Source of the DNA: Azonexus sp.
GTDB lineage: Bacteria; Pseudomonadota; Gammaproteobacteria; Burkholderiales; Rhodocyclaceae
Direction of reading: 5' to 3'
Assembly: GCA_030696345.1 (NCBI GenBank)
Contig: JAUYSK010000016.1
Span: 558,001-622,000, forward strand
DNA length: 64,000 nucleotides
This document shows positions 1-64,000 of the stretch, piece after piece (position 1 is the stretch's first letter; each line of letters starts with the position of its first letter). Both the position numbers and the translations under genes were made by a program. The notes under the pieces were generated by a model. It searched no databases and was not told the DNA's origin. It saw only the letters and a program-made list of their open reading frames with translations.

Positions 1-1
1 C

Positions 2-1039
2 CATTTCATGGAGTTTTGCGGCGGCCACACGCACGCCATTTCGCGCTACGGCGTTTCCGACCTGCTGCCGGGCAATGTCAGGATGATTCACGGCCCGGGC
101 TGCCCGGTGTGCGTGCTGCCGATTGGCCGCGTCGATCAGGCAATCCGGCTGGCGCTGGAACAAGGGGTGATGCTCTGCACCTACGGTGACTGCTTGCGCG
201 TGCCGGCTTCCGATGGCCTGTCGCTGCTCAAGGCCAAGGCTAGGGGTGGCGACATCCGCATGGTTTATTCCAGTGCCGATGCCGTGACCTTGGCGCAAAA
301 GAATCCGGACAAGCAGGTTGTCTTCTTCGCTATCGGTTTCGAAACGACAACGCCGCCAACGGCAGTGGCGATCAAGCAGGCTGCCGCCCTGGGGCTGAAG
401 AATTTTTCTGTGCTCTGTTGCCACGTGCTCACTCCTTCGGCCATTTCGAGCATTCTCGAATCGCCGGAAGTGCGCCAGTGGGGCACCGTGCCGCTCGATG
501 GTTTCATCGGCCCGGCACATGTGTCGACCATCATCGGTAGCCGGCCCTACGAGTTTTTCGCCGAGGAATACCGCAAGCCGGTGGTCATCGCCGGCTTCGA
601 ACCACTGGACGTGATGCAGGCGATCCGGATGCTGATCCGGCAGGTCAATGAAGGTCGCGCCGAGGTTGAAAATGAGTTCTCAAGGGCAGTCGACCGCGAC
701 GGTAACAAAAAGGCGCAGCAACTGGTCGCCGAGGTGTTCGAGATGAGGAAAAATTTCGAATGGCGCGGTTTGAACGTACTTCCGTACTCGGCGCTGCGCA
801 TTCGCAGCCAGTTCGCCGAATTTGACGCCGAAAAGCGCTTTCCGCTTGAGTATCAATCGGTTCCCGATCATAAGGCCTGCGAATGTGGCGCCATCCTGCG
901 TGGCGTCAAGCGGCCGCAGGACTGCAAGATTTTCGGTACGGTCTGCACGCCGGAAAATCCGATTGGTTCCTGCATGGTCAGTTCCGAAGGCGCTTGCGCA
1001 GCTCACTACACCTACGGTCGCTACAAGGATGTCGCGTGA
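2..1039 (+). CDS. hypD: Hydrogenase maturation protein HypD (5' truncated by window edge)
   Basis: HypD is the iron-sulfur scaffold on which, with HypC, the Fe(CN)2CO group of [NiFe]-hydrogenases is built in the cytoplasm. The reading frame is open from base 2; the first in-frame ATG (8) lies inside the conserved N-terminal motif MEFCGGHTHAI, so the real start is upstream of the window. Other family signatures are GPGCPVC early in the protein and a C-terminal cysteine-rich segment (ACECGAILRG, then further cysteines to GSCMVSSEGAC) that carries the [4Fe-4S] cluster. About 345 residues are visible of the usual 370-380. The stop overlaps the GTG of the next gene, so it is the upstream member of a hyp operon. 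HypA/B/F/C probably lie before the window (inference). Confidence 0.96.
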   Translation, partial: HFMEFCGGHTHAISRYGVSDLLPGNVRMIHGPGCPVCVLPIGRVDQAIRLALEQGVMLCTYGDCLRVPASDGLSLLKAKARGGDIRMVYSSADAVTLAQKNPDKQVVFFAIGFETTTPPTAVAIKQAAALGLKNFSVLCCHVLTPSAISSILESPEVRQWGTVPLDGFIGPAHVSTIIGSRPYEFFAEEYRKPVVIAGFEPLDVMQAIRMLIRQVNEGRAEVENEFSRAVDRDGNKKAQQLVAEVFEMRKNFEWRGLNVLPYSALRIRSQFAEFDAEKRFPLEYQSVPDHKACECGAILRGVKRPQDCKIFGTVCTPENPIGSCMVSSEGACAAHYTYGRYKDVA

Positions 1040-1578
1040 GCTTTGACGAGTCGCTCAGCGATGCCGGCTGGAAGCCGCTGCGGCCAGTGGCTGTCTATGC
1101 TGTTGGGGCAGCCAGCGCACTTCTGCTGGCCATCCATGCGGTGTCGGCCGAGGGTTGGATTCCTCTGGTCGATAGCGCCAATCTGGCTTTGCACGAAGCC
1201 GGGCACCCCATTATTGGCTTGTTCAGCAACCAACTGATGGTTTATGGCGGCACGATTTTCCAGCTGCTCTTTCCTGCGCTGGTCGTTGTGCATTTTGTCC
1301 GCGAACGGGATGCAGTCGGGGCGGCGACAGGCGGCGTCTGGCTGGGTGAAAACCTGCTCAACATTGCTCGTTACATGGCCGATGCGCGAGAGCAGGTTTT
1401 GCCACTGGTTGGTGGCGGCGAGCACGACTGGACGGAAATATTCTCGCGCTGGGGAGTCTTGAGTCGCGATGTCCGCATCGCCGGCTTCACGCTCTGGCTG
1501 GGCTATGCACTGATGCTTGGTGTGGTGGTCTGGCTTTGGCGGCGTTTCAAAGAACAGCAAACAATGGAGGCGATGTGA
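1036..1578 (+). CDS. Predicted membrane protein with HEAGH motif, between hypD and hypE
   Basis: I do not recognise a named family. The 180-residue product starts at GTG 1036, which overlaps the hypD stop; the reading frame is open further upstream but that part is inside hypD. It has several hydrophobic stretches (around residues 18-35, 70-90 and 155-175) and a motif LHEAGHPIIG near residue 55. That motif fits the zinc-binding HExxH of M50-type intramembrane proteases or M48-like enzymes. A second conserved-looking block, GENLLNIARYMADAR, could supply a third metal ligand. Its stop overlaps the hypE start, so it is translationally embedded in the hyp operon. A role in hydrogenase maturation or metal handling is inferred from position alone; the protease idea rests only on the motif. 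Confidence 0.8.
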   Translation: MSFDESLSDAGWKPLRPVAVYAVGAASALLLAIHAVSAEGWIPLVDSANLALHEAGHPIIGLFSNQLMVYGGTIFQLLFPALVVVHFVRERDAVGAATGGVWLGENLLNIARYMADAREQVLPLVGGGEHDWTEIFSRWGVLSRDVRIAGFTLWLGYALMLGVVVWLWRRFKEQQTMEAM

Positions 1579-2633
1579 GCGAAGGCAAGGTACGCGCCGG
1601 TTATGTCCGGTCGCTCGATATCAAGCACGGCCAGGTTGATATGGCGCATGGCTCGGGTGGCCGAGCAATGGCGCAACTGATCGAGGAACTGTTCGCGAAG
1701 CACCTCGGCAACGAATATCTGGCGCAAGGCGATGATGGTGCGCTGTTGCCGGCGCAGGGCGCGGGCAAATTGGTGATGGCGACCGACTCGCATGTGGTGT
1801 CGCCGCTGTTTTTTCCTGGCGGCGATATTGGCTGCCTTTCGGTGCACGGCACGATCAACGACGTGGCGGTGATGGGGGCCAAACCCTTGTGGTTGTCGGC
1901 AGGCTTCATCCTGGAAGAGGGCTTTAAGCTCGCCGATCTGGCGCTTATCGTGCAGAGTATGGCGAATGCCGCCAAAGCAGCGGGCGTGCCGATTGTCACG
2001 GGCGATACCAAGGTGGTCGAGCGTGGCAAGGGCGATGGTGTCTTCATCACGACGACGGGGGTTGGTGTTGTGGCACCGGGCCGGGAACTCTCCGGGCGTT
2101 GCGCAAAGCCAGGCGATGCGATTCTGGTGTCTGGCACGTTGGGTGACCATGGTATGGCGATCATGGCCGTGCGTGAAAGCTTGGGCTTCGAGTCGCCGAT
2201 TGTCTCGGATACGGCAGCACTACATGGACTGATTGCCACCATGCGCGACAGTGGCGCAGATATTCATGTGCTACGCGACCCGACCCGGGGCGGACTGGCG
2301 ACCACGCTGAACGAGATCACCAGGCAATCAGGTGTCGGCATGATGCTGCAGGAAAAGGCCTTGCCGGTGAATCCGGCAGTCAATGCCGCCTGCGAATTTC
2401 TGGGATTGGACCCGCTTTATGTTGCCAACGAGGGCAAACTGGTGGCGATCTGCGCTGAACAGGATGCCGAGAAGCTCTTGGTGGCGATGCGCTCCCATCC
2501 GCTCGGGGCGGCTGCAGCGATCATCGGGCGCGTGCACGATGATCCCCACCATTTCGTTCAGATGACTACCGGCTTTGGCGGCAAACGCATCGTCGACTGG
2601 TTGTCCGGCGAACAGTTGCCCCGCATTTGCTGA
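1575..2633 (+). CDS. hypE: Hydrogenase maturation protein HypE (carbamoyl dehydratase)
   Basis: HypE takes the carbamoyl group from HypF onto its C-terminal cysteine, dehydrates it with ATP to a thiocyanate, and passes cyanide to the HypCD complex for the [NiFe] site. The product has 352 residues, the normal length, begins MAHGSGGRAM-like near residue 17 and ends in the invariant tetrapeptide PRIC, so the catalytic cysteine is present. The PurM-like nucleotide-binding fold is seen in DSHVVSPLFFPGGDIG and the later DPTRGGLATTLNE motif. I chose GTG 1575 because GGAGG lies 4 bases upstream and the start overlaps the preceding stop. It is the last gene of this hyp group; the next gene is on the opposite strand. 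Confidence 0.96.
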   Translation: MSEGKVRAGYVRSLDIKHGQVDMAHGSGGRAMAQLIEELFAKHLGNEYLAQGDDGALLPAQGAGKLVMATDSHVVSPLFFPGGDIGCLSVHGTINDVAVMGAKPLWLSAGFILEEGFKLADLALIVQSMANAAKAAGVPIVTGDTKVVERGKGDGVFITTTGVGVVAPGRELSGRCAKPGDAILVSGTLGDHGMAIMAVRESLGFESPIVSDTAALHGLIATMRDSGADIHVLRDPTRGGLATTLNEITRQSGVGMMLQEKALPVNPAVNAACEFLGLDPLYVANEGKLVAICAEQDAEKLLVAMRSHPLGAAAAIIGRVHDDPHHFVQMTTGFGGKRIVDWLSGEQLPRIC

Positions 2634-2640
2634 GCCGGAA

Positions 2641-2847
2641 TCAATGGCGCAGCGCGATTACCAGACTTTGCACGTCGCCCAGTTCGGAAAGAACCAGGGC
2701 GCGGGCGTCGGCCATGTTGTCGGCGTTGCGGACCCGGAAAATATCGCGCCGGCCATCAAGATAACGGACGGCGGCGGTGTAGTCCGGGCGCGCTGCCCGA
2801 ACCGGAAGGTTTTTGTTGCGAACGGCCGGTTTACGTTGGCTCTGCAT
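2641..2847 (-). CDS. Small protein of unknown function (68 aa), opposite to hypE and hoxX
   Basis: The ATG at 2847 has a good ribosome binding site (GAGGAGA, about 6 bases upstream on the minus strand) and the frame ends in TGA at 2641. The basic N-terminus (MQSQRKPAVRNK) is followed by a compact region with RPDYTAAVRYLDGRRDIFRV and a short helix-like tail. I know no family for it; it is soluble and has no signal peptide. Codon use and the ribosome site make it more likely real than a shadow, since nothing is encoded opposite. It sits tail to tail with hypE and head to head with hoxX. Confidence 0.6.
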   Translation of the reverse strand: MQSQRKPAVRNKNLPVRAARPDYTAAVRYLDGRRDIFRVRNADNMADARALVLSELGDVQSLVIALRH

Positions 2848-3017
2848 GCTGTTTCTCCTCGTTTTCGATTTTTGTTGCTGCGCATCGTAACCAAAGCCAA
2901 GCATCTGAAAAATATAGCGAAAGTCATAGTGCTATGCATTCTGAAGTGTAACCGTCCCCAAAGCCCTGTGTTTAGTAGGGTTATTCTTTTGGTATGAATT
3001 GTAAAAACCCGCCCCGC

Positions 3018-4694
3018 ATGCGAATTCTTTTTATCACACACAGTTTTAATAGCCTGACGCAACGGCTTTACTCCGAATTGACCGAGCGCGGCCATCAGGT
3101 CAGCATCGAGTTCGATATTGCCGATTCAGTGGCCGAGGAGGCGGTTTCGCTATTCCGGCCCGATCTGATCGTCGCGCCCTTCCTCAAGCGAGCCATTCCC
3201 GAGTCGATCTGGTCACAGCACTGCTGCCTGGTCATTCATCCCGGCATCGTCGGGGATCGTGGCCCGTCGTCGCTAGACTGGGCAATCCATAACGGTCTAC
3301 CGGAATGGGGTGTCACGGTCTTGCAGGCAGAGGCCGAGATGGATGCCGGTCCGGTCTGGGCGTCGGCCAAATTTCCGCTGCGGACAGCGAAAAAATCGTC
3401 GATCTATCGCAATGAAGTGACTGAAGCCTCTGTGCTGGCGGTACTTGCTGCGGTCGACCGCTTTGAAATGGCAAATTTCACGCCGGAACGTGTAGAGGGA
3501 ACGGCATATCCGCTGATGCGGCAGACCAAGCGCAATATTGACTGGCAACAGGAAACCACCGCATCGGTGCTGACCAAGCTGAACGCCGCCGACGGCTTTC
3601 CCGGTGTGGCTGACGAACTGTTCGGCCAGGCCTGCCACCTGTTCGATGCGTGGCCGGAAGCGACGTTCAGGGGCAAACCGGGAAAGCTGCTAGGCCGGCG
3701 CGAAACAGCGATTTTGCGGGCGACCGCCGATGGGGCGGTATGGCTCGGTCACGTTCGTCGCGCCGGTGGTCTCAAACTGCCGGCAACGCTGGCGTTCTCA
3801 GAAGCACTCGAATTGCCCGAACTGCCATTGGCTGACTGCTGGAAATCGCCGACGCCAACCTGGCAGGACATCGCCTACGAAGAAGCCGGCGGTGTCGGCT
3901 TTCTCTCCTTCGAGTTCTACAACGGCGCGATGAGTACGGTGCAATGCCAGCGGCTGACCGAGGCGTTCCGCTGGGCGACAGCGCGGCCGACGCGGGTCAT
4001 CGTGCTGCGCGGCGGCAGTGATTTCTGGTCGAACGGCATTCATCTGAACACCATCGAGGCTGCCGAGAGTCCGGCGGACGAGTCTTGGGCCAACATCAAT
4101 GCCATCGACGATCTGGCCGAAGCCATTTTGTGCTGTGGAACGCAGTTGACCGTAGCAGCGGTGGGTGCCAATGCCGGGGCTGGCGGCTGTTTTCTCGCCC
4201 GCGCCGCGGATTTCGTCTGGGTGCGTGAAGGCGTGATGCTCAACCCGCATTACAAAAATATGGGCAACCTGTTCGGCTCGGAGTTCTGGACCTATCTGTT
4301 ACCGCCGCGCGTCGGTCAGGATGGCGCGCAGGCCATCATGCGCCACCGCCTGCCGATGAGTGCACAGGAATCCGTCAGGCTCGGCTTCTACGATGCCTGC
4401 CTGCCGGGGCCGGGTTTTGCCGTGGATGCAGCGCGGCGTGCCGCTGAACTGGCTGCTGCGCCTGATGTCAGCGAGCGCCTTGCCGCCAAGCAGGCGAAAC
4501 GCGCTGCTGACGAAGCGCTCAAGCCGCTCGCCAGCTATCGCGCCGAAGAACTCCGGGAAATGCGCCGTAACTTCTACGGATTCGATCCTTCTTACCACGT
4601 CGCGCGCTATCATTTCGTCGCGCGCACGCCGCATTCGTGGACGCCGCGCCACCTCGCCAAACATCGTGATCTCGACTGGGAAGTGCCCGAATGA
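3018..4694 (+). CDS. hoxX: Hydrogenase maturation factor HoxX (formyl transferase/enoyl-CoA hydratase fusion)
   Basis: HoxX makes the CO ligand of the [NiFe] site under air, by moving a formyl group from formyl-tetrahydrofolate to CoA and decarbonylating formyl-CoA. The order of domains fits: an N-terminal formyltransferase-like part (VIHPGIVGDRGPSSLDW at about residues 75-90) and a C-terminal crotonase-like part (LRGGSDFWSNGIHLN, then AGAGGCFLARAADF). The length, 558 residues, is typical. I prefer ATG 3018 (MRILFITHSF) by homology; ATG 2994 would add eight residues (MNCKNPPR) and neither has a clear ribosome site. The stop overlaps hoxA by four bases. HoxX usually accompanies hydrogenases made or used under oxygen. 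Confidence 0.93.
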   Translation: MRILFITHSFNSLTQRLYSELTERGHQVSIEFDIADSVAEEAVSLFRPDLIVAPFLKRAIPESIWSQHCCLVIHPGIVGDRGPSSLDWAIHNGLPEWGVTVLQAEAEMDAGPVWASAKFPLRTAKKSSIYRNEVTEASVLAVLAAVDRFEMANFTPERVEGTAYPLMRQTKRNIDWQQETTASVLTKLNAADGFPGVADELFGQACHLFDAWPEATFRGKPGKLLGRRETAILRATADGAVWLGHVRRAGGLKLPATLAFSEALELPELPLADCWKSPTPTWQDIAYEEAGGVGFLSFEFYNGAMSTVQCQRLTEAFRWATARPTRVIVLRGGSDFWSNGIHLNTIEAAESPADESWANINAIDDLAEAILCCGTQLTVAAVGANAGAGGCFLARAADFVWVREGVMLNPHYKNMGNLFGSEFWTYLLPPRVGQDGAQAIMRHRLPMSAQESVRLGFYDACLPGPGFAVDAARRAAELAAAPDVSERLAAKQAKRAADEALKPLASYRAEELREMRRNFYGFDPSYHVARYHFVARTPHSWTPRHLAKHRDLDWEVPE

Positions 4695-6166
4695 CCTCAG
4701 CCAGCCTGCGCCGTCTGCCTGCCCTGCTAGTCGTCGATGACGAGGTGCGCTCACAGGAAGCCTTGCGCCGTACGCTGGAGGAGGATTTCGAGGTCTTCTG
4801 CGCCTCCAGTGCGCTCGAAGGCATGGAAATCCTCGAAAAAGAGCAGTCCACCGCAGCGATTCGCATTGTGCTCTGCGACCAGCGCATGCCCGGCACCACC
4901 GGGGTCGAATTCCTGAAGGATGTCCGTCACCGCTGGCCCGATGTGGTGCGCATCATTCTCTCCGGCTATACCGACGCCGAAGACATCATCACCGGCGTCA
5001 ACGAGGCGGGCATCTGGCAATACCTGTTGAAACCCTGGCAGCCGGAACAATTACTGCTGACCTTGCAGCGCGCCGCCGAAGTCTGGCGGCTGCAACAGGA
5101 AAACCAGCGCCTGTCGCTTGATTTGCGTACCGCCGAGCCGGTGCTCAAAAGGCGGGTCGAGACCAAGCAGGAAAAAGCCAAAACCAACTTCGGGCTGGCC
5201 GGCCTGATCCGCGCCCCGGGCAGCCCGCTCGATGCCGTCTGTGCCCTGGTTCGCCGTGTTGCCCCGTACGACCTGTCGGTGATGGTGACCGGCGAATCAG
5301 GCAGCGGCAAGGAAATGTTTGCCCGCGCCATCCACTACGAGAGTCGTCGCGCCGACAAGGCCTTCATCACCGAAAACTGCGGCGCCCTGCCCGACAGCCT
5401 GCTTGAATCCGAACTCTTCGGCTACAAACGCGGCGCCTTTACCGGTGCGGTCGAGGACCGGATCGGCCTCTTTCAACAGGCCGATGGCGGCACCCTGTTT
5501 CTCGACGAAATCGGCGAAACCAGCCCGGCCTTTCAGGTCAAGCTGCTGCGCGTTTTGCAGGAAGGCGAGTTTCGGCCGCTCGGCAGCAACCGGCCGGTCA
5601 ATGTGGATGTCCGGGTGATTGCCGCGACCAATCGTGATCTTGAGGAAGATGTCCGAACCGGGCGCTTCCGTGAAGATCTGTTTTACCGCCTGGCGACCAT
5701 TTCGCTGCATGTCGCGCCGCTGCGCGAACGTCCGATGGACTTGCCGCTGCTGGCCCGGCGTCTGCTCGAAACCAGTGCCCGTTCGCTCGACAAGGTGGTC
5801 GACGGCTTTAGCGAAAAGGCGCTGGCCGGGCTGGCCGCTTACCACTGGCCAGGCAATGTTCGCGAGTTGCAGAACGAGATTTTGCGCATGGTGGCGCTGG
5901 CCGATGCGCCAAAGCTGGGTGCTGACCTGCTGTCGCCGCGCATTCTTGGCGTCAGGGCCGAAGCCGTGCCGGCGGCACGGAAAGATGATGTCGACGGTTT
6001 GTCAGGTGGCTTGCGCGAGCGCATGGAGCGGCTTGAGCAGCAAGTGTTGCAGGAGTCCATGCAGCGTCACCGGGGTAACAAGTCGCGGGCGGCGCGGGAG
6101 CTCGGGCTGTCACGTGTTGGTCTGCGGGCCAAGCTGGTGCGTTACGGACTGGAGCCGGCCGAATGA
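4691..6166 (+). CDS. hoxA: NtrC-family sigma54-dependent hydrogenase regulator HoxA/HupR
   Basis: This response regulator activates sigma54 promoters of hydrogenase genes. The 491 residues show a receiver domain with phosphoacceptor-position Asp63 (LCDQRMPG), a AAA+ domain with Walker A GESGSGKE (201-208), the sigma54-contacting GAFTGA loop (248-253) and Walker [12 protein letters not shown] (about 266-276), and a Fis-type helix-turn-helix at the end ([20 protein letters not shown]). The start ATG overlaps the hoxX stop and its own stop overlaps hoxB, so it belongs to the hoxXABC unit. In Ralstonia and Rhodobacter its partner is the kinase HoxJ/HupT, and the unphosphorylated form is the active one; here that kinase gene lies at 13776. 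All catalytic motifs look intact. Confidence 0.93.
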
Positions 6167-7158
6167 AAGTCCTCTGGCTGCAAAGCGCTGGCTGTGGTGG
6201 TTGCACGCAATCCATGCTGTGTTCGGCGCCGCGCTCGCTGTTTGACGAGTTGTCCGATGCTGGCATTGAGTTTCTCTGGCACCCAGCCCTTTCGCTCGAG
6301 AGCGGCGAAGAAGCGCTGGCCGTCCTTGAAGGCTGCGCCGAGGGCCGGCTGGCTTTCGACGTGCTCTGCGTTGAAGGCGCCATGCTGCGCGGCCCGAACG
6401 GCAGTGGCAAGTTTCATCTGATGGCGGGCAACGGCCGGCCGCTGACTGAATGGGTAGAACGCCTTTCACGGCAAGCCAAATGGGTCTTTGCCATTGGCTC
6501 TTGCACGGCTTACGGTGGCCTCTCGGCGAGCACGCCGGGAAATCCGCTGGAAGCCTGCGGCCTGCAATACGATACCGATACCCCCGGCGGCCTGCTTGGC
6601 GCTGGTTTTAGATCCAGCGGCGGCCTGCCGGTGGTCAATATCGCCGGCTGCCCGACGCATCCGGGCTGGATCGTCGATACGCTGGAAAAACTGGCGCTGG
6701 AAGGCTTGAGTGCAGCCGATCTTGACGAAGTCGGCCGCCCGTTGCTCTACGCCGACCAACTGGTACACCACGGCTGCGCCCGCAACGAATATTACGAATT
6801 CAAGGCCAGCGCCGAAAAGCATTCTGACCTCGGTTGCCTGATGGAAAACCTCGGTTGCAAGGGCACGCAGGCCCACGCCGACTGTAATCTGCGGCCGTGG
6901 AACGGCAGCGGCTCCTGCCTGCGTGGCGGCTTTGCCTGCATCGCCTGCACAGAGCCGGGTTTCGAATCACCCGGCCACGCCTTTCAGCAAACACCCAAAT
7001 TGGCCGGTATCCCGATCGGCCTGCCGACCGACATGCCCAAGGCCTGGTTCGTGGCGCTGGCTGCACTCTCCAAGTCGGCAACACCAAAGCGGGTGCGCGA
7101 CAACGCAGTGGTCGATCACACGGTGATCCGTCCGGCCGTCAAAAAGGCGGGCAAATGA
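6163..7158 (+). CDS. hoxB: Regulatory [NiFe]-hydrogenase small subunit HoxB/HupU (H2 sensor)
   Basis: Small, electron-relaying subunit of the cytoplasmic H2-sensing hydrogenase. The 331-residue product starts directly at [17 protein letters not shown] with no Tat signal peptide, which separates it from energy-conserving membrane hydrogenases. Ligands for three iron-sulfur clusters are visible: proximal CGGC at 11-14 with later GSCTAYGG and AGCPTHPG; distal HHGCARNEYYEF, LGCLMENLGC; medial DCNLRPW, CLRGGFACIAC. The start overlaps hoxA and the end overlaps hoxC by four bases each. With HoxC it forms the receptor that signals through the HupT/HoxJ kinase. Confidence 0.94.
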   Translation: MKVLWLQSAGCGGCTQSMLCSAPRSLFDELSDAGIEFLWHPALSLESGEEALAVLEGCAEGRLAFDVLCVEGAMLRGPNGSGKFHLMAGNGRPLTEWVERLSRQAKWVFAIGSCTAYGGLSASTPGNPLEACGLQYDTDTPGGLLGAGFRSSGGLPVVNIAGCPTHPGWIVDTLEKLALEGLSAADLDEVGRPLLYADQLVHHGCARNEYYEFKASAEKHSDLGCLMENLGCKGTQAHADCNLRPWNGSGSCLRGGFACIACTEPGFESPGHAFQQTPKLAGIPIGLPTDMPKAWFVALAALSKSATPKRVRDNAVVDHTVIRPAVKKAGK

Positions 7159-8576
7159 AGCGCATCCAGCTCGGGCCATTCAATCGCGTCGAGGGTGATC
7201 TTGAAGTCAGCCTTGATGTTGAGGCCGGACAAGTCGTTTCGGCCCAGGTCAATTCGCCACTCTTTCGCGGCTTCGAGCAAATCCTGATCGGTCGCGCCCC
7301 GGAAGATGCACTGGCCATCGTGCCGCGTATCTGTGGCATCTGCTCGGTCGCCCAGTCGGCGGCAGCCGCTGCCGCCTTGGCCGACATCGCCGGCGTGACG
7401 CCGCCACCCAACGGCCTCCTCGCCCAGAGGTTGATCCAGTCTACCGAAAATCTGGCTGATCACCTGACCCATTTCTACCTCTTTTTCATGCCGGATTTTG
7501 CCCGTTCGGCCTACGCCGGGCGTCACTGGCATGGCGACGTGGCGGCGCGTTTCATGGCCGTCAAGGGCAAGGCTGCGGAGCCGGTCCTGCAGGCACGGGC
7601 GCACTTCTTCAATCTGATCGGTGTTCTTGCCGGACGCTGGCCGCACACATTGGCGCTGCAGGCTGGCGGCACAACCAAGGCGATGACACCTGCCGAGCGC
7701 ATCCGTGTTCTGGCGCTGCTCCGCGAGTTCCGCGCCTTTCTCGAGACAGTCCTGATTGGCGACACGCTGGAATCGTTCGCCTCGCTTAATACCGAACAGG
7801 CTTTGCTTGCCTGGGCGGAAGGACGCAACGCCGACTTCCCGATGTTCCTGCGCGCGGCGGGCGATCTGGCGCTGGAAAAAGCCGGCCGTGCCACTGACTG
7901 CTTCCTTTCCTATGGCGCCTACGGTTTGTTCGAAAGTGGCCTCTGGCAGCCGAATGCTGCGGTCGATACCCTGAAATCGGCAGAAATCACCGAGGATCCC
8001 CGCCATGCCTGGCTGGCCGAGAGTAGCCCGTTGCCGCCCGCCGTCGGAGAAACCATTCTCGACGCCGAAAAATCGGGAGCCTACACCTGGTGCAAGGCAC
8101 CACGCTATGCCGGACAAGTCGTAGAAACCGGGGCGCTAGCCCGGCAGGTTGTGGCCGGTAACCATTTGCTCCGCGATCTGGTCGGTCGCCACGGTGGCAG
8201 CGTCACGGCTCGTGTGGTTGCGCGCATGATCGAACTCGCCAGCGTCTTGCCGGCCATGGAACAGTGGGTGCGCGACATCGTTCCCGGGGAAGCCTTCTGC
8301 TATCCGGCCACGTTGCCGGAATCGGGTGAAGGTGTCGGCCTGGTCGAAGCCGCCCGCGGCAGCCTTGGCCATTGGCTCAGCATCAAACGCGGCCGCATCG
8401 ACCGCTACCAGATCATTGCCCCAACCACCTGGAACTTCTCGCCACGCGATCGTGAAGGTCAGCCCGGCCCCCTCGAACAAGCGCTGGTCGGCCTACCTGC
8501 AGGCGATGGCGCCTTGCCGATTGTCCAGCATGTAGTGCGCTCCTTCGACCCCTGCATGGTCTGTACGGTGCATTAG
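7155..8576 (+). CDS. hoxC: Regulatory [NiFe]-hydrogenase large subunit HoxC/HupV
   Basis: Large subunit holding the Ni-Fe(CN)2CO site of the H2 sensor. The start is ATG 7155 in the four-base overlap with hoxB; the same frame is open upstream within hoxB, but MKRIQLGPFNRVEGDLEV is the family N-terminus. The two nickel-binding cysteine pairs are present: RICGICSVAQS near residue 60 and DPCMVCTVH at the extreme end. The protein stops right after that histidine (473 residues), with no peptide for a maturation endopeptidase to cut, which is typical of HoxC/HupV and not of catalytic hydrogenases. The catalytic hydrogenase genes themselves are not in this window. Confidence 0.95.
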   Translation: MKRIQLGPFNRVEGDLEVSLDVEAGQVVSAQVNSPLFRGFEQILIGRAPEDALAIVPRICGICSVAQSAAAAAALADIAGVTPPPNGLLAQRLIQSTENLADHLTHFYLFFMPDFARSAYAGRHWHGDVAARFMAVKGKAAEPVLQARAHFFNLIGVLAGRWPHTLALQAGGTTKAMTPAERIRVLALLREFRAFLETVLIGDTLESFASLNTEQALLAWAEGRNADFPMFLRAAGDLALEKAGRATDCFLSYGAYGLFESGLWQPNAAVDTLKSAEITEDPRHAWLAESSPLPPAVGETILDAEKSGAYTWCKAPRYAGQVVETGALARQVVAGNHLLRDLVGRHGGSVTARVVARMIELASVLPAMEQWVRDIVPGEAFCYPATLPESGEGVGLVEAARGSLGHWLSIKRGRIDRYQIIAPTTWNFSPRDREGQPGPLEQALVGLPAGDGALPIVQHVVRSFDPCMVCTVH

Positions 8577-8593
8577 CCTTCGAAGGCGATTTT
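8576..8593 (+). terminator. Possible weak terminator after hoxC
   Basis: The palindrome GCCTTCGAAGGC begins at the last base of the hoxC stop and is followed by GATTTT. The stem is only about four to five pairs and the T run is short, so it may end or only weaken hoxXABC transcription. Confidence 0.3.
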
Positions 8594-8600
8594 CCTACGA

Positions 8601-8618
8601 CTGTGGAATAAATCACAG
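8601..8618 (+). promoter_or_regulatory. CRP/Vfr-like dyad upstream of the 83-aa gene
   Basis: The inverted repeat CTGTG-N8-CACAG contains TGTGG-N6-TCACA, one base from the CRP consensus TGTGA-N6-TCACA. It lies about 10 bases before a sigma54-like element and 52 bases before the start codon. It could be a CRP-type or other activator site; no regulator is identified. Confidence 0.35.
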
Positions 8619-8628
8619 CCAATCAAGG

Positions 8629-8644
8629 TGGCCCGGAAGTAGCC
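8629..8644 (+). promoter_or_regulatory. Sigma54-like -24/-12 element before the 83-aa gene
   Basis: The sequence TGGCCCGGAAGTAGCC has GG (8630-8631), ten bases, then GC (8642-8643), the spacing required by sigma54. It agrees with TGGC at -24 but less well with TTGCA at -12. It lies 25 bases before the start codon, leaving room for the AAGGAGG ribosome site. Confidence 0.4.
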
Positions 8645-8669
8645 TACAGACGTCTAAGGAGGGACTGTC

Positions 8670-8921
8670 ATGGCGACCTGTGCAAGCGTAGCGTTTTTCA
8701 AAAATGAATTCATTGCTGTGTTGAGCGATGGCCGGCGTATCGAGCAGCCGGACTTGCGCGAAATGGCGGACATGCTGGCTCAGGCCGGGGTGAACTCGAG
8801 CGAGGTTCAGTTTGAGTGGCAGGCCGGGGGCCGGATGATTACCGCTGGTCAGCAGGTGGCCATGCGGGCAGAAATTCGCCGGTACAAACGGGAGCACGAA
8901 TCGCTGGGCGTCGCCGCATAA
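8670..8921 (+). CDS. Small conserved-looking protein of unknown function (83 aa) behind hoxC
   Basis: The gene has a strong ribosome binding site (AAGGAGG, ending 7 bases before ATG 8670) and normal GC-rich codon use. The product is soluble, with no signal peptide or membrane segment. It begins MATCASVAFFKNEFIAVLSDGRRIEQPDL, suggesting a short beta-hairpin, followed by a helical region and a charged end (IRRYKREHES). I do not recognise the family. It is separated from hoxC by 93 bases that hold a CRP-like dyad and a sigma54-like promoter, so it probably has its own promoter. Its place suggests co-regulation with hydrogen metabolism, but no function can be read from it. The MFS gene converges on it. 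Confidence 0.75.
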   Translation: MATCASVAFFKNEFIAVLSDGRRIEQPDLREMADMLAQAGVNSSEVQFEWQAGGRMITAGQQVAMRAEIRRYKREHESLGVAA

Positions 8922-8945
8922 TTTCCCAGTCTGAAGCCAACTTGG

Positions 8946-10127
8946 TCAAGCCTGGCTTTTGCCAAGACTCACCCGCCATAGCGGGAACAGGCAGAACAGG
9001 CCGATAACTGGACCCGGCAGCAATAGCCAGGAGATTTGTTCGCCCCAGTCGCCAATCCAGCGCGTCCCCAGATGAATTGAGAGCATGGTGATGGCGAAGC
9101 CGATGGCGTTCTGGAAGGCCAGTGCGCTGCCGACGATTTCCGGTGGGCAGGCACGGGCCGAGAGTGCCGAAAAATGGGGTGAATCGGCAACGACGCTAGC
9201 ACCCCACAGCAGAAACAGAACGATTTTTGCCCAGATTGGCCAGTCGACCGCAAGAGGGTAGAGGGCGCAGCATAAGGCAGACAGTCCAAGTGCCATCGCG
9301 GCGACCCGGGCGCTGCCGATGCGCTGGCTCCACCAGCCGCCCGCCAGGCAGCCGAGAGCGCCGATGCCGATGATGGTGAAGGCAAAACCAGACAAGGCCG
9401 AACTGCCCGGTGTCGCCAGACCGCTGAGAACGATCAGGGCCGGAGTCAGCGTCCAGAATGCATAAAGCTCCCATTGGTGGCCGAAATAACCAAAGGCGGA
9501 AGCACGAAATTCGCTGATTGAGAAACTATAGAAAACCCGGCCCAGTCGCAGTGGCGGCGCGTCATGCCGGCGCCGGAGGTGCGGACCGTCACCGAGGCGG
9601 AAGATCATGATGGCGGCGAGCAGTGCCAGGCCGGAAGATACCAGGATGGTTGTTTGCCATGACCAACCAGTCCCAGCCAGACGAATACCGTGCGGCAACG
9701 CGGTGCCCAGTGTCAGCATGCCGACCAGTTGGGCCAGAGCATGGCCGGCACGCTCCGGCACCCAGCTGACGACGAGTTTCATCCCCAGCGGGTAGACGCC
9801 GGCCAGACAAAGGCCGACCGCAAAGCGTAGCGGAACACCTGCTGCCATGTCGGTCGCGAACAGGGCGAAGATGGCGTTGGCGAGTGCGCCACCGACGGCA
9901 CAAATGGCGAAGATGCGGCTGGCAGCGAAACGGTCAGCTAGGCCGCTGATGGCGAAGCTCAGGGTGCCGATGATGAAGCCGAGTTGTACCGCGTTGGTCA
10001 GGGTGCCAAGATCGGCTGGTGTAATGCCCCACTGACGAATCAGGTCGTCAGCCGCGCTATTGGCCGAGAACCAAAGCGAGGTGCCGAACAGCTGGGCAAT
10101 GACGATGACGGGAACAGGACTTTTCAT
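8946..10127 (-). CDS. Major facilitator superfamily transporter
   Basis: An inner-membrane permease of 393 residues with about twelve hydrophobic segments. The first runs from MKSPVPVIVIAQLFGTSLWF, and the A-loop-like motif GLADRFAASRIF follows the second segment, as in MFS proteins. I take ATG 10127; an upstream in-frame start at 10214 would add 29 residues that look like non-coding translation. The Asn-Ser-rich first helix (SLWFSANSA) is seen in MFS proteins often labelled cyanate or nitrate/nitrite-type, but the substrate cannot be told from the sequence. It lies 100 bases downstream of the AAA+ gene on the same strand, with a GC-rich hairpin between. Confidence 0.85.
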   Translation of the reverse strand: MKSPVPVIVIAQLFGTSLWFSANSAADDLIRQWGITPADLGTLTNAVQLGFIIGTLSFAISGLADRFAASRIFAICAVGGALANAIFALFATDMAAGVPLRFAVGLCLAGVYPLGMKLVVSWVPERAGHALAQLVGMLTLGTALPHGIRLAGTGWSWQTTILVSSGLALLAAIMIFRLGDGPHLRRRHDAPPLRLGRVFYSFSISEFRASAFGYFGHQWELYAFWTLTPALIVLSGLATPGSSALSGFAFTIIGIGALGCLAGGWWSQRIGSARVAAMALGLSALCCALYPLAVDWPIWAKIVLFLLWGASVVADSPHFSALSARACPPEIVGSALAFQNAIGFAITMLSIHLGTRWIGDWGEQISWLLLPGPVIGLFCLFPLWRVSLGKSQA

Positions 10128-10202
10128 GGCGAAGAAAATGATCGTGGCCGCCAAGCATAACCTGCTGCTACCCGTCGTTGCCGCCTGGTATCCAAGTAGG
10201 CG

Positions 10203-10221
10203 GGGGGCCCTCAAGGCCCCC
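10203..10221 (-). terminator. GC-rich hairpin between AAA+ gene and MFS gene
   Basis: GGGGGCC and GGCCCCC form a seven-pair stem around a five-base loop, seven bases after the AAA+ stop on the minus strand. There is no T run after it, so it may be an mRNA-stabilising or Rho-assisted structure rather than a classical terminator. Confidence 0.4.
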
Positions 10222-10227
10222 GGCCGT

Positions 10228-11193
10228 CTAGAAACCGATTTTCCGGCTTCGCCCCATGCGGGCTACTTCAAAGTCACGCGCTTCAAGGTGGTTCCTCCCT
10301 TCCATCTTGGCTGTTCCGAATGCTGCCATCAGACGTTTCTTCATGTCGCGTGGCGGTAGCGAACCAAGGCGTTCAAGCACCGCTTCGTCGGCTTCAGGCG
10401 GGAAGCCCCAGTCATGCTGGCCGACCATCTCGCGGTAGAGTGCCGCCGCAATGCTGATCGCGGCATCGTGATCCGGGCGCGGCACTTCGTAAACGTTCAT
10501 CCGGTTCAGAATGGGCTCGGGAATGGAGCGTTCGTCGTTTGCCGTGGTCACCCACAGGATGTGCGAGGCATCGATGTCGATATCGATGAATTCATCCTTG
10601 AAGGCGCAAGCCGTGTCGCGCTCCAGCAGGCTGTAAAGCGAACCCATCGGGTCATAGCGGGAGTCGCCGCCAGCCTTGTCGACTTCGTCGAGCACCACGA
10701 TGGGGTTGGCGTAGTCGCCATGCACCAAAGTGTGCGCGACCTTGCCGGGCTTGGCGTTGTTCCACTGCGACGAGGCGCCGGAGAGAACCCAGCCGGCGGT
10801 CAGCGAACTCATCGAGATGAATTCGTGGCCGGTGCCGAGCTTGCCAGCCAGTTCGCGGGCGAAGTGGGTCTTGCCGATGCCAGGTTCGCCGAGCAGAAGG
10901 ATGGGCGTAAAGCTCATCGGTTCGTTGCCGGCCACTGACAGGGCAATGTACTTCCTCAGATCGTCAATGACTTCACCGAAGTTGGGGCAACTGTCGTAGA
11001 GGTCGTCGATCATGTCCGTGCCGTTCGGGCGGACCAGGAAGCGGCCGCCACCGCGCTGCTTCATCTTTTCGTAGTAGCTGGCCAGGGCTTCGTTGCGGTT
11101 GCCCGCCGCGTCCTCCATGGCTCGCTCAATGTCGGCCACGTGGTAGATGGTGCGCTCTTCAGCGACCGAGAGACGGATGTCGTTGCTTGCCAT
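10228..11193 (-). CDS. Stand-alone AAA+ ATPase, Lon-like module without protease domain
   Basis: The 321-residue product carries Walker A GEPGIGKTH (about residue 110), Walker B PIVVLDEVDK, sensor 1 TTANDERSIPEPILNRM and an arginine-finger region, the pattern closest to the AAA module of Lon. It has neither the Lon N-terminal domain nor the Ser-Lys protease domain. The start ATG 11193 follows AAGGAGGAAGTCATC on the minus strand, a strong ribosome site; an earlier in-frame ATG at 11217 is weaker. No partner gene (for example a VWA or MoxR-type partner) is adjacent; the next gene downstream is the MFS permease. A sigma54-like element lies about 80 bases upstream. A remodelling role is likely; the target is unknown. 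Confidence 0.85.
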   Translation of the reverse strand: MASNDIRLSVAEERTIYHVADIERAMEDAAGNRNEALASYYEKMKQRGGGRFLVRPNGTDMIDDLYDSCPNFGEVIDDLRKYIALSVAGNEPMSFTPILLLGEPGIGKTHFARELAGKLGTGHEFISMSSLTAGWVLSGASSQWNNAKPGKVAHTLVHGDYANPIVVLDEVDKAGGDSRYDPMGSLYSLLERDTACAFKDEFIDIDIDASHILWVTTANDERSIPEPILNRMNVYEVPRPDHDAAISIAAALYREMVGQHDWGFPPEADEAVLERLGSLPPRDMKKRLMAAFGTAKMEGRNHLEARDFEVARMGRSRKIGF

Positions 11194-11274
11194 GATGACT
11201 TCCTCCTTGACCTGCATGAGTCCTTGACGGACAGCGAATGCGATAGTTTGGATGCCGAGCTACGACTGAAATAA

Positions 11275-11290
11275 AGCATATCCTGTTCCA
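11275..11290 (-). promoter_or_regulatory. Sigma54-like -24/-12 element before the AAA+ gene
   Basis: On the minus strand TGGAACAGGATATGCT shows GG, ten bases, GC, with good agreement at both TGGNAC and TGCT. It sits 82 bases before the start codon, giving a plausible leader of about 70 bases. Confidence 0.45.
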
Positions 11291-11322
11291 GATTAAGGAT
11301 GTCAGTGAGAGATAAGCGCCAA

Positions 11323-12729
11323 TCAGGGCATCCAGAAGCTTGCCTTGTGCTCGACGCGCGTTGCCGGATTGTCAGTATCCGTGATCTCGAAGGTGATCGG
11401 GTGCGAGCCGCTGGCGGCGCTGCCGGGCTCAACCCTTACCGTCAGTGAAAGGTCCTGCATGCCGGCGCCGGGAACGCTGGCGGTGTCTTCGCCGTGAAGT
11501 TGTATGCCGGAGAGGCCCTGCACCTGGATGCGGAAGCTGCGAGTTTTTTCACTGGCATTGGTCAGATGCATTTGGAAGGTGTTTTCGATGGTGCCGTCAT
11601 CGCTTTCACGGTAGAGCACGCTGCGGTCTTTTTGCACGCCGACCTTGAGCGGAACCTTGGTGGCCAGCGACCAGGCAGTCACGCCGCTGAGTGTCATTAA
11701 AGCGACAAGGTAGACCAGTGTGCGCATGCGGACGGCGCGGCGGATGATTTCTGGCCGGGTGTAGTGGTTTTCAACAGCGTTTTCGGTCGAGTAGCGGATC
11801 AGGCCGCGCGGGTAGTTCATCTTGTCCATGACCTGGTCGCAGGCATCGATACAGGCGGCGCAGCCGATGCATTCGAGTTGCAGGCCATCGCGGATATCGA
11901 TCCCGGTCGGGCAAACCTGGACGCAGATGCCGCAATCGATGCAGTCGCCCAAATTTGCGGCGCGTGGATCAGCCTTTTTCGGGCGGCTGCCGCGTGGGTC
12001 ACCGCGCTCGGCATCGTAGGCAATGATCAGCGTATCGCGGTCGAACATGACGAACTGGAACTGGGCGTAGGGACAGATGTACTTGCACATGTGCTCGCGC
12101 AGGAAGCCGGCCATGCAATAGGTTGCGAAGCCGTAGAACAGCACCCAGAAAACTTCCCAGGCGCCGATGGTACCCAGACCGATGCTGGCCAGCAGCTCGC
12201 GCATGGGCGTGAAGTAGCCGACGAAAGTCAGGCCGGTCCACAGCGAAATGAGCAGCCAGAGGGCGTGCTTCAGTGTCTTCTTGGCGATTTTGTGGCTTGA
12301 ATTGGGGGCCGCATCGAGTTTGATGCGCTTTGGCCGATCACCCTCGATCCATTTTTCTATCCACAGGAAAATCTCTGTGTAGACGGTCTGCGGGCAGGCA
12401 TAGCCGCACCATAGTCGGCCAGCGACAGCCGTGAACAGGAACAGCGCCAGCGCGGAAAGCAGCAGCAGAAGGGTCAGGTAGATGGCATCCTGAGGCCAGA
12501 GAACCAGCTCGAAGAAATAGACGCGGCGCTGTTCCAGATCGAATAGCACGGCTTGCCGGCCATTCCAGGGCAGCCAGCACAATCCGTAATAAACGATCTG
12601 GGTTAGCCAGACGAGAACGATCCGCCAGTTCTGGAAGACACCGCTGGTAGCGCGTGGATAGACTTTGGCGTTGGGGTCGATCACCGGCTTGATCTCGATG
12701 ACCCGTCTGGGTGGGGATTGTTTTACCAT
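11323..12729 (-). CDS. ccoG: Cytochrome cbb3 oxidase accessory protein CcoG (FixG/RdxA)
   Basis: CcoG is a membrane iron-sulfur protein that reduces copper for the assembly of cbb3-type cytochrome c oxidase. The 468 residues include membrane segments in the first half, cysteine motifs LWCGYACPQTVY and HMCKYICPYAQ, two ferredoxin-type [4Fe-4S] motifs (CIDCGICVQVCP, then CIGCAACIDAC) and a C-terminal periplasmic Ig-like domain (residues about 370-468). The length and order are those of the family. The ccoNOPQ genes are not beside it. It diverges from nsrR, and the intergenic region holds a dyad matching an NsrR operator, so repression relieved by nitric oxide is plausible. Confidence 0.95.
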   Translation of the reverse strand: MVKQSPPRRVIEIKPVIDPNAKVYPRATSGVFQNWRIVLVWLTQIVYYGLCWLPWNGRQAVLFDLEQRRVYFFELVLWPQDAIYLTLLLLLSALALFLFTAVAGRLWCGYACPQTVYTEIFLWIEKWIEGDRPKRIKLDAAPNSSHKIAKKTLKHALWLLISLWTGLTFVGYFTPMRELLASIGLGTIGAWEVFWVLFYGFATYCMAGFLREHMCKYICPYAQFQFVMFDRDTLIIAYDAERGDPRGSRPKKADPRAANLGDCIDCGICVQVCPTGIDIRDGLQLECIGCAACIDACDQVMDKMNYPRGLIRYSTENAVENHYTRPEIIRRAVRMRTLVYLVALMTLSGVTAWSLATKVPLKVGVQKDRSVLYRESDDGTIENTFQMHLTNASEKTRSFRIQVQGLSGIQLHGEDTASVPGAGMQDLSLTVRVEPGSAASGSHPITFEITDTDNPATRVEHKASFWMP

Positions 12730-12747
12730 GGCACTGGTAGGGCTTCT

Positions 12748-12777
12748 TTAACATGTATTATTTATGCAGCTTATAAT
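12748..12777 (+). promoter_or_regulatory. Sigma70-type promoter of nsrR
   Basis: A -35 box TTAACA (12748-12753) and a perfect -10 box TATAAT (12772-12777) are 18 bases apart, 42 bases before the nsrR start. The NsrR-like dyad fills the space between them, as expected for self-repression. Confidence 0.6.
12750..12772. promoter_or_regulatory. NsrR operator-like dyad between ccoG and nsrR
   Basis: Two 11-base arms, AACATGTATTA and the reverse complement AAGCTGCATAA, are separated by one base. This is the 11-1-11 layout of NsrR sites, and both arms resemble the known half-site AAGATGYATTT. It lies between the -35 and -10 boxes of nsrR and 20 bases before ccoG. Confidence 0.6.
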
Positions 12778-12819
12778 AACAACTAACCGCTACGTGGAGC
12801 AATTCAGGGAAAACACCCG

Positions 12820-13269
12820 ATGCGACTAAGCAGCTTTTCCGATTACAGCCTGCGTGTATTGATGTACCTCGGCCTTCACGTCGGGCGCCTGGCGACGATC
12901 AGTGAAATCGCTGGCGCCTACGGCATTTCCGACAATCACCTGACCAAGGTCGTGCATCAGCTCGGCCGCATGGGTTACGTCGAAACCGTGCGGGGCAAGG
13001 GCGGCGGCATCCGGCTGGGCAAAGCCCCGGAAGCAATCCGGCTTGGTGAAGTGATTCGCCAGACTGAGGTGGACTGGGCGCTGGTCGAGTGTTTCTCTAC
13101 GGGTACAAGTTGCCAGATTCAAGCCGCCTGCCGCCTGCCGTCCATTCTCGATGAAGCGCTGGCTGCGATGTTTCTGGTTCTTGATGGCTATACCTTGGCC
13201 GATCTTCTGCAAAGTCCTGAGGGACTGGCGAAAAAAATCCCCTTGCCTGCGCTCGCTCAGCCAGCCTGA
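12820..13269 (+). CDS. nsrR: Rrf2-family nitric oxide sensor repressor NsrR
   Basis: NsrR is a DNA-binding [Fe-S] repressor that lets go of its sites when nitric oxide attacks the cluster. The 149-residue protein has an N-terminal winged helix-turn-helix (SDYSLRVLMYLGLH, then ISEIAGAYGISDNHLTKVVH) and three cysteines in ECFSTGTSCQIQAACRL that can hold the cluster. The spacing is C-x6-C-x5-C, one residue longer at the first gap than in E. coli or Streptomyces NsrR. It has the length and the GYVETVRGKGGGIRL wing of the NsrR branch rather than IscR. It is divergent from ccoG and probably self-regulated through the dyad at 12750-12772. Confidence 0.9.
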   Translation: MRLSSFSDYSLRVLMYLGLHVGRLATISEIAGAYGISDNHLTKVVHQLGRMGYVETVRGKGGGIRLGKAPEAIRLGEVIRQTEVDWALVECFSTGTSCQIQAACRLPSILDEALAAMFLVLDGYTLADLLQSPEGLAKKIPLPALAQPA

Positions 13270-13274
13270 GCGAC

Positions 13275-13291
13275 GCCGGTTGCACACCGGC
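13275..13291 (+). terminator. Hairpin after nsrR, without T run
   Basis: GCCGGT and ACCGGC pair around TGCAC six bases after the nsrR stop. No T run follows, so termination, if any, would be weak or factor-dependent. Confidence 0.3.
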
Positions 13292-13296
13292 ACGAA

Positions 13297-13312
13297 TGGC
13301 GGCATTGTTGCA
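13297..13312 (+). promoter_or_regulatory. Sigma54 -24/-12 promoter of nikR-hupT
   Basis: TGGCGGCATTGTTGCA matches TGGC at -24 and TTGCA at -12 with GG (13298-13299) and GC (13310-13311) exactly ten bases apart. It ends 24 bases before the nikR ATG, leaving room for GGAG at 13325-13328. It is the best sigma54 match in the window. Confidence 0.65.
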
Positions 13313-13336
13313 AGCTCTTAGTACGGAGCCTGATTG

Positions 13337-13801
13337 ATGGAACGCTTTACCATTTCACTGGACGAATCGCTGGCCAAGCAGTTTGACGAACTGATCGCGG
13401 CGCATGGCTACAGCAACCGTTCGGAAGCCGTGCGTGACCTGATTCGCGGCGCCATCGAGGGCGACCGCCAGCGCGATCCGCAAGCCGGGCATTGCGTCGC
13501 CAATCTTTCCTACGTCTATAACCACCACGAGCGCGAATTGGCCGAGCGGCTGACCGGCTTGCAGCACGACCACCATGATCTGACCGTGGCCGCCATGCAT
13601 AGTCACCTTGATCACGACAATTGCCTGGAAACCGTGATTTTGAAGGGGGCTACCGCAGAAGTCAGGCAATTTGCCAATGAGTTGATGGCCGAGAGCGGCG
13701 TCCGGCACGGCAAGCTCAATGTGATCGCCCTCGAAGCCGAACGCCATCACGCCCACGACGAACACGGCGAAGCCCATGTCCACTACCGTCCAGCCCGTTA
13801 A
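13337..13801 (+). CDS. nikR: Nickel-responsive regulator NikR
   Basis: NikR is a ribbon-helix-helix regulator that binds DNA as a tetramer when loaded with nickel. The 154 residues have the RHH part MERFTISLDESLAKQFDELI and a C-terminal ACT-like metal domain. The nickel ligands of E. coli NikR (H76, H87, H89, C95) map to H77 in GLQHDHHD, H88 and H90 in MHSH and C96 in HDNC. A His-rich tail (EAERHHAHDEHGEAHVHY) is extra. ATG 13337 is preferred over the in-frame TTG just before it. The gene sits behind a sigma54-type promoter and overlaps hupT by 26 bases, so nickel and hydrogen control are produced together. A dyad resembling a NikR site occurs before the nickel permease. Confidence 0.94.
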   Translation: MERFTISLDESLAKQFDELIAAHGYSNRSEAVRDLIRGAIEGDRQRDPQAGHCVANLSYVYNHHERELAERLTGLQHDHHDLTVAAMHSHLDHDNCLETVILKGATAEVRQFANELMAESGVRHGKLNVIALEAERHHAHDEHGEAHVHYRPAR

Positions 13802-15122
13802 CAGTCCATTGGGGGCAGCGTCGGACGGCCTCGGCGAGCAGGCCTGGATCGAGGTCATCCAGAAAATGGACGAGGTCTACAACGACCTCCTCCAGTACGA
13901 AGTGGCGCTGGAAGAAAAAAACGCGGCGCTCGAGGATTCGCACCAGTTCATCGAGAGTGTGCTGGCCTCGATGTCGGACATCCTGATCGTCTGTGACCGC
14001 AACGGCAACATTGAAGAAGTGAATACCTCGCTCTGCCATTTTGCCGGTCAGGAGGCCGAAGCCCTCGAAAAAACGCCGGTATTCAACCTGTTTGCCGACG
14101 ATATCGAGCGGGCCAAGGCGCGTGAGGTTTTCGCCCGCTTTGGACGCGAAGGCGTGCACGATTGTGAGTTCTTTTTACGGGCTGGCGACGGGTCTACCGT
14201 ACCGGTCTCGATGAACTGCACGCCTCGTTTGTCGCAAACCGGCAAATTGATGGGCATGGTGGTGACCGGCCGTCCGGTCGGCGAACTGCGCCGGGCCTAT
14301 CAGGCACTACGCCAGGCGCATGAAGATTTGAAGCGGACGCAAAGCCAGTTGCTGCATGCCGAAAAGATGGTTTCGCTCGGCCGCTTGGTGGCCGGCGTGG
14401 CGCACGAATTGAACAATCCGATCAGTTTTGTGCTGGGCAATGTGCTGTCGCTGAAACGTTACGCTCAACGCCTGGAAGGCTATCTCAATGCGGTGCATAC
14501 CAGTGATGCAGCGGACGACGAGGCGCTCAAGGTTATGCGCCAGGAATTGCGCATCGACCGCATTGTCGCCGACATGCCACACCTGATTGACGGCATGATC
14601 GAGGGCGCCGAGCGGACACGCGATATCGTCGATGCCTTGAAGCGCTTTTCGGCCGTGGACAAGATGACGCCCGAGCAGGTCAGCCTGAACGAAGTGGTGG
14701 AACGCTCGGTGCGCTGGGTGGTGCAAAGCGCCGCGGCTCGATTTTCCGTCGATATCGATCTGCCTCCGGGATTGGTCTGTACCGGATCCTCCGGGCAGTT
14801 GCAGCAGGTAGTGATGAATCTTGTGCAGAATGCCTGCGACGCAACGACCAATCGCCCCGAAGCGGCGCTGAAAATCACCGGTAGCGTCGAGAACGGCATG
14901 GTTTGCCTGCGATTTGTCGATAGCGGACCGGGCATTTCGGCTGAACATCTTGATCGTCTGTTTGAGCCATTTTTTACCACCAAGCCGGTTGGTCAGGGTA
15001 CCGGGCTGGGCTTGTCGATCAGCTATGGCATCGTTGAACGGCATGGCGGCAAGCTGGAGGCGGCCAATCTGCCGGGGGACGGAGCGGAATTCATTCTTTC
15101 ACTGCCGGTGGAAAGTCACTGA
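13776..15122 (+). CDS. hupT: Hydrogenase sensor histidine kinase HupT/HoxJ
   Basis: This soluble kinase relays the H2 signal from the HoxBC sensor to HoxA/HupR. The 448 residues lack membrane segments and hold a PAS domain (about 60-165), an H-box with phosphoacceptor His210 in SLGRLVAGVAHELNNPISF, and a HATPase domain with the N box VMNLVQNACDA, DSGPGIS and GTGLGLSIS. The sequence around the H-box, continuing to a long run before the ATPase, is that of HupT. The start at 13776 overlaps the end of nikR by 26 bases, so the two are probably translated together. In most species this gene stands beside hoxBC; here it is about 5 kb away. Confidence 0.88.
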   Translation: MSTTVQPVNSPLGAASDGLGEQAWIEVIQKMDEVYNDLLQYEVALEEKNAALEDSHQFIESVLASMSDILIVCDRNGNIEEVNTSLCHFAGQEAEALEKTPVFNLFADDIERAKAREVFARFGREGVHDCEFFLRAGDGSTVPVSMNCTPRLSQTGKLMGMVVTGRPVGELRRAYQALRQAHEDLKRTQSQLLHAEKMVSLGRLVAGVAHELNNPISFVLGNVLSLKRYAQRLEGYLNAVHTSDAADDEALKVMRQELRIDRIVADMPHLIDGMIEGAERTRDIVDALKRFSAVDKMTPEQVSLNEVVERSVRWVVQSAAARFSVDIDLPPGLVCTGSSGQLQQVVMNLVQNACDATTNRPEAALKITGSVENGMVCLRFVDSGPGISAEHLDRLFEPFFTTKPVGQGTGLGLSISYGIVERHGGKLEAANLPGDGAEFILSLPVESH

Positions 15123-15188
15123 TCACTTTTGCGTGTTTTGCGCATGCCGCGATTTCAACAAGCTAATTCGAACAATGACTTATTGCGT

Positions 15189-15204
15189 TGGCACGCAACT
15201 TGTA
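15189..15204 (+). promoter_or_regulatory. Sigma54 -24/-12 promoter of the nickel permease
   Basis: TGGCACGCAACTTGTA agrees with the consensus TGGCACG-N4-TTGCA at every position but one (GT for GC at -12). GG is at 15190-15191. It lies 34 bases before the permease start. HoxA, encoded at 4691, is the likely activator. Confidence 0.55.
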
Positions 15205-15228
15205 TGAAGATTGTAAAAACGTTCATAC
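15202..15228. promoter_or_regulatory. NikR operator-like dyad over the nickel permease promoter
   Basis: Perfect half-sites GTATGA (15202-15207) and TCATAC (15223-15228) are 15 bases apart; the E. coli nik operator has the same half-sites 16 bases apart. The left half overlaps the -12 element of the sigma54 promoter and the right half ends 9 bases before the ATG, so bound NikR would block transcription when nickel is plentiful. Confidence 0.6.
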
Positions 15229-15237
15229 AGGCCTCCC

Positions 15238-16047
15238 ATGGAAACCTTGCCTACTGACTGGTTGTCGCTGCTGATCCTGACTTTTGTGCTCGGCATGAAG
15301 CATGGTTTCGATGCCGACCATCTGGCGACCATTGATGGTTTGACCCGTTACAACGCCCGTACCCGGCCGGGTTTGGCGCGCTATTGCGGCACGCTTTTTT
15401 CCCTGGGACATGGCGCGGTAGTGATGGCGATTGCGCTCGGTGTTTCGGCCATTGCTGGTCACTGGGAGGTGCCCGAGTGGTTCGGTACGCTGGGCTCGGT
15501 GATTTCCATAGTTTTCCTTGTTGCGCTGGGCAGCCTGAATCTGGCCGCCGTGTTGCGTGCCGGGCCGGATGAGGTAGTGCAGCCGGTCGGCCTCAAGGGC
15601 AAGCTTCTTGGCAACCTGCGCCACGTCTCGCATCCGGCGCTGGTGGCGCTGGTTGGTGCGCTGTTTGCGCTCTCCTTCGATACCCTTTCCCAGGCCGCCT
15701 TCTTTGCGCTCACCGCCACCCAGTTTGGTGGCTGGGAGCATGCCTTGGTCCTCGCGCTGCTTTTCATGCTCGGCATGTTGTTGACCGATGGCATCAACGG
15801 GCTGTGGATTGCCCGGCTGATCGCCCGGGCTGATCAGGTGGCGCTGGTCGCGTCGCGGGTCATGGGGCTGGTTGTTTCCGGGATCAGTCTGCTGGTCGCG
15901 GCTTTCGGTGCTGCCAAGATGGTGTCGCCGGCCGTCGATGCCTGGAGCGAGGGCAAGGAACTGGTATTCGGTTTCACGCTGGTGGCGATCATCGCCCTCA
16001 GTTTTATTGCAGCGGTACGTCTTACTCGCCGGCCATTGTTGGCCTGA
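15238..16047 (+). CDS. High-affinity nickel/cobalt permease, NiCoT family (HoxN/NixA type)
   Basis: An inner-membrane secondary transporter for Ni2+ (or Co2+), supplying the hydrogenase metal centre. The family signature HGFDADH is at residues 22-28 in the first membrane segment, followed by LATIDGLTR; a second NiCoT block is SFDTLSQAAFFALT. The 269 residues form six to eight membrane helices and are shorter than HoxN of Ralstonia, closer to the compact NiCoT branch. The start ATG 15238 follows a region holding a sigma54 promoter and a NikR-like dyad. It lies after hupT and before a TonB-dependent receptor. Nickel rather than cobalt is inferred from the company of nikR and the hox genes. Confidence 0.92.
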   Translation: METLPTDWLSLLILTFVLGMKHGFDADHLATIDGLTRYNARTRPGLARYCGTLFSLGHGAVVMAIALGVSAIAGHWEVPEWFGTLGSVISIVFLVALGSLNLAAVLRAGPDEVVQPVGLKGKLLGNLRHVSHPALVALVGALFALSFDTLSQAAFFALTATQFGGWEHALVLALLFMLGMLLTDGINGLWIARLIARADQVALVASRVMGLVVSGISLLVAAFGAAKMVSPAVDAWSEGKELVFGFTLVAIIALSFIAAVRLTRRPLLA

Positions 16048-16069
16048 TTCGTCTTTTCAGAGGAGGGGG

Positions 16070-16089
16070 GCCGGGTCGCCGGCTTTTTT
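16070..16089 (+). terminator. Rho-independent terminator after the nickel permease
   Basis: GCCGG, loop GTCG, CCGGC is followed by six T. It lies 23 bases after the permease stop and ends only 5 bases before the receptor start codon, so it may also limit read-through into the receptor gene. Confidence 0.65.
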
Positions 16090-16094
16090 AAAGC

Positions 16095-18161
16095 ATGCAA
16101 TTAAGACAAAAATTAATTAGTTCATACATACTGCTTGCCGTAAGCGCAGCAATGGCTCACGAATCCGTCGAACTGACTGCTGTCGAAGTCCGTGCCAGGG
16201 CGGAAAATCTCGAAGGCATTGCTGCGGCCGGTAGTGAAGGCGTGGTTTCCAGTCAGCGTCTGGCTGCCGTGCCTATCCTGCGTCCCGGCGAGGCACTCGA
16301 AATGGTGCCGGGCCTGATCGTCACGCAGCACGCTGGTGACGGCAAGGCCAATCAGTATTTCCTGCGCGGGTTCAATCTTGATCACGGCACTGATTTCGCA
16401 ACCTACGTTGGTGGCGTGCCGGTCAATATGCCGACCCATGCTCATGGTCAGGGCTATACCGACCTCAATTTTCTGATTCCAGAACTGGTCGACCGCATCA
16501 GTTTCCGCAAGGGACCGTATTACGCCGAAGAAGGTGACTTTTCTTCGGCCGGGGCGGCGCATATCGACTATTTCCGCAAGATCGAAGGCACGCTGGCCGA
16601 TGTAACACTGGGGCAGCGTGGTTATGCGCGAAGTTTGCTGGCTGGCTCCCCGGCGTTGGGTGGCGGCAATCTGCTTTATGGCCTGGAGGTGTTTCACAAC
16701 GATGGGCCGTGGCAGGTGCATGAAAACTACCGCAAGCTGAATGGCATTCTGCGCTACAGCCAAGGCACGCGCCATGACGGCTGGTCGGTGACCGGGATGG
16801 CGTACCAGGGGCGTTGGACCTCAACCGACCAGATTGCCCGGCGGGCCATCGACAGCGGCGCGGTTGACCGCTTTGGCACGCTGGATTCGACCACTGGCGG
16901 ACAAACCTTCCGACACAGCCTTTCTGGCGAATGGGCAAAACGTGGCGAGAACAGCCAGAGCAAGGCCAAGGCTTGGTGGCTGCGCTCCGGCCTCGATCTG
17001 TGGTCGAATTTCCAGTACTGCCAGAACGACTTTGCAGCCAACGGTAATTGCGCCATCGGTGACCAGTTCAAACAGGGCGAACGACGCCAGGCTGGCGGTT
17101 TTGCGTTGTCGCAAACCCTGTATGACCGCTGGGGCAGCTTCGATGTCCGGAATGCTTTCGGGCTGCAGGGGCGAATGGACCGCCTGAGGCCGGTAGGGCT
17201 CTACAACACCAGCCAGCGCAATACCTGGAATACGGTCCGCGAGGACAACGTCACCCAGCGCAGCCTGTCACTGTGGGCGCAAAACGAAATCCGCTGGACT
17301 TCATGGTTTCGTTCGATTCAAGGTTTGCGTGGCGATGCTTATGACTTCACGGTGGATTCCAGTCTGGCCGCCAATTCCGGCCAGGCCAGCGACCAGATGG
17401 TGACACCGAAGCTCTCCCTCGTTTTCGGACCTTGGCGGCGTACTGAGCTTTACCTCAACTATGGCCATGGTTTTCACTCCAATGATGCTCGCGGTACGAC
17501 GATTTCTGTGGATCCCGCCGATGGCGTGACGCCGGTTACCAAGGTCAAACCGCTGGTCCGCACCAAGGGCTACGAAATTGGCTTGCGTTCGGAAATTGTG
17601 CCTGGATGGCAGTCCACCGTAGCACTCTGGCAACTTGAGGCCGCGTCGGAACTGCTCTTCGTTGGCGACGCTGGTACGACCGAACCTTCACGCCCGTCCC
17701 GTCGCCATGGCCTGGAGTGGACCAACTTTTATGCGGTGAATGACTGGCTGGCATTCGACGCCGATCTTGCCTGGTCGCATGCCCGCTTTCGTGATGCTGA
17801 TCCCGCTGGCAACTACATTCCGGGTGCTGTCGCTAGCACTGCCAATCTTGGTGTCACCGTTGGCCAGTTTGGTCCCTGGTTCGGCGCTTTGCGCTTGCGC
17901 TACTTCGGCCCTCGCCCGCTGATCGAAGATAACTCGGTGCGCTCGCAGGCATCGGCGCTGACCAACCTGCGTGTCGGCTACCGCTTTTCCAGGCAGACGC
18001 AAGTCTTGTTGGACGTCTATAACCTGTTCGACCGAAAGGTGAATGACATCGAATACTGGTACGAATCACAGTTGGCCAACGAGACATCGCCGGTGTCCGA
18101 TCGCCACGTTCACCCAACTGAACCACGCACTTTGCGTCTGAGTATTTCACATCGTTTCTAG
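16095..18161 (+). CDS. TonB-dependent outer-membrane receptor, possibly for nickel
   Basis: A 688-residue receptor with a short signal peptide (MQLRQKLISSYILLAVSAAMA), a plug domain (LEMVPGLIVTQHAGDGKANQ, YFLRGFNLDHGTDFATYV) and a beta-barrel ending in an aromatic residue (SISHRF), as needed for outer-membrane insertion. The plug has a histidine-bearing loop PTHAHGQGYTD that could take part in metal binding. The gene starts just after the terminator of the nickel permease. Given that neighbour and nikR, nickel or a nickel chelate is a reasonable ligand, but nothing in the barrel proves it. No clear ribosome site precedes ATG 16095. The tonB gene at 50709 could energise it. Confidence 0.88.
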   Translation: MQLRQKLISSYILLAVSAAMAHESVELTAVEVRARAENLEGIAAAGSEGVVSSQRLAAVPILRPGEALEMVPGLIVTQHAGDGKANQYFLRGFNLDHGTDFATYVGGVPVNMPTHAHGQGYTDLNFLIPELVDRISFRKGPYYAEEGDFSSAGAAHIDYFRKIEGTLADVTLGQRGYARSLLAGSPALGGGNLLYGLEVFHNDGPWQVHENYRKLNGILRYSQGTRHDGWSVTGMAYQGRWTSTDQIARRAIDSGAVDRFGTLDSTTGGQTFRHSLSGEWAKRGENSQSKAKAWWLRSGLDLWSNFQYCQNDFAANGNCAIGDQFKQGERRQAGGFALSQTLYDRWGSFDVRNAFGLQGRMDRLRPVGLYNTSQRNTWNTVREDNVTQRSLSLWAQNEIRWTSWFRSIQGLRGDAYDFTVDSSLAANSGQASDQMVTPKLSLVFGPWRRTELYLNYGHGFHSNDARGTTISVDPADGVTPVTKVKPLVRTKGYEIGLRSEIVPGWQSTVALWQLEAASELLFVGDAGTTEPSRPSRRHGLEWTNFYAVNDWLAFDADLAWSHARFRDADPAGNYIPGAVASTANLGVTVGQFGPWFGALRLRYFGPRPLIEDNSVRSQASALTNLRVGYRFSRQTQVLLDVYNLFDRKVNDIEYWYESQLANETSPVSDRHVHPTEPRTLRLSISHRF

Positions 18162-18252
18162 GGTCTGGTAATTCATAATTACGCTTTGCCGTCAATAAAC
18201 CTTTGGGGTAATCTTCGAGGTCTTTCCCAACACCAAAAACTCAGGAGAATCC

Positions 18253-20529
18253 GTGGAAAAGGATCTGCGCGAAGCCGCTCTCGAATACCATCGCTGGCCC
18301 ACTCCGGGCAAGATTTCCGTACGCCCGACCAAGGGCCTGACCAATCAGCGCGATCTGGCGCTGGCCTACTCGCCGGGTGTCGCTGCTGCCTGTGACGCCA
18401 TCGTTGAGGATCCGGCGACTGCCGCCTGGTATACCTCGCGCGCCAATCTGGTCGGTGTGATCACCAACGGCACGGCTGTGCTCGGCCTTGGCAACATCGG
18501 CCCGCTGGCCGCCAAGCCGGTGATGGAAGGCAAGGGCTGTCTGTTCAAGAAATTCGCTGGCATTGACGTTTTTGACATCGAACTGGCCGAGAACGATCCG
18601 GACAAACTGATCGACATGATCGCCGCCATGGAGCCGACGCTCGGTGGGGTGAATCTTGAAGACATCAAGGCGCCAGAATGCTTCTACATTGAAGAGAAGC
18701 TCAAGGAGCGGATGAATATCCCCGTCTTCCACGACGACCAGCACGGCACGGCAATCATTTCTGCGGCGGCCATGCTGAATGGCATGAAGGTGGTTGGCAA
18801 GCGAGCTGACGAGATCAAGGTGGTCTGTTCCGGTGCCGGCGCGGCTGCCATTTCCTGCCTGAACCTGTGGTGCGAGCTTGGCGTCAAGCGCGAGAACATT
18901 ACCGTTTGCGATTCCAAGGGTGTCATCTATGTTGGTCGTGAAGCCAATATGGAAGCGACCAAGGCCCGCTACGCCCGTGAAACGACCAATCGTACGCTGG
19001 GCGACGCGATGGTCGGCGCCGACGTATTCCTCGGTTTGTCCGCTGCCGGCGTTCTCAAGCCGGAAATGGTCGCCACGATGGCGGAAAAGCCGATTGTTTT
19101 CGCACTGGCCAACCCGACGCCGGAAATCATGCCGGAACTGGCTAAAGCCGTGCGTCCGGACGTCATTATCGCGACGGGCCGTTCCGATTATGTGAATCAG
19201 GTCAACAACGTGCTGTGTTTTCCCTTCATCTTCCGTGGTGCACTTGATGTCGGCGCGACGCGGATTACCGAAGAGATGAAAATGGCCTCGGTGCGTGCCA
19301 TTGCCGAATTGGCCGAAGCCGAGGTGACCGACGAAGTGGCCATGGCGTTCCCGGATCAGGTCATTACCTTTGGTCCGGAGTACCTGATTCCCAAACCGTT
19401 CGACCCGCGCCTGATCGTCAAGATTGCCCCGGCCGTTGCCCAGGCAGCCATGGACTCCGGTGTCGCGACGCGTCCGATCACCGATTGGGTCGCCTATCGG
19501 GCCAAGCTATCCGAGTTCGTTTATCACACCGGTGTCGGTATGCGCGCCATCTTCCAGGCTGCCCGTCGGGCCCAGGGCAAGCGCATCATCTTCGCTGAAG
19601 GTGAAGATGAGCGCGTGCTGCGTGCCGCTCAGGTGGTGATTGAAGAAAAATTTGCCCGCCCGATCCTGATTGGTCGCCCGGCGGTCATTGAACATCGTTT
19701 GGCCAAGACCAGCCTGCGCATCAAGCCGGGCGTCGATTTTGACATCGTCAATCCGGAATCCGACGAGCGTTATCGCGAATGCTGGACGGGCTACCACAAG
19801 CTGATGGTGCGTCGTGGCGTTACTCCGGCCATCGCCAAGGAAGCCCTGCGTCGCAAGCCGACGCTGATTGGCGCCATGCTGCTCAAACTCGGGTACGCCG
19901 ATGGACTGATCTGCGGCATGACCGGCCAGTACAGTCATCATCTGGGAGTGGTGAAAGAGGTTATTGGCAAACGCCAGGGCATCAATACGTTGGCGGCAAT
20001 GAATTACCTGATGTTGCCGGGTCGTTCGATCTTCATTTGTGATACCCATATCAATGAGACGCCGAGTGCCGAAGAGATTGCTGAAATGACGATTACAGCT
20101 GCCGAGCAGGTCAAGCGTTTCGGCATTCTTCCAAAGGTGGCATTGCTTTCCCATTCCAATTTTGGCTCCGGAAATTCGGAATCCTCCCGGAAAATGAGTC
20201 GCGCAGCAGCACTGGTAACTGCGATGACCAATGGAGAAATGGAAGTTGATGGCGAAATGCATGGTGATTCAGCACTTTCCGAAGAAGTTCGCTTCGGCGC
20301 ACACCCGGAATCATCGCTGAAGGGCGAGGCAAATCTGTTGATCATGCCCAACATTGATGCCGCCAACATTGCCTACAACTTGCTGAAAATGACAGCCGGT
20401 GAAGGCGTGACGATCGGCCCCATCCTGCTCGGTGCGGCCCGCCCAGTACATGTGCTGACTTCGACGGCGACTGTTCGTCGCCTGGTCAACATGACGGCGC
20501 TTGCCGTCGTTGAGTCTACTGAACGCTGA
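18253..20529 (+). CDS. maeB: NADP-dependent malic enzyme with phosphotransacetylase-like domain (MaeB)
   Basis: Decarboxylates malate to pyruvate with NADP+. The 758-residue length and order are those of MaeB: a malic enzyme part (residues 1 to about 420; [30 protein letters not shown], the nucleotide-binding [12 protein letters not shown]) and a C-terminal phosphotransacetylase-like part ([18 protein letters not shown], later [12 protein letters not shown]) which serves regulation by acetyl-CoA rather than catalysis in known enzymes. The start is GTG 18253, with AGGAG at 18243-18247. It stands alone, with a strong terminator at its end. Confidence 0.96.
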
Positions 20530-20550
20530 AGCAGCTGGAGCAATCTTTAG

Positions 20551-20586
20551 AAATGGCTGCCTCGGTGTCCCGAGGCAGCCATTTTT
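20551..20586 (+). terminator. Strong rho-independent terminator after maeB
   Basis: A 13-pair perfect stem (ATGGCTGCCTCGG and its complement) closes a TGTC loop and is followed by TTTTGTTT; flanking A and T bases allow it to work in both directions, for maeB and for mpl, which converges on it. Confidence 0.9.
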
Positions 20587-20617
20587 GTTTCAGGAACGCT
20601 GAATGTTGCCGGGAGAG

Positions 20618-21964
20618 CTAATTCTGCAAAGCTGCCAGCAGTTTGCCGTGAATGCCGCCAAAACCACCGTTACTCATCACCAGGATATGATCGCCAGTTT
20701 GGGCGCTGGCAACGATCTTGGCGACAAGTTCGTCGAGCTTGTCTTCAACGATTGCCTTGGTGCCCATCGGAGCCAGTGCCTCCCGGGCATCCCATCCAAG
20801 GTTGGCGCCGTAGCAGAACGCCATATCGACTTTGCTCAGGCTGGCCGGTAACTGGCTCTTCATGGTGCCCAGCTTCATGGTGTTCGAGCGGGGTTCCAGT
20901 ACTGCCAGAATGCGGGCCTTGCCAACTTTGCTGCGCAATCCGGCTACGGTCGTGGCAATCGCTGTCGGATGGTGGGCGAAATCGTCGTACACAGTGACGC
21001 CACGCACCTCACCCCGCAGTTCCATGCGGCGTTTGACGTTGACGAAGCGGGACAGGGCTTCGAGGCCCATATCAAGCGATACGCCGACGTGGCGGGCGGC
21101 CAGCAGTGCGGCGCAGGCATTGGCCCGATTGTGCTCGCCGGACAAGGCCCAGTGGGTACGGCTAATCTCACCCTGGGGCCCATGCTGGATCAGTTCGCCG
21201 CTGGCATCGTCACCGCTGACACGATAGCCATCGGGGCTGTTGAAGCGCTCGACGGGCGTCCAGCAACCACGCTGCAGCACGCGCTCCAGGCTGGTTTCGC
21301 TGGCGTTGGAAACGATCAGCCCGGAGGGCGGTAGTGTGCGCACGAGGTGATGAAATTGCGTTTCAATCGCTTCAAGATTGGCGAAGATGTCGGCATGATC
21401 GAATTCCAGATTGTTCAAGACGACCGTGCGGGGTCGGTAGTGAACAAATTTCGAGCGCTTGTCACAGAAGGCTGTGTCGTACTCGTCAGCCTCGATAACG
21501 AAGAAAGGCGTGCCCCCGAGGCGGGCGGAAACGCCAAAGTTCAGCGGTACGCCGCCGATCAGAAAACCTGGCTGCATGTTGGCGTCTTCCAGTATCCAGG
21601 CTAGCATTGAAGCGGTGGTTGTCTTGCCGTGCGTGCCAGCAACGCCGAGAACCCAGCGTCCCTGCAAAACATTTTCGGCCAGCCATTGCGGACCGGAAAC
21701 ATAGGGCAAGCCCTTGTCGAGCACGGCTTCCAGCAACGGATTGCCACGGGAGATAGCGTTGCCGACGACAAAAACATCGGGTTGCAGGGCCAGTTGGCTG
21801 ATCTCGAAGCCCTCGATCAATTCCACACCGGCGGCGCGCAACTGATCGCTCATCGGTGGATAAACGTTGGCATCGCAGCCTGTGACCTTGTGGCCGGAGG
21901 CAACCGCCAGTTGCGCGAGGCCACCCATGAAGGTGCCGCAGATACCCAGAATATGAATGTGCAT
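20618..21964 (-). CDS. mpl: UDP-N-acetylmuramate:L-Ala-gamma-D-Glu-meso-DAP ligase (Mpl)
   Basis: Recycles cell-wall peptide by joining the tripeptide L-Ala-D-Glu-mDap to UDP-MurNAc in the cytoplasm. The 448-residue protein opens with the Mur-ligase Rossmann motif MHIHILGICGTFMGGLA, has the P-loop GTHGKTTTASML near residue 110, the EADEYDTAFCDKRSKF block typical of Mpl (the carbamylated-lysine region) and YDDFAHHPTAI. Mpl is told from MurC by ICGTFMGG and by the DKRSKFVHYRP segment. The gene stands alone on the minus strand and diverges from the 196-aa gene, with 50 bases between. Confidence 0.95.
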   Translation of the reverse strand: MHIHILGICGTFMGGLAQLAVASGHKVTGCDANVYPPMSDQLRAAGVELIEGFEISQLALQPDVFVVGNAISRGNPLLEAVLDKGLPYVSGPQWLAENVLQGRWVLGVAGTHGKTTTASMLAWILEDANMQPGFLIGGVPLNFGVSARLGGTPFFVIEADEYDTAFCDKRSKFVHYRPRTVVLNNLEFDHADIFANLEAIETQFHHLVRTLPPSGLIVSNASETSLERVLQRGCWTPVERFNSPDGYRVSGDDASGELIQHGPQGEISRTHWALSGEHNRANACAALLAARHVGVSLDMGLEALSRFVNVKRRMELRGEVRGVTVYDDFAHHPTAIATTVAGLRSKVGKARILAVLEPRSNTMKLGTMKSQLPASLSKVDMAFCYGANLGWDAREALAPMGTKAIVEDKLDELVAKIVASAQTGDHILVMSNGGFGGIHGKLLAALQN

Positions 21965-22014
21965 GTCACAGAAGCCCGTTAGAATGGCCTCGATTTTACC
22001 TTGATCGAGCCCCC

Positions 22015-22605
22015 ATGCCCCGTCATGAACGGCCCCGTCCGAGCGCTACAGCCCGGACCAGCATCGCCAGTGCCGCTGCCCGCCTGATGGCGGAGGACGG
22101 CATTACCGACTATCACTTGGCCAAACGCAAAGCCGCCCGTCAGCTCGGCCTGAACGAGCACGCAGCACTTCCCGATAACGCCGAGGTCGAGGCCGAATTA
22201 CGGGCTTACCGCCTTCTGTATCAAGGTGAAGACCACGAGGAAATACTCGCTGCAATGCGCCAGACGGCGCTGGAATTGCTGGAGTTGCTGGCCGATTTTC
22301 ATCCCTATCTCACTGGCTCGGTGCTGGACGGCACGGCCGGTGAGCACTCAAATATCGACATTCTGCTTTTTGCCGATAGCGCCAAGGAGGTGGAAATATT
22401 TCTGCTCAATCGGGGAATTGATATCGAGCATGTCGAGCCACGCAACGAGCGCGTTGAGGCGGTGCTGGTCATGGAGACGGACACGGCCGACGCGAACCTT
22501 GTTATCATGCCACCTCATCTTGAGAGAGTTAGTCTGAAGCATCGCGACGGCAGGTCGCGCGAGCGGGTCCGGGCAGATGCCCTGCGTGCCTTACTTTTGG
22601 AATAG
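22015..22605 (+). CDS. Nucleotidyltransferase-like protein of unknown function (196 aa)
   Basis: The first 70 residues are basic and helical ([32 protein letters not shown]). The second half contains [22 protein letters not shown], which resembles the GS-x(n)-D-x-D active site of polymerase-beta type nucleotidyltransferases, here as GSVLDG followed by NIDILL, so the second Asp pair is only partly kept. A substrate cannot be named. It diverges from mpl and is followed 40 bases later by aroQ. There is no strong ribosome site before ATG 22015. The frame is compatible with the GC-rich codon use of its neighbours, and I regard it as real. Confidence 0.75.
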
Positions 22606-22645
22606 GCGTAGACAACGTGCTGCTATTTGCGGCAAACTTGCAGCT

Positions 22646-23125
22646 ATGACGAAGCGAAAAACTGCTTCCAAGCCGGTTGAGAAGGCTCGCATCCTGGTGG
22701 TGCATGGGCCTAATCTGAACCTTCTTGGCACCCGAGAGCCAGAGCATTACGGGCAGCTGACCCTGTCCGATATCAACTTGGCGCTGGTCCGCATGGCTGA
22801 AAACGTCGGCGTTGATCTTGAGGCGTTCCAGAGCAACCATGAAGGTGCGCTGATCGAGCGCATTCATGCCGCTCGCGAGCAAGGAGTGCGCGCCATCATC
22901 ATCAATCCTGCGGCCTATACGCACACCAGCGTGGCATTGCGTGATGCCTTGGCGGCAGTATCGATTCCGTTTGTCGAAGTACATCTTTCAAATGTGCATG
23001 CCCGCGAAGCTTTCCGGCATCACTCCTATTTCTCTGATCTGGCTGTCGGCGTCATTAGCGGGCTGGGTCACGAGGGCTACCTGCTGGCTCTCGAATATCT
23101 GCTTAACAAACTCAATATTGAATAG
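22646..23125 (+). CDS. aroQ: 3-dehydroquinate dehydratase, type II
   Basis: Third step of the shikimate pathway, converting 3-dehydroquinate to 3-dehydroshikimate. Family motifs are [19 protein letters not shown] (catalytic Tyr in the flexible loop), [31 protein letters not shown] and [17 protein letters not shown] (catalytic His). The core is the usual 145 or so residues; the chosen ATG 22646 gives a 159-residue protein with a short basic extension [14 protein letters not shown]. The next genes are accB and accC, an arrangement common in proteobacteria. Confidence 0.96.
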
Positions 23126-23181
23126 TCCGGTTTCGGCCGGCTTCTTGTGCCCTTGCGGTGCAAAACAGAAGGGAGTCATCC

Positions 23182-23631
23182 ATGGATCTGCGTAAACTCA
23201 AGAAACTCATCGACCTAGTACAGGAATCCGGTATTTCGGAGCTGGAAGTGACCGAGGGCGAAGAAAGGGTCCGCATCGCCAAACATTACGGCGCTGTCGC
23301 CGCGCCGCAGCAATATTACGCCGCGCCACCAACCATGGCACCTGGGGCGCCTGTAGCGGCCGCCGTCAATCTTGATGATGAAGACGAATTGCCGGAAGGC
23401 CACGTCGTAAAATCGCCGATGGTGGGCACCTTCTACCGTTCGCCGTCGCCCGGAGCTGAATCTTTTGTGCAAGTCGGGCAAAGCGTCAAGCAGGGTGAAA
23501 CGCTGTGCATCATTGAAGCCATGAAGTTGCTGAACGAGATTGAGGCCGATGCTTCGGGCGTGGTCAAGGCCATCCTGCTTGAGAACGGTGAGCCAGTCGA
23601 ATTTGGCGAACCGCTTTTCGTGATTGGCTAA
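23182..23631 (+). CDS. accB: Biotin carboxyl carrier protein of acetyl-CoA carboxylase
   Basis: Carries the carboxyl group on biotin between AccC and AccAD in fatty-acid synthesis. The 149 residues start [18 protein letters not shown], continue through an Ala/Pro-rich linker (about residues 45-65) and end in the biotinyl domain with the target lysine in [15 protein letters not shown] 23182 has AAGGGAG 7 bases upstream. accC follows after three bases. Confidence 0.97.
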
Positions 23632-23634
23632 CCT

Positions 23635-24999
23635 ATGGCCATGTTTGAAAAAATTCTGATTGCCAATCGCGGGGAGATCGCGCTGCGGATTCAGCGCGCC
23701 TGCCGCGAACTCGGCATCAAGACGGTGGTGGTGCATTCCGAGGCTGATCGCGAGGCCAAATACGTCAAGCTGGCCGACGAGTCGGTCTGTATCGGCCCGG
23801 CCCCATCTTCCCTGAGCTACCTGAATGTTCCGGCCATCATTTCGGCCGCGGAAGTAACCGATGCCCAAGCGATCCACCCGGGCTACGGCTTTCTCTCCGA
23901 AAACGCTGACTTTGCCGAGCGGGTCGAAACTTCCGGTTTTGTCTTTATCGGTCCGCGCGCCGAAACCATCCGCCTGATGGGTGACAAGGTTTCCGCCAAG
24001 AATGCCATGAAGGCTGCGTTGGTGCCTTGTGTGCCGGGTTCGGAGGGCGAGTTGCCCGAGGATCCAAAGGAAATCGTCAAGATCGCACGTGCTGTTGGCT
24101 ACCCGGTCATCATCAAGGCAGCGGGTGGTGGTGGCGGTCGTGGCATGCGTGTAGTCCATACCGAGGCAGCGCTGGTCAATGCCGTGGCACTGACCCGCCA
24201 GGAGGCTGGCAGTTTCTTTGGCAATCCTGCGGTGTACATGGAAAAATATCTGGAGAATCCACGCCACGTGGAAATCCAGGTAATGGCCGACGAATACAAG
24301 AACGCGATCTATTTGGGTGAGCGCGATTGCTCGATGCAGCGCCGCCACCAGAAGGTGATTGAAGAGGCACCGGCGCCGCTTATTCCAGCCCGTCTGATCA
24401 ACCGTATCGGTGAGCGCTGTGCCGAGGCCTGTCGCAAGATTGGTTATCGCGGCGCGGGCACGTTCGAGTTCCTTTACGAGAACAACGAGTTTTATTTCAT
24501 TGAAATGAATACCCGTGTTCAGGTCGAACATCCGGTGACTGAAATGATTACCGGCGTCGATATCGTGCAGGAGCAGATTCGCGTCGCGGCTGGTGAAAAA
24601 CTTCGCTACAAGCAGAAAGACATCGTGTGCCGAGGGCATGCCATCGAATGTCGCATCAATGCTGAAGACCCTTTCACATTTGTGCCCTGTCCCGGCAAAA
24701 TCGAGTTCTACCACCCGCCAGGTGGCCCCGGTATCCGGGTTGATTCGCATATCTATCAGGGCTACACCGTGCCGTCGCATTACGACTCCATGGTTGCCAA
24801 GGTGATTTCCTACGGCGATACCCGCGAGCAGGCTATTCGCCGCATGCGTATTGCGCTGTCCGAGATGAGCATTCAGGGCATCAAGACCAATATTCCGCTG
24901 CATCAGGAATTGATGCTGGATGCCCGTTTCATCGAAGGTGGGACCAGTATTCATTATCTCGAACAAAAGCTCGCCGACAAGGGCGAAGTCAAGAAGTAG
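23635..24999 (+). CDS. accC: Biotin carboxylase subunit of acetyl-CoA carboxylase
   Basis: ATP-grasp enzyme that carboxylates biotin on AccB. The 454 residues begin (M)[22 protein letters not shown] 23641 is an equally possible start. Signatures are the glycine loop [46 protein letters not shown] and the [18 protein letters not shown] block. It forms one unit with accB and is followed after three bases by prmA. Confidence 0.97.
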
Positions 25000-25002
25000 G
25001 CG

Positions 25003-25893
25003 ATGGGTTGGCAAAATGTCAGTTTTCTGACCGACGTATCGCACGCAGAGCCGCTGTGCGACGCCTTGCTGGACGCCGGTGCTCTATCGGCCTCAATTGA
25101 GGATGCAGACGCCGGTACGCCGGATGAGCAACCCCAGTTCGGCGAACCCGGTTCGGTGAATTCGCCGGGTTGGCGGCATTCGCGGGTCGTGGCACTGGTC
25201 GAGCCCGATGCCGATGTTGCGTTGCTGCTGGCGAATGCCTCCGCCGCAATTGGCTTGGCTGAGGTGCCCATTTTCTCGATCGAAGAACTCGCCGAGCAGA
25301 ACTGGGTTGAATTGACCCAGTCCCAGTTCGATCCCATTCGCGTCTCCGAGCGCTTGTGGATCGTACCTTCCTGGCACGAGTCGCCGGACCCTGCTGCGGT
25401 GAACCTGATTCTAGACCCCGGAATGGCATTCGGTACCGGTTCGCATCCGACCACCCGCCTCTGTCTGGAATGGCTGGAGCGCAATGTCACCGCCGGTTGC
25501 ACCATGCTCGACTACGGTTGTGGTTCGGGCATTCTGGCAATCGCCGCCGCGCGTCTGGGGGCTGGTCGGGTGGCCGGTGTTGATATCGACGCGCAGGCAG
25601 TCGAAGCGGCGCGGGCCAATGCCGAACGCAATGGCGTGACTGCGCTGTTCGCCGATTCGGCACAACCGGTGGCCGGTGAGTATGATCTGGTCGTGGCCAA
25701 CATCCTCTCCAATCCGCTGCGCGTTCTCGCTCCCGCCATCTGCGCGCATGTGCGCCCAGGCGGGCGACTTGCGTTGTCCGGCATCCTGCGTGAGCAGGCT
25801 GAGGAAATTATCGGCATCTACGCCCAGTGGTTGCCCTTGCAGGTGGCCGATGGCCGCGAGGATTGGGTATGTCTCTCCGGGTACAAGCCCTGA
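25003..25893 (+). CDS. prmA: Ribosomal protein L11 methyltransferase
   Basis: Trimethylates lysines of ribosomal protein L11 using S-adenosylmethionine. The 296-residue protein has the substrate-binding N-terminal domain (from MGWQNVSFLTDV), the linker with DPGMAFGTGSHPTTRLCLEW and the methyltransferase motif I LDYGCGSGILAIAAARLG, then VANILSNPL. The length is typical. It follows accC by three bases and its stop overlaps the next start (TGATG), so accB, accC, prmA and the zinc-ribbon gene form one operon. Confidence 0.95.
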   Translation: MGWQNVSFLTDVSHAEPLCDALLDAGALSASIEDADAGTPDEQPQFGEPGSVNSPGWRHSRVVALVEPDADVALLLANASAAIGLAEVPIFSIEELAEQNWVELTQSQFDPIRVSERLWIVPSWHESPDPAAVNLILDPGMAFGTGSHPTTRLCLEWLERNVTAGCTMLDYGCGSGILAIAAARLGAGRVAGVDIDAQAVEAARANAERNGVTALFADSAQPVAGEYDLVVANILSNPLRVLAPAICAHVRPGGRLALSGILREQAEEIIGIYAQWLPLQVADGREDWVCLSGYKP

Positions 25894-26909
25894 TGCGGAC
25901 TCGTTGCCCGGAGTGTGGCACGATCTTTCGTGTCACTTCCGAGCAGTTGCGACTGAAGGCCGGCAAGGTTCGTTGCGGCCACTGCCAGCGCGTCTTCAAT
26001 GCCTTTGACGAGTTTCTGGCGGATGGCGTGGTGCCTGCCGAGCACGAACCCGCCGGGATCGAACAAAAAACTGATGTAAGCCCGCAGCCTGCATTGCCGG
26101 AACCGGGTTTTGAAGAGCAGTCGGCCGAGGGCTCTTCACTTCCCGCAGAAACTGACAATACAGCCAGCGAAAGCCTTGAGGCTTTGCCTGAGAAAACTGC
26201 TGCAGAAGTGCTTCACGTTGAGACGGATGCAGAAGTCTTTCCCGAGCCAGAGGTTGAGCCGGCCAGTCTTCCGCCTTCAGAAGATGCAGCCGAGAAAACG
26301 CCGGAAACCACTGAGGAATCGACGCTGGCGGCACGGGAAGCGGGCTTGGTTGCTGCGCGCGAATTCAGTGACACGCCAGGCTACAACCGCTGGGCGGCCG
26401 GGACGCTGGCCAATAATGGCCTTGGCGGCTTTGGCAACGAACCGGTCCGGCATGCCGTCTGGCCCTTTGTGGTGGTTGCAGTCCTGCTCTTTCTGACGCT
26501 GTCCGTCCAGTTGCTCTACCACTTCCGTAGTGGAGTCGTGCAGCGTCTGCCGGATGCGGCCAAGCTCTATGAGCTTGCTGCGGTCGACATCCCCCTGCCG
26601 CAAAATGTCGATCTGGTTGCCATCGATGCCTCCGACCTGCAGTCCGACAATGCGCGCGGGCTTTTTGTCCTGCAGGCGACACTGCACAACCGGGCGAACT
26701 ACGCCCAGGCTTGGCCGGCGCTGGAACTGACGCTGACCGACATCAGCGATACGGTAGTGTCCCGCCGGGTTATGATGGCTGCCGACTATTTGCCACCGGC
26801 CATCAGCCCCGAAGCTTTTCCTGCCAACGGCGAAGTTGCGGTGCGCCTCTGGATCGAGGCACGCGACATTGGCGCCGCCGGCTATCGACTTTACATTTTC
26901 TATCCCTGA
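25893..26909 (+). CDS. Zinc-ribbon and DUF3426 membrane protein
   Basis: The 338-residue product begins MRTRCPECGTIFRVTSEQLR, an MJ0042-type zinc ribbon with a second CGHC pair (VRCGHCQRVF). After it comes a long acidic, low-complexity region (about residues 50-165), one membrane segment (FVVVAVLLFLTLSVQLLY) and a C-terminal domain with LQATLHNRANYAQAWPALEL, ending in LYIFYP, which fits DUF3426. ATG 25893 overlaps the prmA stop; the frame is open further upstream but the zinc ribbon makes this start the natural one. The function is unknown. The zinc ribbon is cytoplasmic and the DUF3426 part probably periplasmic. Confidence 0.88.
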   Translation: MRTRCPECGTIFRVTSEQLRLKAGKVRCGHCQRVFNAFDEFLADGVVPAEHEPAGIEQKTDVSPQPALPEPGFEEQSAEGSSLPAETDNTASESLEALPEKTAAEVLHVETDAEVFPEPEVEPASLPPSEDAAEKTPETTEESTLAAREAGLVAAREFSDTPGYNRWAAGTLANNGLGGFGNEPVRHAVWPFVVVAVLLFLTLSVQLLYHFRSGVVQRLPDAAKLYELAAVDIPLPQNVDLVAIDASDLQSDNARGLFVLQATLHNRANYAQAWPALELTLTDISDTVVSRRVMMAADYLPPAISPEAFPANGEVAVRLWIEARDIGAAGYRLYIFYP

Positions 26910-26915
26910 CCCAAC

Positions 26916-27851
26916 ATGACGACACTTATTTGCGGTTCGCTGGCTTTCGACAACATCATGGTCTTTCCCGACCGTTTCAAGAACCACATCCTGCCCGAGC
27001 AGATTCACATTCTGAATGTGGCGTTTCTGGTGCCTGAAATGCGCCGGGAATATGGCGGCTGTGCTGGCAACATTGCCTACAATCTGATGCTTCTTGGTGG
27101 TGAACCACTGATCATGGCAACAGTTGGTGACGATGCGGCCCCATATCTGGAGCGTCTGGACAAACTCGGCCTGCCGCGTACCCATGTTCGCCATGTGCCG
27201 GGCGGGTTCACTGCCCAGGCTTTCATTACCACCGATCTCGACGACAACCAGATCACGGCCTTCCATCCCGGTGCGATGAGCTTTTCGCATCTGAACAAGG
27301 TCGAGCATGCCAAGACGGCAAAGCTCGGTATCGTTGCCCCGGATGGTCGTGAAGGGATGATGCAGCACGCTCGCGATTTCGCTGCGGCCGGCGTACCTTT
27401 CATCTTCGATCCAGGTCAGGGCCTGCCGATGTTCAACGGTGACGAACTGCTCGATTTCATGCGGCTTGCCGACTACGCCTGCTTCAACGACTACGAAGCC
27501 AAGCTGCTGTGTGACCGCACCGGCCGTAGACTGGAAGATCTGGCTCAAGAGGTCAAGGCGCTGATCGTCACACGTGGTGGTGAAGGATCTGAAATTTACG
27601 CCAATGGCCAGCGTTTTGATATTCCCTGCGTTCAGGCCGATGACGTGCTTGACCCGACCGGTTGCGGCGATGCCTACCGTTCCGGCTTGCTCTACGGCAT
27701 TGCCAATGGCCTCGACTGGCTCGCGACCGGGCGTCTGGCTGCCGTCATGGGGGCAATCAAGATCGCCCATCGCGGTGGACAGAATCATCAGCCGAGTCGC
27801 GAAGAGATCGCGGCCCGCTTTCAGCGTGCCTTTGGCGCCGCTCCCTGGTAA
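26916..27851 (+). CDS. PfkB-family carbohydrate/nucleoside kinase
   Basis: A soluble 311-residue sugar or nucleoside kinase of the ribokinase superfamily. Signs are the substrate motif YGGCAGNIAYNLMLLGG near residue 47 and the C-terminal signature DPTGCGDAYRSGLLYG, with the catalytic Asp in GCGDA. The family includes adenosine kinase, fructokinase and ribokinase; the GCAGNIA version resembles adenosine-kinase-like proteins annotated in many betaproteobacteria, but the substrate is not decided here. It follows the DUF3426 gene by six bases and precedes a lipoprotein gene by nine, so they are probably cotranscribed. Confidence 0.9.
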   Translation: MTTLICGSLAFDNIMVFPDRFKNHILPEQIHILNVAFLVPEMRREYGGCAGNIAYNLMLLGGEPLIMATVGDDAAPYLERLDKLGLPRTHVRHVPGGFTAQAFITTDLDDNQITAFHPGAMSFSHLNKVEHAKTAKLGIVAPDGREGMMQHARDFAAAGVPFIFDPGQGLPMFNGDELLDFMRLADYACFNDYEAKLLCDRTGRRLEDLAQEVKALIVTRGGEGSEIYANGQRFDIPCVQADDVLDPTGCGDAYRSGLLYGIANGLDWLATGRLAAVMGAIKIAHRGGQNHQPSREEIAARFQRAFGAAPW

Positions 27852-27860
27852 CCGACGACC

Positions 27861-28310
27861 ATGAAAATTCTTTCGTTGCTCCTTTTGTCGATGGCCCTGC
27901 TTGCCGGCTGTGCCAGCAGCAAGTCTGGTGAGGTTTATAGCCGTGACCAGGCGCGACGCGAACAGACCGTCCGTATGGGTATTGTCGAATCGGTGCGTGA
28001 TGTGCAGATGGAGGGCACCAAGTCCTCCGTTGGCGTCGTGGCTGGCGCGGCGGTTGGTGGCATTGCCGGCAGCACGCTGGGTGGCGGCAGGGGCTCGGCG
28101 GTGGCGGCGGTGATTGGTGCGGTTGCCGGCGGCATTGCCGGTGCGGCCATTGAGGAAGGCGTGACCCGTCGGCAAGCCATGGAAATTACTATAAAGCTCG
28201 ACAATGGCCAGTTTCTCGCCATTGTTCAGGAGGGTGACGCCAATGAGTTTCGCCCGGGCGATCGGGTGCGTCTTCTGTCGACTGGCGGTGAAACCCGCGT
28301 CACTCGCTGA
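27861..28310 (+). CDS. Glycine-zipper outer-membrane lipoprotein (SlyB/Pcp-like)
   Basis: The 149 residues begin with a lipoprotein signal (MKILSLLLLSMALLAGCASS, lipobox LAGC with Cys17). The middle part is a glycine zipper, GVVAGAAVGGIAGSTLGGG and GAVAGGIAGAAIEE, which can insert in the outer membrane; the end has a beta-rich domain (EITIKLDNGQFLAIVQEGD). This is the architecture of SlyB/PcP lipoproteins that support envelope integrity. It starts nine bases after the kinase gene. Confidence 0.92.
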   Translation: MKILSLLLLSMALLAGCASSKSGEVYSRDQARREQTVRMGIVESVRDVQMEGTKSSVGVVAGAAVGGIAGSTLGGGRGSAVAAVIGAVAGGIAGAAIEEGVTRRQAMEITIKLDNGQFLAIVQEGDANEFRPGDRVRLLSTGGETRVTR

Positions 28311-28363
28311 AACATGCGGGTAAAAAGACTGCAATAGCGATGTAACGCGAAGCTTTCAGACTG

Positions 28364-28386
28364 TTCTCCACAACCAAAGTGGAGAA
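28364..28386 (+). promoter_or_regulatory. Hairpin ahead of a 20-codon ORF
   Basis: TTCTCCAC and GTGGAGAA form an eight-pair stem around a seven-base loop. The 3' arm contains GGAGAA, which would be the ribosome site of the ORF MEEVLVGAEKHRAKRPSRRF (28391-28453). It may be a leader structure for the acyltransferase gene downstream or a non-T-run terminator of the lipoprotein gene. Confidence 0.3.
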
Positions 28387-28553
28387 CGGTATGGAAGAGG
28401 TTCTGGTCGGCGCCGAGAAACATCGCGCCAAACGGCCCAGCCGCCGATTCTGATGCCGGTGGCCAAGGTGTCAAGCCGTTACGCCAAACACTATCCGGGA
28501 CAAACAGACTGAACGAAACCCATTTCCTGATTCGCGCCTTCCGGCTGTTTCGC

Positions 28554-29354
28554 GTGGCTTTGCTGGTCGCCAGTGCGATACCACTGGTGCTCGCCATCTT
28601 TCCCATATGCGGCGAGGCCGCGCGGCGACGGCTGAAATCCAGTTGGGCCATTGCCTTGCTCGATTCGTTGGGGGTAGAGGTTGAGGCCGATCTGACGCAT
28701 GTCGTGCCGGGTGCATTGCTGGTTTCCAACCATATCTCCTGGATCGACATCTATGTCATCAACTCGGTGCTGCCTGCCGCCTTCGTCTCCAAGGAAGAAG
28801 TCCGTCACTGGCCCCTGATCGGCTGGCTGGCGGCCAGGAACGATACGATCTTTCTGCGCCGGGGCAGTCGTGGTCACGCCAAGATCATCAATCAGGAAAT
28901 CGCCGGGATTCTCGGCCAAGGCAAGCATGTGGCGGTATTTCCCGAGGGAACGACGACCGATGGCACGCATTTGCTGCATTTCCATGCGGCGCTCCTTCAG
29001 CCCGCTCTGGCTGCCGGTCGTCCGGTGCTGCCGGTGGGGATTTCCTATTGGGAAATTGACGGTCAGCGCAGTCTGGCGCCGCGCTACGACGGGGATATTT
29101 CCATGGGCCAGTGCACGCGGGCGATTCTTGGGCGGAAGCGGCTGATTGCCCGATTGGTCACGACGCCACCGCGCGGCATGAATGGTGAGGATCGCCGTCA
29201 GGTTGCGGCAGAAGCGCGGGAGGCTATTTCTTTAGCGGCAGGGCTTCCCCCGCCGAGCAATCCACCTGAAAAATCCGCCGGTCTTCCAGTCGCAATGCGG
29301 TCAGGTGACCACCCCACAGGCAGCCTGAATCCAGTGCCAGCAGATTTGGCGTAA
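28554..29354 (+). CDS. 1-acyl-sn-glycerol-3-phosphate acyltransferase (PlsC family)
   Basis: Membrane-bound acyltransferase of phospholipid synthesis. It shows motif I NHISWID (catalytic His-x4-Asp), a FLRRGSRG block and motif III FPEGTTTDG. The given start is GTG 28554, but the frame is open upstream and the residues just before (NETHFLIRAFRLFR) look like the genuine N-terminus, so initiation probably lies at a non-ATG codon, perhaps CTG 28509. The last 44 codons run antisense over the end of apaH and read as low-complexity (PPPSNPPEKS), so the protein has likely extended past an ancestral stop. The transferase core is about 210 residues. Confidence 0.85.
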   Translation: MALLVASAIPLVLAIFPICGEAARRRLKSSWAIALLDSLGVEVEADLTHVVPGALLVSNHISWIDIYVINSVLPAAFVSKEEVRHWPLIGWLAARNDTIFLRRGSRGHAKIINQEIAGILGQGKHVAVFPEGTTTDGTHLLHFHAALLQPALAAGRPVLPVGISYWEIDGQRSLAPRYDGDISMGQCTRAILGRKRLIARLVTTPPRGMNGEDRRQVAAEAREAISLAAGLPPPSNPPEKSAGLPVAMRSGDHPTGSLNPVPADLA

Positions 29355-30054
29355 TTTTCAGGCCGAGCGCCGACCAGTGGCCGGTGACCAGTACTGATTC
29401 GGCGCTCTGCCGATCCGGCAGATCAAACCACGGAAGGTGGCCGGCCGGTGCATTCGAGAGCTTGCCCTTGACCTTGAACTCCATGACGCCGTCTAGGGTA
29501 CAGAAACGCATCCGGGTCATGGCATTGACGATAACGCGCAGACGCGGCCAGCCGGCCAGCTCATCCGACCAGCCCGCCGGCTCGCTGCCCCACAGATTGA
29601 GGATGAATTCGCGATAATCCGGGCCTTGCAATGCCGCTTCCACTTCGAGCGACAGCTGGCGAGCCTTGGCTGCCGTCCATTGAGGCAGCAGGCCGGCGTG
29701 TACCAGGCAGTATTCGCCCTCGGTAAAACACAGCGGCTGGCGGCGCAACCAGTCGAGCAGCTCGGCGCAATCGGGGGCGTCGAGGATCTCCTGCAGGGTG
29801 TCGTCCTTGCCGCGGAATTTGGCACCACCTTCGGCGACCATCAGCAGATACAGGTCGTGGTTGCCAAGTACCGTGACGGCGGCCGCTCCGAGCGATTTGA
29901 TCAGGCGTAGCGTTTCCAGCGACTTTGGCCCGCGATTGACCAGATCACCGACCAACCATAGGCGGTCAGCAGTCGGATCAAAGTCGCAGAGGTCAAGCAA
30001 GCGGCACAGGGAGTCATAACAGCCCTGGATGTCGCCGATTGCGTAAGTGGCCAT
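29224..30054 (-). CDS. apaH: Diadenosine tetraphosphatase, symmetrical
   Basis: Cleaves Ap4A to two ADP and also removes Np4 caps from RNA. The 276-residue metallophosphatase shows GDIQGCYDSL, VGDLVNRGP and LGNHDLYLL, and the late conserved VLVTGHWSALG. The start codon is overlapped by the stop codon of a glmS-like fragment (TAATG), and the end overlaps the acyltransferase gene on the other strand by 131 bases. glmS lies upstream on the same strand. Confidence 0.96.
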   Translation of the reverse strand: MATYAIGDIQGCYDSLCRLLDLCDFDPTADRLWLVGDLVNRGPKSLETLRLIKSLGAAAVTVLGNHDLYLLMVAEGGAKFRGKDDTLQEILDAPDCAELLDWLRRQPLCFTEGEYCLVHAGLLPQWTAAKARQLSLEVEAALQGPDYREFILNLWGSEPAGWSDELAGWPRLRVIVNAMTRMRFCTLDGVMEFKVKGKLSNAPAGHLPWFDLPDRQSAESVLVTGHWSALGLKITPNLLALDSGCLWGGHLTALRLEDRRIFQVDCSAGEALPLKK

Positions 30055-30125
30055 TATTCGACCGTGACTGACTTGGCGAGGTTGCGCGGCGTGTAGCTTC
30101 GGCCGGCCACTGGCGTGGCCTTAAC
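30054..30125 (-). pseudogene. Remnant of a second glmS 3' end
   Basis: Read on the minus strand, this stretch translates as [20 protein letters not shown] then TVE and a stop. The last twelve residues equal the C-terminus of the intact GlmS encoded next door ([11 protein letters not shown]), and an upstream VK-x-T-x-V also agrees with a five-residue insertion. The DNA differs mainly at third codon positions, so it is not a recent copy. Its TAA overlaps the apaH start. Homology is lost at a hairpin further upstream. It looks like what is left of a duplicated or replaced glmS. Confidence 0.6.
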
Positions 30126-30142
30126 TTGGCGCTGCCAAGTTA
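30105..30142. repeat. Two adjacent hairpins between apaH and glmS
   Basis: GGCCAC-TGGC-GTGGCC (30105-30120) and TAACTTGGC-GCT-GCCAAGTTA (30122-30142) are perfect inverted repeats next to each other. Neither is followed by a T run. They lie where the glmS-like fragment loses its homology, about 40 bases after the intact glmS stop. Confidence 0.6.
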
Positions 30143-30181
30143 GCCTGCGCTGCAAACCGCGGGCCAATCTGTCGTTTGGCA

Positions 30182-32005
30182 TCACTCGACAGTCACTGAT
30201 TTCGCGAGGTTGCGCGGTTTGTCCACGTCCGTCCCCTTGACCAGGGCAGCGTGATACGACAACAACTGCAGCGGAATGACGTGCAGGATGGGTGACAGTT
30301 CGCCGTAGTGCTCAGGCAGGCGCAGGATGTGCACACCTTCCGACTCGGGAATTTCCGAATCGGCATCGGCGAAAACGTAAAGCTCGCCACCGCGTGCCTG
30401 GACTTCCTTGAGGTTGGATTTGAGCTTGTCCAGCAACTGGTCGTTCGGAGCGATGGAGATGACCGGCATGTCCTTGTCCACCAGTGCCAGCGGGCCGTGC
30501 TTCAACTCACCGGCCGGGTAGGCTTCGGCGTGGATGTAGGAGATTTCCTTGAGCTTCAGCGCGCCTTCGAGGGCGATCGGGTAATGCCGGCCGCGACCGA
30601 GGAAGAGTGCGTGGTGCTTGTCGGCAAAGCGCTGGGCCCAGACCTTGATTTCGTCTTCCAGCTCAAGCACCTTGTTCACCGCTACCGGCAGGTGACGAAG
30701 CTGTTCGAGATAGACGCTTTCCTGCGATGCCGTCAGGCGGTGCTTGATCTTGGCCATGACCAGCGTCAGCACGAAGAGTGCAGCCAGTTGGGTGGTGAAT
30801 GCCTTGGTTGAGGCGACACCGATTTCGGGGCCGGCACGGGTAATGAAGCGCAGGGCGCATTCACGGACGATGGCTGATTCCGGAACGTTGCAAATGGCCA
30901 GTGTTTTGCCCTGACCGAGTGATTTGGCGTGACGCAGGGCCGCCAGCGTGTCAGCAGTTTCGCCGGACTGCGAGATGGCGACGATCAGTTGCCGGGCATT
31001 CGGCACCGAAGTGCGGTAGCGGTATTCGCTGGCGATTTCGACATTGCATGGCACGCCGGCAATGGCTTCGAGCCAGTAGCGGGCGGTGTAACCGGAGTGG
31101 CTGCTGGTGCCGCAGGCAAGAATCAGGATCGAGTCGATATCTTCCAGCAAATGGACGGCTTCGGCACCGAAAATGCCCGGCTGGATGCTCTTGCTGCCGC
31201 CAACGATTTCCAGCGTGTTGGCCAGCGCTTCCGGCTGCTCGAAGATTTCCTTCTGCATGTAGTGCTGGTAATTACCCAATTCAACCGCGGCAGCGGACAG
31301 CTGGGAGACGTGGACCGGTCGCTCGATCGGGGTGCCATCCAGGCGGGTGATCTTGACGGATGCTGCGGTCAACTCGGCAATATCGCCATTTTCCAGATAA
31401 ACCATATTGCGGGTCACCTGGAGCAATGCAGAAGCGTCCGAGGCGGCGTAGTTTCCGGTTTCAGAAACTCCCAGCAGCAGCGGCGAACCTTCACGGGATA
31501 CGACAACCTTGCCCGGCTGCTGGTAGTCGATGACGGCAATGGCGTAGGCGCCAACCAGTCGCTGACAAGCGATCTGCACGGCCTTGAAGAGATCGGGCTC
31601 GCTTTTCAGCGTTGCTTCGATCAGGTGGGCAATGCTTTCGGTATCGGTGTCGGAGGTGAAAACGTAACCCTGCGCAGTGAGCTCGGTGCGCAGGCTTTCG
31701 TAATTCTCGATGATGCCGTTATGGACGACAGCAATCGAGCCGGAAACGTGCGGATGGGCATTGCGCTCGCAAGGCACGCCATGGGTTGCCCAGCGGGTAT
31801 GGGCAATGCCGGTGACGGCCGAGGTATTCGCCGAGGCAGTTTCCAGTTCGGCGACGCGCCCAACAGAGCGGACGCGTTCAATGCTGGCGCCGTTGATGAC
31901 GGCCAGTCCGGCCGAGTCATAGCCCCGGTATTCGAGCTTCTTCAACCCTTCAACGAGAACGGGGACAATATTGATGCCGGCTGCTGCCGCGACGATGCCA
32001 CACAT
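30182..32005 (-). CDS. glmS: Glutamine-fructose-6-phosphate aminotransferase
   Basis: Makes glucosamine-6-phosphate, the first committed step to UDP-GlcNAc for peptidoglycan and lipopolysaccharide. The 607-residue protein has the N-terminal glutaminase domain with the nucleophile Cys2 ([10 protein letters not shown]), [10 protein letters not shown] and [12 protein letters not shown], followed by two SIS domains ([32 protein letters not shown]) and the end [11 protein letters not shown]. The expected length is kept. A fragment of a second 3' end lies immediately downstream. Nothing resembling a glmS ribozyme (a Gram-positive feature) was expected or seen. Confidence 0.97.
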
Positions 32006-32014
32006 AACTTTTCC

Positions 32015-33022
<1,008 letters not shown>

Positions 33023-33052
33023 GGGTTCAGCCCTGGCACGAAAGATTTAATT

Positions 33053-33823
33053 TTACCGCAGTGCAGCATCTGAATTCTGCCGCTCCAGCATTTTGGAATA
33101 TTTCATCATGCTGTTGAAACAGCCGATGGCAATGTGGATCAGGCCGGGCAGTCCATCGCGAAAGCCCTGGCGGATGAAATAAAACTTGATGAAGCGCACC
33201 AGCGGACTCAGAGCGATACGCCCGAAACTGGCCCTCTTTCCAGCGGCCAGCGCCATGTCGGCGGCCAGCGAGGTATAGCGGTTCTGCTTGGTCAGATAGC
33301 TGGCCAGCGATTCGGCCGAGTCATGCAGCAGGTCGGCTTTCAGTTCGCCGATGGCACAACTGGCCTCGACCTTTTCGTGGACAGCGTCATTCGACCAGTG
33401 AGCCTGCCGCCGGTCGAACAGGCGCAGGCTCCAGTCCGGGTAGCCTTCGCCATGTTTCAAATAGCGGCCAAGGAAGCGGTTGCAGCGCGGAAAGCGGAAT
33501 GCTGCGGTGGACGGTGCCTGCAGGGCATTTTCGATAGCTGCCTGCAATGCTGGGGTAACCCTCTCGTCGGCATCGAGGCAGAGCACCCAGTCGTGCCGGG
33601 CGGCCTCGACGGCAAACTGCTTTTGCGGGCCGAAACCCAGCCAGTCCTGCTGGATGACCCGGGCGCCGTAACGTTCGGCAAGCGCCTGAGTGCCATCCGT
33701 ACTGCCGGAGTCGACGACGACGATTTCGTCGGCAAAACGCACGCTCGCCAAGCAGGCCTCAAGTTGAGACGCCGCATTGAGCGTGATGATGGCAACAGAA
33801 AGCGGCTGGCGCGAGGCAGGCAT
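33053..33823 (-). CDS. Family 2 glycosyltransferase, LPS core (WaaE-like)
   Basis: A 256-residue inverting glycosyltransferase with the GT-A motifs SVAIITLNAASQLEACLASV, VVDSGSTDGTQ and LCLDADERVT. The central and C-terminal parts (RFPRCNRFLGRYLKHGEGYPD; FIRQGFRDGLPGLIHIAI) are those of the WaaE/KdtX branch that adds a glucose to the first heptose of the lipopolysaccharide core. It is divergent from waaC, with 40 bases between start codons, which supports a core function. Confidence 0.88.
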   Translation of the reverse strand: MPASRQPLSVAIITLNAASQLEACLASVRFADEIVVVDSGSTDGTQALAERYGARVIQQDWLGFGPQKQFAVEAARHDWVLCLDADERVTPALQAAIENALQAPSTAAFRFPRCNRFLGRYLKHGEGYPDWSLRLFDRRQAHWSNDAVHEKVEASCAIGELKADLLHDSAESLASYLTKQNRYTSLAADMALAAGKRASFGRIALSPLVRFIKFYFIRQGFRDGLPGLIHIAIGCFNSMMKYSKMLERQNSDAALR

Positions 33824-33863
33824 CTATAATTGCGGCTTCGAAAAGCTGTCATTTTATCTGCCG

Positions 33864-34817
33864 ATGCGCATCCTGATCGTGAAAACTTCCTCGCTCGGCG
33901 ACGTTATCCACAACTTGCCGGTGGTGAACGATATCAAGCGGCATTTTCCGGATGCCATGATCGACTGGTGCGTCGAAGAAAGTTTTGCAGCGATTCCGCG
34001 TTTGCACCCCGGCGTGGGCGAAATTATTCCGGTAGCCATCAGGCGCTGGCGCAAGGCCTTGTTCAAGGCCGCAACATGGCGAGAAATCGGCATCTTTCGT
34101 CAGCGCTTGCAGGCGAATCTCTACGATGCGGTGATTGATACTCAGGGCTTGCTGAAAAGTGCCATGATCGCGCGCCGGGCACGAGGTCCGCTCTCTGGCT
34201 ACGCCATCGACTCGGCGCGTGAGTCGATGGCAGCAGGGCTTTACGATCGACGTTTCAGCATTTCGACAGCCGGCCATGCTGTCGTCCGCAATCGTCAACT
34301 GGTCGCGGCAGCCCTTGGCTATGCCCTCGATGGCGAAGCTGATTACGGTATTGACGCTGTGCCGGCGGCTTTCGACTGGCTGCCAAAAAATCCCTATGTG
34401 GTTTTTCTCAGCGCAACCAGTCGCGACGACAAACTCTGGCCGGAAGACCATTGGCTGGCACTTGGCCGGCAACTGAATTCCCTTGGCTACAGCGCAGTTC
34501 TTCCCGGCGGCAGCGCTTTCGAACGCGAGCGCGCCGCTCGTCTGGCTGCATCAATACCTGATGCCGTCGCCGCGCCGCCGATGTACATCCCGCAACTGGC
34601 TGCTTTGCTGGCAGGGGGGCGGGCCGTGATTGGTGTCGATACCGGGCTGACGCATCTGGCGGTGGCTTTGAAAACACCGACCGTGGCGTTATACACCGCG
34701 ACCGACCCCGGACTGACGGGCGTCCTCGGCGCTGGCTTCTTCCGCAACCTCGGCGGGAAAGCGCAGATTCCGCTGCCGGAAGCGGTACTGGCCGAGTTGC
34801 AATCGGCCCTTGTCTGA
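33864..34817 (+). CDS. waaC: Lipopolysaccharide heptosyltransferase I
   Basis: Adds the first L-glycero-D-manno-heptose to Kdo-lipid A at the inner face of the inner membrane. The 317-residue GT9 protein begins MRILIVKTSSLGDVIHNLPV, has WCVEESFAAIPRLHP, TQGLLKSAMIAR and the late donor-site motif VDTGLTHLAVAL. ATG 33864 is chosen by homology; the frame extends upstream into the divergent gene. It is coupled to waaA through a TGATG overlap. Confidence 0.95.
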   Translation: MRILIVKTSSLGDVIHNLPVVNDIKRHFPDAMIDWCVEESFAAIPRLHPGVGEIIPVAIRRWRKALFKAATWREIGIFRQRLQANLYDAVIDTQGLLKSAMIARRARGPLSGYAIDSARESMAAGLYDRRFSISTAGHAVVRNRQLVAAALGYALDGEADYGIDAVPAAFDWLPKNPYVVFLSATSRDDKLWPEDHWLALGRQLNSLGYSAVLPGGSAFERERAARLAASIPDAVAAPPMYIPQLAALLAGGRAVIGVDTGLTHLAVALKTPTVALYTATDPGLTGVLGAGFFRNLGGKAQIPLPEAVLAELQSALV

Positions 34818-36076
34818 TGGCTCGCCTGATCTATTCGCTGATTCTCTATCTTGCGACGCCGCTGATCTGGCTGCGCCTGCTCTGGCGCGCCCGCAAGCAG
34901 CCGGAATATCTGCAGCATCTGGCCGAACGCTATGGCTTCTATCGCCAGCCGGTGCCGGAAAAGCTGATCTGGGTACATGCTGTGTCGGTCGGTGAAACCC
35001 GGGCGGCGCAGCCCCTGATCGAGGGCTTGCAGGCTCGTTGGCCGGAACATCGCATCCTGCTCACCGGCATGACGCCGACTGGCCGGGCCGCCGGGCAGCA
35101 GGTGTACGGCGAGCGGGTTATTCAGGCTTACCTGCCCTACGATTACCCTGCTGCGGTCGACCGCTTTTTTGGCCATTTTTCACCGGCTTTTGGTGTCCTG
35201 ATGGAAACGGAGATCTGGCCGAACCTGCTGGCTGCCGCACAGCGTAAAAAAGTGCCGGTGATGCTGGCCAATGCCCGCCTTTCCGTACGTTCGGCGCGTG
35301 GCTACGGCAAGCTCGACGCACTTGTCCGGCCAGCATTTGCGGCCTTGAGCGGGGTGCTCGCACAAACGGCCGGCGATGCTGAGCGAATTGCCGGGTTGGG
35401 GGCCGGCAGGGTCGAGGTTTGTGGCAACCTGAAATTTGATGTCACCCCGGCGGAGGAACAAATCGCCCTAGGCGTTCAGTGGCGAGCCGCCATCGGCCAG
35501 CGTCCCGTCTGCTTGGCCGCCAGCACCCGCGAAGGCGAAGAGCCATTAATTCTTGCGGCGTGGCGGGAAGTCGGCATCCCGAATGCCTTGCTCGTATTGG
35601 TGCCGCGCCACCCGCAGCGCTTCGACGTAGTGGCCGAATTGCTGAAGCAGCAGCATCAGAATTTCGTGCGACGTAGTGCGGGTCTGCCCGAGTCCGATAC
35701 CCATATCTGGCTCGGTGACAGCATGGGCGAAATGGCCGCCTATTTCACGCTGGCTGATCTGGCTTTCATCGGTGGCAGCCTGTTGCCGCTGGGCGGGCAG
35801 AATTTGATCGAGGCGGCGGCCTGTGGCTGCCCGGTATTGGTCGGGCCACATACTTTCAATTTCTTGCAGGCCACCGAAGACGCCATTTCAGCTGGCGCCG
35901 CACGCCGGATAGAAAGCCCGGAGGAACTGGGCCTGACGGTAAATCGTTTATTGCAGGAGAAAAGTGAACTGGCTTCGATGCGCGAATCGGCTCACCACTT
36001 TGCCCGAGCTCATCAGGGTGCGACGCAGCGCACCCTGGCTTTTATCGAACAGTGGTCGGATCAAGCAGCGCGTTGA
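34817..36076 (+). CDS. waaA: 3-deoxy-D-manno-octulosonic acid transferase (Kdo transferase)
   Basis: Attaches Kdo to lipid IVA. The 419-residue GT30 enzyme starts with a membrane anchor (MARLIYSLILYLATPLIWLRLLW), followed by WVHAVSVGETRAAQPLI, LPYDYPAAVDRFF, the conserved acidic METEIWPNLL and the C-terminal GGSLLPLGGQNLIEAAACGCPVL split by the donor site. Its last 35 bases overlap the end of tolC on the other strand. Confidence 0.95.
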   Translation: MARLIYSLILYLATPLIWLRLLWRARKQPEYLQHLAERYGFYRQPVPEKLIWVHAVSVGETRAAQPLIEGLQARWPEHRILLTGMTPTGRAAGQQVYGERVIQAYLPYDYPAAVDRFFGHFSPAFGVLMETEIWPNLLAAAQRKKVPVMLANARLSVRSARGYGKLDALVRPAFAALSGVLAQTAGDAERIAGLGAGRVEVCGNLKFDVTPAEEQIALGVQWRAAIGQRPVCLAASTREGEEPLILAAWREVGIPNALLVLVPRHPQRFDVVAELLKQQHQNFVRRSAGLPESDTHIWLGDSMGEMAAYFTLADLAFIGGSLLPLGGQNLIEAAACGCPVLVGPHTFNFLQATEDAISAGAARRIESPEELGLTVNRLLQEKSELASMRESAHHFARAHQGATQRTLAFIEQWSDQAAR

Positions 36077-37370
36077 TCTGGGCGACGTCATCCTCGCCCA
36101 GCGCGCCGACGGCAGCCTTCAGACGCAGTTGCGCCATCAGGGTATCCAGCGAGGCCTTGGCCAGGTCGCGGCGGGTTACATAAACCTGATTTTCGGCATT
36201 CAGAACATCAATGTTGATGCGAACACCGACCTCGTAACCGAGCTTGTTTGATTCGAGCGCCGATTGCGACGAAACCAGCGCTGCCTTTAGCGCCCGAACC
36301 TGGGCCAGACCGTTGGTCACCCCCAGATACGACTGCTTGCTCGATAGCGCGGCACCGCGGCGAGCCGCTTCCAGATTAGATTGGGCTGTATTCCGGTTGG
36401 CCGCTGCCTCGCGTTCGCGGGAGACAACTTGACCACCCTGGAAAAGCGGGATGTTGAGTTGAACGCCGACATTCTGATAATCAGTATCAAGCAGGCCGAG
36501 TACGGTTGAACCATACGCCTTTGAATGGCCATAGTTGGCGACCAGATCGACCGTCGGATAATGGCCAGCGCGCTGTTTGTCGACTTCGCGGGCGGCGATG
36601 TCGGCGATGGCCTGCTGAATCTGGACGGTGATGCTGTCTTTTTCAGCTGCGGCTACCCATTGGCTCATGTTGGCGGGTTGCGGCGTTTGCAGCTCTGCAT
36701 TCTTGCGCAGGGTAGCCAGCGGGCCCGGCTCCTTGCCCAGAATGGACTGCAAGGTCTGCTGTTTGATCTCGTAATCGCTTTCGGCAGCGATTTCCTGCGC
36801 CATGGCGAGGTCGTAGCGAGCTTGGGCTTCATGCGAGTCGGTGATGGTTGCTGTGCCGACTTCGAAATTCTTTTTGGCCGATTCAAGCTGCTGGGCAATC
36901 GCCGCCTTGTTGGCACGAACTGCGGTCAGATTCTCGTTGGCATACAGGGTGTCGAAATAGGCTTGGGCAACACGCAGGATCAAATCCTGTTTGGCCAGGG
37001 CGAAATTGGCTTCAGCCTGCACGACCTGAATTTTTGACTGGTCATAGCTCACCCAGTTCTGCCAGCGGAATAGCGGCTGGGAGAGCGTCAACTGGTAGCC
37101 ATTCGAATTGAAGTGGGGCTTGCCCAGAATTGTGCCATTGCGGAACGCAATTTCGTTCTCGTTCCAGACCGTATTGCCGGAAAGTGTCAGGCTGGGTAAC
37201 AACCCCGCCCTGCCCTGCGGCATTTTTTCGCGTCCGGCATCGAGCGAGGAACGTGCGGCGGCATAGTTTGCATCGTTATCCTGTGCGTCGCGGTAAACCT
37301 GCATCAGGTCGGTAGCGTAGAGCGGGGTGGCAAGTAGCGGGTACGCCAATAGCCAGGCAAGCTTTTTCAT
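36042..37370 (-). CDS. tolC: TolC-family outer-membrane efflux protein
   Basis: Forms the outer-membrane channel of type I secretion and RND efflux. The 442-residue protein has a signal peptide (MKKLAWLLAYPLLATPLYA) and the two repeated coiled-coil/strand halves of the family, with GQAR-like regions such as YQLTLSQPLFRW and VGVQLNIPLFQGGQV, and NYGHSKAYGS. ATG 37370 is preceded by TGAGGAAGAC. It follows pcm and the rhodanese gene with a seven-base gap. No pump genes are adjacent. It ends inside the waaA 3' end. Confidence 0.92.
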   Translation of the reverse strand: MKKLAWLLAYPLLATPLYATDLMQVYRDAQDNDANYAAARSSLDAGREKMPQGRAGLLPSLTLSGNTVWNENEIAFRNGTILGKPHFNSNGYQLTLSQPLFRWQNWVSYDQSKIQVVQAEANFALAKQDLILRVAQAYFDTLYANENLTAVRANKAAIAQQLESAKKNFEVGTATITDSHEAQARYDLAMAQEIAAESDYEIKQQTLQSILGKEPGPLATLRKNAELQTPQPANMSQWVAAAEKDSITVQIQQAIADIAAREVDKQRAGHYPTVDLVANYGHSKAYGSTVLGLLDTDYQNVGVQLNIPLFQGGQVVSREREAAANRNTAQSNLEAARRGAALSSKQSYLGVTNGLAQVRALKAALVSSQSALESNKLGYEVGVRINIDVLNAENQVYVTRRDLAKASLDTLMAQLRLKAAVGALGEDDVAQINALLDPTTVR

Positions 37371-37377
37371 GTCTTCC

Positions 37378-37701
37378 TCAATAACGGCGCATGGCAGGAT
37401 CAACTTCCGTCGCCCAGGCTTCAACGCCGCCCATCAGATTGTGAATGGCAGCAAAACCACGATTCTCAAGGAACATTGCAACCTGAAAGCTGCGCGCTCC
37501 ATGATGGCAGATGACGATAATTTCCTGATCCGGCTTTAACTCGCTGCAACGAACCGGTACCAGATGCATGGGCATATGCTGCGCCCCCTCCAGATGGCAC
37601 AACTCGAATTCCCAAGGTTCGCGGACATCGAGCAGAATCGGGCTGGGCCGACTTTCGTCAGCCAGCCATTCAGCGAGTTGAGGTGCGCGAAGTTGTTGCA
37701 T
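37378..37701 (-). CDS. Single-domain rhodanese-like sulfurtransferase
   Basis: The 107-residue protein is one rhodanese domain. LLDVREPWEFELCHLEGAQHMPM is the family N-terminal motif and ICHHGARSFQVAMFL contains the active-site loop C-HHGAR with the catalytic cysteine, followed by GFAAIHNLMGGVEAW. A role in sulfur transfer or persulfide handling is likely. Its start overlaps the stop of pcm by one base, and tolC follows, the arrangement seen in other betaproteobacteria (pcm-rhodanese-tolC). Confidence 0.92.
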   Translation of the reverse strand: MQQLRAPQLAEWLADESRPSPILLDVREPWEFELCHLEGAQHMPMHLVPVRCSELKPDQEIIVICHHGARSFQVAMFLENRGFAAIHNLMGGVEAWATEVDPAMRRY

Positions 37702-38354
37702 CAGAGAGAAAAAGAACTCCGGGCAGCAACGCAGTCGAGCGGCGGAATCACCGTTTCGAACAGGTTGACCGTGTTGTAGATGCCGTCAGCGGTGCAGGTG
37801 ATCAATTGCGCTTCCATGACCGGTGCTTCGCCAACAACGGCAGCCAGGCGTCCGCCGACGCGCAATTGTTTGAGCAGGGCATCGGGCAGAACGGGAACCG
37901 AGCCGGAGACCACGATGGCATCGTAAGGGCCGCGCTGTGACCAGCCGTTGGCACCATCGCCCACTTCAACCGTAACGTTTGCCACGCCGGCGCGTGCCAG
38001 ATTTTCCTTGGCAACAGCAGCCAGTTCCGGGCGCAACTCGATGGTTACGACATGCTCGGCACGAGCGGCCAGCAGAGCGGCCATGTAGCCGCTTCCGGTG
38101 CCGATTTCCAGAATCTTGTCAGTTTTCTTGATGCCGAGTTCCTGCAACATCTTGGCTTCAATTTTCGGGGCCAGCATGACCTGACCATTACCTAGCGGAA
38201 TCTCCAGGTCGGCGAAGGCCAGATTGCGGTAGGCCGGCGGCGCAAAATCTTCGCGCTTGACGACGAAAAGCAGGTCGAGAACCTGCGGATCCAATACCTC
38301 CCAAGGCCGGATCTGCTGCTCAATCATGTTGAAACGTGCTTGCTCGATATTCAT
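37701..38354 (-). CDS. pcm: Protein-L-isoaspartate O-methyltransferase
   Basis: Repairs isoaspartyl residues in damaged proteins with S-adenosylmethionine. The 217 residues contain the AdoMet motif ILEIGTGSGYMAALLA, VVTIELRPELAAVA and the post-motif GPYDAIVVSGSVP. The N-terminus MNIEQARFNMIEQQIRPW is that of the proteobacterial pcm found with tolC. It is first in the pcm-rhodanese-tolC unit and has a palindrome and a possible promoter in the short space before it. Confidence 0.92.
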   Translation of the reverse strand: MNIEQARFNMIEQQIRPWEVLDPQVLDLLFVVKREDFAPPAYRNLAFADLEIPLGNGQVMLAPKIEAKMLQELGIKKTDKILEIGTGSGYMAALLAARAEHVVTIELRPELAAVAKENLARAGVANVTVEVGDGANGWSQRGPYDAIVVSGSVPVLPDALLKQLRVGGRLAAVVGEAPVMEAQLITCTADGIYNTVNLFETVIPPLDCVAARSSFSL

Positions 38355-38373
38355 TTAGGTCTCCGCAGACTTA

Positions 38374-38393
38374 ATATTAGCATAGGCTAATAT
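38374..38393. promoter_or_regulatory. Palindrome in the pcm promoter region
   Basis: The 8-base arms ATATTAGC and GCTAATAT flank ATAG. On the minus strand the palindrome covers a possible -10 box (TATGCT) with TTGTCG 17 bases upstream. It looks like an operator for the pcm-rhodanese-tolC unit. It resembles the TTAGC/GCTAA half-sites of SlyA/MarR regulators but with a wider spacer. Confidence 0.45.
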
Positions 38394-38414
38394 ATTGGTT
38401 CCGACAAAATAAAA

Positions 38415-39047
38415 TTATACCTGACTCGCGCGCAAGCCTTGGCGCAGCAAATCCATGTGAATCTGCAGGTAAAGCTGCGAGTCGCCTTCATGATTTTGGC
38501 AGCAGGCCATTGAAAAACGCCAGATCAGCAGCATCAGGATGGGCGCGATGATGACGTCGATGGTGGTTGCTACATCCATCCGGCGGAATTCACCCGAGGC
38601 CATGCCGCGTTCAAGTGCTGAGCCGATCAGGGCATGCGCCCGACGAATCACGTTCTCATAATAAAACTGGGCAACCTCGGGAAAGTTGCGCGCTTCGGCG
38701 ATCATCAACTTGGGGATACCGGCAAAATCGGTCTGGCCAATCTTTTGCCACCAGTTTTCGAGCAACTTCTCCAGCAGATCAAAGCTGCTACCGGAATGTC
38801 TGGCGGCGATAGCCTCGTTTTCCGCTATCACGGGTACGACGCCTTCCTGAATGACAGCCTTGAACAAGGCTTCCTTGCTGTCAAAGTAAAGGTAAAGGGT
38901 GCCTTTGGAGACGCCGGCGCGGGCCGCGATATCTTCCAGCCGGGTCGCCGCAAAACCTCTTTCGACGAAAAGGCCCAGCGCCGCCGCGGTCAGTTCAGAC
39001 GGGCGGGCTTCCTTGCGACGTTTGCGCGGTTGCGAGACTGGTGACAT
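38415..39047 (-). CDS. TetR/AcrR-family transcriptional regulator
   Basis: A 210-residue repressor with an N-terminal helix-turn-helix (RPSELTAAALGLFVERGF, then LEDIAARAGVSKGTLYLYFDSKEALF) and a helical ligand-binding C-terminal half (LENWWQKIGQTDFAGIPKLM). The start codon abuts a perfect inverted repeat that is probably its own operator. It lies upstream of pcm, rhodanese and tolC on the same strand, so it may control efflux through tolC, but a separate promoter region precedes pcm. The ligand is unknown. Confidence 0.92.
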   Translation of the reverse strand: MSPVSQPRKRRKEARPSELTAAALGLFVERGFAATRLEDIAARAGVSKGTLYLYFDSKEALFKAVIQEGVVPVIAENEAIAARHSGSSFDLLEKLLENWWQKIGQTDFAGIPKLMIAEARNFPEVAQFYYENVIRRAHALIGSALERGMASGEFRRMDVATTIDVIIAPILMLLIWRFSMACCQNHEGDSQLYLQIHMDLLRQGLRASQV

Positions 39048-39048
39048 G

Positions 39049-39082
39049 GGTAACTTAATGACTGGTTGGTCATTAAGTTACC
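39049..39082. promoter_or_regulatory. Perfect inverted repeat, probable TetR-family operator
   Basis: Two 14-base arms, GGTAACTTAATGAC and its exact complement, flank the six bases TGGTTG. The repeat begins two bases from the ATG of the TetR-family gene (39047) and ends before the carbonic anhydrase gene that converges from the other side. Such a long perfect arm is strong evidence of a dimeric binding site for this regulator. Confidence 0.75.
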
Positions 39083-39100
39083 ACCCCGCTTCTGCTCCGG

Positions 39101-40561
39101 TCAACGACCTTCCTTGATCAGGCGCCCAGCGGTAGGCTGGATCGGTCGGGCATTGTTTTTGTAGAGGCGCGAGAAGATGTTGATCTGCTCCTGCGAAACC
39201 TGCACCGGCTGTTTCATGATCAGCCACAGCACACCTTCCGTACAGGGCGGAGTCGTCAACGAACCCATGTAAGTATAGTAATTGGGCGAAGCCGGTAGCA
39301 GTGTCATGAGGTCGATGATCGGTGTCGGTGGCGAAACCTCGAGATTCTTTTCGAGCGGCATGTTGTTCCAGAGCGTCTGGATCAAGGGATTTTCGTTGCC
39401 CCGTTCAAGCAGCACGGCAACCACGGCAAGCTGGCCATCATCCGATTTATGGGTGAGGTGAACGACCATCTCGAAGCGCTGCCCATTGACCTTCTCTTCG
39501 GACGGTCGGTGGAAATGGAACTCCACCAGTTCATAGTTTTTTCCGGTCAGGCTGATCGAGCTTTCTCCAATTGCAACCTGAACCGTTTTGCCAGTATCAA
39601 CAATTCGGAAAGTCGAAGGCCGATAGTTGAACTTGATCGGTTCGACATCAACCTTGATGCCCTCTTTAATATCGATGGGTGACTGGCGTTGACCGATGGC
39701 GCAACTGGTGTTTTTCGGGTCGATTTTTGACCAGTTTTCCGGTCCACCGACACCTTCGTAATCCCAGTGAATACCGGCGTGTTGTTTGGCGGGGTCGGTG
39801 TGCGCCAGTTCCAGCATGTAGCCTTCAGACTTGGCGGTCTGCTTCGGCTTCGCTGCGGGCGTGCTGTGACGAACCACGACTGTCGCGCTCTTGGCTGGCG
39901 CCGCAACTTTTTGCGGTGGTGGAGCCGGTGGGGGTGGTGGCGGTGTTTTGGGGATTTCCAGAGCAGGCTTGATGTTGGGCCGGATTGAGGGAATGGCCGA
40001 TTTTTCCTCTTCCTTGGCTGCGGCCGGGGTTGCACCATGGCCGGCATCGGCAGTTTTGACCGGGCCCGGCTTTTCCGCCTTGGCCATTTCTGCCTTGAGC
40101 AGCGCCTCGTTCGCCTGCTTCAACTGGCTGGCAGCCTCATTGGCCTTTTGCGCTATCTCGGCCTGACTCTCCTTGGGCGGGCGACAAACCTCGCGCAGCA
40201 CCTTGTCGTCAAGCGTGCCACTACGCACCGGCAGTTCGCTACCCTTCAGGTCTTCTTCGCGGACAACTTCGGTTTCGTTCTTCTTGAAAATCCGTTTGAT
40301 CGTATTGGCACTGCGCGAGCCGCAGTCATAACGAGTAATCGCCTCAATAACGCGATAGCCGCCACCGGAGCGGGTATCGATCAGCTCTTTTTCGAGGACG
40401 ATGCGGCCTTGAGCCTGAACGGTGTTGCCATCACGTTTGATGCTGGTACGGTCAAGTTCGATCCGCTTGCCAGGCTCGGAAGAGATGGTTTGCCAGGTTG
40501 GCGCAGCGGCAGCCGCCAAGGGCAAGGTTGCCAGAAGGGCGGCAATGGTGAGCAGGCGCAT
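39101..40561 (-). CDS. Alpha-carbonic anhydrase with N-terminal surface-adhesin-E-like domain
   Basis: A secreted 486-residue protein in four parts: a signal peptide ([20 protein letters not shown]); a domain of about 100 residues ([30 protein letters not shown]) that resembles the SAE/CNP1-like surface domain; a long helical, Ala/Lys- and Pro-rich linker (about residues 130-245); and an alpha-carbonic anhydrase domain. The last has QSPIDI, the zinc histidines in [13 protein letters not shown] and [10 protein letters not shown], and [13 protein letters not shown]. It should hydrate CO2 in the periplasm. It stands alone, facing away from thiC. Confidence 0.88.
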
Positions 40562-40690
40562 TTCGTATCCCTTGATCTTTTTTCTTTAAATTCCGCAGCT
40601 TGGTAAGATTATTTCGACCGCTTTCGAGAAATCTTGAGAGTGGTTTGGCATTTCTTGCATTTTGCCTGTATTTCCAGTAACTTGCAGCCT

Positions 40691-42751
<2,061 letters not shown>

Positions 42752-42782
42752 GTCTTGCCGAACGGTTGGTAGCAAAGGAAAG

Positions 42783-42805
42783 GCGGCTGATTCAGCCGCT
42801 TTTTT
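42783..42805 (+). terminator. Terminator after thiC
   Basis: GCGGCT, loop GATTC, AGCCGC is followed by six T, 32 bases after the thiC stop. It also separates thiC from the converging restriction cassette. Confidence 0.85.
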
Positions 42806-42895
42806 GCTTTTTGGGGAATCCCACGGTCAACCTGGAAAAACGGCCAAATTAACGGTCCAGAACTTAATGCGGCTTGTAACGAGAATTTGGGATGC

Positions 42896-44092
42896 TCAAC
42901 TACCGACTGCCGATTTGGTTTCCAAGATGAACTGACTAAGCGTTACTAGAGAAGAGCGGATTTTTTCAGGATATTTTTTTTGTAACGCGGTGGGTACAAC
43001 AAGGGTTACCCCCGCATTTTCCATCTCACGGAACTGCTCGATAGAAACCCCTTCTTGAAGGGTAATCAGATGCTTCTTCGGGATTCTGTCAGCTTCGTTA
43101 AGTATCTGGCGCCATCTATCCTTGCAGGTTGTCTTGACACCCAGCATTCGCAAATTCTCTGGTTTCCATGAAAGATCGTGGTAGTGCGCAACCGATGGGA
43201 ATAAAAAATCTGGCGATTTTTTGCCTTCGGTTCTTCCTCCACGAGTGTTGACTAGCAAGTCTTCAAGGAATATCTGTTCAAGATGGAGCTCAAATGATTT
43301 GCCTGACCTTGATTTTCTGCGGTTTGTTACAGAGTTCGCCATTTCAATAAACGCATCTACTGTTTCAAAACCTGCTTTTATTTGTGGAAGTACGTGAGCC
43401 TGTTCAATTGATAAAAAAAGTTCGTATTCACAACTCCGTCTCGTAAGCAAACGATGGTCTGCTGTATGGCTTGATCCTGCTAATAGCGAGTAAGTGAGAC
43501 TTATAAGTTCCTTGCCATCGGGAAATTTGCTAAGCCAATTAACCGGAATTAGCTCAAGGAGTTGCGCGCAAGGCTTTGTCTTTTTTGTACCACTAAAAAC
43601 AGAGGCTGAATGACCATCAAAGAGAAATGATCCTGGTTCAATTGGGCCCAGTCGTTCTTCAATCAAGTCCTCTTCATCTGGGTTGGTGCAGAACCAGACC
43701 CAAGCATAGGCTATCTCGCCTTGGTGAAGCTTGAACAAAATTACCGTTAACCCACCGGTCATTTCTTTCTGCAAGACGCTATCTTTGCGGCCGTCTTCAG
43801 CCCATCGTGTAATCCTGCACTCGTTTCTAGATCCTTGGTTGTACCAAGTTAGCTTGTTATTCCGTGTGACCTCATGAGACAAAACAGAGGACTCGAACTC
43901 CGAACATGGATTGCCTCCATCATTCTGCAATCGAGGGCATAGTGAAAAAGCTATGCCGTTAGGTAGGTAGGGGCCGGCTTGATGCGCTCCAGAGGCTCCT
44001 GTGTCATTTGCGCTGAGACGCTTGGCGAAGACGACCACATCTTCTGTGTCAAGGACGTCAAAAAATGGTTGAAGTTTTTCCTTCGTGTTCAT
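42896..44092 (-). CDS. EcoRII-type restriction endonuclease
   Basis: Type IIE endonuclease expected to cut at CCWGG. The 398-residue product resembles EcoRII in its C-terminal half: SGKSFELHLEQIFLEDLL, KKSPDFLFPS and LGVKTTCKDRWRQILNEA give a PD-(D/E)xK-type core (Asp of SPDF, Lys of GVKTT), followed by LITLQEGVS. The N-terminal half would be the effector DNA-binding domain. ATG 44092 is preferred over a TTG at 44101; it overlaps vsr by 35 bases. Codon use is AT-rich relative to neighbours, suggesting horizontal transfer. The matched methylase is the dcm gene at 44822. Confidence 0.85.
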   Translation of the reverse strand: MNTKEKLQPFFDVLDTEDVVVFAKRLSANDTGASGAHQAGPYLPNGIAFSLCPRLQNDGGNPCSEFESSVLSHEVTRNNKLTWYNQGSRNECRITRWAEDGRKDSVLQKEMTGGLTVILFKLHQGEIAYAWVWFCTNPDEEDLIEERLGPIEPGSFLFDGHSASVFSGTKKTKPCAQLLELIPVNWLSKFPDGKELISLTYSLLAGSSHTADHRLLTRRSCEYELFLSIEQAHVLPQIKAGFETVDAFIEMANSVTNRRKSRSGKSFELHLEQIFLEDLLVNTRGGRTEGKKSPDFLFPSVAHYHDLSWKPENLRMLGVKTTCKDRWRQILNEADRIPKKHLITLQEGVSIEQFREMENAGVTLVVPTALQKKYPEKIRSSLVTLSQFILETKSAVGS

Positions 44093-44534
44093 CAAGCACA
44101 AACCTCATGTGATTTGAAGACTTAATCCAAATAGTTAACGGATGCAAAGTATCTTGAGGAGGCTGTTTGTTTCCTTTAATCGAGCATTCCCAGACAATCG
44201 CAACTCGCCACCCAGATTTAATTAAACACTCGATTGCACCTACATCGCGCTTGATGTTTCTTTGAATCTTGTCGATCCAGAATTCCGTGCGCGTGGCAGG
44301 TAATTTAAACAGCCTGCAGTTATGCCCGTGCCAGAAGCAGCCATGAACGAATACTACTGCACGGTATTTTGGGAAAACCAAGTCTGGATTTCCGGGAAGG
44401 TTTTTTTTATGAATACGAAATCTAAGTCCTTCCGCATGCATTGCTTTACGGACCAAAATCTCCGGGCCTGTATTTTTCCCTCGGATGCCTGACATCATCC
44501 GGCTCCGGGTTGCTTTATCTACTACATCTGCCAT
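44058..44534 (-). CDS. vsr: Very short patch repair endonuclease Vsr
   Basis: Nicks DNA at T:G mismatches made when 5-methylcytosine deaminates in Dcm sites, starting their repair. The 158 residues contain the family motifs RSRMMSGIRGKNTGPE, PGNPDLVFPKYRAVVFVHGCFWHGH (Asp and the His/Cys set of the active and zinc sites) and FWIDKIQRN. It starts directly after the 92-aa gene (ends share a base) and runs into the endonuclease gene. AT-rich like its neighbours. Confidence 0.95.
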   Translation of the reverse strand: MADVVDKATRSRMMSGIRGKNTGPEILVRKAMHAEGLRFRIHKKNLPGNPDLVFPKYRAVVFVHGCFWHGHNCRLFKLPATRTEFWIDKIQRNIKRDVGAIECLIKSGWRVAIVWECSIKGNKQPPQDTLHPLTIWIKSSNHMRFVLDEHEGKTSTIF

Positions 44535-44812
44535 CAGGCATCCAGATATTGCCCAAATGCCTTCATTACTATCGGGTAAGCAGCTTCGTAGACCCCATCG
44601 CCGAGTGAGTTGAATAGTTCATTCATCACGAAACGAAGCTCTGAAACTTCCGTATCGGAAAACATTTTCCCCCAATTGCTGATGCGCACGATTTCAGCAG
44701 GGTCATCGTCTGGATGAAAGCTCAGTTCTCTCATTTGCATTTCAGAAAACCAGACAAGGGCACCGTCAAAGTTTGCAGCGTTAAGTTTCGGGATACGAGA
44801 TTGAGTATTCAT
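44534..44812 (-). CDS. Unknown 92-aa protein of the Dcm/Vsr cassette
   Basis: A small soluble protein between dcm and vsr, nine bases after dcm and sharing its last base with the vsr start, so it is a genuine member of this operon. It is acidic and helical (NFDGALVWFSEMQMRELSFH, then DTEVSELRFVMNELFNSL, ending YPIVMKAFGQYLD). I recognise no domain and no helix-turn-helix that would make it a control protein. It could be an accessory repair, immunity or control factor; the sequence does not decide. Confidence 0.8.
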   Translation of the reverse strand: MNTQSRIPKLNAANFDGALVWFSEMQMRELSFHPDDDPAEIVRISNWGKMFSDTEVSELRFVMNELFNSLGDGVYEAAYPIVMKAFGQYLDA

Positions 44813-44821
44813 GTTGGGACC

Positions 44822-46099
44822 TCAAGCGGTAGCGTAGCGGAGTGGTAATTCAGGTTCCAGGATATCAGCATTCAATCCGGGTTGCATCAGCTTTGCGACG
44901 TGCCGGATAACGTCGACAACTACGGAGTTTCCAAACTGTTTGTAGGCTCGCGTATCCGAAACCGAAATCCTGAACGAATCCGGAAACCCCATCAGCCGCG
45001 CGCATTCCCGTGGCGTCAGTCGGCGTGGATTGATGCCCTCGCCCTGATGCACAAGGATTTCCGAGCCGTCCTTGTAATAACGAGCGGAGAGGGTGCGGGC
45101 GACGCTGTCAGGGTAAACCAGTCCGAAGCCGAATCCGTTGCCGGCGGCTTTGTGTTTGGCGGCGTAGCCTTGCAGGTAGGCCCAGAGCTTGTCGCTCAGG
45201 GTGTATTTGCTATCGACCTGCCCCTTGGCGTGGTTGAAGAAGCGGTCGCCATCCCAAGCTAGTTTGGCTTCGCTGCCATCTGTCCTGTGCAGGATTTCAG
45301 CCATGGTTCGCCGTCCTTTGGCCGGCAATGGCTGGGCGCTCCAGTCGAAGCTGATCTGGTCGGCCTTGCGAAAGCCGACGATCATGATGCGTTCGCGGTG
45401 CTGCGGTACGAAGTGGGCGCCGTCGATGATGCGGGTATGGATGTCGTAGCCGAGATCGTCGAGCGCCCGTTTGATGACGTCGAAGGTGCGGCCCTTGTCG
45501 TGCGACATCAGGTTTTTGACGTTTTCGAGCAGGAAGGCGCGTGGCTGCTTTTTCTCGATGATGCGGCAGACGTCGAAGAACAGCGTGCCTTGCGTTTCGT
45601 CGGCAAAGCCGTGGGCACGGCCGAGGGCGTTCTTTTTCGAGACGCCGGCTATCGAAAAGGGCTGGCAGGGAAAGCCGCCGAGCAGCACGTCGTGGTCGGG
45701 GATGTCGGCAGCGTCGATCTTGGTGATGTCGCCGTTGGGTGTGTGGCCGCTCGGGTAGTTCTCGACATAGGTCTTTTGCGCGTAGCTGTCCCACTCGCTG
45801 GTGAACACGCATTGGCCGCCGAGTTCTTCGAAGGCCATTCTTATGCCGCCGATGCCGGCGAACAGGTCGATGAAGGAAAAGGCCGCGTTGTCGGCCAGCG
45901 GTAGTTCGAGCGGCAGCAGGCGCTGCAGGCCGAAAATGTAGTGTTGTGGCACCTGCTGTTTGACCTCCCAGTGGCGCACGGCGCGGGCTGAGACGCCGAG
46001 GTGGGTGGCGATTTCGGCTTGCGTGTGCAGGCGTCGGGCGCTGGCCAGATAGCGGGTGGCGAGGTCTGCATCGGGTCCGGTGTGCAGTACGGTGGTCAT
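44822..46099 (-). CDS. dcm: DNA cytosine-5 methyltransferase, Dcm/M.EcoRII type
   Basis: Methylates the inner cytosine, expected at CCWGG, and protects against the EcoRII-type enzyme. The 425 residues begin with a helix-turn-helix segment ([22 protein letters not shown]), then the C5-methylase motifs [16 protein letters not shown] (I), [12 protein letters not shown] (IV, catalytic Cys), [11 protein letters not shown] (VI), [11 protein letters not shown] (VIII), and the target-recognition region before [17 protein letters not shown] (IX-X) and QFGNSV. ATG 46099 follows AAGGGGAAG. The gene is more GC-rich than the genes downstream of it. It is first in the operon. Confidence 0.95.
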
Positions 46100-46294
46100 G
46101 GCTTCCCCTTTTGTTGTTCTGGTATCGAAAGCGGAAATTACGCCGCTTTTTGTCCCAGCGCAAGTGTGAAGTTGCTGTTACCCGTTTTACTTTCATTTAC
46201 AGCCCCGTAACCCACCTTAACAGGGGCTTGGGTGAGTATTCGTCCTGTCGCTTGGCCCGGTCGGGCTGGCTAAATTGAACAAGAGGATGAAGAG
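46100..46294. promoter_or_regulatory. Intergenic region between dcm and the Spy-like gene
   Basis: The 195 bases separate two divergent genes and must hold both promoters. I see GC-rich short repeats (GGCCCGGTCGGGC near 46255) and an AAGAGGATGAAGAG stretch that acts as ribosome site for the Spy-like gene. No clear -35/-10 pair stands out. Confidence 0.4.
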
Positions 46295-46816
46295 ATGAAA
46301 ACTACCCCCAACACCCATATCAAGCGTTTCCTGATTGCCGCCAGCGTGGCTTTGGCTATTCCGTTGTCGGCGGCTGCATTTGGTGGTCACCATGCTGGTC
46401 AAGGTGGCTGCGGCATGGAGGCGCATGGCGGCGCGGGTCATCACATGATGGGCGGCAACATGATGGTGCCGCATCTGCGCGGGCTGAATCTGACCGAGGC
46501 GCAGCAGGACAAGGTTTTCGAGATCATGCATGCGCAGGCGCCGGTAATGCGTGACAAGGCCAAGGCCTTGCGCAAGGCTGAGAGTGATCTGCGGGCACTG
46601 ACTTCGGCGGCGGATTACAGTGAAGCCAAGGCGCGCGGTCTGGCTGACGAGGCGGCGAAGGCGATGTCGGAAATGACGTTGGCGCGGGCCAAGGCGGATC
46701 GTCAGGTGTTTGAGGTGCTGACGCCGGAGCAGCGCAAGCAAATGTCTGAAATGAAGCCGACCGAGCGCGGGCCGCGCGGCGCAGCTGCTGATGGTGTTAA
46801 GCCAGCGGGTCGTTAA
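46295..46816 (+). CDS. Periplasmic Spy/CpxP-like protein with LTXXQ motifs
   Basis: A 173-residue secreted protein with signal peptide (MKTTPNTHIKRFLIAASVALAIPLSAAA). The mature part has a Gly/His/Met-rich stretch (GGHHAGQGGCGMEAHGGAGHHMM) that may bind metal, then two LTxxQ motifs, LNLTEAQQDKVFEIM and VLTPEQRKQM, typical of Spy/CpxP chaperones and zinc-resistance-associated proteins. It probably serves envelope or metal stress. ATG 46295 has AGAGGATGAAGAG before it. Confidence 0.9.
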   Translation: MKTTPNTHIKRFLIAASVALAIPLSAAAFGGHHAGQGGCGMEAHGGAGHHMMGGNMMVPHLRGLNLTEAQQDKVFEIMHAQAPVMRDKAKALRKAESDLRALTSAADYSEAKARGLADEAAKAMSEMTLARAKADRQVFEVLTPEQRKQMSEMKPTERGPRGAAADGVKPAGR

Positions 46817-46835
46817 TCTGGATATTGGAAACTTT

Positions 46836-46856
46836 GGGGTTTGTTACCCAAACCCC
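46836..46856 (+). terminator. Hairpin after the Spy-like gene
   Basis: GGGGTTTG and CAAACCCC pair around TTACC, 19 bases after the stop. No T run follows directly, but further hairpins do. Confidence 0.5.
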
Positions 46857-46934
46857 TCCCCAGCCCTCCCCTGACAAGGGGGGAGTTTTATCCAGCGCGA
46901 TTTGTGGGGTGCTCCTCCCCTGATAAGAGGAGGT
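46857..46934. repeat. C-rich intergenic hairpin repeats
   Basis: Two related hairpins follow each other: CTCCCC-N8-GGGGAG (46866-46885, followed by TTTTA) and CTCCTC-N9-GAGGAG (46912-46932). The shared pattern CTCCCCTGANAAG is like the interspersed C-rich palindromes found between genes in many GC-rich proteobacteria. The space from 46817 to 47115 holds nothing else that I can support as coding. Confidence 0.6.
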
Positions 46935-47115
46935 CGGGATAAGCAGAGACTTGGCCGCCGTTCTTTGGCGGCTTGGTCGTTTGCCTGGTGGTTTCATCAG
47001 GGTTCTCGACGGATCGTGAACAGGCTACAAGTCCCCATTTCATTTTTGCCTGTTTTTTCCGGTTGACCGTAGCGGTCGCTCCGAGAGTGGAAAAGCATAT
47101 CTGCGACAATGGGGC

Positions 47116-47382
47116 ATGCCAGAAAACATGTTTTCCTCGCCGATGGATTGCCGTCCAAATTGCGGTGCCTGTTGTATTGCCCCGTCGATCAGTTCGTTGA
47201 ACAAGCCGTCAGGCGTGCCTTGCCGGCATCTGGATGGCGATTTTCGTTGCCAGATTTTCGGGCGGCCGGAGCGGCCGGATTGCTGTGGTGGCCTGCAACC
47301 GTCGGCTGAAATGTGCGGCTTATCCCGCGAGCATGCGCTCAATTGGCTGGCTGAACTCGAAGTTTTGACACATCCGGGATAG
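47116..47382 (+). CDS. YkgJ-family cysteine cluster protein
   Basis: The 88-residue product has the cysteine pattern of the YkgJ/UPF0153 family: [15 protein letters not shown] near the N-terminus, then [25 protein letters not shown] and a final MCG. These may hold an iron-sulfur or zinc centre. The function is not established. ATG 47116 or 47128 (MFSSPMDC) could be the start. It lies 45 bases before uppP. Confidence 0.85.
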
Positions 47383-47427
47383 TAGAATGCGCCCTCTCCA
47401 ATTCGGCATAAACGCAGGCTGCACTAC

Positions 47428-48249
47428 ATGGACCCGATTCTTCTCCTCAAAGCCCTCATTCTCGGCATCGTCGAAGGGCTGACCGAATTTTTGCCGGTCT
47501 CGTCGACCGGTCATCTGATTATCGTCGGCAGCCTGCTCGGCTATACCGACGATCAGAGCAAGGTCTTCAAGATTGTCATCCAGCTTGGCGCCATTCTTGC
47601 CGTCTGCTGGGATTTCCGCGAACGTATCGGCAAGGTGCTGGGCGGGCTGGGCAGCGACCCGGTCCAGCAGCGCTTCGCCGGCCTGCTGATCGTCGGTTTC
47701 CTGCCGGCTGCGGTCCTCGGGCTGCTCTTCCACAGCACGATCAAGACCTACCTGTTCAATCCGCTGACTGTCGCCGGCGCGCTGATTGTCGGCGGCATGC
47801 TGATTCTGTACATCGAACGCAAGGTCTACCATCCCCGCGTCGATAACATTGACGCCATGCGCTGGCCGGATGCGCTCAAAGTCGGCTTCGCTCAGGCGAT
47901 GGCGATGTTCCCCGGTGTCTCGCGCTCGGGTGCGACGATCATGGGCGGGCTGATCTTCGGTCTGTCGCGCAAGACGGCGACCGAGTTTTCCTTCTTCCTG
48001 GCCATTCCGACGATGTTCGCGGCGACCTTCTACGATGTCTATAAAAACTGGTCCCTGCTTCACGTCGCCGACCTGCCCGTGTTCGCTGTTGGCTTCGTCG
48101 CCTCCTTCGTGGCCGCGATGCTGACTGTCAAGGCGCTGCTGCGTTATGTGTCGAATCACGACTTCACCGTGTTCGCGTGGTATCGCATCGCCTTCGGCAT
48201 CCTCGTGCTGGTGACTGCGCAGGCTGGCTGGGTTGAATGGGCGGCCTGA
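47428..48249 (+). CDS. uppP: Undecaprenyl-diphosphatase (BacA/UppP)
   Basis: Recycles undecaprenyl diphosphate to the monophosphate lipid carrier needed for cell-wall and O-antigen synthesis; overexpression gives bacitracin resistance. The 273-residue membrane protein has the two conserved blocks [17 protein letters not shown] (near residue 16) and [14 protein letters not shown], with about eight hydrophobic segments. Its end overlaps the start of the next gene by 13 bases. Confidence 0.97.
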
Positions 48250-48803
48250 TCCTTTACCTGCACGGCTTCTGCTCGTCGCCGGCTTCGTGGAAATCGCAGT
48301 TGCTGGCCGAAGAGATGGCGCGCCGCGGCATGGCTGCGCAATTCATTTGCCCGCAACTTTCGCCGGTGCCCGATGAAGCGGCAGCCAGTGTCAGTCGCCT
48401 GATCGAACAGGCCGGCGGGCCGGTCACCTTGATCGGTAGCTCGCTGGGTGGCCATTACGCCAACCATCTGGCGGAAAAGCACGGCATCAATGCCGTGCTG
48501 ATTAACCCTGCTGCGGTGGACCGGCTGGATTTGGCAAAATTCGTCGGTGACCATGCCAACTTCCACAGCGGCGAACGTTTCACTTTCACTGAAGCGCATG
48601 CCGCCCAGTTGCGGGCGCAGGTATGCCGGCCGACACCGGAACGCTACTGGTTGCTGACCGAAACTGGTGATGAGGTTCTGGATTACCGGCAAGCCGTGGA
48701 TTTCTATGCCGGCTGCCGGCAAACGGTGCTGCCGGGCGGTGATCACGGCTTCACGCAATTTCCCGGCTTCGTGCCGCAAATCATTGAATTCGCTGGGCTA
48801 TAA
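48237..48803 (+). CDS. YqiA-like alpha/beta-hydrolase esterase
   Basis: A 188-residue soluble hydrolase: [19 protein letters not shown] (oxyanion region), [16 protein letters not shown] with the nucleophile Ser, [15 protein letters not shown] with the acidic residue and GGDHGFTQF with the catalytic His. It matches the YqiA esterase family. It overlaps uppP by 13 bases and is followed within eight bases by the RNase gene, so it is probably cotranscribed. Confidence 0.9.
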
Positions 48804-48810
48804 TCCGTCG

Positions 48811-50712
48811 ATGAATGTATTGTTTGAAGAAGATGGCGGCTTTAAGGCCGGTAGCATCATGGCCGACAACGACAGTTCGTTGCAGGTCGAAATGCCCACC
48901 GGCAAGCGCAGCAAGATCAAGGCCGCAACGGTGTTGCTGCGTTTTGAAAAACCTTCGGCGGCGGCCTTGCTGGAACAAGCCGCGCCTCTGGCCGAAGAAA
49001 TCGAACCGGATTTCCTGTGGGAGTGCGTGAACGATGGTGAATTTTCGTTTCTTGATTTTGCCCGTGATTACTACGGACACGAGCCCACGCCGACCGAAGC
49101 GACGGCGGTGCTGCTTGCCGTGCATGCCGCGCCCGTCTATTTTCACCGTAAAGGCAAGGGTCGCTTCCGCAAAGCGCCTCCCGACATTCTCGCAGCTGCT
49201 CTGGCCAGTCTTGAAAAAAAGCGTCAGCAAGCGCTCGCGATGGAAGGCTGGATTGGCGAGCTGAAGGAATTCCGCCTGCCGCCGGAAATCGGCGCGCTGA
49301 CCGACGCCCTGCTCTACGCGCCGGATCGCAACAAATCCGAAACCAAAGCCTTTGAAACCGCCTGCGCCGAAACCGGCCTGACGGCGGCGCAACTGCTGTT
49401 CAAGTGCGGCGCCATCAAATCGGCTTACTTTCTGCACTACCGTCGTTTCCTGCACGAACAGTTCCCGAAAGGCACTGCCTTTCCGAATCTGGAAGCGCCC
49501 AAGCTGCCGCGCGACCTGCCGCGCGCCGACGTCCGTGCTTTCTCGATCGACGATGCCAATACTACCGAGATCGACGACGCGCTTTCGGTCGTCAAACTAC
49601 CCGGCATCGGTTCGCGCATCGGCATCCACATTGCCGCGCCCGGCCTGGCCATCGAACATGGCTCGCCGCTCGACGGCATCGCCCGCGCCCGCTTGTCCAC
49701 GGTCTACATGCCGGGCAACAAGATCACCATGCTGCCCGACTCCGTGGTCCAGAACTACACGCTGGCCGGCGGTGTCGATTGCCCGGCCGTCTCGCTCTAC
49801 CTGACGGTCAATGACTCGCTGGAAATCCTCAGCCACGAATCGCGGCTGGAGATGGTGCACATCGCCGCCAACCTGCGCCATCATGAAATCGAGCCGTGGT
49901 TCAACGCCGAAACGATCAATGGCCCGCTGCCCGACCAGCCGTTCAAGGACGAGCTGGTCCACCTCTGGCACTTCGCCAACGCCTGCGAAGGCCGGCGCGG
50001 CAAGCCCTCGGCGATGCAGGGCATCAACGACTACAACTTCGAGATTGCCGGTGATCTGGCTGATCCTGATAGTTGCACCGTCGAAATCAGTGAACGCAAG
50101 CGCGGCAGCCCGCTCGACAAGCTGGTCGCCGAGTTGATGATCGTCGCCAATTCGACCTGGGGCGGCCTGCTCGCCGAAAAGAATATTGCCTGCCTGTACC
50201 GCGCCCAGACGCAGGGCAAGGTGCGCATGACGACCTCGCCGCTGCCGCACGAAGGCCTCGGCGTGCCGCAATACGCCTGGATTACCTCGCCGCTGCGCCG
50301 CTACTGCGACTTGGTCAATCAATGGCAACTGATTGCCTGCCTGAAGGGCGAAACGCCCGCTTTCGCGCAGAAATCGGCCGAACTGTTCGGCGCGATGCGC
50401 GATTTCGAGCTGACCTACGCCGGTTACGCAGATTTCCAGCGCTTGATGGAGCGTTACTGGTGCCTGCGCTGGCTGCAACAACACAACATTGTAGAAATCG
50501 ACGCAACCGTGCGCCGCGAACAACTGGTCAAGCTCGACCATCTGCCGCTGCTGTTGCGTGTGCCATCGCTGCCGGGCGACTTGCCGCCGGCCCAACGCGT
50601 CCGTTTGACCATTGAAAGCATGGATTTGCTGGCGCCCGAAGTGACTTGCCGATTTCTCAGTCTGCTGGGCGAGAGCAACCCGGCGGAGGTCGTGGAGGAC
50701 GAAGAGCAGTGA
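48811..50712 (+). CDS. RNase II/RNase R-family exoribonuclease
   Basis: A 633-residue 3'-5' exoribonuclease with the RNB catalytic domain: AFSIDDANTTEIDDALSVV contains the conserved aspartates (DD...DD), IHIAAPGLAIEHGSPLD and RLSTVYMPGNKITMLPDSVV follow, and ITSPLRRYCDLVNQWQL is the RNB signature. The N-terminal part lacks the clear cold-shock repeats of RNase R, and the C-terminal S1 part is short, so it belongs to the shorter RNB subgroup of betaproteobacteria. ATG 48811 is chosen because upstream frame translates into esterase antisense-like sequence. Its stop overlaps the tonB start. Confidence 0.9.
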   Translation: MNVLFEEDGGFKAGSIMADNDSSLQVEMPTGKRSKIKAATVLLRFEKPSAAALLEQAAPLAEEIEPDFLWECVNDGEFSFLDFARDYYGHEPTPTEATAVLLAVHAAPVYFHRKGKGRFRKAPPDILAAALASLEKKRQQALAMEGWIGELKEFRLPPEIGALTDALLYAPDRNKSETKAFETACAETGLTAAQLLFKCGAIKSAYFLHYRRFLHEQFPKGTAFPNLEAPKLPRDLPRADVRAFSIDDANTTEIDDALSVVKLPGIGSRIGIHIAAPGLAIEHGSPLDGIARARLSTVYMPGNKITMLPDSVVQNYTLAGGVDCPAVSLYLTVNDSLEILSHESRLEMVHIAANLRHHEIEPWFNAETINGPLPDQPFKDELVHLWHFANACEGRRGKPSAMQGINDYNFEIAGDLADPDSCTVEISERKRGSPLDKLVAELMIVANSTWGGLLAEKNIACLYRAQTQGKVRMTTSPLPHEGLGVPQYAWITSPLRRYCDLVNQWQLIACLKGETPAFAQKSAELFGAMRDFELTYAGYADFQRLMERYWCLRWLQQHNIVEIDATVRREQLVKLDHLPLLLRVPSLPGDLPPAQRVRLTIESMDLLAPEVTCRFLSLLGESNPAEVVEDEEQ

Positions 50713-51587
50713 GTCGTGCGGCCCTGATCTGGCAACCGGTCTTGCCCGACAATCGGCGCTTGTGGATGGCGGTTGGCTTTTCGCTGCTGGTCCATGCCCT
50801 GCTGATGATGCTGCATTTTCAGTTTCCCGGGGCCGCCAACGCCATGCGCGAAAAGGCGCTGGACATCATTCTGGTCAATGCAAAATCGGCCCGCAAGCCG
50901 CACGATGCGCAGGCTCTGGCACAAGCCAACCTCGATGGCGGCGGCAATACCGATGAAAACCGTCGCGCCAAAACACCTTTGCCGGTCACTCATCAGCAAA
51001 CCAGCGGTAATGATCTGCAGCAGATGCAGCGCCGGGTGCAGGAACTGGAGGCCGCCCAGCAGAAAATGCTGACTCAGGCCAAGAGCCTGCGCAGCGTCGC
51101 TTCCAGCCAGACGGCCAGCGAGCAGCCCTCGCCGGCGCCCAGCATTTCCGGGCTGGATCTGCTCGAGTCGGCGCGAGCCATGGCGAGGCTGGAAGGCGAG
51201 ATCAGCAAAACCACCGACGAGTACAGTAAGCGGCCGCGCAAGAAGTTTATCGGGGCGCGTACCGAGGAATATCGTTTCGCCCAGTACATTGAAAACTGGC
51301 GCCAGAAAATCGAGCGGGTCGGCACGCTGAATTATCCGGAGGCGGCGCGTGGCAAGCTTTACGGCTCGCTGGTGCTGACCGTTTCGATCAACGCCGACGG
51401 CAGCGTGACACGCATAGACATCAATCGCTCGTCGGGTCACAAGGTGCTGGACGACTCGGCTCGCCGCATTGTCCAGATGGCTTCGCCCTACTCGCCTTTC
51501 CCGCCTGACATTCGACGTGACACGGATGTGATCGAAATCACCCGCACCTGGTTCTTCACGCAGGGCGACCAGCTTTCGGCCAAATGA
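50709..51587 (+). CDS. tonB: TonB-family energy transducer
   Basis: Couples inner-membrane proton-motive force to outer-membrane receptors. The 292 residues show an N-terminal membrane anchor ([20 protein letters not shown]) with the SxxxH-type His in LLVHALL, a periplasmic Gln/Ala-rich region with a coiled coil ([19 protein letters not shown]) and the C-terminal TonB domain ([35 protein letters not shown]). GTG 50709 overlaps the RNase stop. No exbB/exbD is adjacent. It is followed by aroE with an ATGA overlap. Confidence 0.9.
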
Positions 51588-52408
51588 GCGATCTCTATTG
51601 CGTCTTCGGCAACCCGATTGCCCATTCGAAGTCCCCGGCAATTCACGCTGCCTTTGCTGCGGCTACGGGTCAGGATGTGGTCTATGAAGCCCGACTTGCT
51701 GCGGTGGACGGCTTCAAACAGGCAATTTCCGATTTCGTTGCGGCCGGCGGCAAGGGAGCGAACGTTACCGTGCCCTTCAAGGAAGACGCTTTTCGCCTGA
51801 GTACGCAGTTGAGCGAGCGGGCGGCTCGGGCCGGTGCGGTCAATACGCTGACCTTCAAAGGTGGCGAAATCCTTGGCGACAATACCGATGGTGCCGGCTT
51901 GGTGAATGACATCATCTGCAACCTGAATTGTCCGCTGGCCGGGAAGCGTATTCTCTTGCTCGGGGCCGGCGGTGCTTCGCGTGGCGTGATTGCCCCGTTG
52001 CTGGCTGGCAAGCCGGCGTCGCTGTTCATCGCCAATCGTAGTGGGGAAAAGGCCGAGGCTCTGGCTGCCGCGTTTGCCGACATTGCCGCGGTCGACGCCG
52101 GGAATTTTGCCAAAACCACTGGCCGGAGCTTTGATCTGGTGATCAACGCCACCGCCGCCAGTCTGGCCGGCGAAGGCCTGCCACTCCCGACGTGCCTTTT
52201 TGCTTCCGGCGCGCTGGCTTACGACATGATGTATGGCAAGGGTGAAACACCGTTCATGACGCAGGCCCGTGAGCAAGGGGCTGCATTCTGTGCCGATGGT
52301 CTCGGCATGCTGGCCGAACAGGCGGCAGAAGCTTTCCTCGTCTGGCGCGGCGTTCGTCCCGAAACTGCCCAGGTGCTGGCCGATCTGCGGGCGAAACTCG
52401 GCGGATGA
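51584..52408 (+). CDS. aroE: Shikimate dehydrogenase
   Basis: Reduces 3-dehydroshikimate with NADPH. The 274 residues include [17 protein letters not shown], the catalytic Lys in [25 protein letters not shown] for the nucleotide and [15 protein letters not shown]. The length is standard. It overlaps tonB and mtgA by four bases each (ATGA), so tonB-aroE-mtgA form one unit. Confidence 0.96.
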
Positions 52409-53100
52409 AAACCCTCGGCCGCTGGGTCAAATGGACCTTGCTCGGCCTGATCGGGCTGTTTCTGGTCTGGCAACTCTGGCTGCTCGGCTGGGTGCTGCTC
52501 TGGGGCTGGGTCAATCCCGGCACGACGCGGTTCATGGAAATTCGCCTGACTGAGTTGCGGGAAAAGAAACCTGATGCCCAGTTGAAAAAGGAATGGGTGC
52601 CCTACGAGCGCATTTCCATTCATCTGAAACGCGCCATCATCGCTTCCGAAGATGCCAAGTTCGTCGATCATGAAGGCTTTGACTGGGAAGGTATCCAGAA
52701 AGCCATGGAAAAAAATCAGAAGAAGGGGCGGCTGGCCGCCGGTGGTTCGACCATCAGCCAGCAACTGGCCAAGAACCTTTTCCTGACGCCGACCAAATCC
52801 TATTTTCGCAAGGCCGAAGAAGCGATCATCACGCTGATGCTGGAAAACCTGTGGAGCAAGCGACGGATTTTCGAGGTCTACCTGAATGTGATCGAATGGG
52901 GCAACGGTGTTTTCGGCGCCGAAGCGGCGGCCCGCCACTATTACAACACCGGCGCTGCACAACTCGGGCCGGAGCAGGCGGCGCGCCTGGCTGGCATGGT
53001 GCCCAATCCACGGTTTTATGACCGGAATCGCGGTGCCGCAGGGCTGGGCCGCAAGACAGCGATCATTCTCGGTCGCATGCCGGGGGCAGAGGTTCCTTGA
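52405..53100 (+). CDS. mtgA: Monofunctional biosynthetic peptidoglycan transglycosylase
   Basis: Polymerises lipid II glycan strands. The 231 residues have an N-terminal membrane anchor ([20 protein letters not shown]) and a GT51 domain with motif [20 protein letters not shown] (catalytic Glu in SEDAKF), [17 protein letters not shown] and ILEVYLN-like [25 protein letters not shown]. No transpeptidase domain follows. The start overlaps aroE; a 62- to 90-base gap separates it from mgtE. Confidence 0.96.
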
Positions 53101-53155
53101 TCGGGATTTAGCGGCTTTTCAAGATGATTTTGTCAAAACCCTGAGATTCGCCCGG

Positions 53156-53164
53156 TGCTAAAAT
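53156..53164 (+). promoter_or_regulatory. Extended -10 promoter element of mgtE
   Basis: TGCTAAAAT fits an extended -10 box (TGnTAnAAT). It places the mRNA start near 53171, which supports ATG 53190 rather than ATG 53163 as the start of mgtE. Confidence 0.45.
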
Positions 53165-53189
53165 GGCCCACCTTTTGCGGCACTGCACA

Positions 53190-54632
53190 ATGAGCGAAGA
53201 AGCCCAGCTAACCGATACCGAAGACTTGCAGGAGCGCCTCGCCGAGGTGCAGACCCTGCTTGCCCGGCACAAGCTGGTCGAAGATCTGGTGCATCGGCAG
53301 GAAGGGCCGCGCCACGATCTGGTTGAGGACATCGTTCACAAGCAGCATTTGAACGCACTGCAGCACAAGCTGGAGCCGATGCACCCGGCGGACATTGCCT
53401 TCATTCTCGAAGCCCTGCCGCTCGACGAGCGGTTGATCGCCTGGGATTTGGTCAAGACCGAGCGCGAGGGCGAGATTCTGCTGGAAGTCTCGGATGCTGT
53501 CCGGGAAACCCTGATCGACTCGATGGAGCGCACCGAACTGGTCGCTGCCGCCGAGACGCTTGACGCCGATGAACTCGCTGACCTTGCGCCCGACTTGCCG
53601 CAGGGCGTTATCGATGACGTTTTCCGCGGCTTGTCGGTTGAAGAGCGCGAGCAGTTACGTTCTGCCATGTCGTATCCCGAGGATTCCGTCGGTTCGATCA
53701 TGGACTTCGACATGGTGACGGTGCGTGAGGACATTTCGCTCGAGGTCGTGCTGCGCTATCTGCGCCGTTTCGACGAACTTCCGGACCATACCGACCAACT
53801 TTTTGTCGTTGACCGCGACGAACGCCTCAAGGGCGTGCTGCCGCTGAATATCCTGCTGATCAACGAGGTCGAGGTTGAAGTCGCGGCCCTGATGCAGACC
53901 GACTTTGTCGAACTCGAACCGGATGACCTGGCCGATGAGGCCGCCAAGGCTTTCGAGCGCTACGACCTCGTTTCGGCGCCGGTGGTTGATCCCGAGGGCC
54001 GGCTGGTCGGGCGGGTGACAGTCAATGCCGTGGTGGACTTCATCCGCGAAGAAGCCGAGAGCGAGCAACTGGCGCAGGCCGGTCTGCGCGAGGAAGAAGA
54101 TATTTTCGCCTCGGTCTGGGATTCGGTGAAGAACCGCTGGGCATGGCTGGCCGTCAATCTGGTAACCGCTTTCATGGCATCGCGGGTGATTGGTGCTTTT
54201 GAGGATTCCATCGAAAAACTGGTGGCGCTCGCGGCGCTGATGCCCATTGTGGCAGGCATCGGTGGCAACTCGGGCAATCAGACGATCACGATGATTGTTC
54301 GCGCCATTGCCATGGGCCAAGTCCAGCCCGATGCCATGCGCCGCCTGTTGCGCAAGGAACTCGGTGTGGCAACGATCAACGGCCTGATCTGGGGCACCTT
54401 GCTCGGGCTGGCCGCCTGGTGGCTCTACGGCAGCGTCAAGCTCGGGCTGGTGATGACGCTCGCGATGACCCTCAATTTGTTGCTCGCGGCGTCGGCCGGT
54501 GTCGGTATCCCGCTATTGCGCCAGAAGTTCGGCGCCGATCCGGCGGTCGGCGGTTCGGTGATGATCACTGCCCTGACCGACTCCGGCGGCTTCTTCATCT
54601 TCCTCGGTCTGGCGACGCTGCTGCTAATGTGA
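53190..54632 (+). CDS. mgtE: Magnesium transporter MgtE
   Basis: Homodimeric Mg2+ channel of the inner membrane. From ATG 53190 the product has 480 residues: an N-terminal superhelical domain ([17 protein letters not shown] and repeats), a pair of CBS domains (about residues 130-260; [34 protein letters not shown]) and a C-terminal membrane domain with five helices and [19 protein letters not shown], the pore motif. An in-frame ATG at 53163 is less likely because it lies in the probable promoter. The end overlaps the sugE stop on the other strand by nine bases. Confidence 0.93.
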
Positions 54633-54962
54633 GTCGGGCGTTAGCAGTTTGAGGCCGACTATGCCGGCAACGATCAGCGCAATGCTGGCTAGCCGTGCTG
54701 CTTCCCGCGATTCGCCAAAGAGAAAAATCCCGAGTATCGCCGTGCCGACCGCACCAATGCCGGTCCAGACGGCGTAGGCCGTACCCAAAGGCAAGACCTT
54801 CAACGACCAGCCGAGCAGAACGACGCTGGCCACCATGGCGACTACCGTTGCAGCGGACGGCCCTAGGCGGCTGAAGCCCTCGGTGTATTTCAGCCCGACC
54901 GCCCAGCCGATCTCGCAGAGGCCGGCAAAAAACAGGACGAGCCAGGCGGTGCCGGGAGTCAT
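54624..54962 (-). CDS. sugE: SMR-family transporter SugE/Gdx
   Basis: Small multidrug-resistance protein; the SugE branch exports guanidinium (Gdx). The 112 residues form four hydrophobic helices. The active-site Glu is in [20 protein letters not shown], and [14 protein letters not shown] is the SugE/Gdx signature. It starts in the ATGA overlap with hemL and has no riboswitch of its own, since it sits at the end of the thiD-thiE-hemL-sugE unit. Confidence 0.92.
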
Positions 54963-56242
54963 TTCAGGGTCGCGAAGTAGGCGTCAGCAGCGGCGATGGT
55001 CGAGGCAATATCGGCATCGGAATGTGCGGCGGAGACGAATCCGGCTTCGAAGGCAGATGGTGCGAAATAATGGCCGGCATCCAGCATGGCGTGGAAGAAG
55101 CGGTTGAAGGCTTCCTTGTCGCAGGCCAGCACTTCATCGTAAGTGGTCGGACACTTTTCGGCGAAGTAGAGGCCGAACATGCCACCGACGTTCTGGGCGC
55201 TGAATGCAACGCCATTCTTTTTGGCGGAAGCGACAAGTCCGTCGCACAATGCCTTGGTCTTGGCGGTCAAGGCTTCGTAGAAGCCAGGTACCTGTACCAA
55301 TTTGAGGGTGGCAAGCCCAGCGGCCACGGCGACAGGGTTGCCGGACAGCGTACCGGCCTGATATACCGGGCCGAGCGGCGCAATTTTTTCCATGATTTCG
55401 CGCTTGCCGCCAAAGGCACCCAGCGGCATGCCGCCACCGACGACCTTGCCGAAAGTGGAGAGGTCCGGTTTGATGCCGAACAGCCCTTGCGCACTTTTCA
55501 GGGCGACGCGGAAGCCGGTCATTACTTCGTCGAAAATCAATACGGCACCGTGCCTGGTGCACAGTTCGCGCATGGCCTTGAGGAATTCCGGGGTTGGGGC
55601 AATCAGGTTCATGTTGCCGACTACCGGCTCAACGATGACGGCGGCGATCTTGTCGCCATGCTGGGCGAAGGCTTCGGCCAGTTGTCGCGGATCGTTGTAG
55701 GCGAGCACCATGGTGTGCTTTGCCAGATCGGCCGGTACGCCGCCGGAGGACGGGTTGCCGAAAGTCAGTGCGCCCGAGCCAGCCTTGACTAGCAGGCTGT
55801 CAGAGTGGCCGTGGTAGCAGCCCTCAAACTTGATCAGGGTGTCGCGACCGGTGTAGCCGCGAGCCAGCCGGATGGCACTCATGGTGGCTTCGGTGCCGGA
55901 AGAGACCAGTCTAACCATCTCCATTGATGGCACTAGTTCGCAGAGCAGGTCGGCGATGTCGACTTCGCGCTCGGTCGGGGCGCCGAACGAGAGGCCATCA
56001 ACGGCCGCAGCCTGTACCGCGGCGATCACGTCCGGATGGGCGTGGCCGAGAATCATCGGGCCCCAGGAGCCAACGTAGTCGACGTACCACTTGCCATCGG
56101 CGTCCTGCACCTTCGGGCCAACGCCCTTCTGGAAGAAGCAGGGGGTGCCGCCAACCGAGCGGAAAGCGCGGACGGGCGAATTGACGCCGCCGGGAATGTG
56201 GCGCTGGGCGCGTTCAAAGAGTTGCTGGTTGCGTGAGGTCAT
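54959..56242 (-). CDS. hemL: Glutamate-1-semialdehyde 2,1-aminomutase
   Basis: PLP enzyme that makes 5-aminolevulinate in the C5 heme pathway. The 427 residues start [20 protein letters not shown] at ATG 56242, which overlaps the thiE stop. Motifs include [55 protein letters not shown] and the PLP lysine in [16 protein letters not shown]. The frame runs further upstream inside thiE but not as HemL. Confidence 0.97.
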
Positions 56243-56871
56243 GCGTGGGCTTCCTCGAATAGTTGTTGATAGGCGGCGGCGCGGGCAGTGATGTCCGGCG
56301 CGTTGAACAAGTCGGTAATGACGGCGAGCAGGTCGGCGCCGGCTACAACCAGTGGCGGTGCATTGGCCAGCGTGATGCCGCCGATGGCGCAACTGGCGGC
56401 GGTCAACGTGGTTTTTGCCTGAATAAAGAGGTTGACCGCAGCAAGTGGGGCCTTGGGCTTGGTAGGTGATGGATAGACGGCACCAAAGGCAAGGTAATCG
56501 GCACCGGCAGCCTGGGCGGCCTGGGCGGCAGCAAAATCGGCGTAGCAGGAGGCGCCGAGTATTTTTCCCGGGCCGAGAATGGCGCGGGCCGACGCCAGAT
56601 TGCCGTCGGACTGGCCAAGATGCACGCCGTCGGCGTCAATCAGGAAAGCCAGTGCCAGATCGTCATTGATCAGCAGCCGGGCAGCGAAGCGGCGGGTCAG
56701 TGTGCGCAGGGCGTGGGCGCGGGCGACGCGCTCCGGCATGCTGCTGTTTTTGTCGCGAAGCTGGACGATGCGGCAGCCGCCCGCCAAGGCCGCCTCGACA
56801 TCGGCCAGCAGGCGGGCCCCATCGGTACATTCCGGGGTAATGGCGTAAAGGCCGCGCAATTTACTCGCCAT
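56239..56871 (-). CDS. thiE: Thiamine-phosphate synthase
   Basis: Joins HMP-diphosphate and thiazole phosphate to thiamine monophosphate. The 210-residue TIM barrel has [45 protein letters not shown] and [15 protein letters not shown], then AIGGI. ATG 56871 is chosen by homology; it overlaps the end of thiD by 11 bases, and the stop overlaps hemL. Confidence 0.95.
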
Positions 56872-57727
56872 CGGCCTTGCTCTCGTCGTTATCGGCATCT
56901 TCTTCATTGCCCCTGGCCCAGAAAAAACGGTCCGGGATGAACTGGCCCATGCCGCCTCGAAAGCCGTTCTTCAGGGTTTGCCAGGTGTAGTCCTGAGCGT
57001 CGCGCACGGCATCCTCAACGCTGGCACCGCCGGCGATGCAGCCGGCGATGGCTGAAGCCAGCGTACAACCGGAGCCATGATAGCTGCCGGGTAGCCGCTC
57101 CCAGCGGTCACGGCGGATGACGCCCTCGGCGCCATAAAGTGTGTTAACGACATCCGGCGTATTTTCGTGAGTGCCGGTGATTAATACATATTGCACGCCC
57201 ATTTCGATCAGGCGCTGGGCGCAGACGTCGATTGATGGCTCGATTTCATCCTCGTCGCTCTCGGCGAGGCGGCGGGCCTCGGGAGCGTTGGGCGTGAGTA
57301 GTGTGGTTTGTGGCAGCAGCATTTCGCGGATGGCCGAAATGATTTCCTCGCCGGAAAGCTCGTCGCCCCGGCCGGAGGCGAGTACCGGATCGAAAATCAG
57401 CGGCGTTTCCGGATAGTCGGAAACGATCTCCGCCACGGCCAGTACATTTTCGATACTGCCCAGCACGCCGATCTTGAAGGCGACAACGGGCATGTCTTCG
57501 AGAATGGTGCGCGCCTGCTGTTCGAGCAGCTCTGCACTGACCGGATGAATGCTCTGCACGCCTACCGTGTCCTGCACGGTCAGGGCGGTCAGGGCGGTCA
57601 GCGGATGGCAGCCGAGACTGGCCAAAGTCAGGAGGTCGGCCTGAATCCCCGCGCCGGAGGATGGGTCGCTGGCGGCAAAGACCAGAACCTGCGGCGGGCT
57701 GGGTGTTGTAGTGGTGCTGGAATTCAT
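56861..57727 (-). CDS. thiD: Hydroxymethylpyrimidine/phosphomethylpyrimidine kinase
   Basis: Phosphorylates HMP and HMP-P in thiamine synthesis. The 288 residues contain [49 protein letters not shown] and [19 protein letters not shown] (catalytic end). A charged C-terminal tail ([16 protein letters not shown]) is unusual. It is the first gene of the thiD-thiE-hemL-sugE unit. No TPP riboswitch was found in the 188 bases before it. Confidence 0.95.
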
Positions 57728-57915
57728 TGGTATTCGCGCCCTTGGCGGATGCGAAGGGGATTGGGTAAGATGGCGAGGATTTTATCCGAATCCCGCGACG
57801 ACCGACTCTGCAATGAGCAGTGAGTCATATAGTTCCGGTATTGTGTTGACTCAAGACTTCCGTAGTATGATGCGTCGATAGCTATAGTGCCTTCTAGGGC
57901 CGGGGGACAGGGAAA

Positions 57916-58326
57916 TTGGCTGATTTAACCAGACTGCGTGGCGTCAGGGTAATGGTCATTGATGACAGCAATACGATACGGCGAAGTGCCGAGATTTTTC
58001 TCGTGCAGGCCGGATGTGAAGTCGTGCTTGCCGAAGATGGCTTCGACGCCCTTGCCAAGATTGCCGATCACCAGCCCAGTGTGATCTTCTGCGACATCAT
58101 GATGCCGCGCCTTGACGGCTATCAAACCTGTTCGCTGATCAAGAAAAACGCGCGTTTCAAGTCCACCCCCGTGATCATGCTTTCCTCAAAGGATGGCTTG
58201 TTTGACCGGGCGCGCGGCCGGATGGTCGGTTCAGATCAATATCTGACCAAACCCTTTACCAAAGACAGTCTGCTGCAAACGGTCGCGACCTTTGCATTGC
58301 CGGCGGAAACAGAATCCAACCAGTAG
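57916..58326 (+). CDS. pilG: Twitching-motility response regulator PilG
   Basis: A single receiver domain of 136 residues: VMVIDDSNTIRRSAEIFL, phosphoacceptor in VIFCDIMMPRLDGYQTC, and SSKDGLFDRARGRMVGSDQYLTKPF. The N-terminal and loop pattern is that of PilG, which drives type IV pilus extension through the Chp system. The start is TTG 57916, the only sensible one, with a GGGGGACAGGGAA purine-rich stretch before it. pilH follows after 14 bases. Confidence 0.9.
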   Translation: MADLTRLRGVRVMVIDDSNTIRRSAEIFLVQAGCEVVLAEDGFDALAKIADHQPSVIFCDIMMPRLDGYQTCSLIKKNARFKSTPVIMLSSKDGLFDRARGRMVGSDQYLTKPFTKDSLLQTVATFALPAETESNQ

Positions 58327-58340
58327 TCCAGGGAGTAATA

Positions 58341-58706
58341 ATGCCCGTCAAGAACATCCTTGTTGTCGACGATTCAGCCACCGAGCGTTTTTTTACGGTC
58401 GATGTACTGGTCAAGGCCGGCTATCAGGTAATCACTGCCGAAAGCGGTGAAGAGGGAATCGCCAAGGCCAAAGCCAACAAACCCGACCTTATCCTGATGG
58501 ATGTCGTCATGCCCGGACTCAACGGTTACCAGGCAACGCGCACGCTGACCCGCGACGAAGAAACCAAGGGTATTCCGGTGATTGTCTGCACCTCGAAGGG
58601 GCAGGAAACCGACAAGATATGGGGACTGCGTCAGGGTGCGATTGACTATCTGGTCAAGCCGCTCAACCCGGAAGAGCTTCTCCAACGAGTCGCCGCGCTG
58701 CCCTGA
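58341..58706 (+). CDS. pilH: Twitching-motility response regulator PilH
   Basis: Second single-domain receiver of the cluster, 121 residues: ILVVDDSATERFFTVDVL, phosphoacceptor in LILMDVVMPGLNGYQATR, and KGQETDKIWGLRQGAIDYLVKPL. This matches PilH, which is linked to pilus retraction in Pseudomonas. It follows pilG with 14 bases and is followed by pilI after three. Confidence 0.9.
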   Translation: MPVKNILVVDDSATERFFTVDVLVKAGYQVITAESGEEGIAKAKANKPDLILMDVVMPGLNGYQATRTLTRDEETKGIPVIVCTSKGQETDKIWGLRQGAIDYLVKPLNPEELLQRVAALP

Positions 58707-58709
58707 TCC

Positions 58710-59222
58710 ATGGCCAGAAAAACCAGCCTTCGTGATTTTCAGGAATATCTGGCGGCCCGTCTGACCACAGCGGCGCAGGGGAAGGGGGCGTCCTCCTGGC
58801 TGGGCATTGAAGCTGGTGGCGAAGCCTGGCTGGTCGATCTCTCGGATAGTGGCGAGATTGTTCAGGCGCCGCGCTTGGCCCATGTTCCGCTGACCCGCCC
58901 ATGGTTTGCCGGCATTGCCAATATTCGCGGCAACCTGCATGCGGTGACCGATTTTTCGGTTTTTCGCGGCGGCATGCCAACGCCGCAAAATGCCAATGCC
59001 CGCCTGTTGCTGATTGGCGCCAAGCATGGCGCCAACGCGGCGCTGATGGTTTCTCGCATGCTCGGGCTGAAAAATCCCGAAGACTTCACGCCGGAGTCGC
59101 CTGATGCATCCGCGCCCGTCTGGGGGGCGCAGCGCTACGCCGATACGCAGGGCAAAATCTGGCGCAAACTTTCGGTGCGCGATCTGCTCACCGATCACGA
59201 TTTCATGAATATCGGGGTTTGA
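58710..59222 (+). CDS. pilI: CheW-like adaptor PilI
   Basis: A 170-residue CheW-domain protein (PWFAGIANIRGNLHAVTDFSVF is the core CheW motif) that links the receptor PilJ to the kinase PilL. The N-terminal extension MARKTSLRDFQEYLAARL is typical of PilI. It lies three bases after pilH and 40 bases before pilJ. Confidence 0.9.
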   Translation: MARKTSLRDFQEYLAARLTTAAQGKGASSWLGIEAGGEAWLVDLSDSGEIVQAPRLAHVPLTRPWFAGIANIRGNLHAVTDFSVFRGGMPTPQNANARLLLIGAKHGANAALMVSRMLGLKNPEDFTPESPDASAPVWGAQRYADTQGKIWRKLSVRDLLTDHDFMNIGV

Positions 59223-59262
59223 CCGAGGGCATGTAGCCCTTGACCCCTAGCGGAGGAACTCC

Positions 59263-61401
59263 ATGGCTTTCAGTTTCAAACTCCCGAAATTCGGTGCCGC
59301 CGGCAAAGGTGACTTGTCTGCTCCGTTGACTGTCTCGGCAGATCACCCAAGAGATATGGGGGCTGCCTCAGGAAAGTTGCCGGTACCCGGTTTCCTGGCC
59401 AAGCAACCGGTCATCCAGCAGATGAAGACACTGGGTGCGATTTTTGTCATGTTGCTCCTGCTGATTGCCAGCCTGGTCTTCCATGACAATCGGGAGTCGA
59501 CGCACGGTACGGCTTACATTGCTGCCTCGGGTGAAATGCGCATGCTTTCGCAGCGTCTCGCCAAGGCGTCATTGCTCGCCCTGCAGGGCAATACGGTGGC
59601 GTTTACCCAGTTGAAAGAATCCCATGAAACCTTCGCGCAGCTGCTTGATCGCGTGACTTCCGGTGGCGATATCAGTGGTGTCAGTGTTCCTCCTTCTCCT
59701 GATGGTGTTCGCCCGCAACTTGAGGCGCTGACCCAGCTTTGGGTGGGGACCGCGAAGGATGCAATGACGGTGATCGGGCAGGAAAAGAATCTTGTCGAGC
59801 TTGGCAAGAGCGTCGCCCTGATCGACAACAAGAACTCCGAAATGCTTGAGCTGACCGAACAACTGGCGGCCATGAAGCTGCAGGCTGGCTCGGCGGCGCG
59901 GGATATCGCGGCAGCCAATCAACTGGTCATGCTGACTCAGCGTATTGCCAAGAATGCCTCGATTTTGCAGGTCGGTGACGAAATCAATCCTGAGGTTGCC
60001 TTCCTGCTGGGCAAGGACACCAATGGCTTCCGCGACCTGCTGCAAGGTCTGGGCAAGGGCAGTAATGATGCCGACAGCCGCGAAAAGCTGAATGCGCTCG
60101 ACGTCGCGTTCAAGGGCTATCAGGATGCAGTTGGCAATATTCTTGGCAACATGCAGCCGCTGGTACTTTCCAAGCAGGCCGGTTCGCGAATCTTCCGCGA
60201 AAGCGAGGATCTGCTCAAGGCAACGGACCAGCTGGCCCTCGGCTATCAGGAGGGCTTGACCGAGCGCGGTCTCTACATTGTGTTGCTGATCGTGATGACC
60301 GTGGTGGCACTGGCGACGCTGGCCTTGCTGGCCAAGATCTATCTGGAAGATACCAGTCACCGGGCGCAAGCTGCCGAGCAGCAGCGCCATGCCTCAGAAC
60401 AGGTCAACCGGGAAAATCAGGACGCTATTCTGCGACTGATGAACGAACTGGGCGACCTCGCCGATGGCGACCTGACCGTGACCGCAACAGTGAGCGAGAA
60501 CATCACGGGCGCCATTGCCGACTCGATCAACTACACGATTGAAGAACTCCGCGTGCTGGTCGGTCGTATCAACGACGCGGCCAACCGGGTGACAGCGGCG
60601 ACCGAAATTGCTCGTCAGACCTCGGCCGAACTGCTCGATGCTGCCGAGCGGCAGTCCAGCGAAATTCAGGAAGCCGGCCAGTCAGCGCTCGACATGGCGC
60701 GTTCGATGAGCGAAGTTTCCGGCGACGCGACGCAATCGGCGCAGGTGGCCCGGAAATCGCTGATGGCTGCCGAAAAAGGTACACAGGCGGTGCAGGATTC
60801 GATCAAGGGCATGAATGAAATTCGCAACCAGATTCAGGAAACCTCGAAGCGCATCAAGCGACTCGGCGAAAGCTCGCAGGAAATTGGTGAAATCGTTGAA
60901 CTGATTTCCGACATTACCGAGCAGACCAACGTTCTGGCGCTGAACGCTGCCATTCAGGCGGCTTCGGCCGGTGATGCCGGTCGTGGCTTTACGGTGGTGG
61001 CGGAAGAAGTGCAGCGACTGGCTGAACGTTCTGCTGAAGCGACCAAGCAGATTGCGGCGATTGTGAAAACGATTCAGACCGATACGCAGGATGCCGTGTC
61101 TGCCATGGAACAATCGACTCAGGGTGTGGTTGAGGGTGCCAAGCTGTCCGATGCGGCCGGTCAGGCGCTGTCCGAGATTGGCGATGTGTCGCGCAACCTC
61201 GCCGACCTGATTCAGAGCATTTCCACCTCGACCCAGAATCAGGCCGATTCGGCAACCGATGTGGCGCGATTGATGCAGGACATTCTGCACGTTACTGAAC
61301 AGACGACGGCGGGTACCCAGCGCACAGCACAGGCGGTGGACGAACTGACCGCCCTGGCTTCCGAACTGAAGGGTTCGGTCGCCGGCTTCAAGGTGGACTG
61401 A
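59263..61401 (+). CDS. pilJ: Methyl-accepting chemotaxis receptor PilJ
   Basis: A 712-residue receptor for the pilus chemosensory path. An N-terminal membrane segment ([20 protein letters not shown], near residue 50) is followed by a periplasmic part with two PilJ-type repeats ([37 protein letters not shown]), a second membrane segment ([20 protein letters not shown], near 345), a HAMP-like region and the MCP signalling domain with [38 protein letters not shown] split by the hairpin tip. AGCGGAGGAACT before ATG 59263 is a good ribosome site. Confidence 0.95.
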
Positions 61402-61420
61402 CAGGCAAACGCGAGAGACT

Positions 61421-64000
61421 ATGAACGCGGCAACTGAATTTGATTTGGGCCCACTCACTTGGGTCAAGAGTGAGATCGATCTGGCACTTCAGCGTGCCGA
61501 CGAGGCGATTGGCAAGTATGAATCGAGCGCCGATGTCACTTCGCTGAAGTTCTGCCGCACCCATGTCCACCAGGTCTATGGCGCACTGTCGATTGTCGGT
61601 CTGGACGGCGTTACCCAGCTTGCCGAATCGATCGAAGCTCTATTGGCTTCGTTTGAAGAAGGTCGCCTGACGCCTGATGAATCCGGAATTGCTGTCCTGC
61701 GTCAGGCCCTGGCCGGTTTGCGCCAGTATCTCGATGACCTGATGGTTGGCGAGCCGAACCAGCCGCTGCGGCTGTTGCCGGTTTATCAGGCTTTGGCAAA
61801 GGCGCGCGGTCAGGTGGTCAGTCATGCCAGTGATCTGTTCTATCCCGATCTGTCGCAGCGTCCGCCACGCCGTGCCGCCCCGCAGGCTATCGCGCCGGAA
61901 GAGTTGATCAAGGCGCTGAAGACAGCGCGGATGGGTTATCAAAAGGGCTTGCTCCTGCTGTTGCGCAACCCCGCCGAGGCCGAACGTGGCCGGCAGATGA
62001 TGCGGGATGCGCTGGCAGGTATCGAGGCGCACCAAGGCACTCCGGCCGCCCGGGCTTTCTGGTGGGTGGCTCTGGCCTTTCTGGAAACGCTGTCTGACCC
62101 TGTGCTGAACTCGGATTTGTCGGTCCGCTATCTATGCTCGCGGATTGATGCCCAGATTCGCCGTCTGCTCAACGGTTCAAGCAATGTTGCCGAACGGGTG
62201 ATGCGCGAGGCACTTTATTACGTCGCTCAGGCCCCGGCTGATCTGACACCGCTGATTGCCGATGTCCAGTCGACTTTCGCCTTGCCCGATCTGGTTCCCC
62301 AGTCGGTGGCGCCGTCGGCATCGTTGCCGCAGGAAGCGGCGCTGCGCAAATTGCGTGAAACCCTGGCGGTGATAGAAGAGCTGTGGAACAAGTTCTGCAC
62401 TGGTAATGCCGGCAGTCTGGCTGGATTTGCCGAGAATGCCCGCAACGGCGCACTGTTGACTGAAGAAATTGGTCAGACTGATCTCAAGCGGCTTGGTCAG
62501 GGGCTGGGGGCGGTTGCCAGCTGGTTGCTTGAGGACTCGAAGCGCTATAACGATACGGTGGCGATGGAAGTCGCCACCACGATTCTGTTGTTGCAGAATG
62601 CCCAGGAAGGCTTCAAGCGCCTCGGCACTGATTTTGCCCAGCAAGTTGACCTGATGGTTGCCCGCCTCTATGCCTGTATTGCCGGCAGACCTGCAGCGGC
62701 TGCCGACGAGGCTATTCCGCTGCTTGATGAGATGACCCGGCGGGCTCAGGAGAAGCTGCTGATTGGTCAGGTTGGTCGTGAAATCCAGAACAACCTGGCG
62801 CAGATCGAGCAGGCACTCGATGCCTTTTTCCGTGATCCTGCCAAAGCGCATGATCTTGCCCAGCTTGATGGTCCGCTCAAGCAGATCGGCGGCGCGCTGG
62901 CGATGCTTGGTCATTTTGGTGCGGTCAGCAATCTGAATGAATGCAGCGCCAGTATCCGGCGGTTTTCTCAACCTGATTACCAGCCTGCCAGTGCCGATTT
63001 CGAGGCAGTCGCCAACCAGCTCTCGCTGGTCGGATTCTTTGTCGACGCGTTGCAACATGGCGAAACCGATTTTGACGCCTTTGTCCGCCGCATGGAGGGC
63101 GAGGAGGCCGGTAGTCAAGAAAGTGACGATGAAGTCGAAGCCGCCTCTGCGCCAACGGTTGAGGACCAACTGGCCCAACAGACCCGCGAGACGCATGCTC
63201 TGGTTGAAGCACTGAAAGAGGCGCCGCAGGATCTTCGTCTGCAGGAAGAGATCAAGCAGAACCTGCAGTCCATCCAGAAAGATGCTGACCTCGTCGCCAA
63301 TCACGAACTGGGCGAGACCGCCAAAGCTGCCCTCGAAGCCCTTGAGGCGGGTGTCGTGCCGGATGCAGCGGTCGATGCGGCGCTTTCCGGACTCAAGTCG
63401 CAAGTCGCCGATGCGCCGAAGCCATCGGCCCAGACCATGCAGCTGGCCGAATCCAGCCATGAAGAAATTGATGCCGAGCTGCTCGAAATCTTCCTTGAGG
63501 AAGCGGTCGAAGTACTCGCCAGCATCGGCGAGCAGCGGGATATCCTTCTGGCCGATCCGCACAATGTCGATGCACTGACCAACATCCGTCGTGCTACCCA
63601 TACCCTGAAGGGCAGTGGCCGCATGGTTGGTCTTCTTGAGCTCGGTGAGACGGGCTGGGAACTGGAGCAGACCCTCAACCTGTGGCTGCGTCAGGATCAG
63701 TCGGTAACGCCAGAACTGATGGGCATGATCAGCGATGCACATGCGCTGTTCTCGGTCTGGATCGAGCACCTTGCAGCAGGCGATGGCCTGGTGCCGGATA
63801 GCACTGCCCTGATCGCCCTTGCCGGGCGCTTGCGTGGCGTCGAAACGCTGCCTGTCGTAACGCCGACGGTCGCCCCCCCGGTGATTGAGTCGGTCGAGGC
63901 GATCATCGAAATCCCCGAACCGGTGGCGCTGCTCGAACTACCGATAACCGAATCCCCGCCCGAAGCGTCGTTTATCGAGCTTGATTTACCCACGCTTGAA
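61421..64000 (+). CDS. pilL: Chemotaxis hybrid kinase PilL/ChpA, 3' end outside window
   Basis: The frame is open from ATG 61421 to the end of the window, 860 codons without a stop. It begins MNAATEFDLGPLTWVKSEID and continues with repeated helical blocks typical of PilL/ChpA (LKFCRTHVHQVYGALSIVGL). A histidine-phosphotransfer domain is visible: ELLEIFLEEAVEVLASIG, then RRATHTLKGSGRMVGLLELG, where the His of THTLKGSG is the phosphorylation site. An acidic and Pro/Glu-rich linker follows (from about 63840). The CheA-type kinase, CheW and receiver domains are expected beyond the window. Start and gene order with pilJ (20 bases apart) agree with the cluster. Confidence 0.92.
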   Translation, partial: MNAATEFDLGPLTWVKSEIDLALQRADEAIGKYESSADVTSLKFCRTHVHQVYGALSIVGLDGVTQLAESIEALLASFEEGRLTPDESGIAVLRQALAGLRQYLDDLMVGEPNQPLRLLPVYQALAKARGQVVSHASDLFYPDLSQRPPRRAAPQAIAPEELIKALKTARMGYQKGLLLLLRNPAEAERGRQMMRDALAGIEAHQGTPAARAFWWVALAFLETLSDPVLNSDLSVRYLCSRIDAQIRRLLNGSSNVAERVMREALYYVAQAPADLTPLIADVQSTFALPDLVPQSVAPSASLPQEAALRKLRETLAVIEELWNKFCTGNAGSLAGFAENARNGALLTEEIGQTDLKRLGQGLGAVASWLLEDSKRYNDTVAMEVATTILLLQNAQEGFKRLGTDFAQQVDLMVARLYACIAGRPAAAADEAIPLLDEMTRRAQEKLLIGQVGREIQNNLAQIEQALDAFFRDPAKAHDLAQLDGPLKQIGGALAMLGHFGAVSNLNECSASIRRFSQPDYQPASADFEAVANQLSLVGFFVDALQHGETDFDAFVRRMEGEEAGSQESDDEVEAASAPTVEDQLAQQTRETHALVEALKEAPQDLRLQEEIKQNLQSIQKDADLVANHELGETAKAALEALEAGVVPDAAVDAALSGLKSQVADAPKPSAQTMQLAESSHEEIDAELLEIFLEEAVEVLASIGEQRDILLADPHNVDALTNIRRATHTLKGSGRMVGLLELGETGWELEQTLNLWLRQDQSVTPELMGMISDAHALFSVWIEHLAAGDGLVPDSTALIALAGRLRGVETLPVVTPTVAPPVIESVEAIIEIPEPVALLELPITESPPEASFIELDLPTLE

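Follow-up and report, generated by a model that had tools for sequence, protein, structure and literature searches.

Genes and promoter elements at the locus

The window, by which we mean the whole 64,000-nucleotide stretch analyzed, encodes HoxA, HoxB, HoxC, HoxJ, and NikR homologues, together with a NicO-family permease whose upstream region carries the promoter studied here. The relevant features are as follows:

4691..6166, + strand: hoxA, a sigma54-type activator with receiver, sigma54-interaction, and Fis-type domains (Pfam; 58% to its pHG1 counterpart)
6163..7158, + strand: hoxB, regulatory hydrogenase small subunit (Pfam; 67% to its pHG1 counterpart)
7155..8576, + strand: hoxC, regulatory hydrogenase large subunit (homology from about 7155; frame open from 6897)
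13337..13801, + strand: nikR, the sole NikR_C match of the genome
13776..15122, + strand: hoxJ (HupT-like), a PAS histidine kinase (Pfam, homology)
15170..15185, + strand: GAACAATGACTTATTG, a conserved block specific to the genus and beginning 19 nt upstream of the -24 element; candidate activator contact site
15189..15204, + strand: sigma54-type -24/-12 element TGGCACG-CAAC-TTGTA (TGGCACG at 15189-15195, TTGTA at 15200-15204)
15202..15228, + strand: NikR-type operator GTATGA-N15-TCATAC (GTATGA at 15202-15207, TCATAC at 15223-15228)
15238..16047, + strand: NicO-family permease of 269 aa, starting at ATG 15238 (Pfam NicO, 3.6e-16)
16095..18161, + strand: TonB-dependent receptor (Pfam)

The open-reading-frame list starts nikR at TTG 13334, and homology begins at ATG 13337; an alignment with E. 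coli NikR (1q5v; E = 3.4e-35) covers residues 2-131 of the 155 encoded. The nikR and hoxJ reading frames overlap by 26 bp just upstream of the promoter and presumably share one transcript. HoxJ finds its best plasmid matches in two C. necator H16 records (53.5% identity over 96%), and on C. necator pHG1 the counterpart kinase has the regulatory hydrogenase large subunit on one side and a HoxN-family transporter (hoxN) on the other. The order hoxA-hoxB-hoxC-nikR-hoxJ-permease recurs in another genome of the same genus (G014) and in one from another family (G058). A published table of D. aromatica hydrogenase genes includes a 448-aa HupT and a 269-aa HoxN/HupN/NixA transporter (PMC2907700). Directly 5' of nikR, an Rrf2-family regulator (12820-13269) is also present in some, not all, of the relatives fetched.

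The permease passes the Pfam NicO cut-off and matches the NCBIfam HoxN/NicT models only under theirs; its family, its neighbors, and its promoter point to nickel as the likely substrate. The TonB-dependent receptor is probably its outer-membrane partner. Between the two genes, a GC-rich hairpin followed by a T run (16064-16127) sits just before the receptor ATG (16095). It recurs, by eye, in 14 of 19 same-genus loci, has a fold z of -1.2, and is absent from the terminator-scan list; tentatively, it may attenuate read-through from permease to receptor. The leader codons of the receptor (16101-16127) also hold a weak dyad-like sequence, TTAAGA-N15-TCATAC, with two mismatches here and two to four in 16 relatives.

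One base run shared by a sigma54-type -12 element and a NikR-type half-site

The first-pass annotation of this DNA had described TGGCACG-N4-TTGTA, directly overlapped by GTATGA-N15-TCATAC, ahead of a nickel permease gene; both the letters and their coordinates were confirmed. The bases G-T-A are common to the -12 element and the first half-site of the dyad, and the dyad starts 13 nt past the -24 start wherever both elements occur among 26 same-genus loci. The dyad is an exact 27-bp inverted repeat of the form GTATGA...TCATAC, within the 27-28 bp of NikR operators. It was also correct that the half-sites are those of E. coli NikR with one base less of spacing, the E. coli operator having N16 (PMC7055735).

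The two elements differ in how well each stands out. With spacings of 14 to 18 allowed, the window has a single dyad and 100 shuffles gave none, and no second place with at most one mismatch to the N15 form was among those listed for the 3.96-Mb genome. At up to three mismatches the genome holds 513 places, against 395 for the reversed control, and no second NikR target was found among these 513. Nor was a NikR site found before nikR itself, where the best of three spacings has four mismatches. In 1,040 shuffled upstream regions the N15 dyad never appeared at one mismatch or fewer, whereas the -24/-12 element appeared 101 times at two or fewer and once exactly. Taken alone, the -24/-12 pattern is at chance level in the window (34 sites at up to two mismatches vs. 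34.9 expected). It is not significant on scanning; its support is comparative.

Sigma54 promoters have GG at -24 and GC at -12 at a fixed spacing, with TTGC as the -12 consensus. The GG and the spacing are present here, and the -12 reads GT rather than GC. This one-base departure is itself conserved: TTGT stands in place of TTGC in all 19 same-genus loci whose genomes encode HoxC, as the shared half-site requires. In G024, a genome that has lost NikR, the -12 is still TTGT.

The dyad follows NikR and the -24/-12 element follows Hox

A protein search of 60 genomes, that of the window included, gave 34 with a permease match, of which 26 were same-genus loci, four were distant, and four were weak or fragmentary. 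Only the 26 loci, chosen by protein alone and including the window's own, were scored, each over 160 bp of upstream sequence, for the N15 dyad (at most one mismatch) and for TGGCAYG-N4-TTGY (at most two mismatches). HoxC was called present above a threshold of 500 bits, which was our choice.

Each element tracked its own regulator. The dyad was found in 21/21 NikR-positive and 0/5 NikR-negative genomes (Fisher 1.5e-5, relatedness ignored), and the -24/-12 element in 19/19 HoxC-positive and 1/7 HoxC-negative loci (Fisher 3.0e-5, relatedness ignored). Crossed comparisons were weaker, at 0.062 for the -24/-12 element by NikR and 0.010 for the dyad by HoxC. The -24/-12 pattern was exact in 18 of the 26 loci, had one mismatch in two, and three or more in six. 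Nine positions, namely T, G, G, C, A in the -24 part and T, T, G, T in the -12 part, are the same in all 19 HoxC-positive loci; in the spacer, each of the four columns reaches 10-11 of 19. HoxA is encoded in 18 of the 19 HoxC-positive and none of the 7 HoxC-negative genomes.

Genomes with one regulator separate the two elements. Three that retain NikR and lack Hox (G019, G020, and G022) keep the dyad, at N15 with one mismatch, and have no -24/-12 element; G024, with Hox and no NikR, keeps the -24/-12 element and has no dyad. The expectation that the dyad would follow NikR and not Hox, and the -24/-12 element the Hox hydrogen-sensing system rather than NikR, thus held in these comparisons. The promoter co-occurs with HoxA, HoxJ, and HoxBC, as a member of the HoxA regulon would, with two exceptions: G004 has a one-mismatch -24/-12 element and no Hox (genome 79% complete), and G032 has HoxC and the promoter with no HoxA match, its hoxB match ending at a contig end. 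Two genomes (G005 and G007; loci L100 and L101) additionally encode a second, distant NikR elsewhere, at about 27% identity.

Relatedness limits these co-occurrence statistics, since independent pairs on well-supported branches of the permease tree number two for NikR and three for Hox, too few for significance. The fewest changes on that tree are four each for NikR and the dyad, and six for HoxC against five for the -24/-12 element. Many scores of regulator absence come from incomplete genomes (G003 76%, G004 79%, G019 86%, G020 74%, G022 74%, and G024 89%), and only G018 (99%) and G034 (100%) are near-complete among those lacking a regulator.

A conserved block upstream of the -24 element

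The block at 15170-15185 occurs, at up to three mismatches, in 15/19 HoxC-positive and 0/7 HoxC-negative loci, and is absent from the other four HoxC-positive ones. No other copy within two mismatches was found in the window's genome. A recognized HoxA site was not identified at the promoter. The HupR site is TTG-N5-CAA; just two of the 26 loci, L020 and L027, have one overlapping the -24 element, and it was set aside. An IHF site, judged by eye against the consensus, does not fit the block. In G013 and G032 (upstream regions L034 and L035), which carry a divergent Hox system (HoxC at 58% and 55% identity), the block position holds a different, mutually similar sequence, as if the block had changed with the activator.

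The composite promoter precedes several kinds of uptake gene

To place the fused element in a wider context, we scanned one genome per species across 84,980 species for exact matches to TGGCRYG-N4-TTGTATGA-N14..17-TCATAC; this set may omit records of the window's own genome. It returned 51 composites, 50 with N15 and one, in Oryzomicrobium, with N16; N14 and N17 were allowed and did not occur. N15 is therefore the rule for this promoter and not a peculiarity of the window site. Carriers include Dechloromonas, Azonexus, Zoogloea, Sulfuricella, Ideonella, Curvibacter, and Piscinibacter, and some genomes are shared with those of the permease protein search, so that the two sets are not independent. 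The fetched stretches measure 3-8 kb, and 36 of the 51 include a nikR match. The promoter is a minority trait in the order: Among 399 sampled genomes, the window's included, 11 match at up to two mismatches, seven of these at zero or one, and the reversed-pattern control gave none in the rows listed.

Composites stand directly before nickel-permease (NicO/NiCoT), TonB-receptor, or nikL-type genes in 49 of the 51 cases. NicO relatives follow 42 of them, identified either by tblastn with the permease of the window as query or from the frames themselves. One, in Pseudomonas putida 31800, precedes a 353-aa NicO-family protein (Pfam 2e-98) and is itself preceded by hoxC-, nikR-, and hoxJ-like genes. 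Five composites, all in other genomes, precede homologues of the TonB receptor, two of which were run on Pfam; in four genomes (SZAS-76, SZAS-77, SZAS-78, and Zoogloea LCSB751), NicO and a TonB receptor each have a copy of their own. Outside the 49 are L169, whose slice stops short of the downstream gene and whose contig equals in length the permease-bearing contig of G013, and L140 (Terriglobia), where no uptake-type gene follows and the composite is probably a chance match.

A third kind of gene set appears where the permease is missing. Six same-genus genomes have NikR and HoxJ matches and no intact permease match (G006, G008, G023, G027, G028, and G030). In four of them (G006, G008, G027, and G030) the same promoter comes after hoxJ, with GGGCAYG at -24, an N15 dyad at zero to one mismatch, and the block ACAATGACTTAT; behind it, in 4/4, lies an operon with DUF4198 first and CbiM later. 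In G006, where this was tested, an ABC ATPase is also present, and the second gene is NikL-like. The DUF4198/NikL-like/CbiM/ABC ATPase set is the make-up of NikKMLQO-type nickel systems, a type named in the accessible text of an earlier study (PMC2667541). A similar arrangement came from the species scan: The L146 composite precedes a NikL-family protein (NCBIfam 8e-11, under cut-off) that matches the second gene of the G006 operon at 32%, and the next frames read like CbiM and an ABC ATPase. Of the remaining two genomes, G028 has its promoter stretch masked by N, and G023 (L096) shows, after hoxJ, a decayed permease, a dyad kept with one mismatch, a lost -24, and a TonB receptor remaining behind.

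A hydrogenase promoter in the window's genome offers a comparison. At C13:539357, TGGCACG-N4-TTGCG, one mismatch from the consensus used, lies 59 bp before a [NiFe]-hydrogenase small-subunit gene (Pfam), with the large subunit next. It has no GTATGA half-site at -12. The hydrogenase thus seems to receive only the activating signal, with a NikR veto added to that signal for nickel uptake. We had considered the 15170-15185 block as a feature common to both promoters; no copy was found at the hydrogenase promoter.

A proposed two-signal promoter and its alternatives

What the sequences show directly is that the elements are present, how they are spaced, and that one co-occurs with NikR and the other with Hox. 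On this basis we consider it highly probable that the permease promoter integrates two signals, turned on through HoxA and sigma54 and turned off by nickel-loaded NikR competing at the -12 element. Sigma54-RNA polymerase would sit at -24/-12 and be opened by HoxA, the likely activator, with transcription predicted to start near 15215. By analogy with C. necator, H2 sensed by HoxBC would keep HoxJ from phosphorylating HoxA and so leave HoxA active. Ni-NikR would bind the 27-bp dyad, whose first half-site shares bases with the -12, and by covering about -13 to +14 would exclude the polymerase. The importer would then be made when H2 is present and nickel is short. The earlier proposal of an AND gate with hydrogen acting through HoxA and nickel through NikR is supported to the extent that each half held in its own comparative-genomics test; put strictly, the supported logic would be "H2 AND NOT Ni."

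The C. necator model is documented in the accessible portions of two articles: Without H2, HoxJ phosphorylates and thereby inactivates HoxA, HoxBC relieves this when H2 is present, and sigma54 forms a second level of control (PMC11540253, PMC10073562). The window HoxJ reads GTGLGLSI at a motif that is GTGLSLSI in C. necator H16; we equate this G-for-S position with residue 422, published as inactivating.

The activating half of this scheme depends on the identity of the activator and of the sigma factor. A genuine -24/-12 element might be opened by another sigma54 activator, NtrC- or NifA-like, with nitrogen or redox rather than hydrogen as the signal. When HoxA relatives were sought loosely, the window's genome yielded 102 candidates, the promoter has no recognized HoxA site, and D. 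aromatica hydrogenases are discussed under nitrogen fixation (PMC2907700). However, in a co-occurrence comparison that covered HoxA/HoxC and NikR, the element is kept in 19/19 HoxC-positive loci and lost in 6/7 HoxC-negative ones; hoxJ lies directly upstream of the promoter, and a matching element precedes the hydrogenase small-subunit gene in this genome, so we judge another activator unlikely, while granting it some weight. An ordinary NikR-repressed sigma70 promoter with an accidental -24/-12 likeness seems hardly credible. Such likenesses are indeed common by chance, and the three NikR-positive relatives without the element must be served by another promoter type. Against this stand the tracking of Hox rather than NikR, the nine positions invariant in 19 HoxC-positive loci that were not picked by motif, and, as a weak point given that shuffles average 0.5, the count of zero sigma70-type matches at 15050-16150.

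The repressing half could be read differently if another regulator bound the dyad, or if NikR activated transcription or trapped bound polymerase instead of excluding it. A dyad that spans the -12 and the predicted start would also permit trapping, and H. pylori NikR is described as able to activate as well as repress (PMC9860126). Against these readings, the half-sites of the dyad are those of E. coli NikR (PMC7055735), the window NikR aligns with E. coli NikR over residues 2-131, and dyad presence follows NikR in 26/26 loci. We regard this group of readings as quite improbable and retain competition between Ni-NikR and sigma54-RNA polymerase as the preferred account.

On a broader scale, we lean, with modest confidence, toward the view that the fused cassette, in which one base run serves as both -12 and repressor half-site, has been selected as a unit making nickel uptake depend on hydrogen. 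Across several betaproteobacterial lineages and one Pseudomonas, it would have been kept or regained before three unrelated kinds of uptake genes—a NicO/NiCoT permease, a TonB receptor, and a NikKMLQO-like ABC system—with the upstream genus-specific block as the proximal HoxA contact site. If so, a single promoter would couple the supply of a cofactor metal to the cue that hydrogenase, the consumer of that metal, is required, and the metal itself would hold a veto. Genomes that carry both regulators, one, or neither, with varied transporters behind the same promoter, form a natural series in which repressor block of a sigma54 promoter is directly testable.

Comparison with known systems

Among the closest known systems, the E. 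coli nikABCDE operator (GTATGA-N16-TCATAC) has identical half-sites and places a nickel-responsive repressor beside an importer gene (PMC7055735); the window operator differs in having N15 and in being fused with a sigma54 -12, and composites of this kind are found ahead of NicO, TonB-receptor, or NikKMLQO-like genes rather than nikABCDE. For the N15 spacing there are precedents: NikR signals of 27-28 bp have been published, including a 27-bp GTATGAT-N13-ATCATAC with the spacing seen here (PMC545781). NikR control of NiCoT and nikMNQO genes has likewise been predicted, and the accessible portions of those articles mention no sigma54 or hydrogen-sensing control (PMC2667541, PMC545781).

The HoxBC-HoxJ-HoxA system of C. 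necator shares homologous regulators and the order hoxA-hoxB-hoxC-hoxJ-nickel permease; the pHG1 record gives functions, and the hox names are ours or come from papers. It differs in that no NikR gene is listed between hoxC and hoxJ on pHG1, the region upstream of hoxN has no dyad and at best a -24/-12 with three mismatches, and the permease is only 28% identical to that of the window. Upstream of hoxN on Paraburkholderia aromaticivorans pBN2, we similarly found no good -24/-12 and no dyad. Hydrogen-linked expression of a nickel permease nevertheless has a precedent in C. necator, where hoxN1 is reported to rise by log2 3.5 on H2/CO2 (PMC12271211), though no good -24/-12 was found there. A search of the open-access literature, in its accessible portions, gave no description of the fused sigma54/NikR architecture, and an earlier one may exist elsewhere. 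What we regard as new is the fusion of these known parts, the N15 spacing among them, and its conservation.
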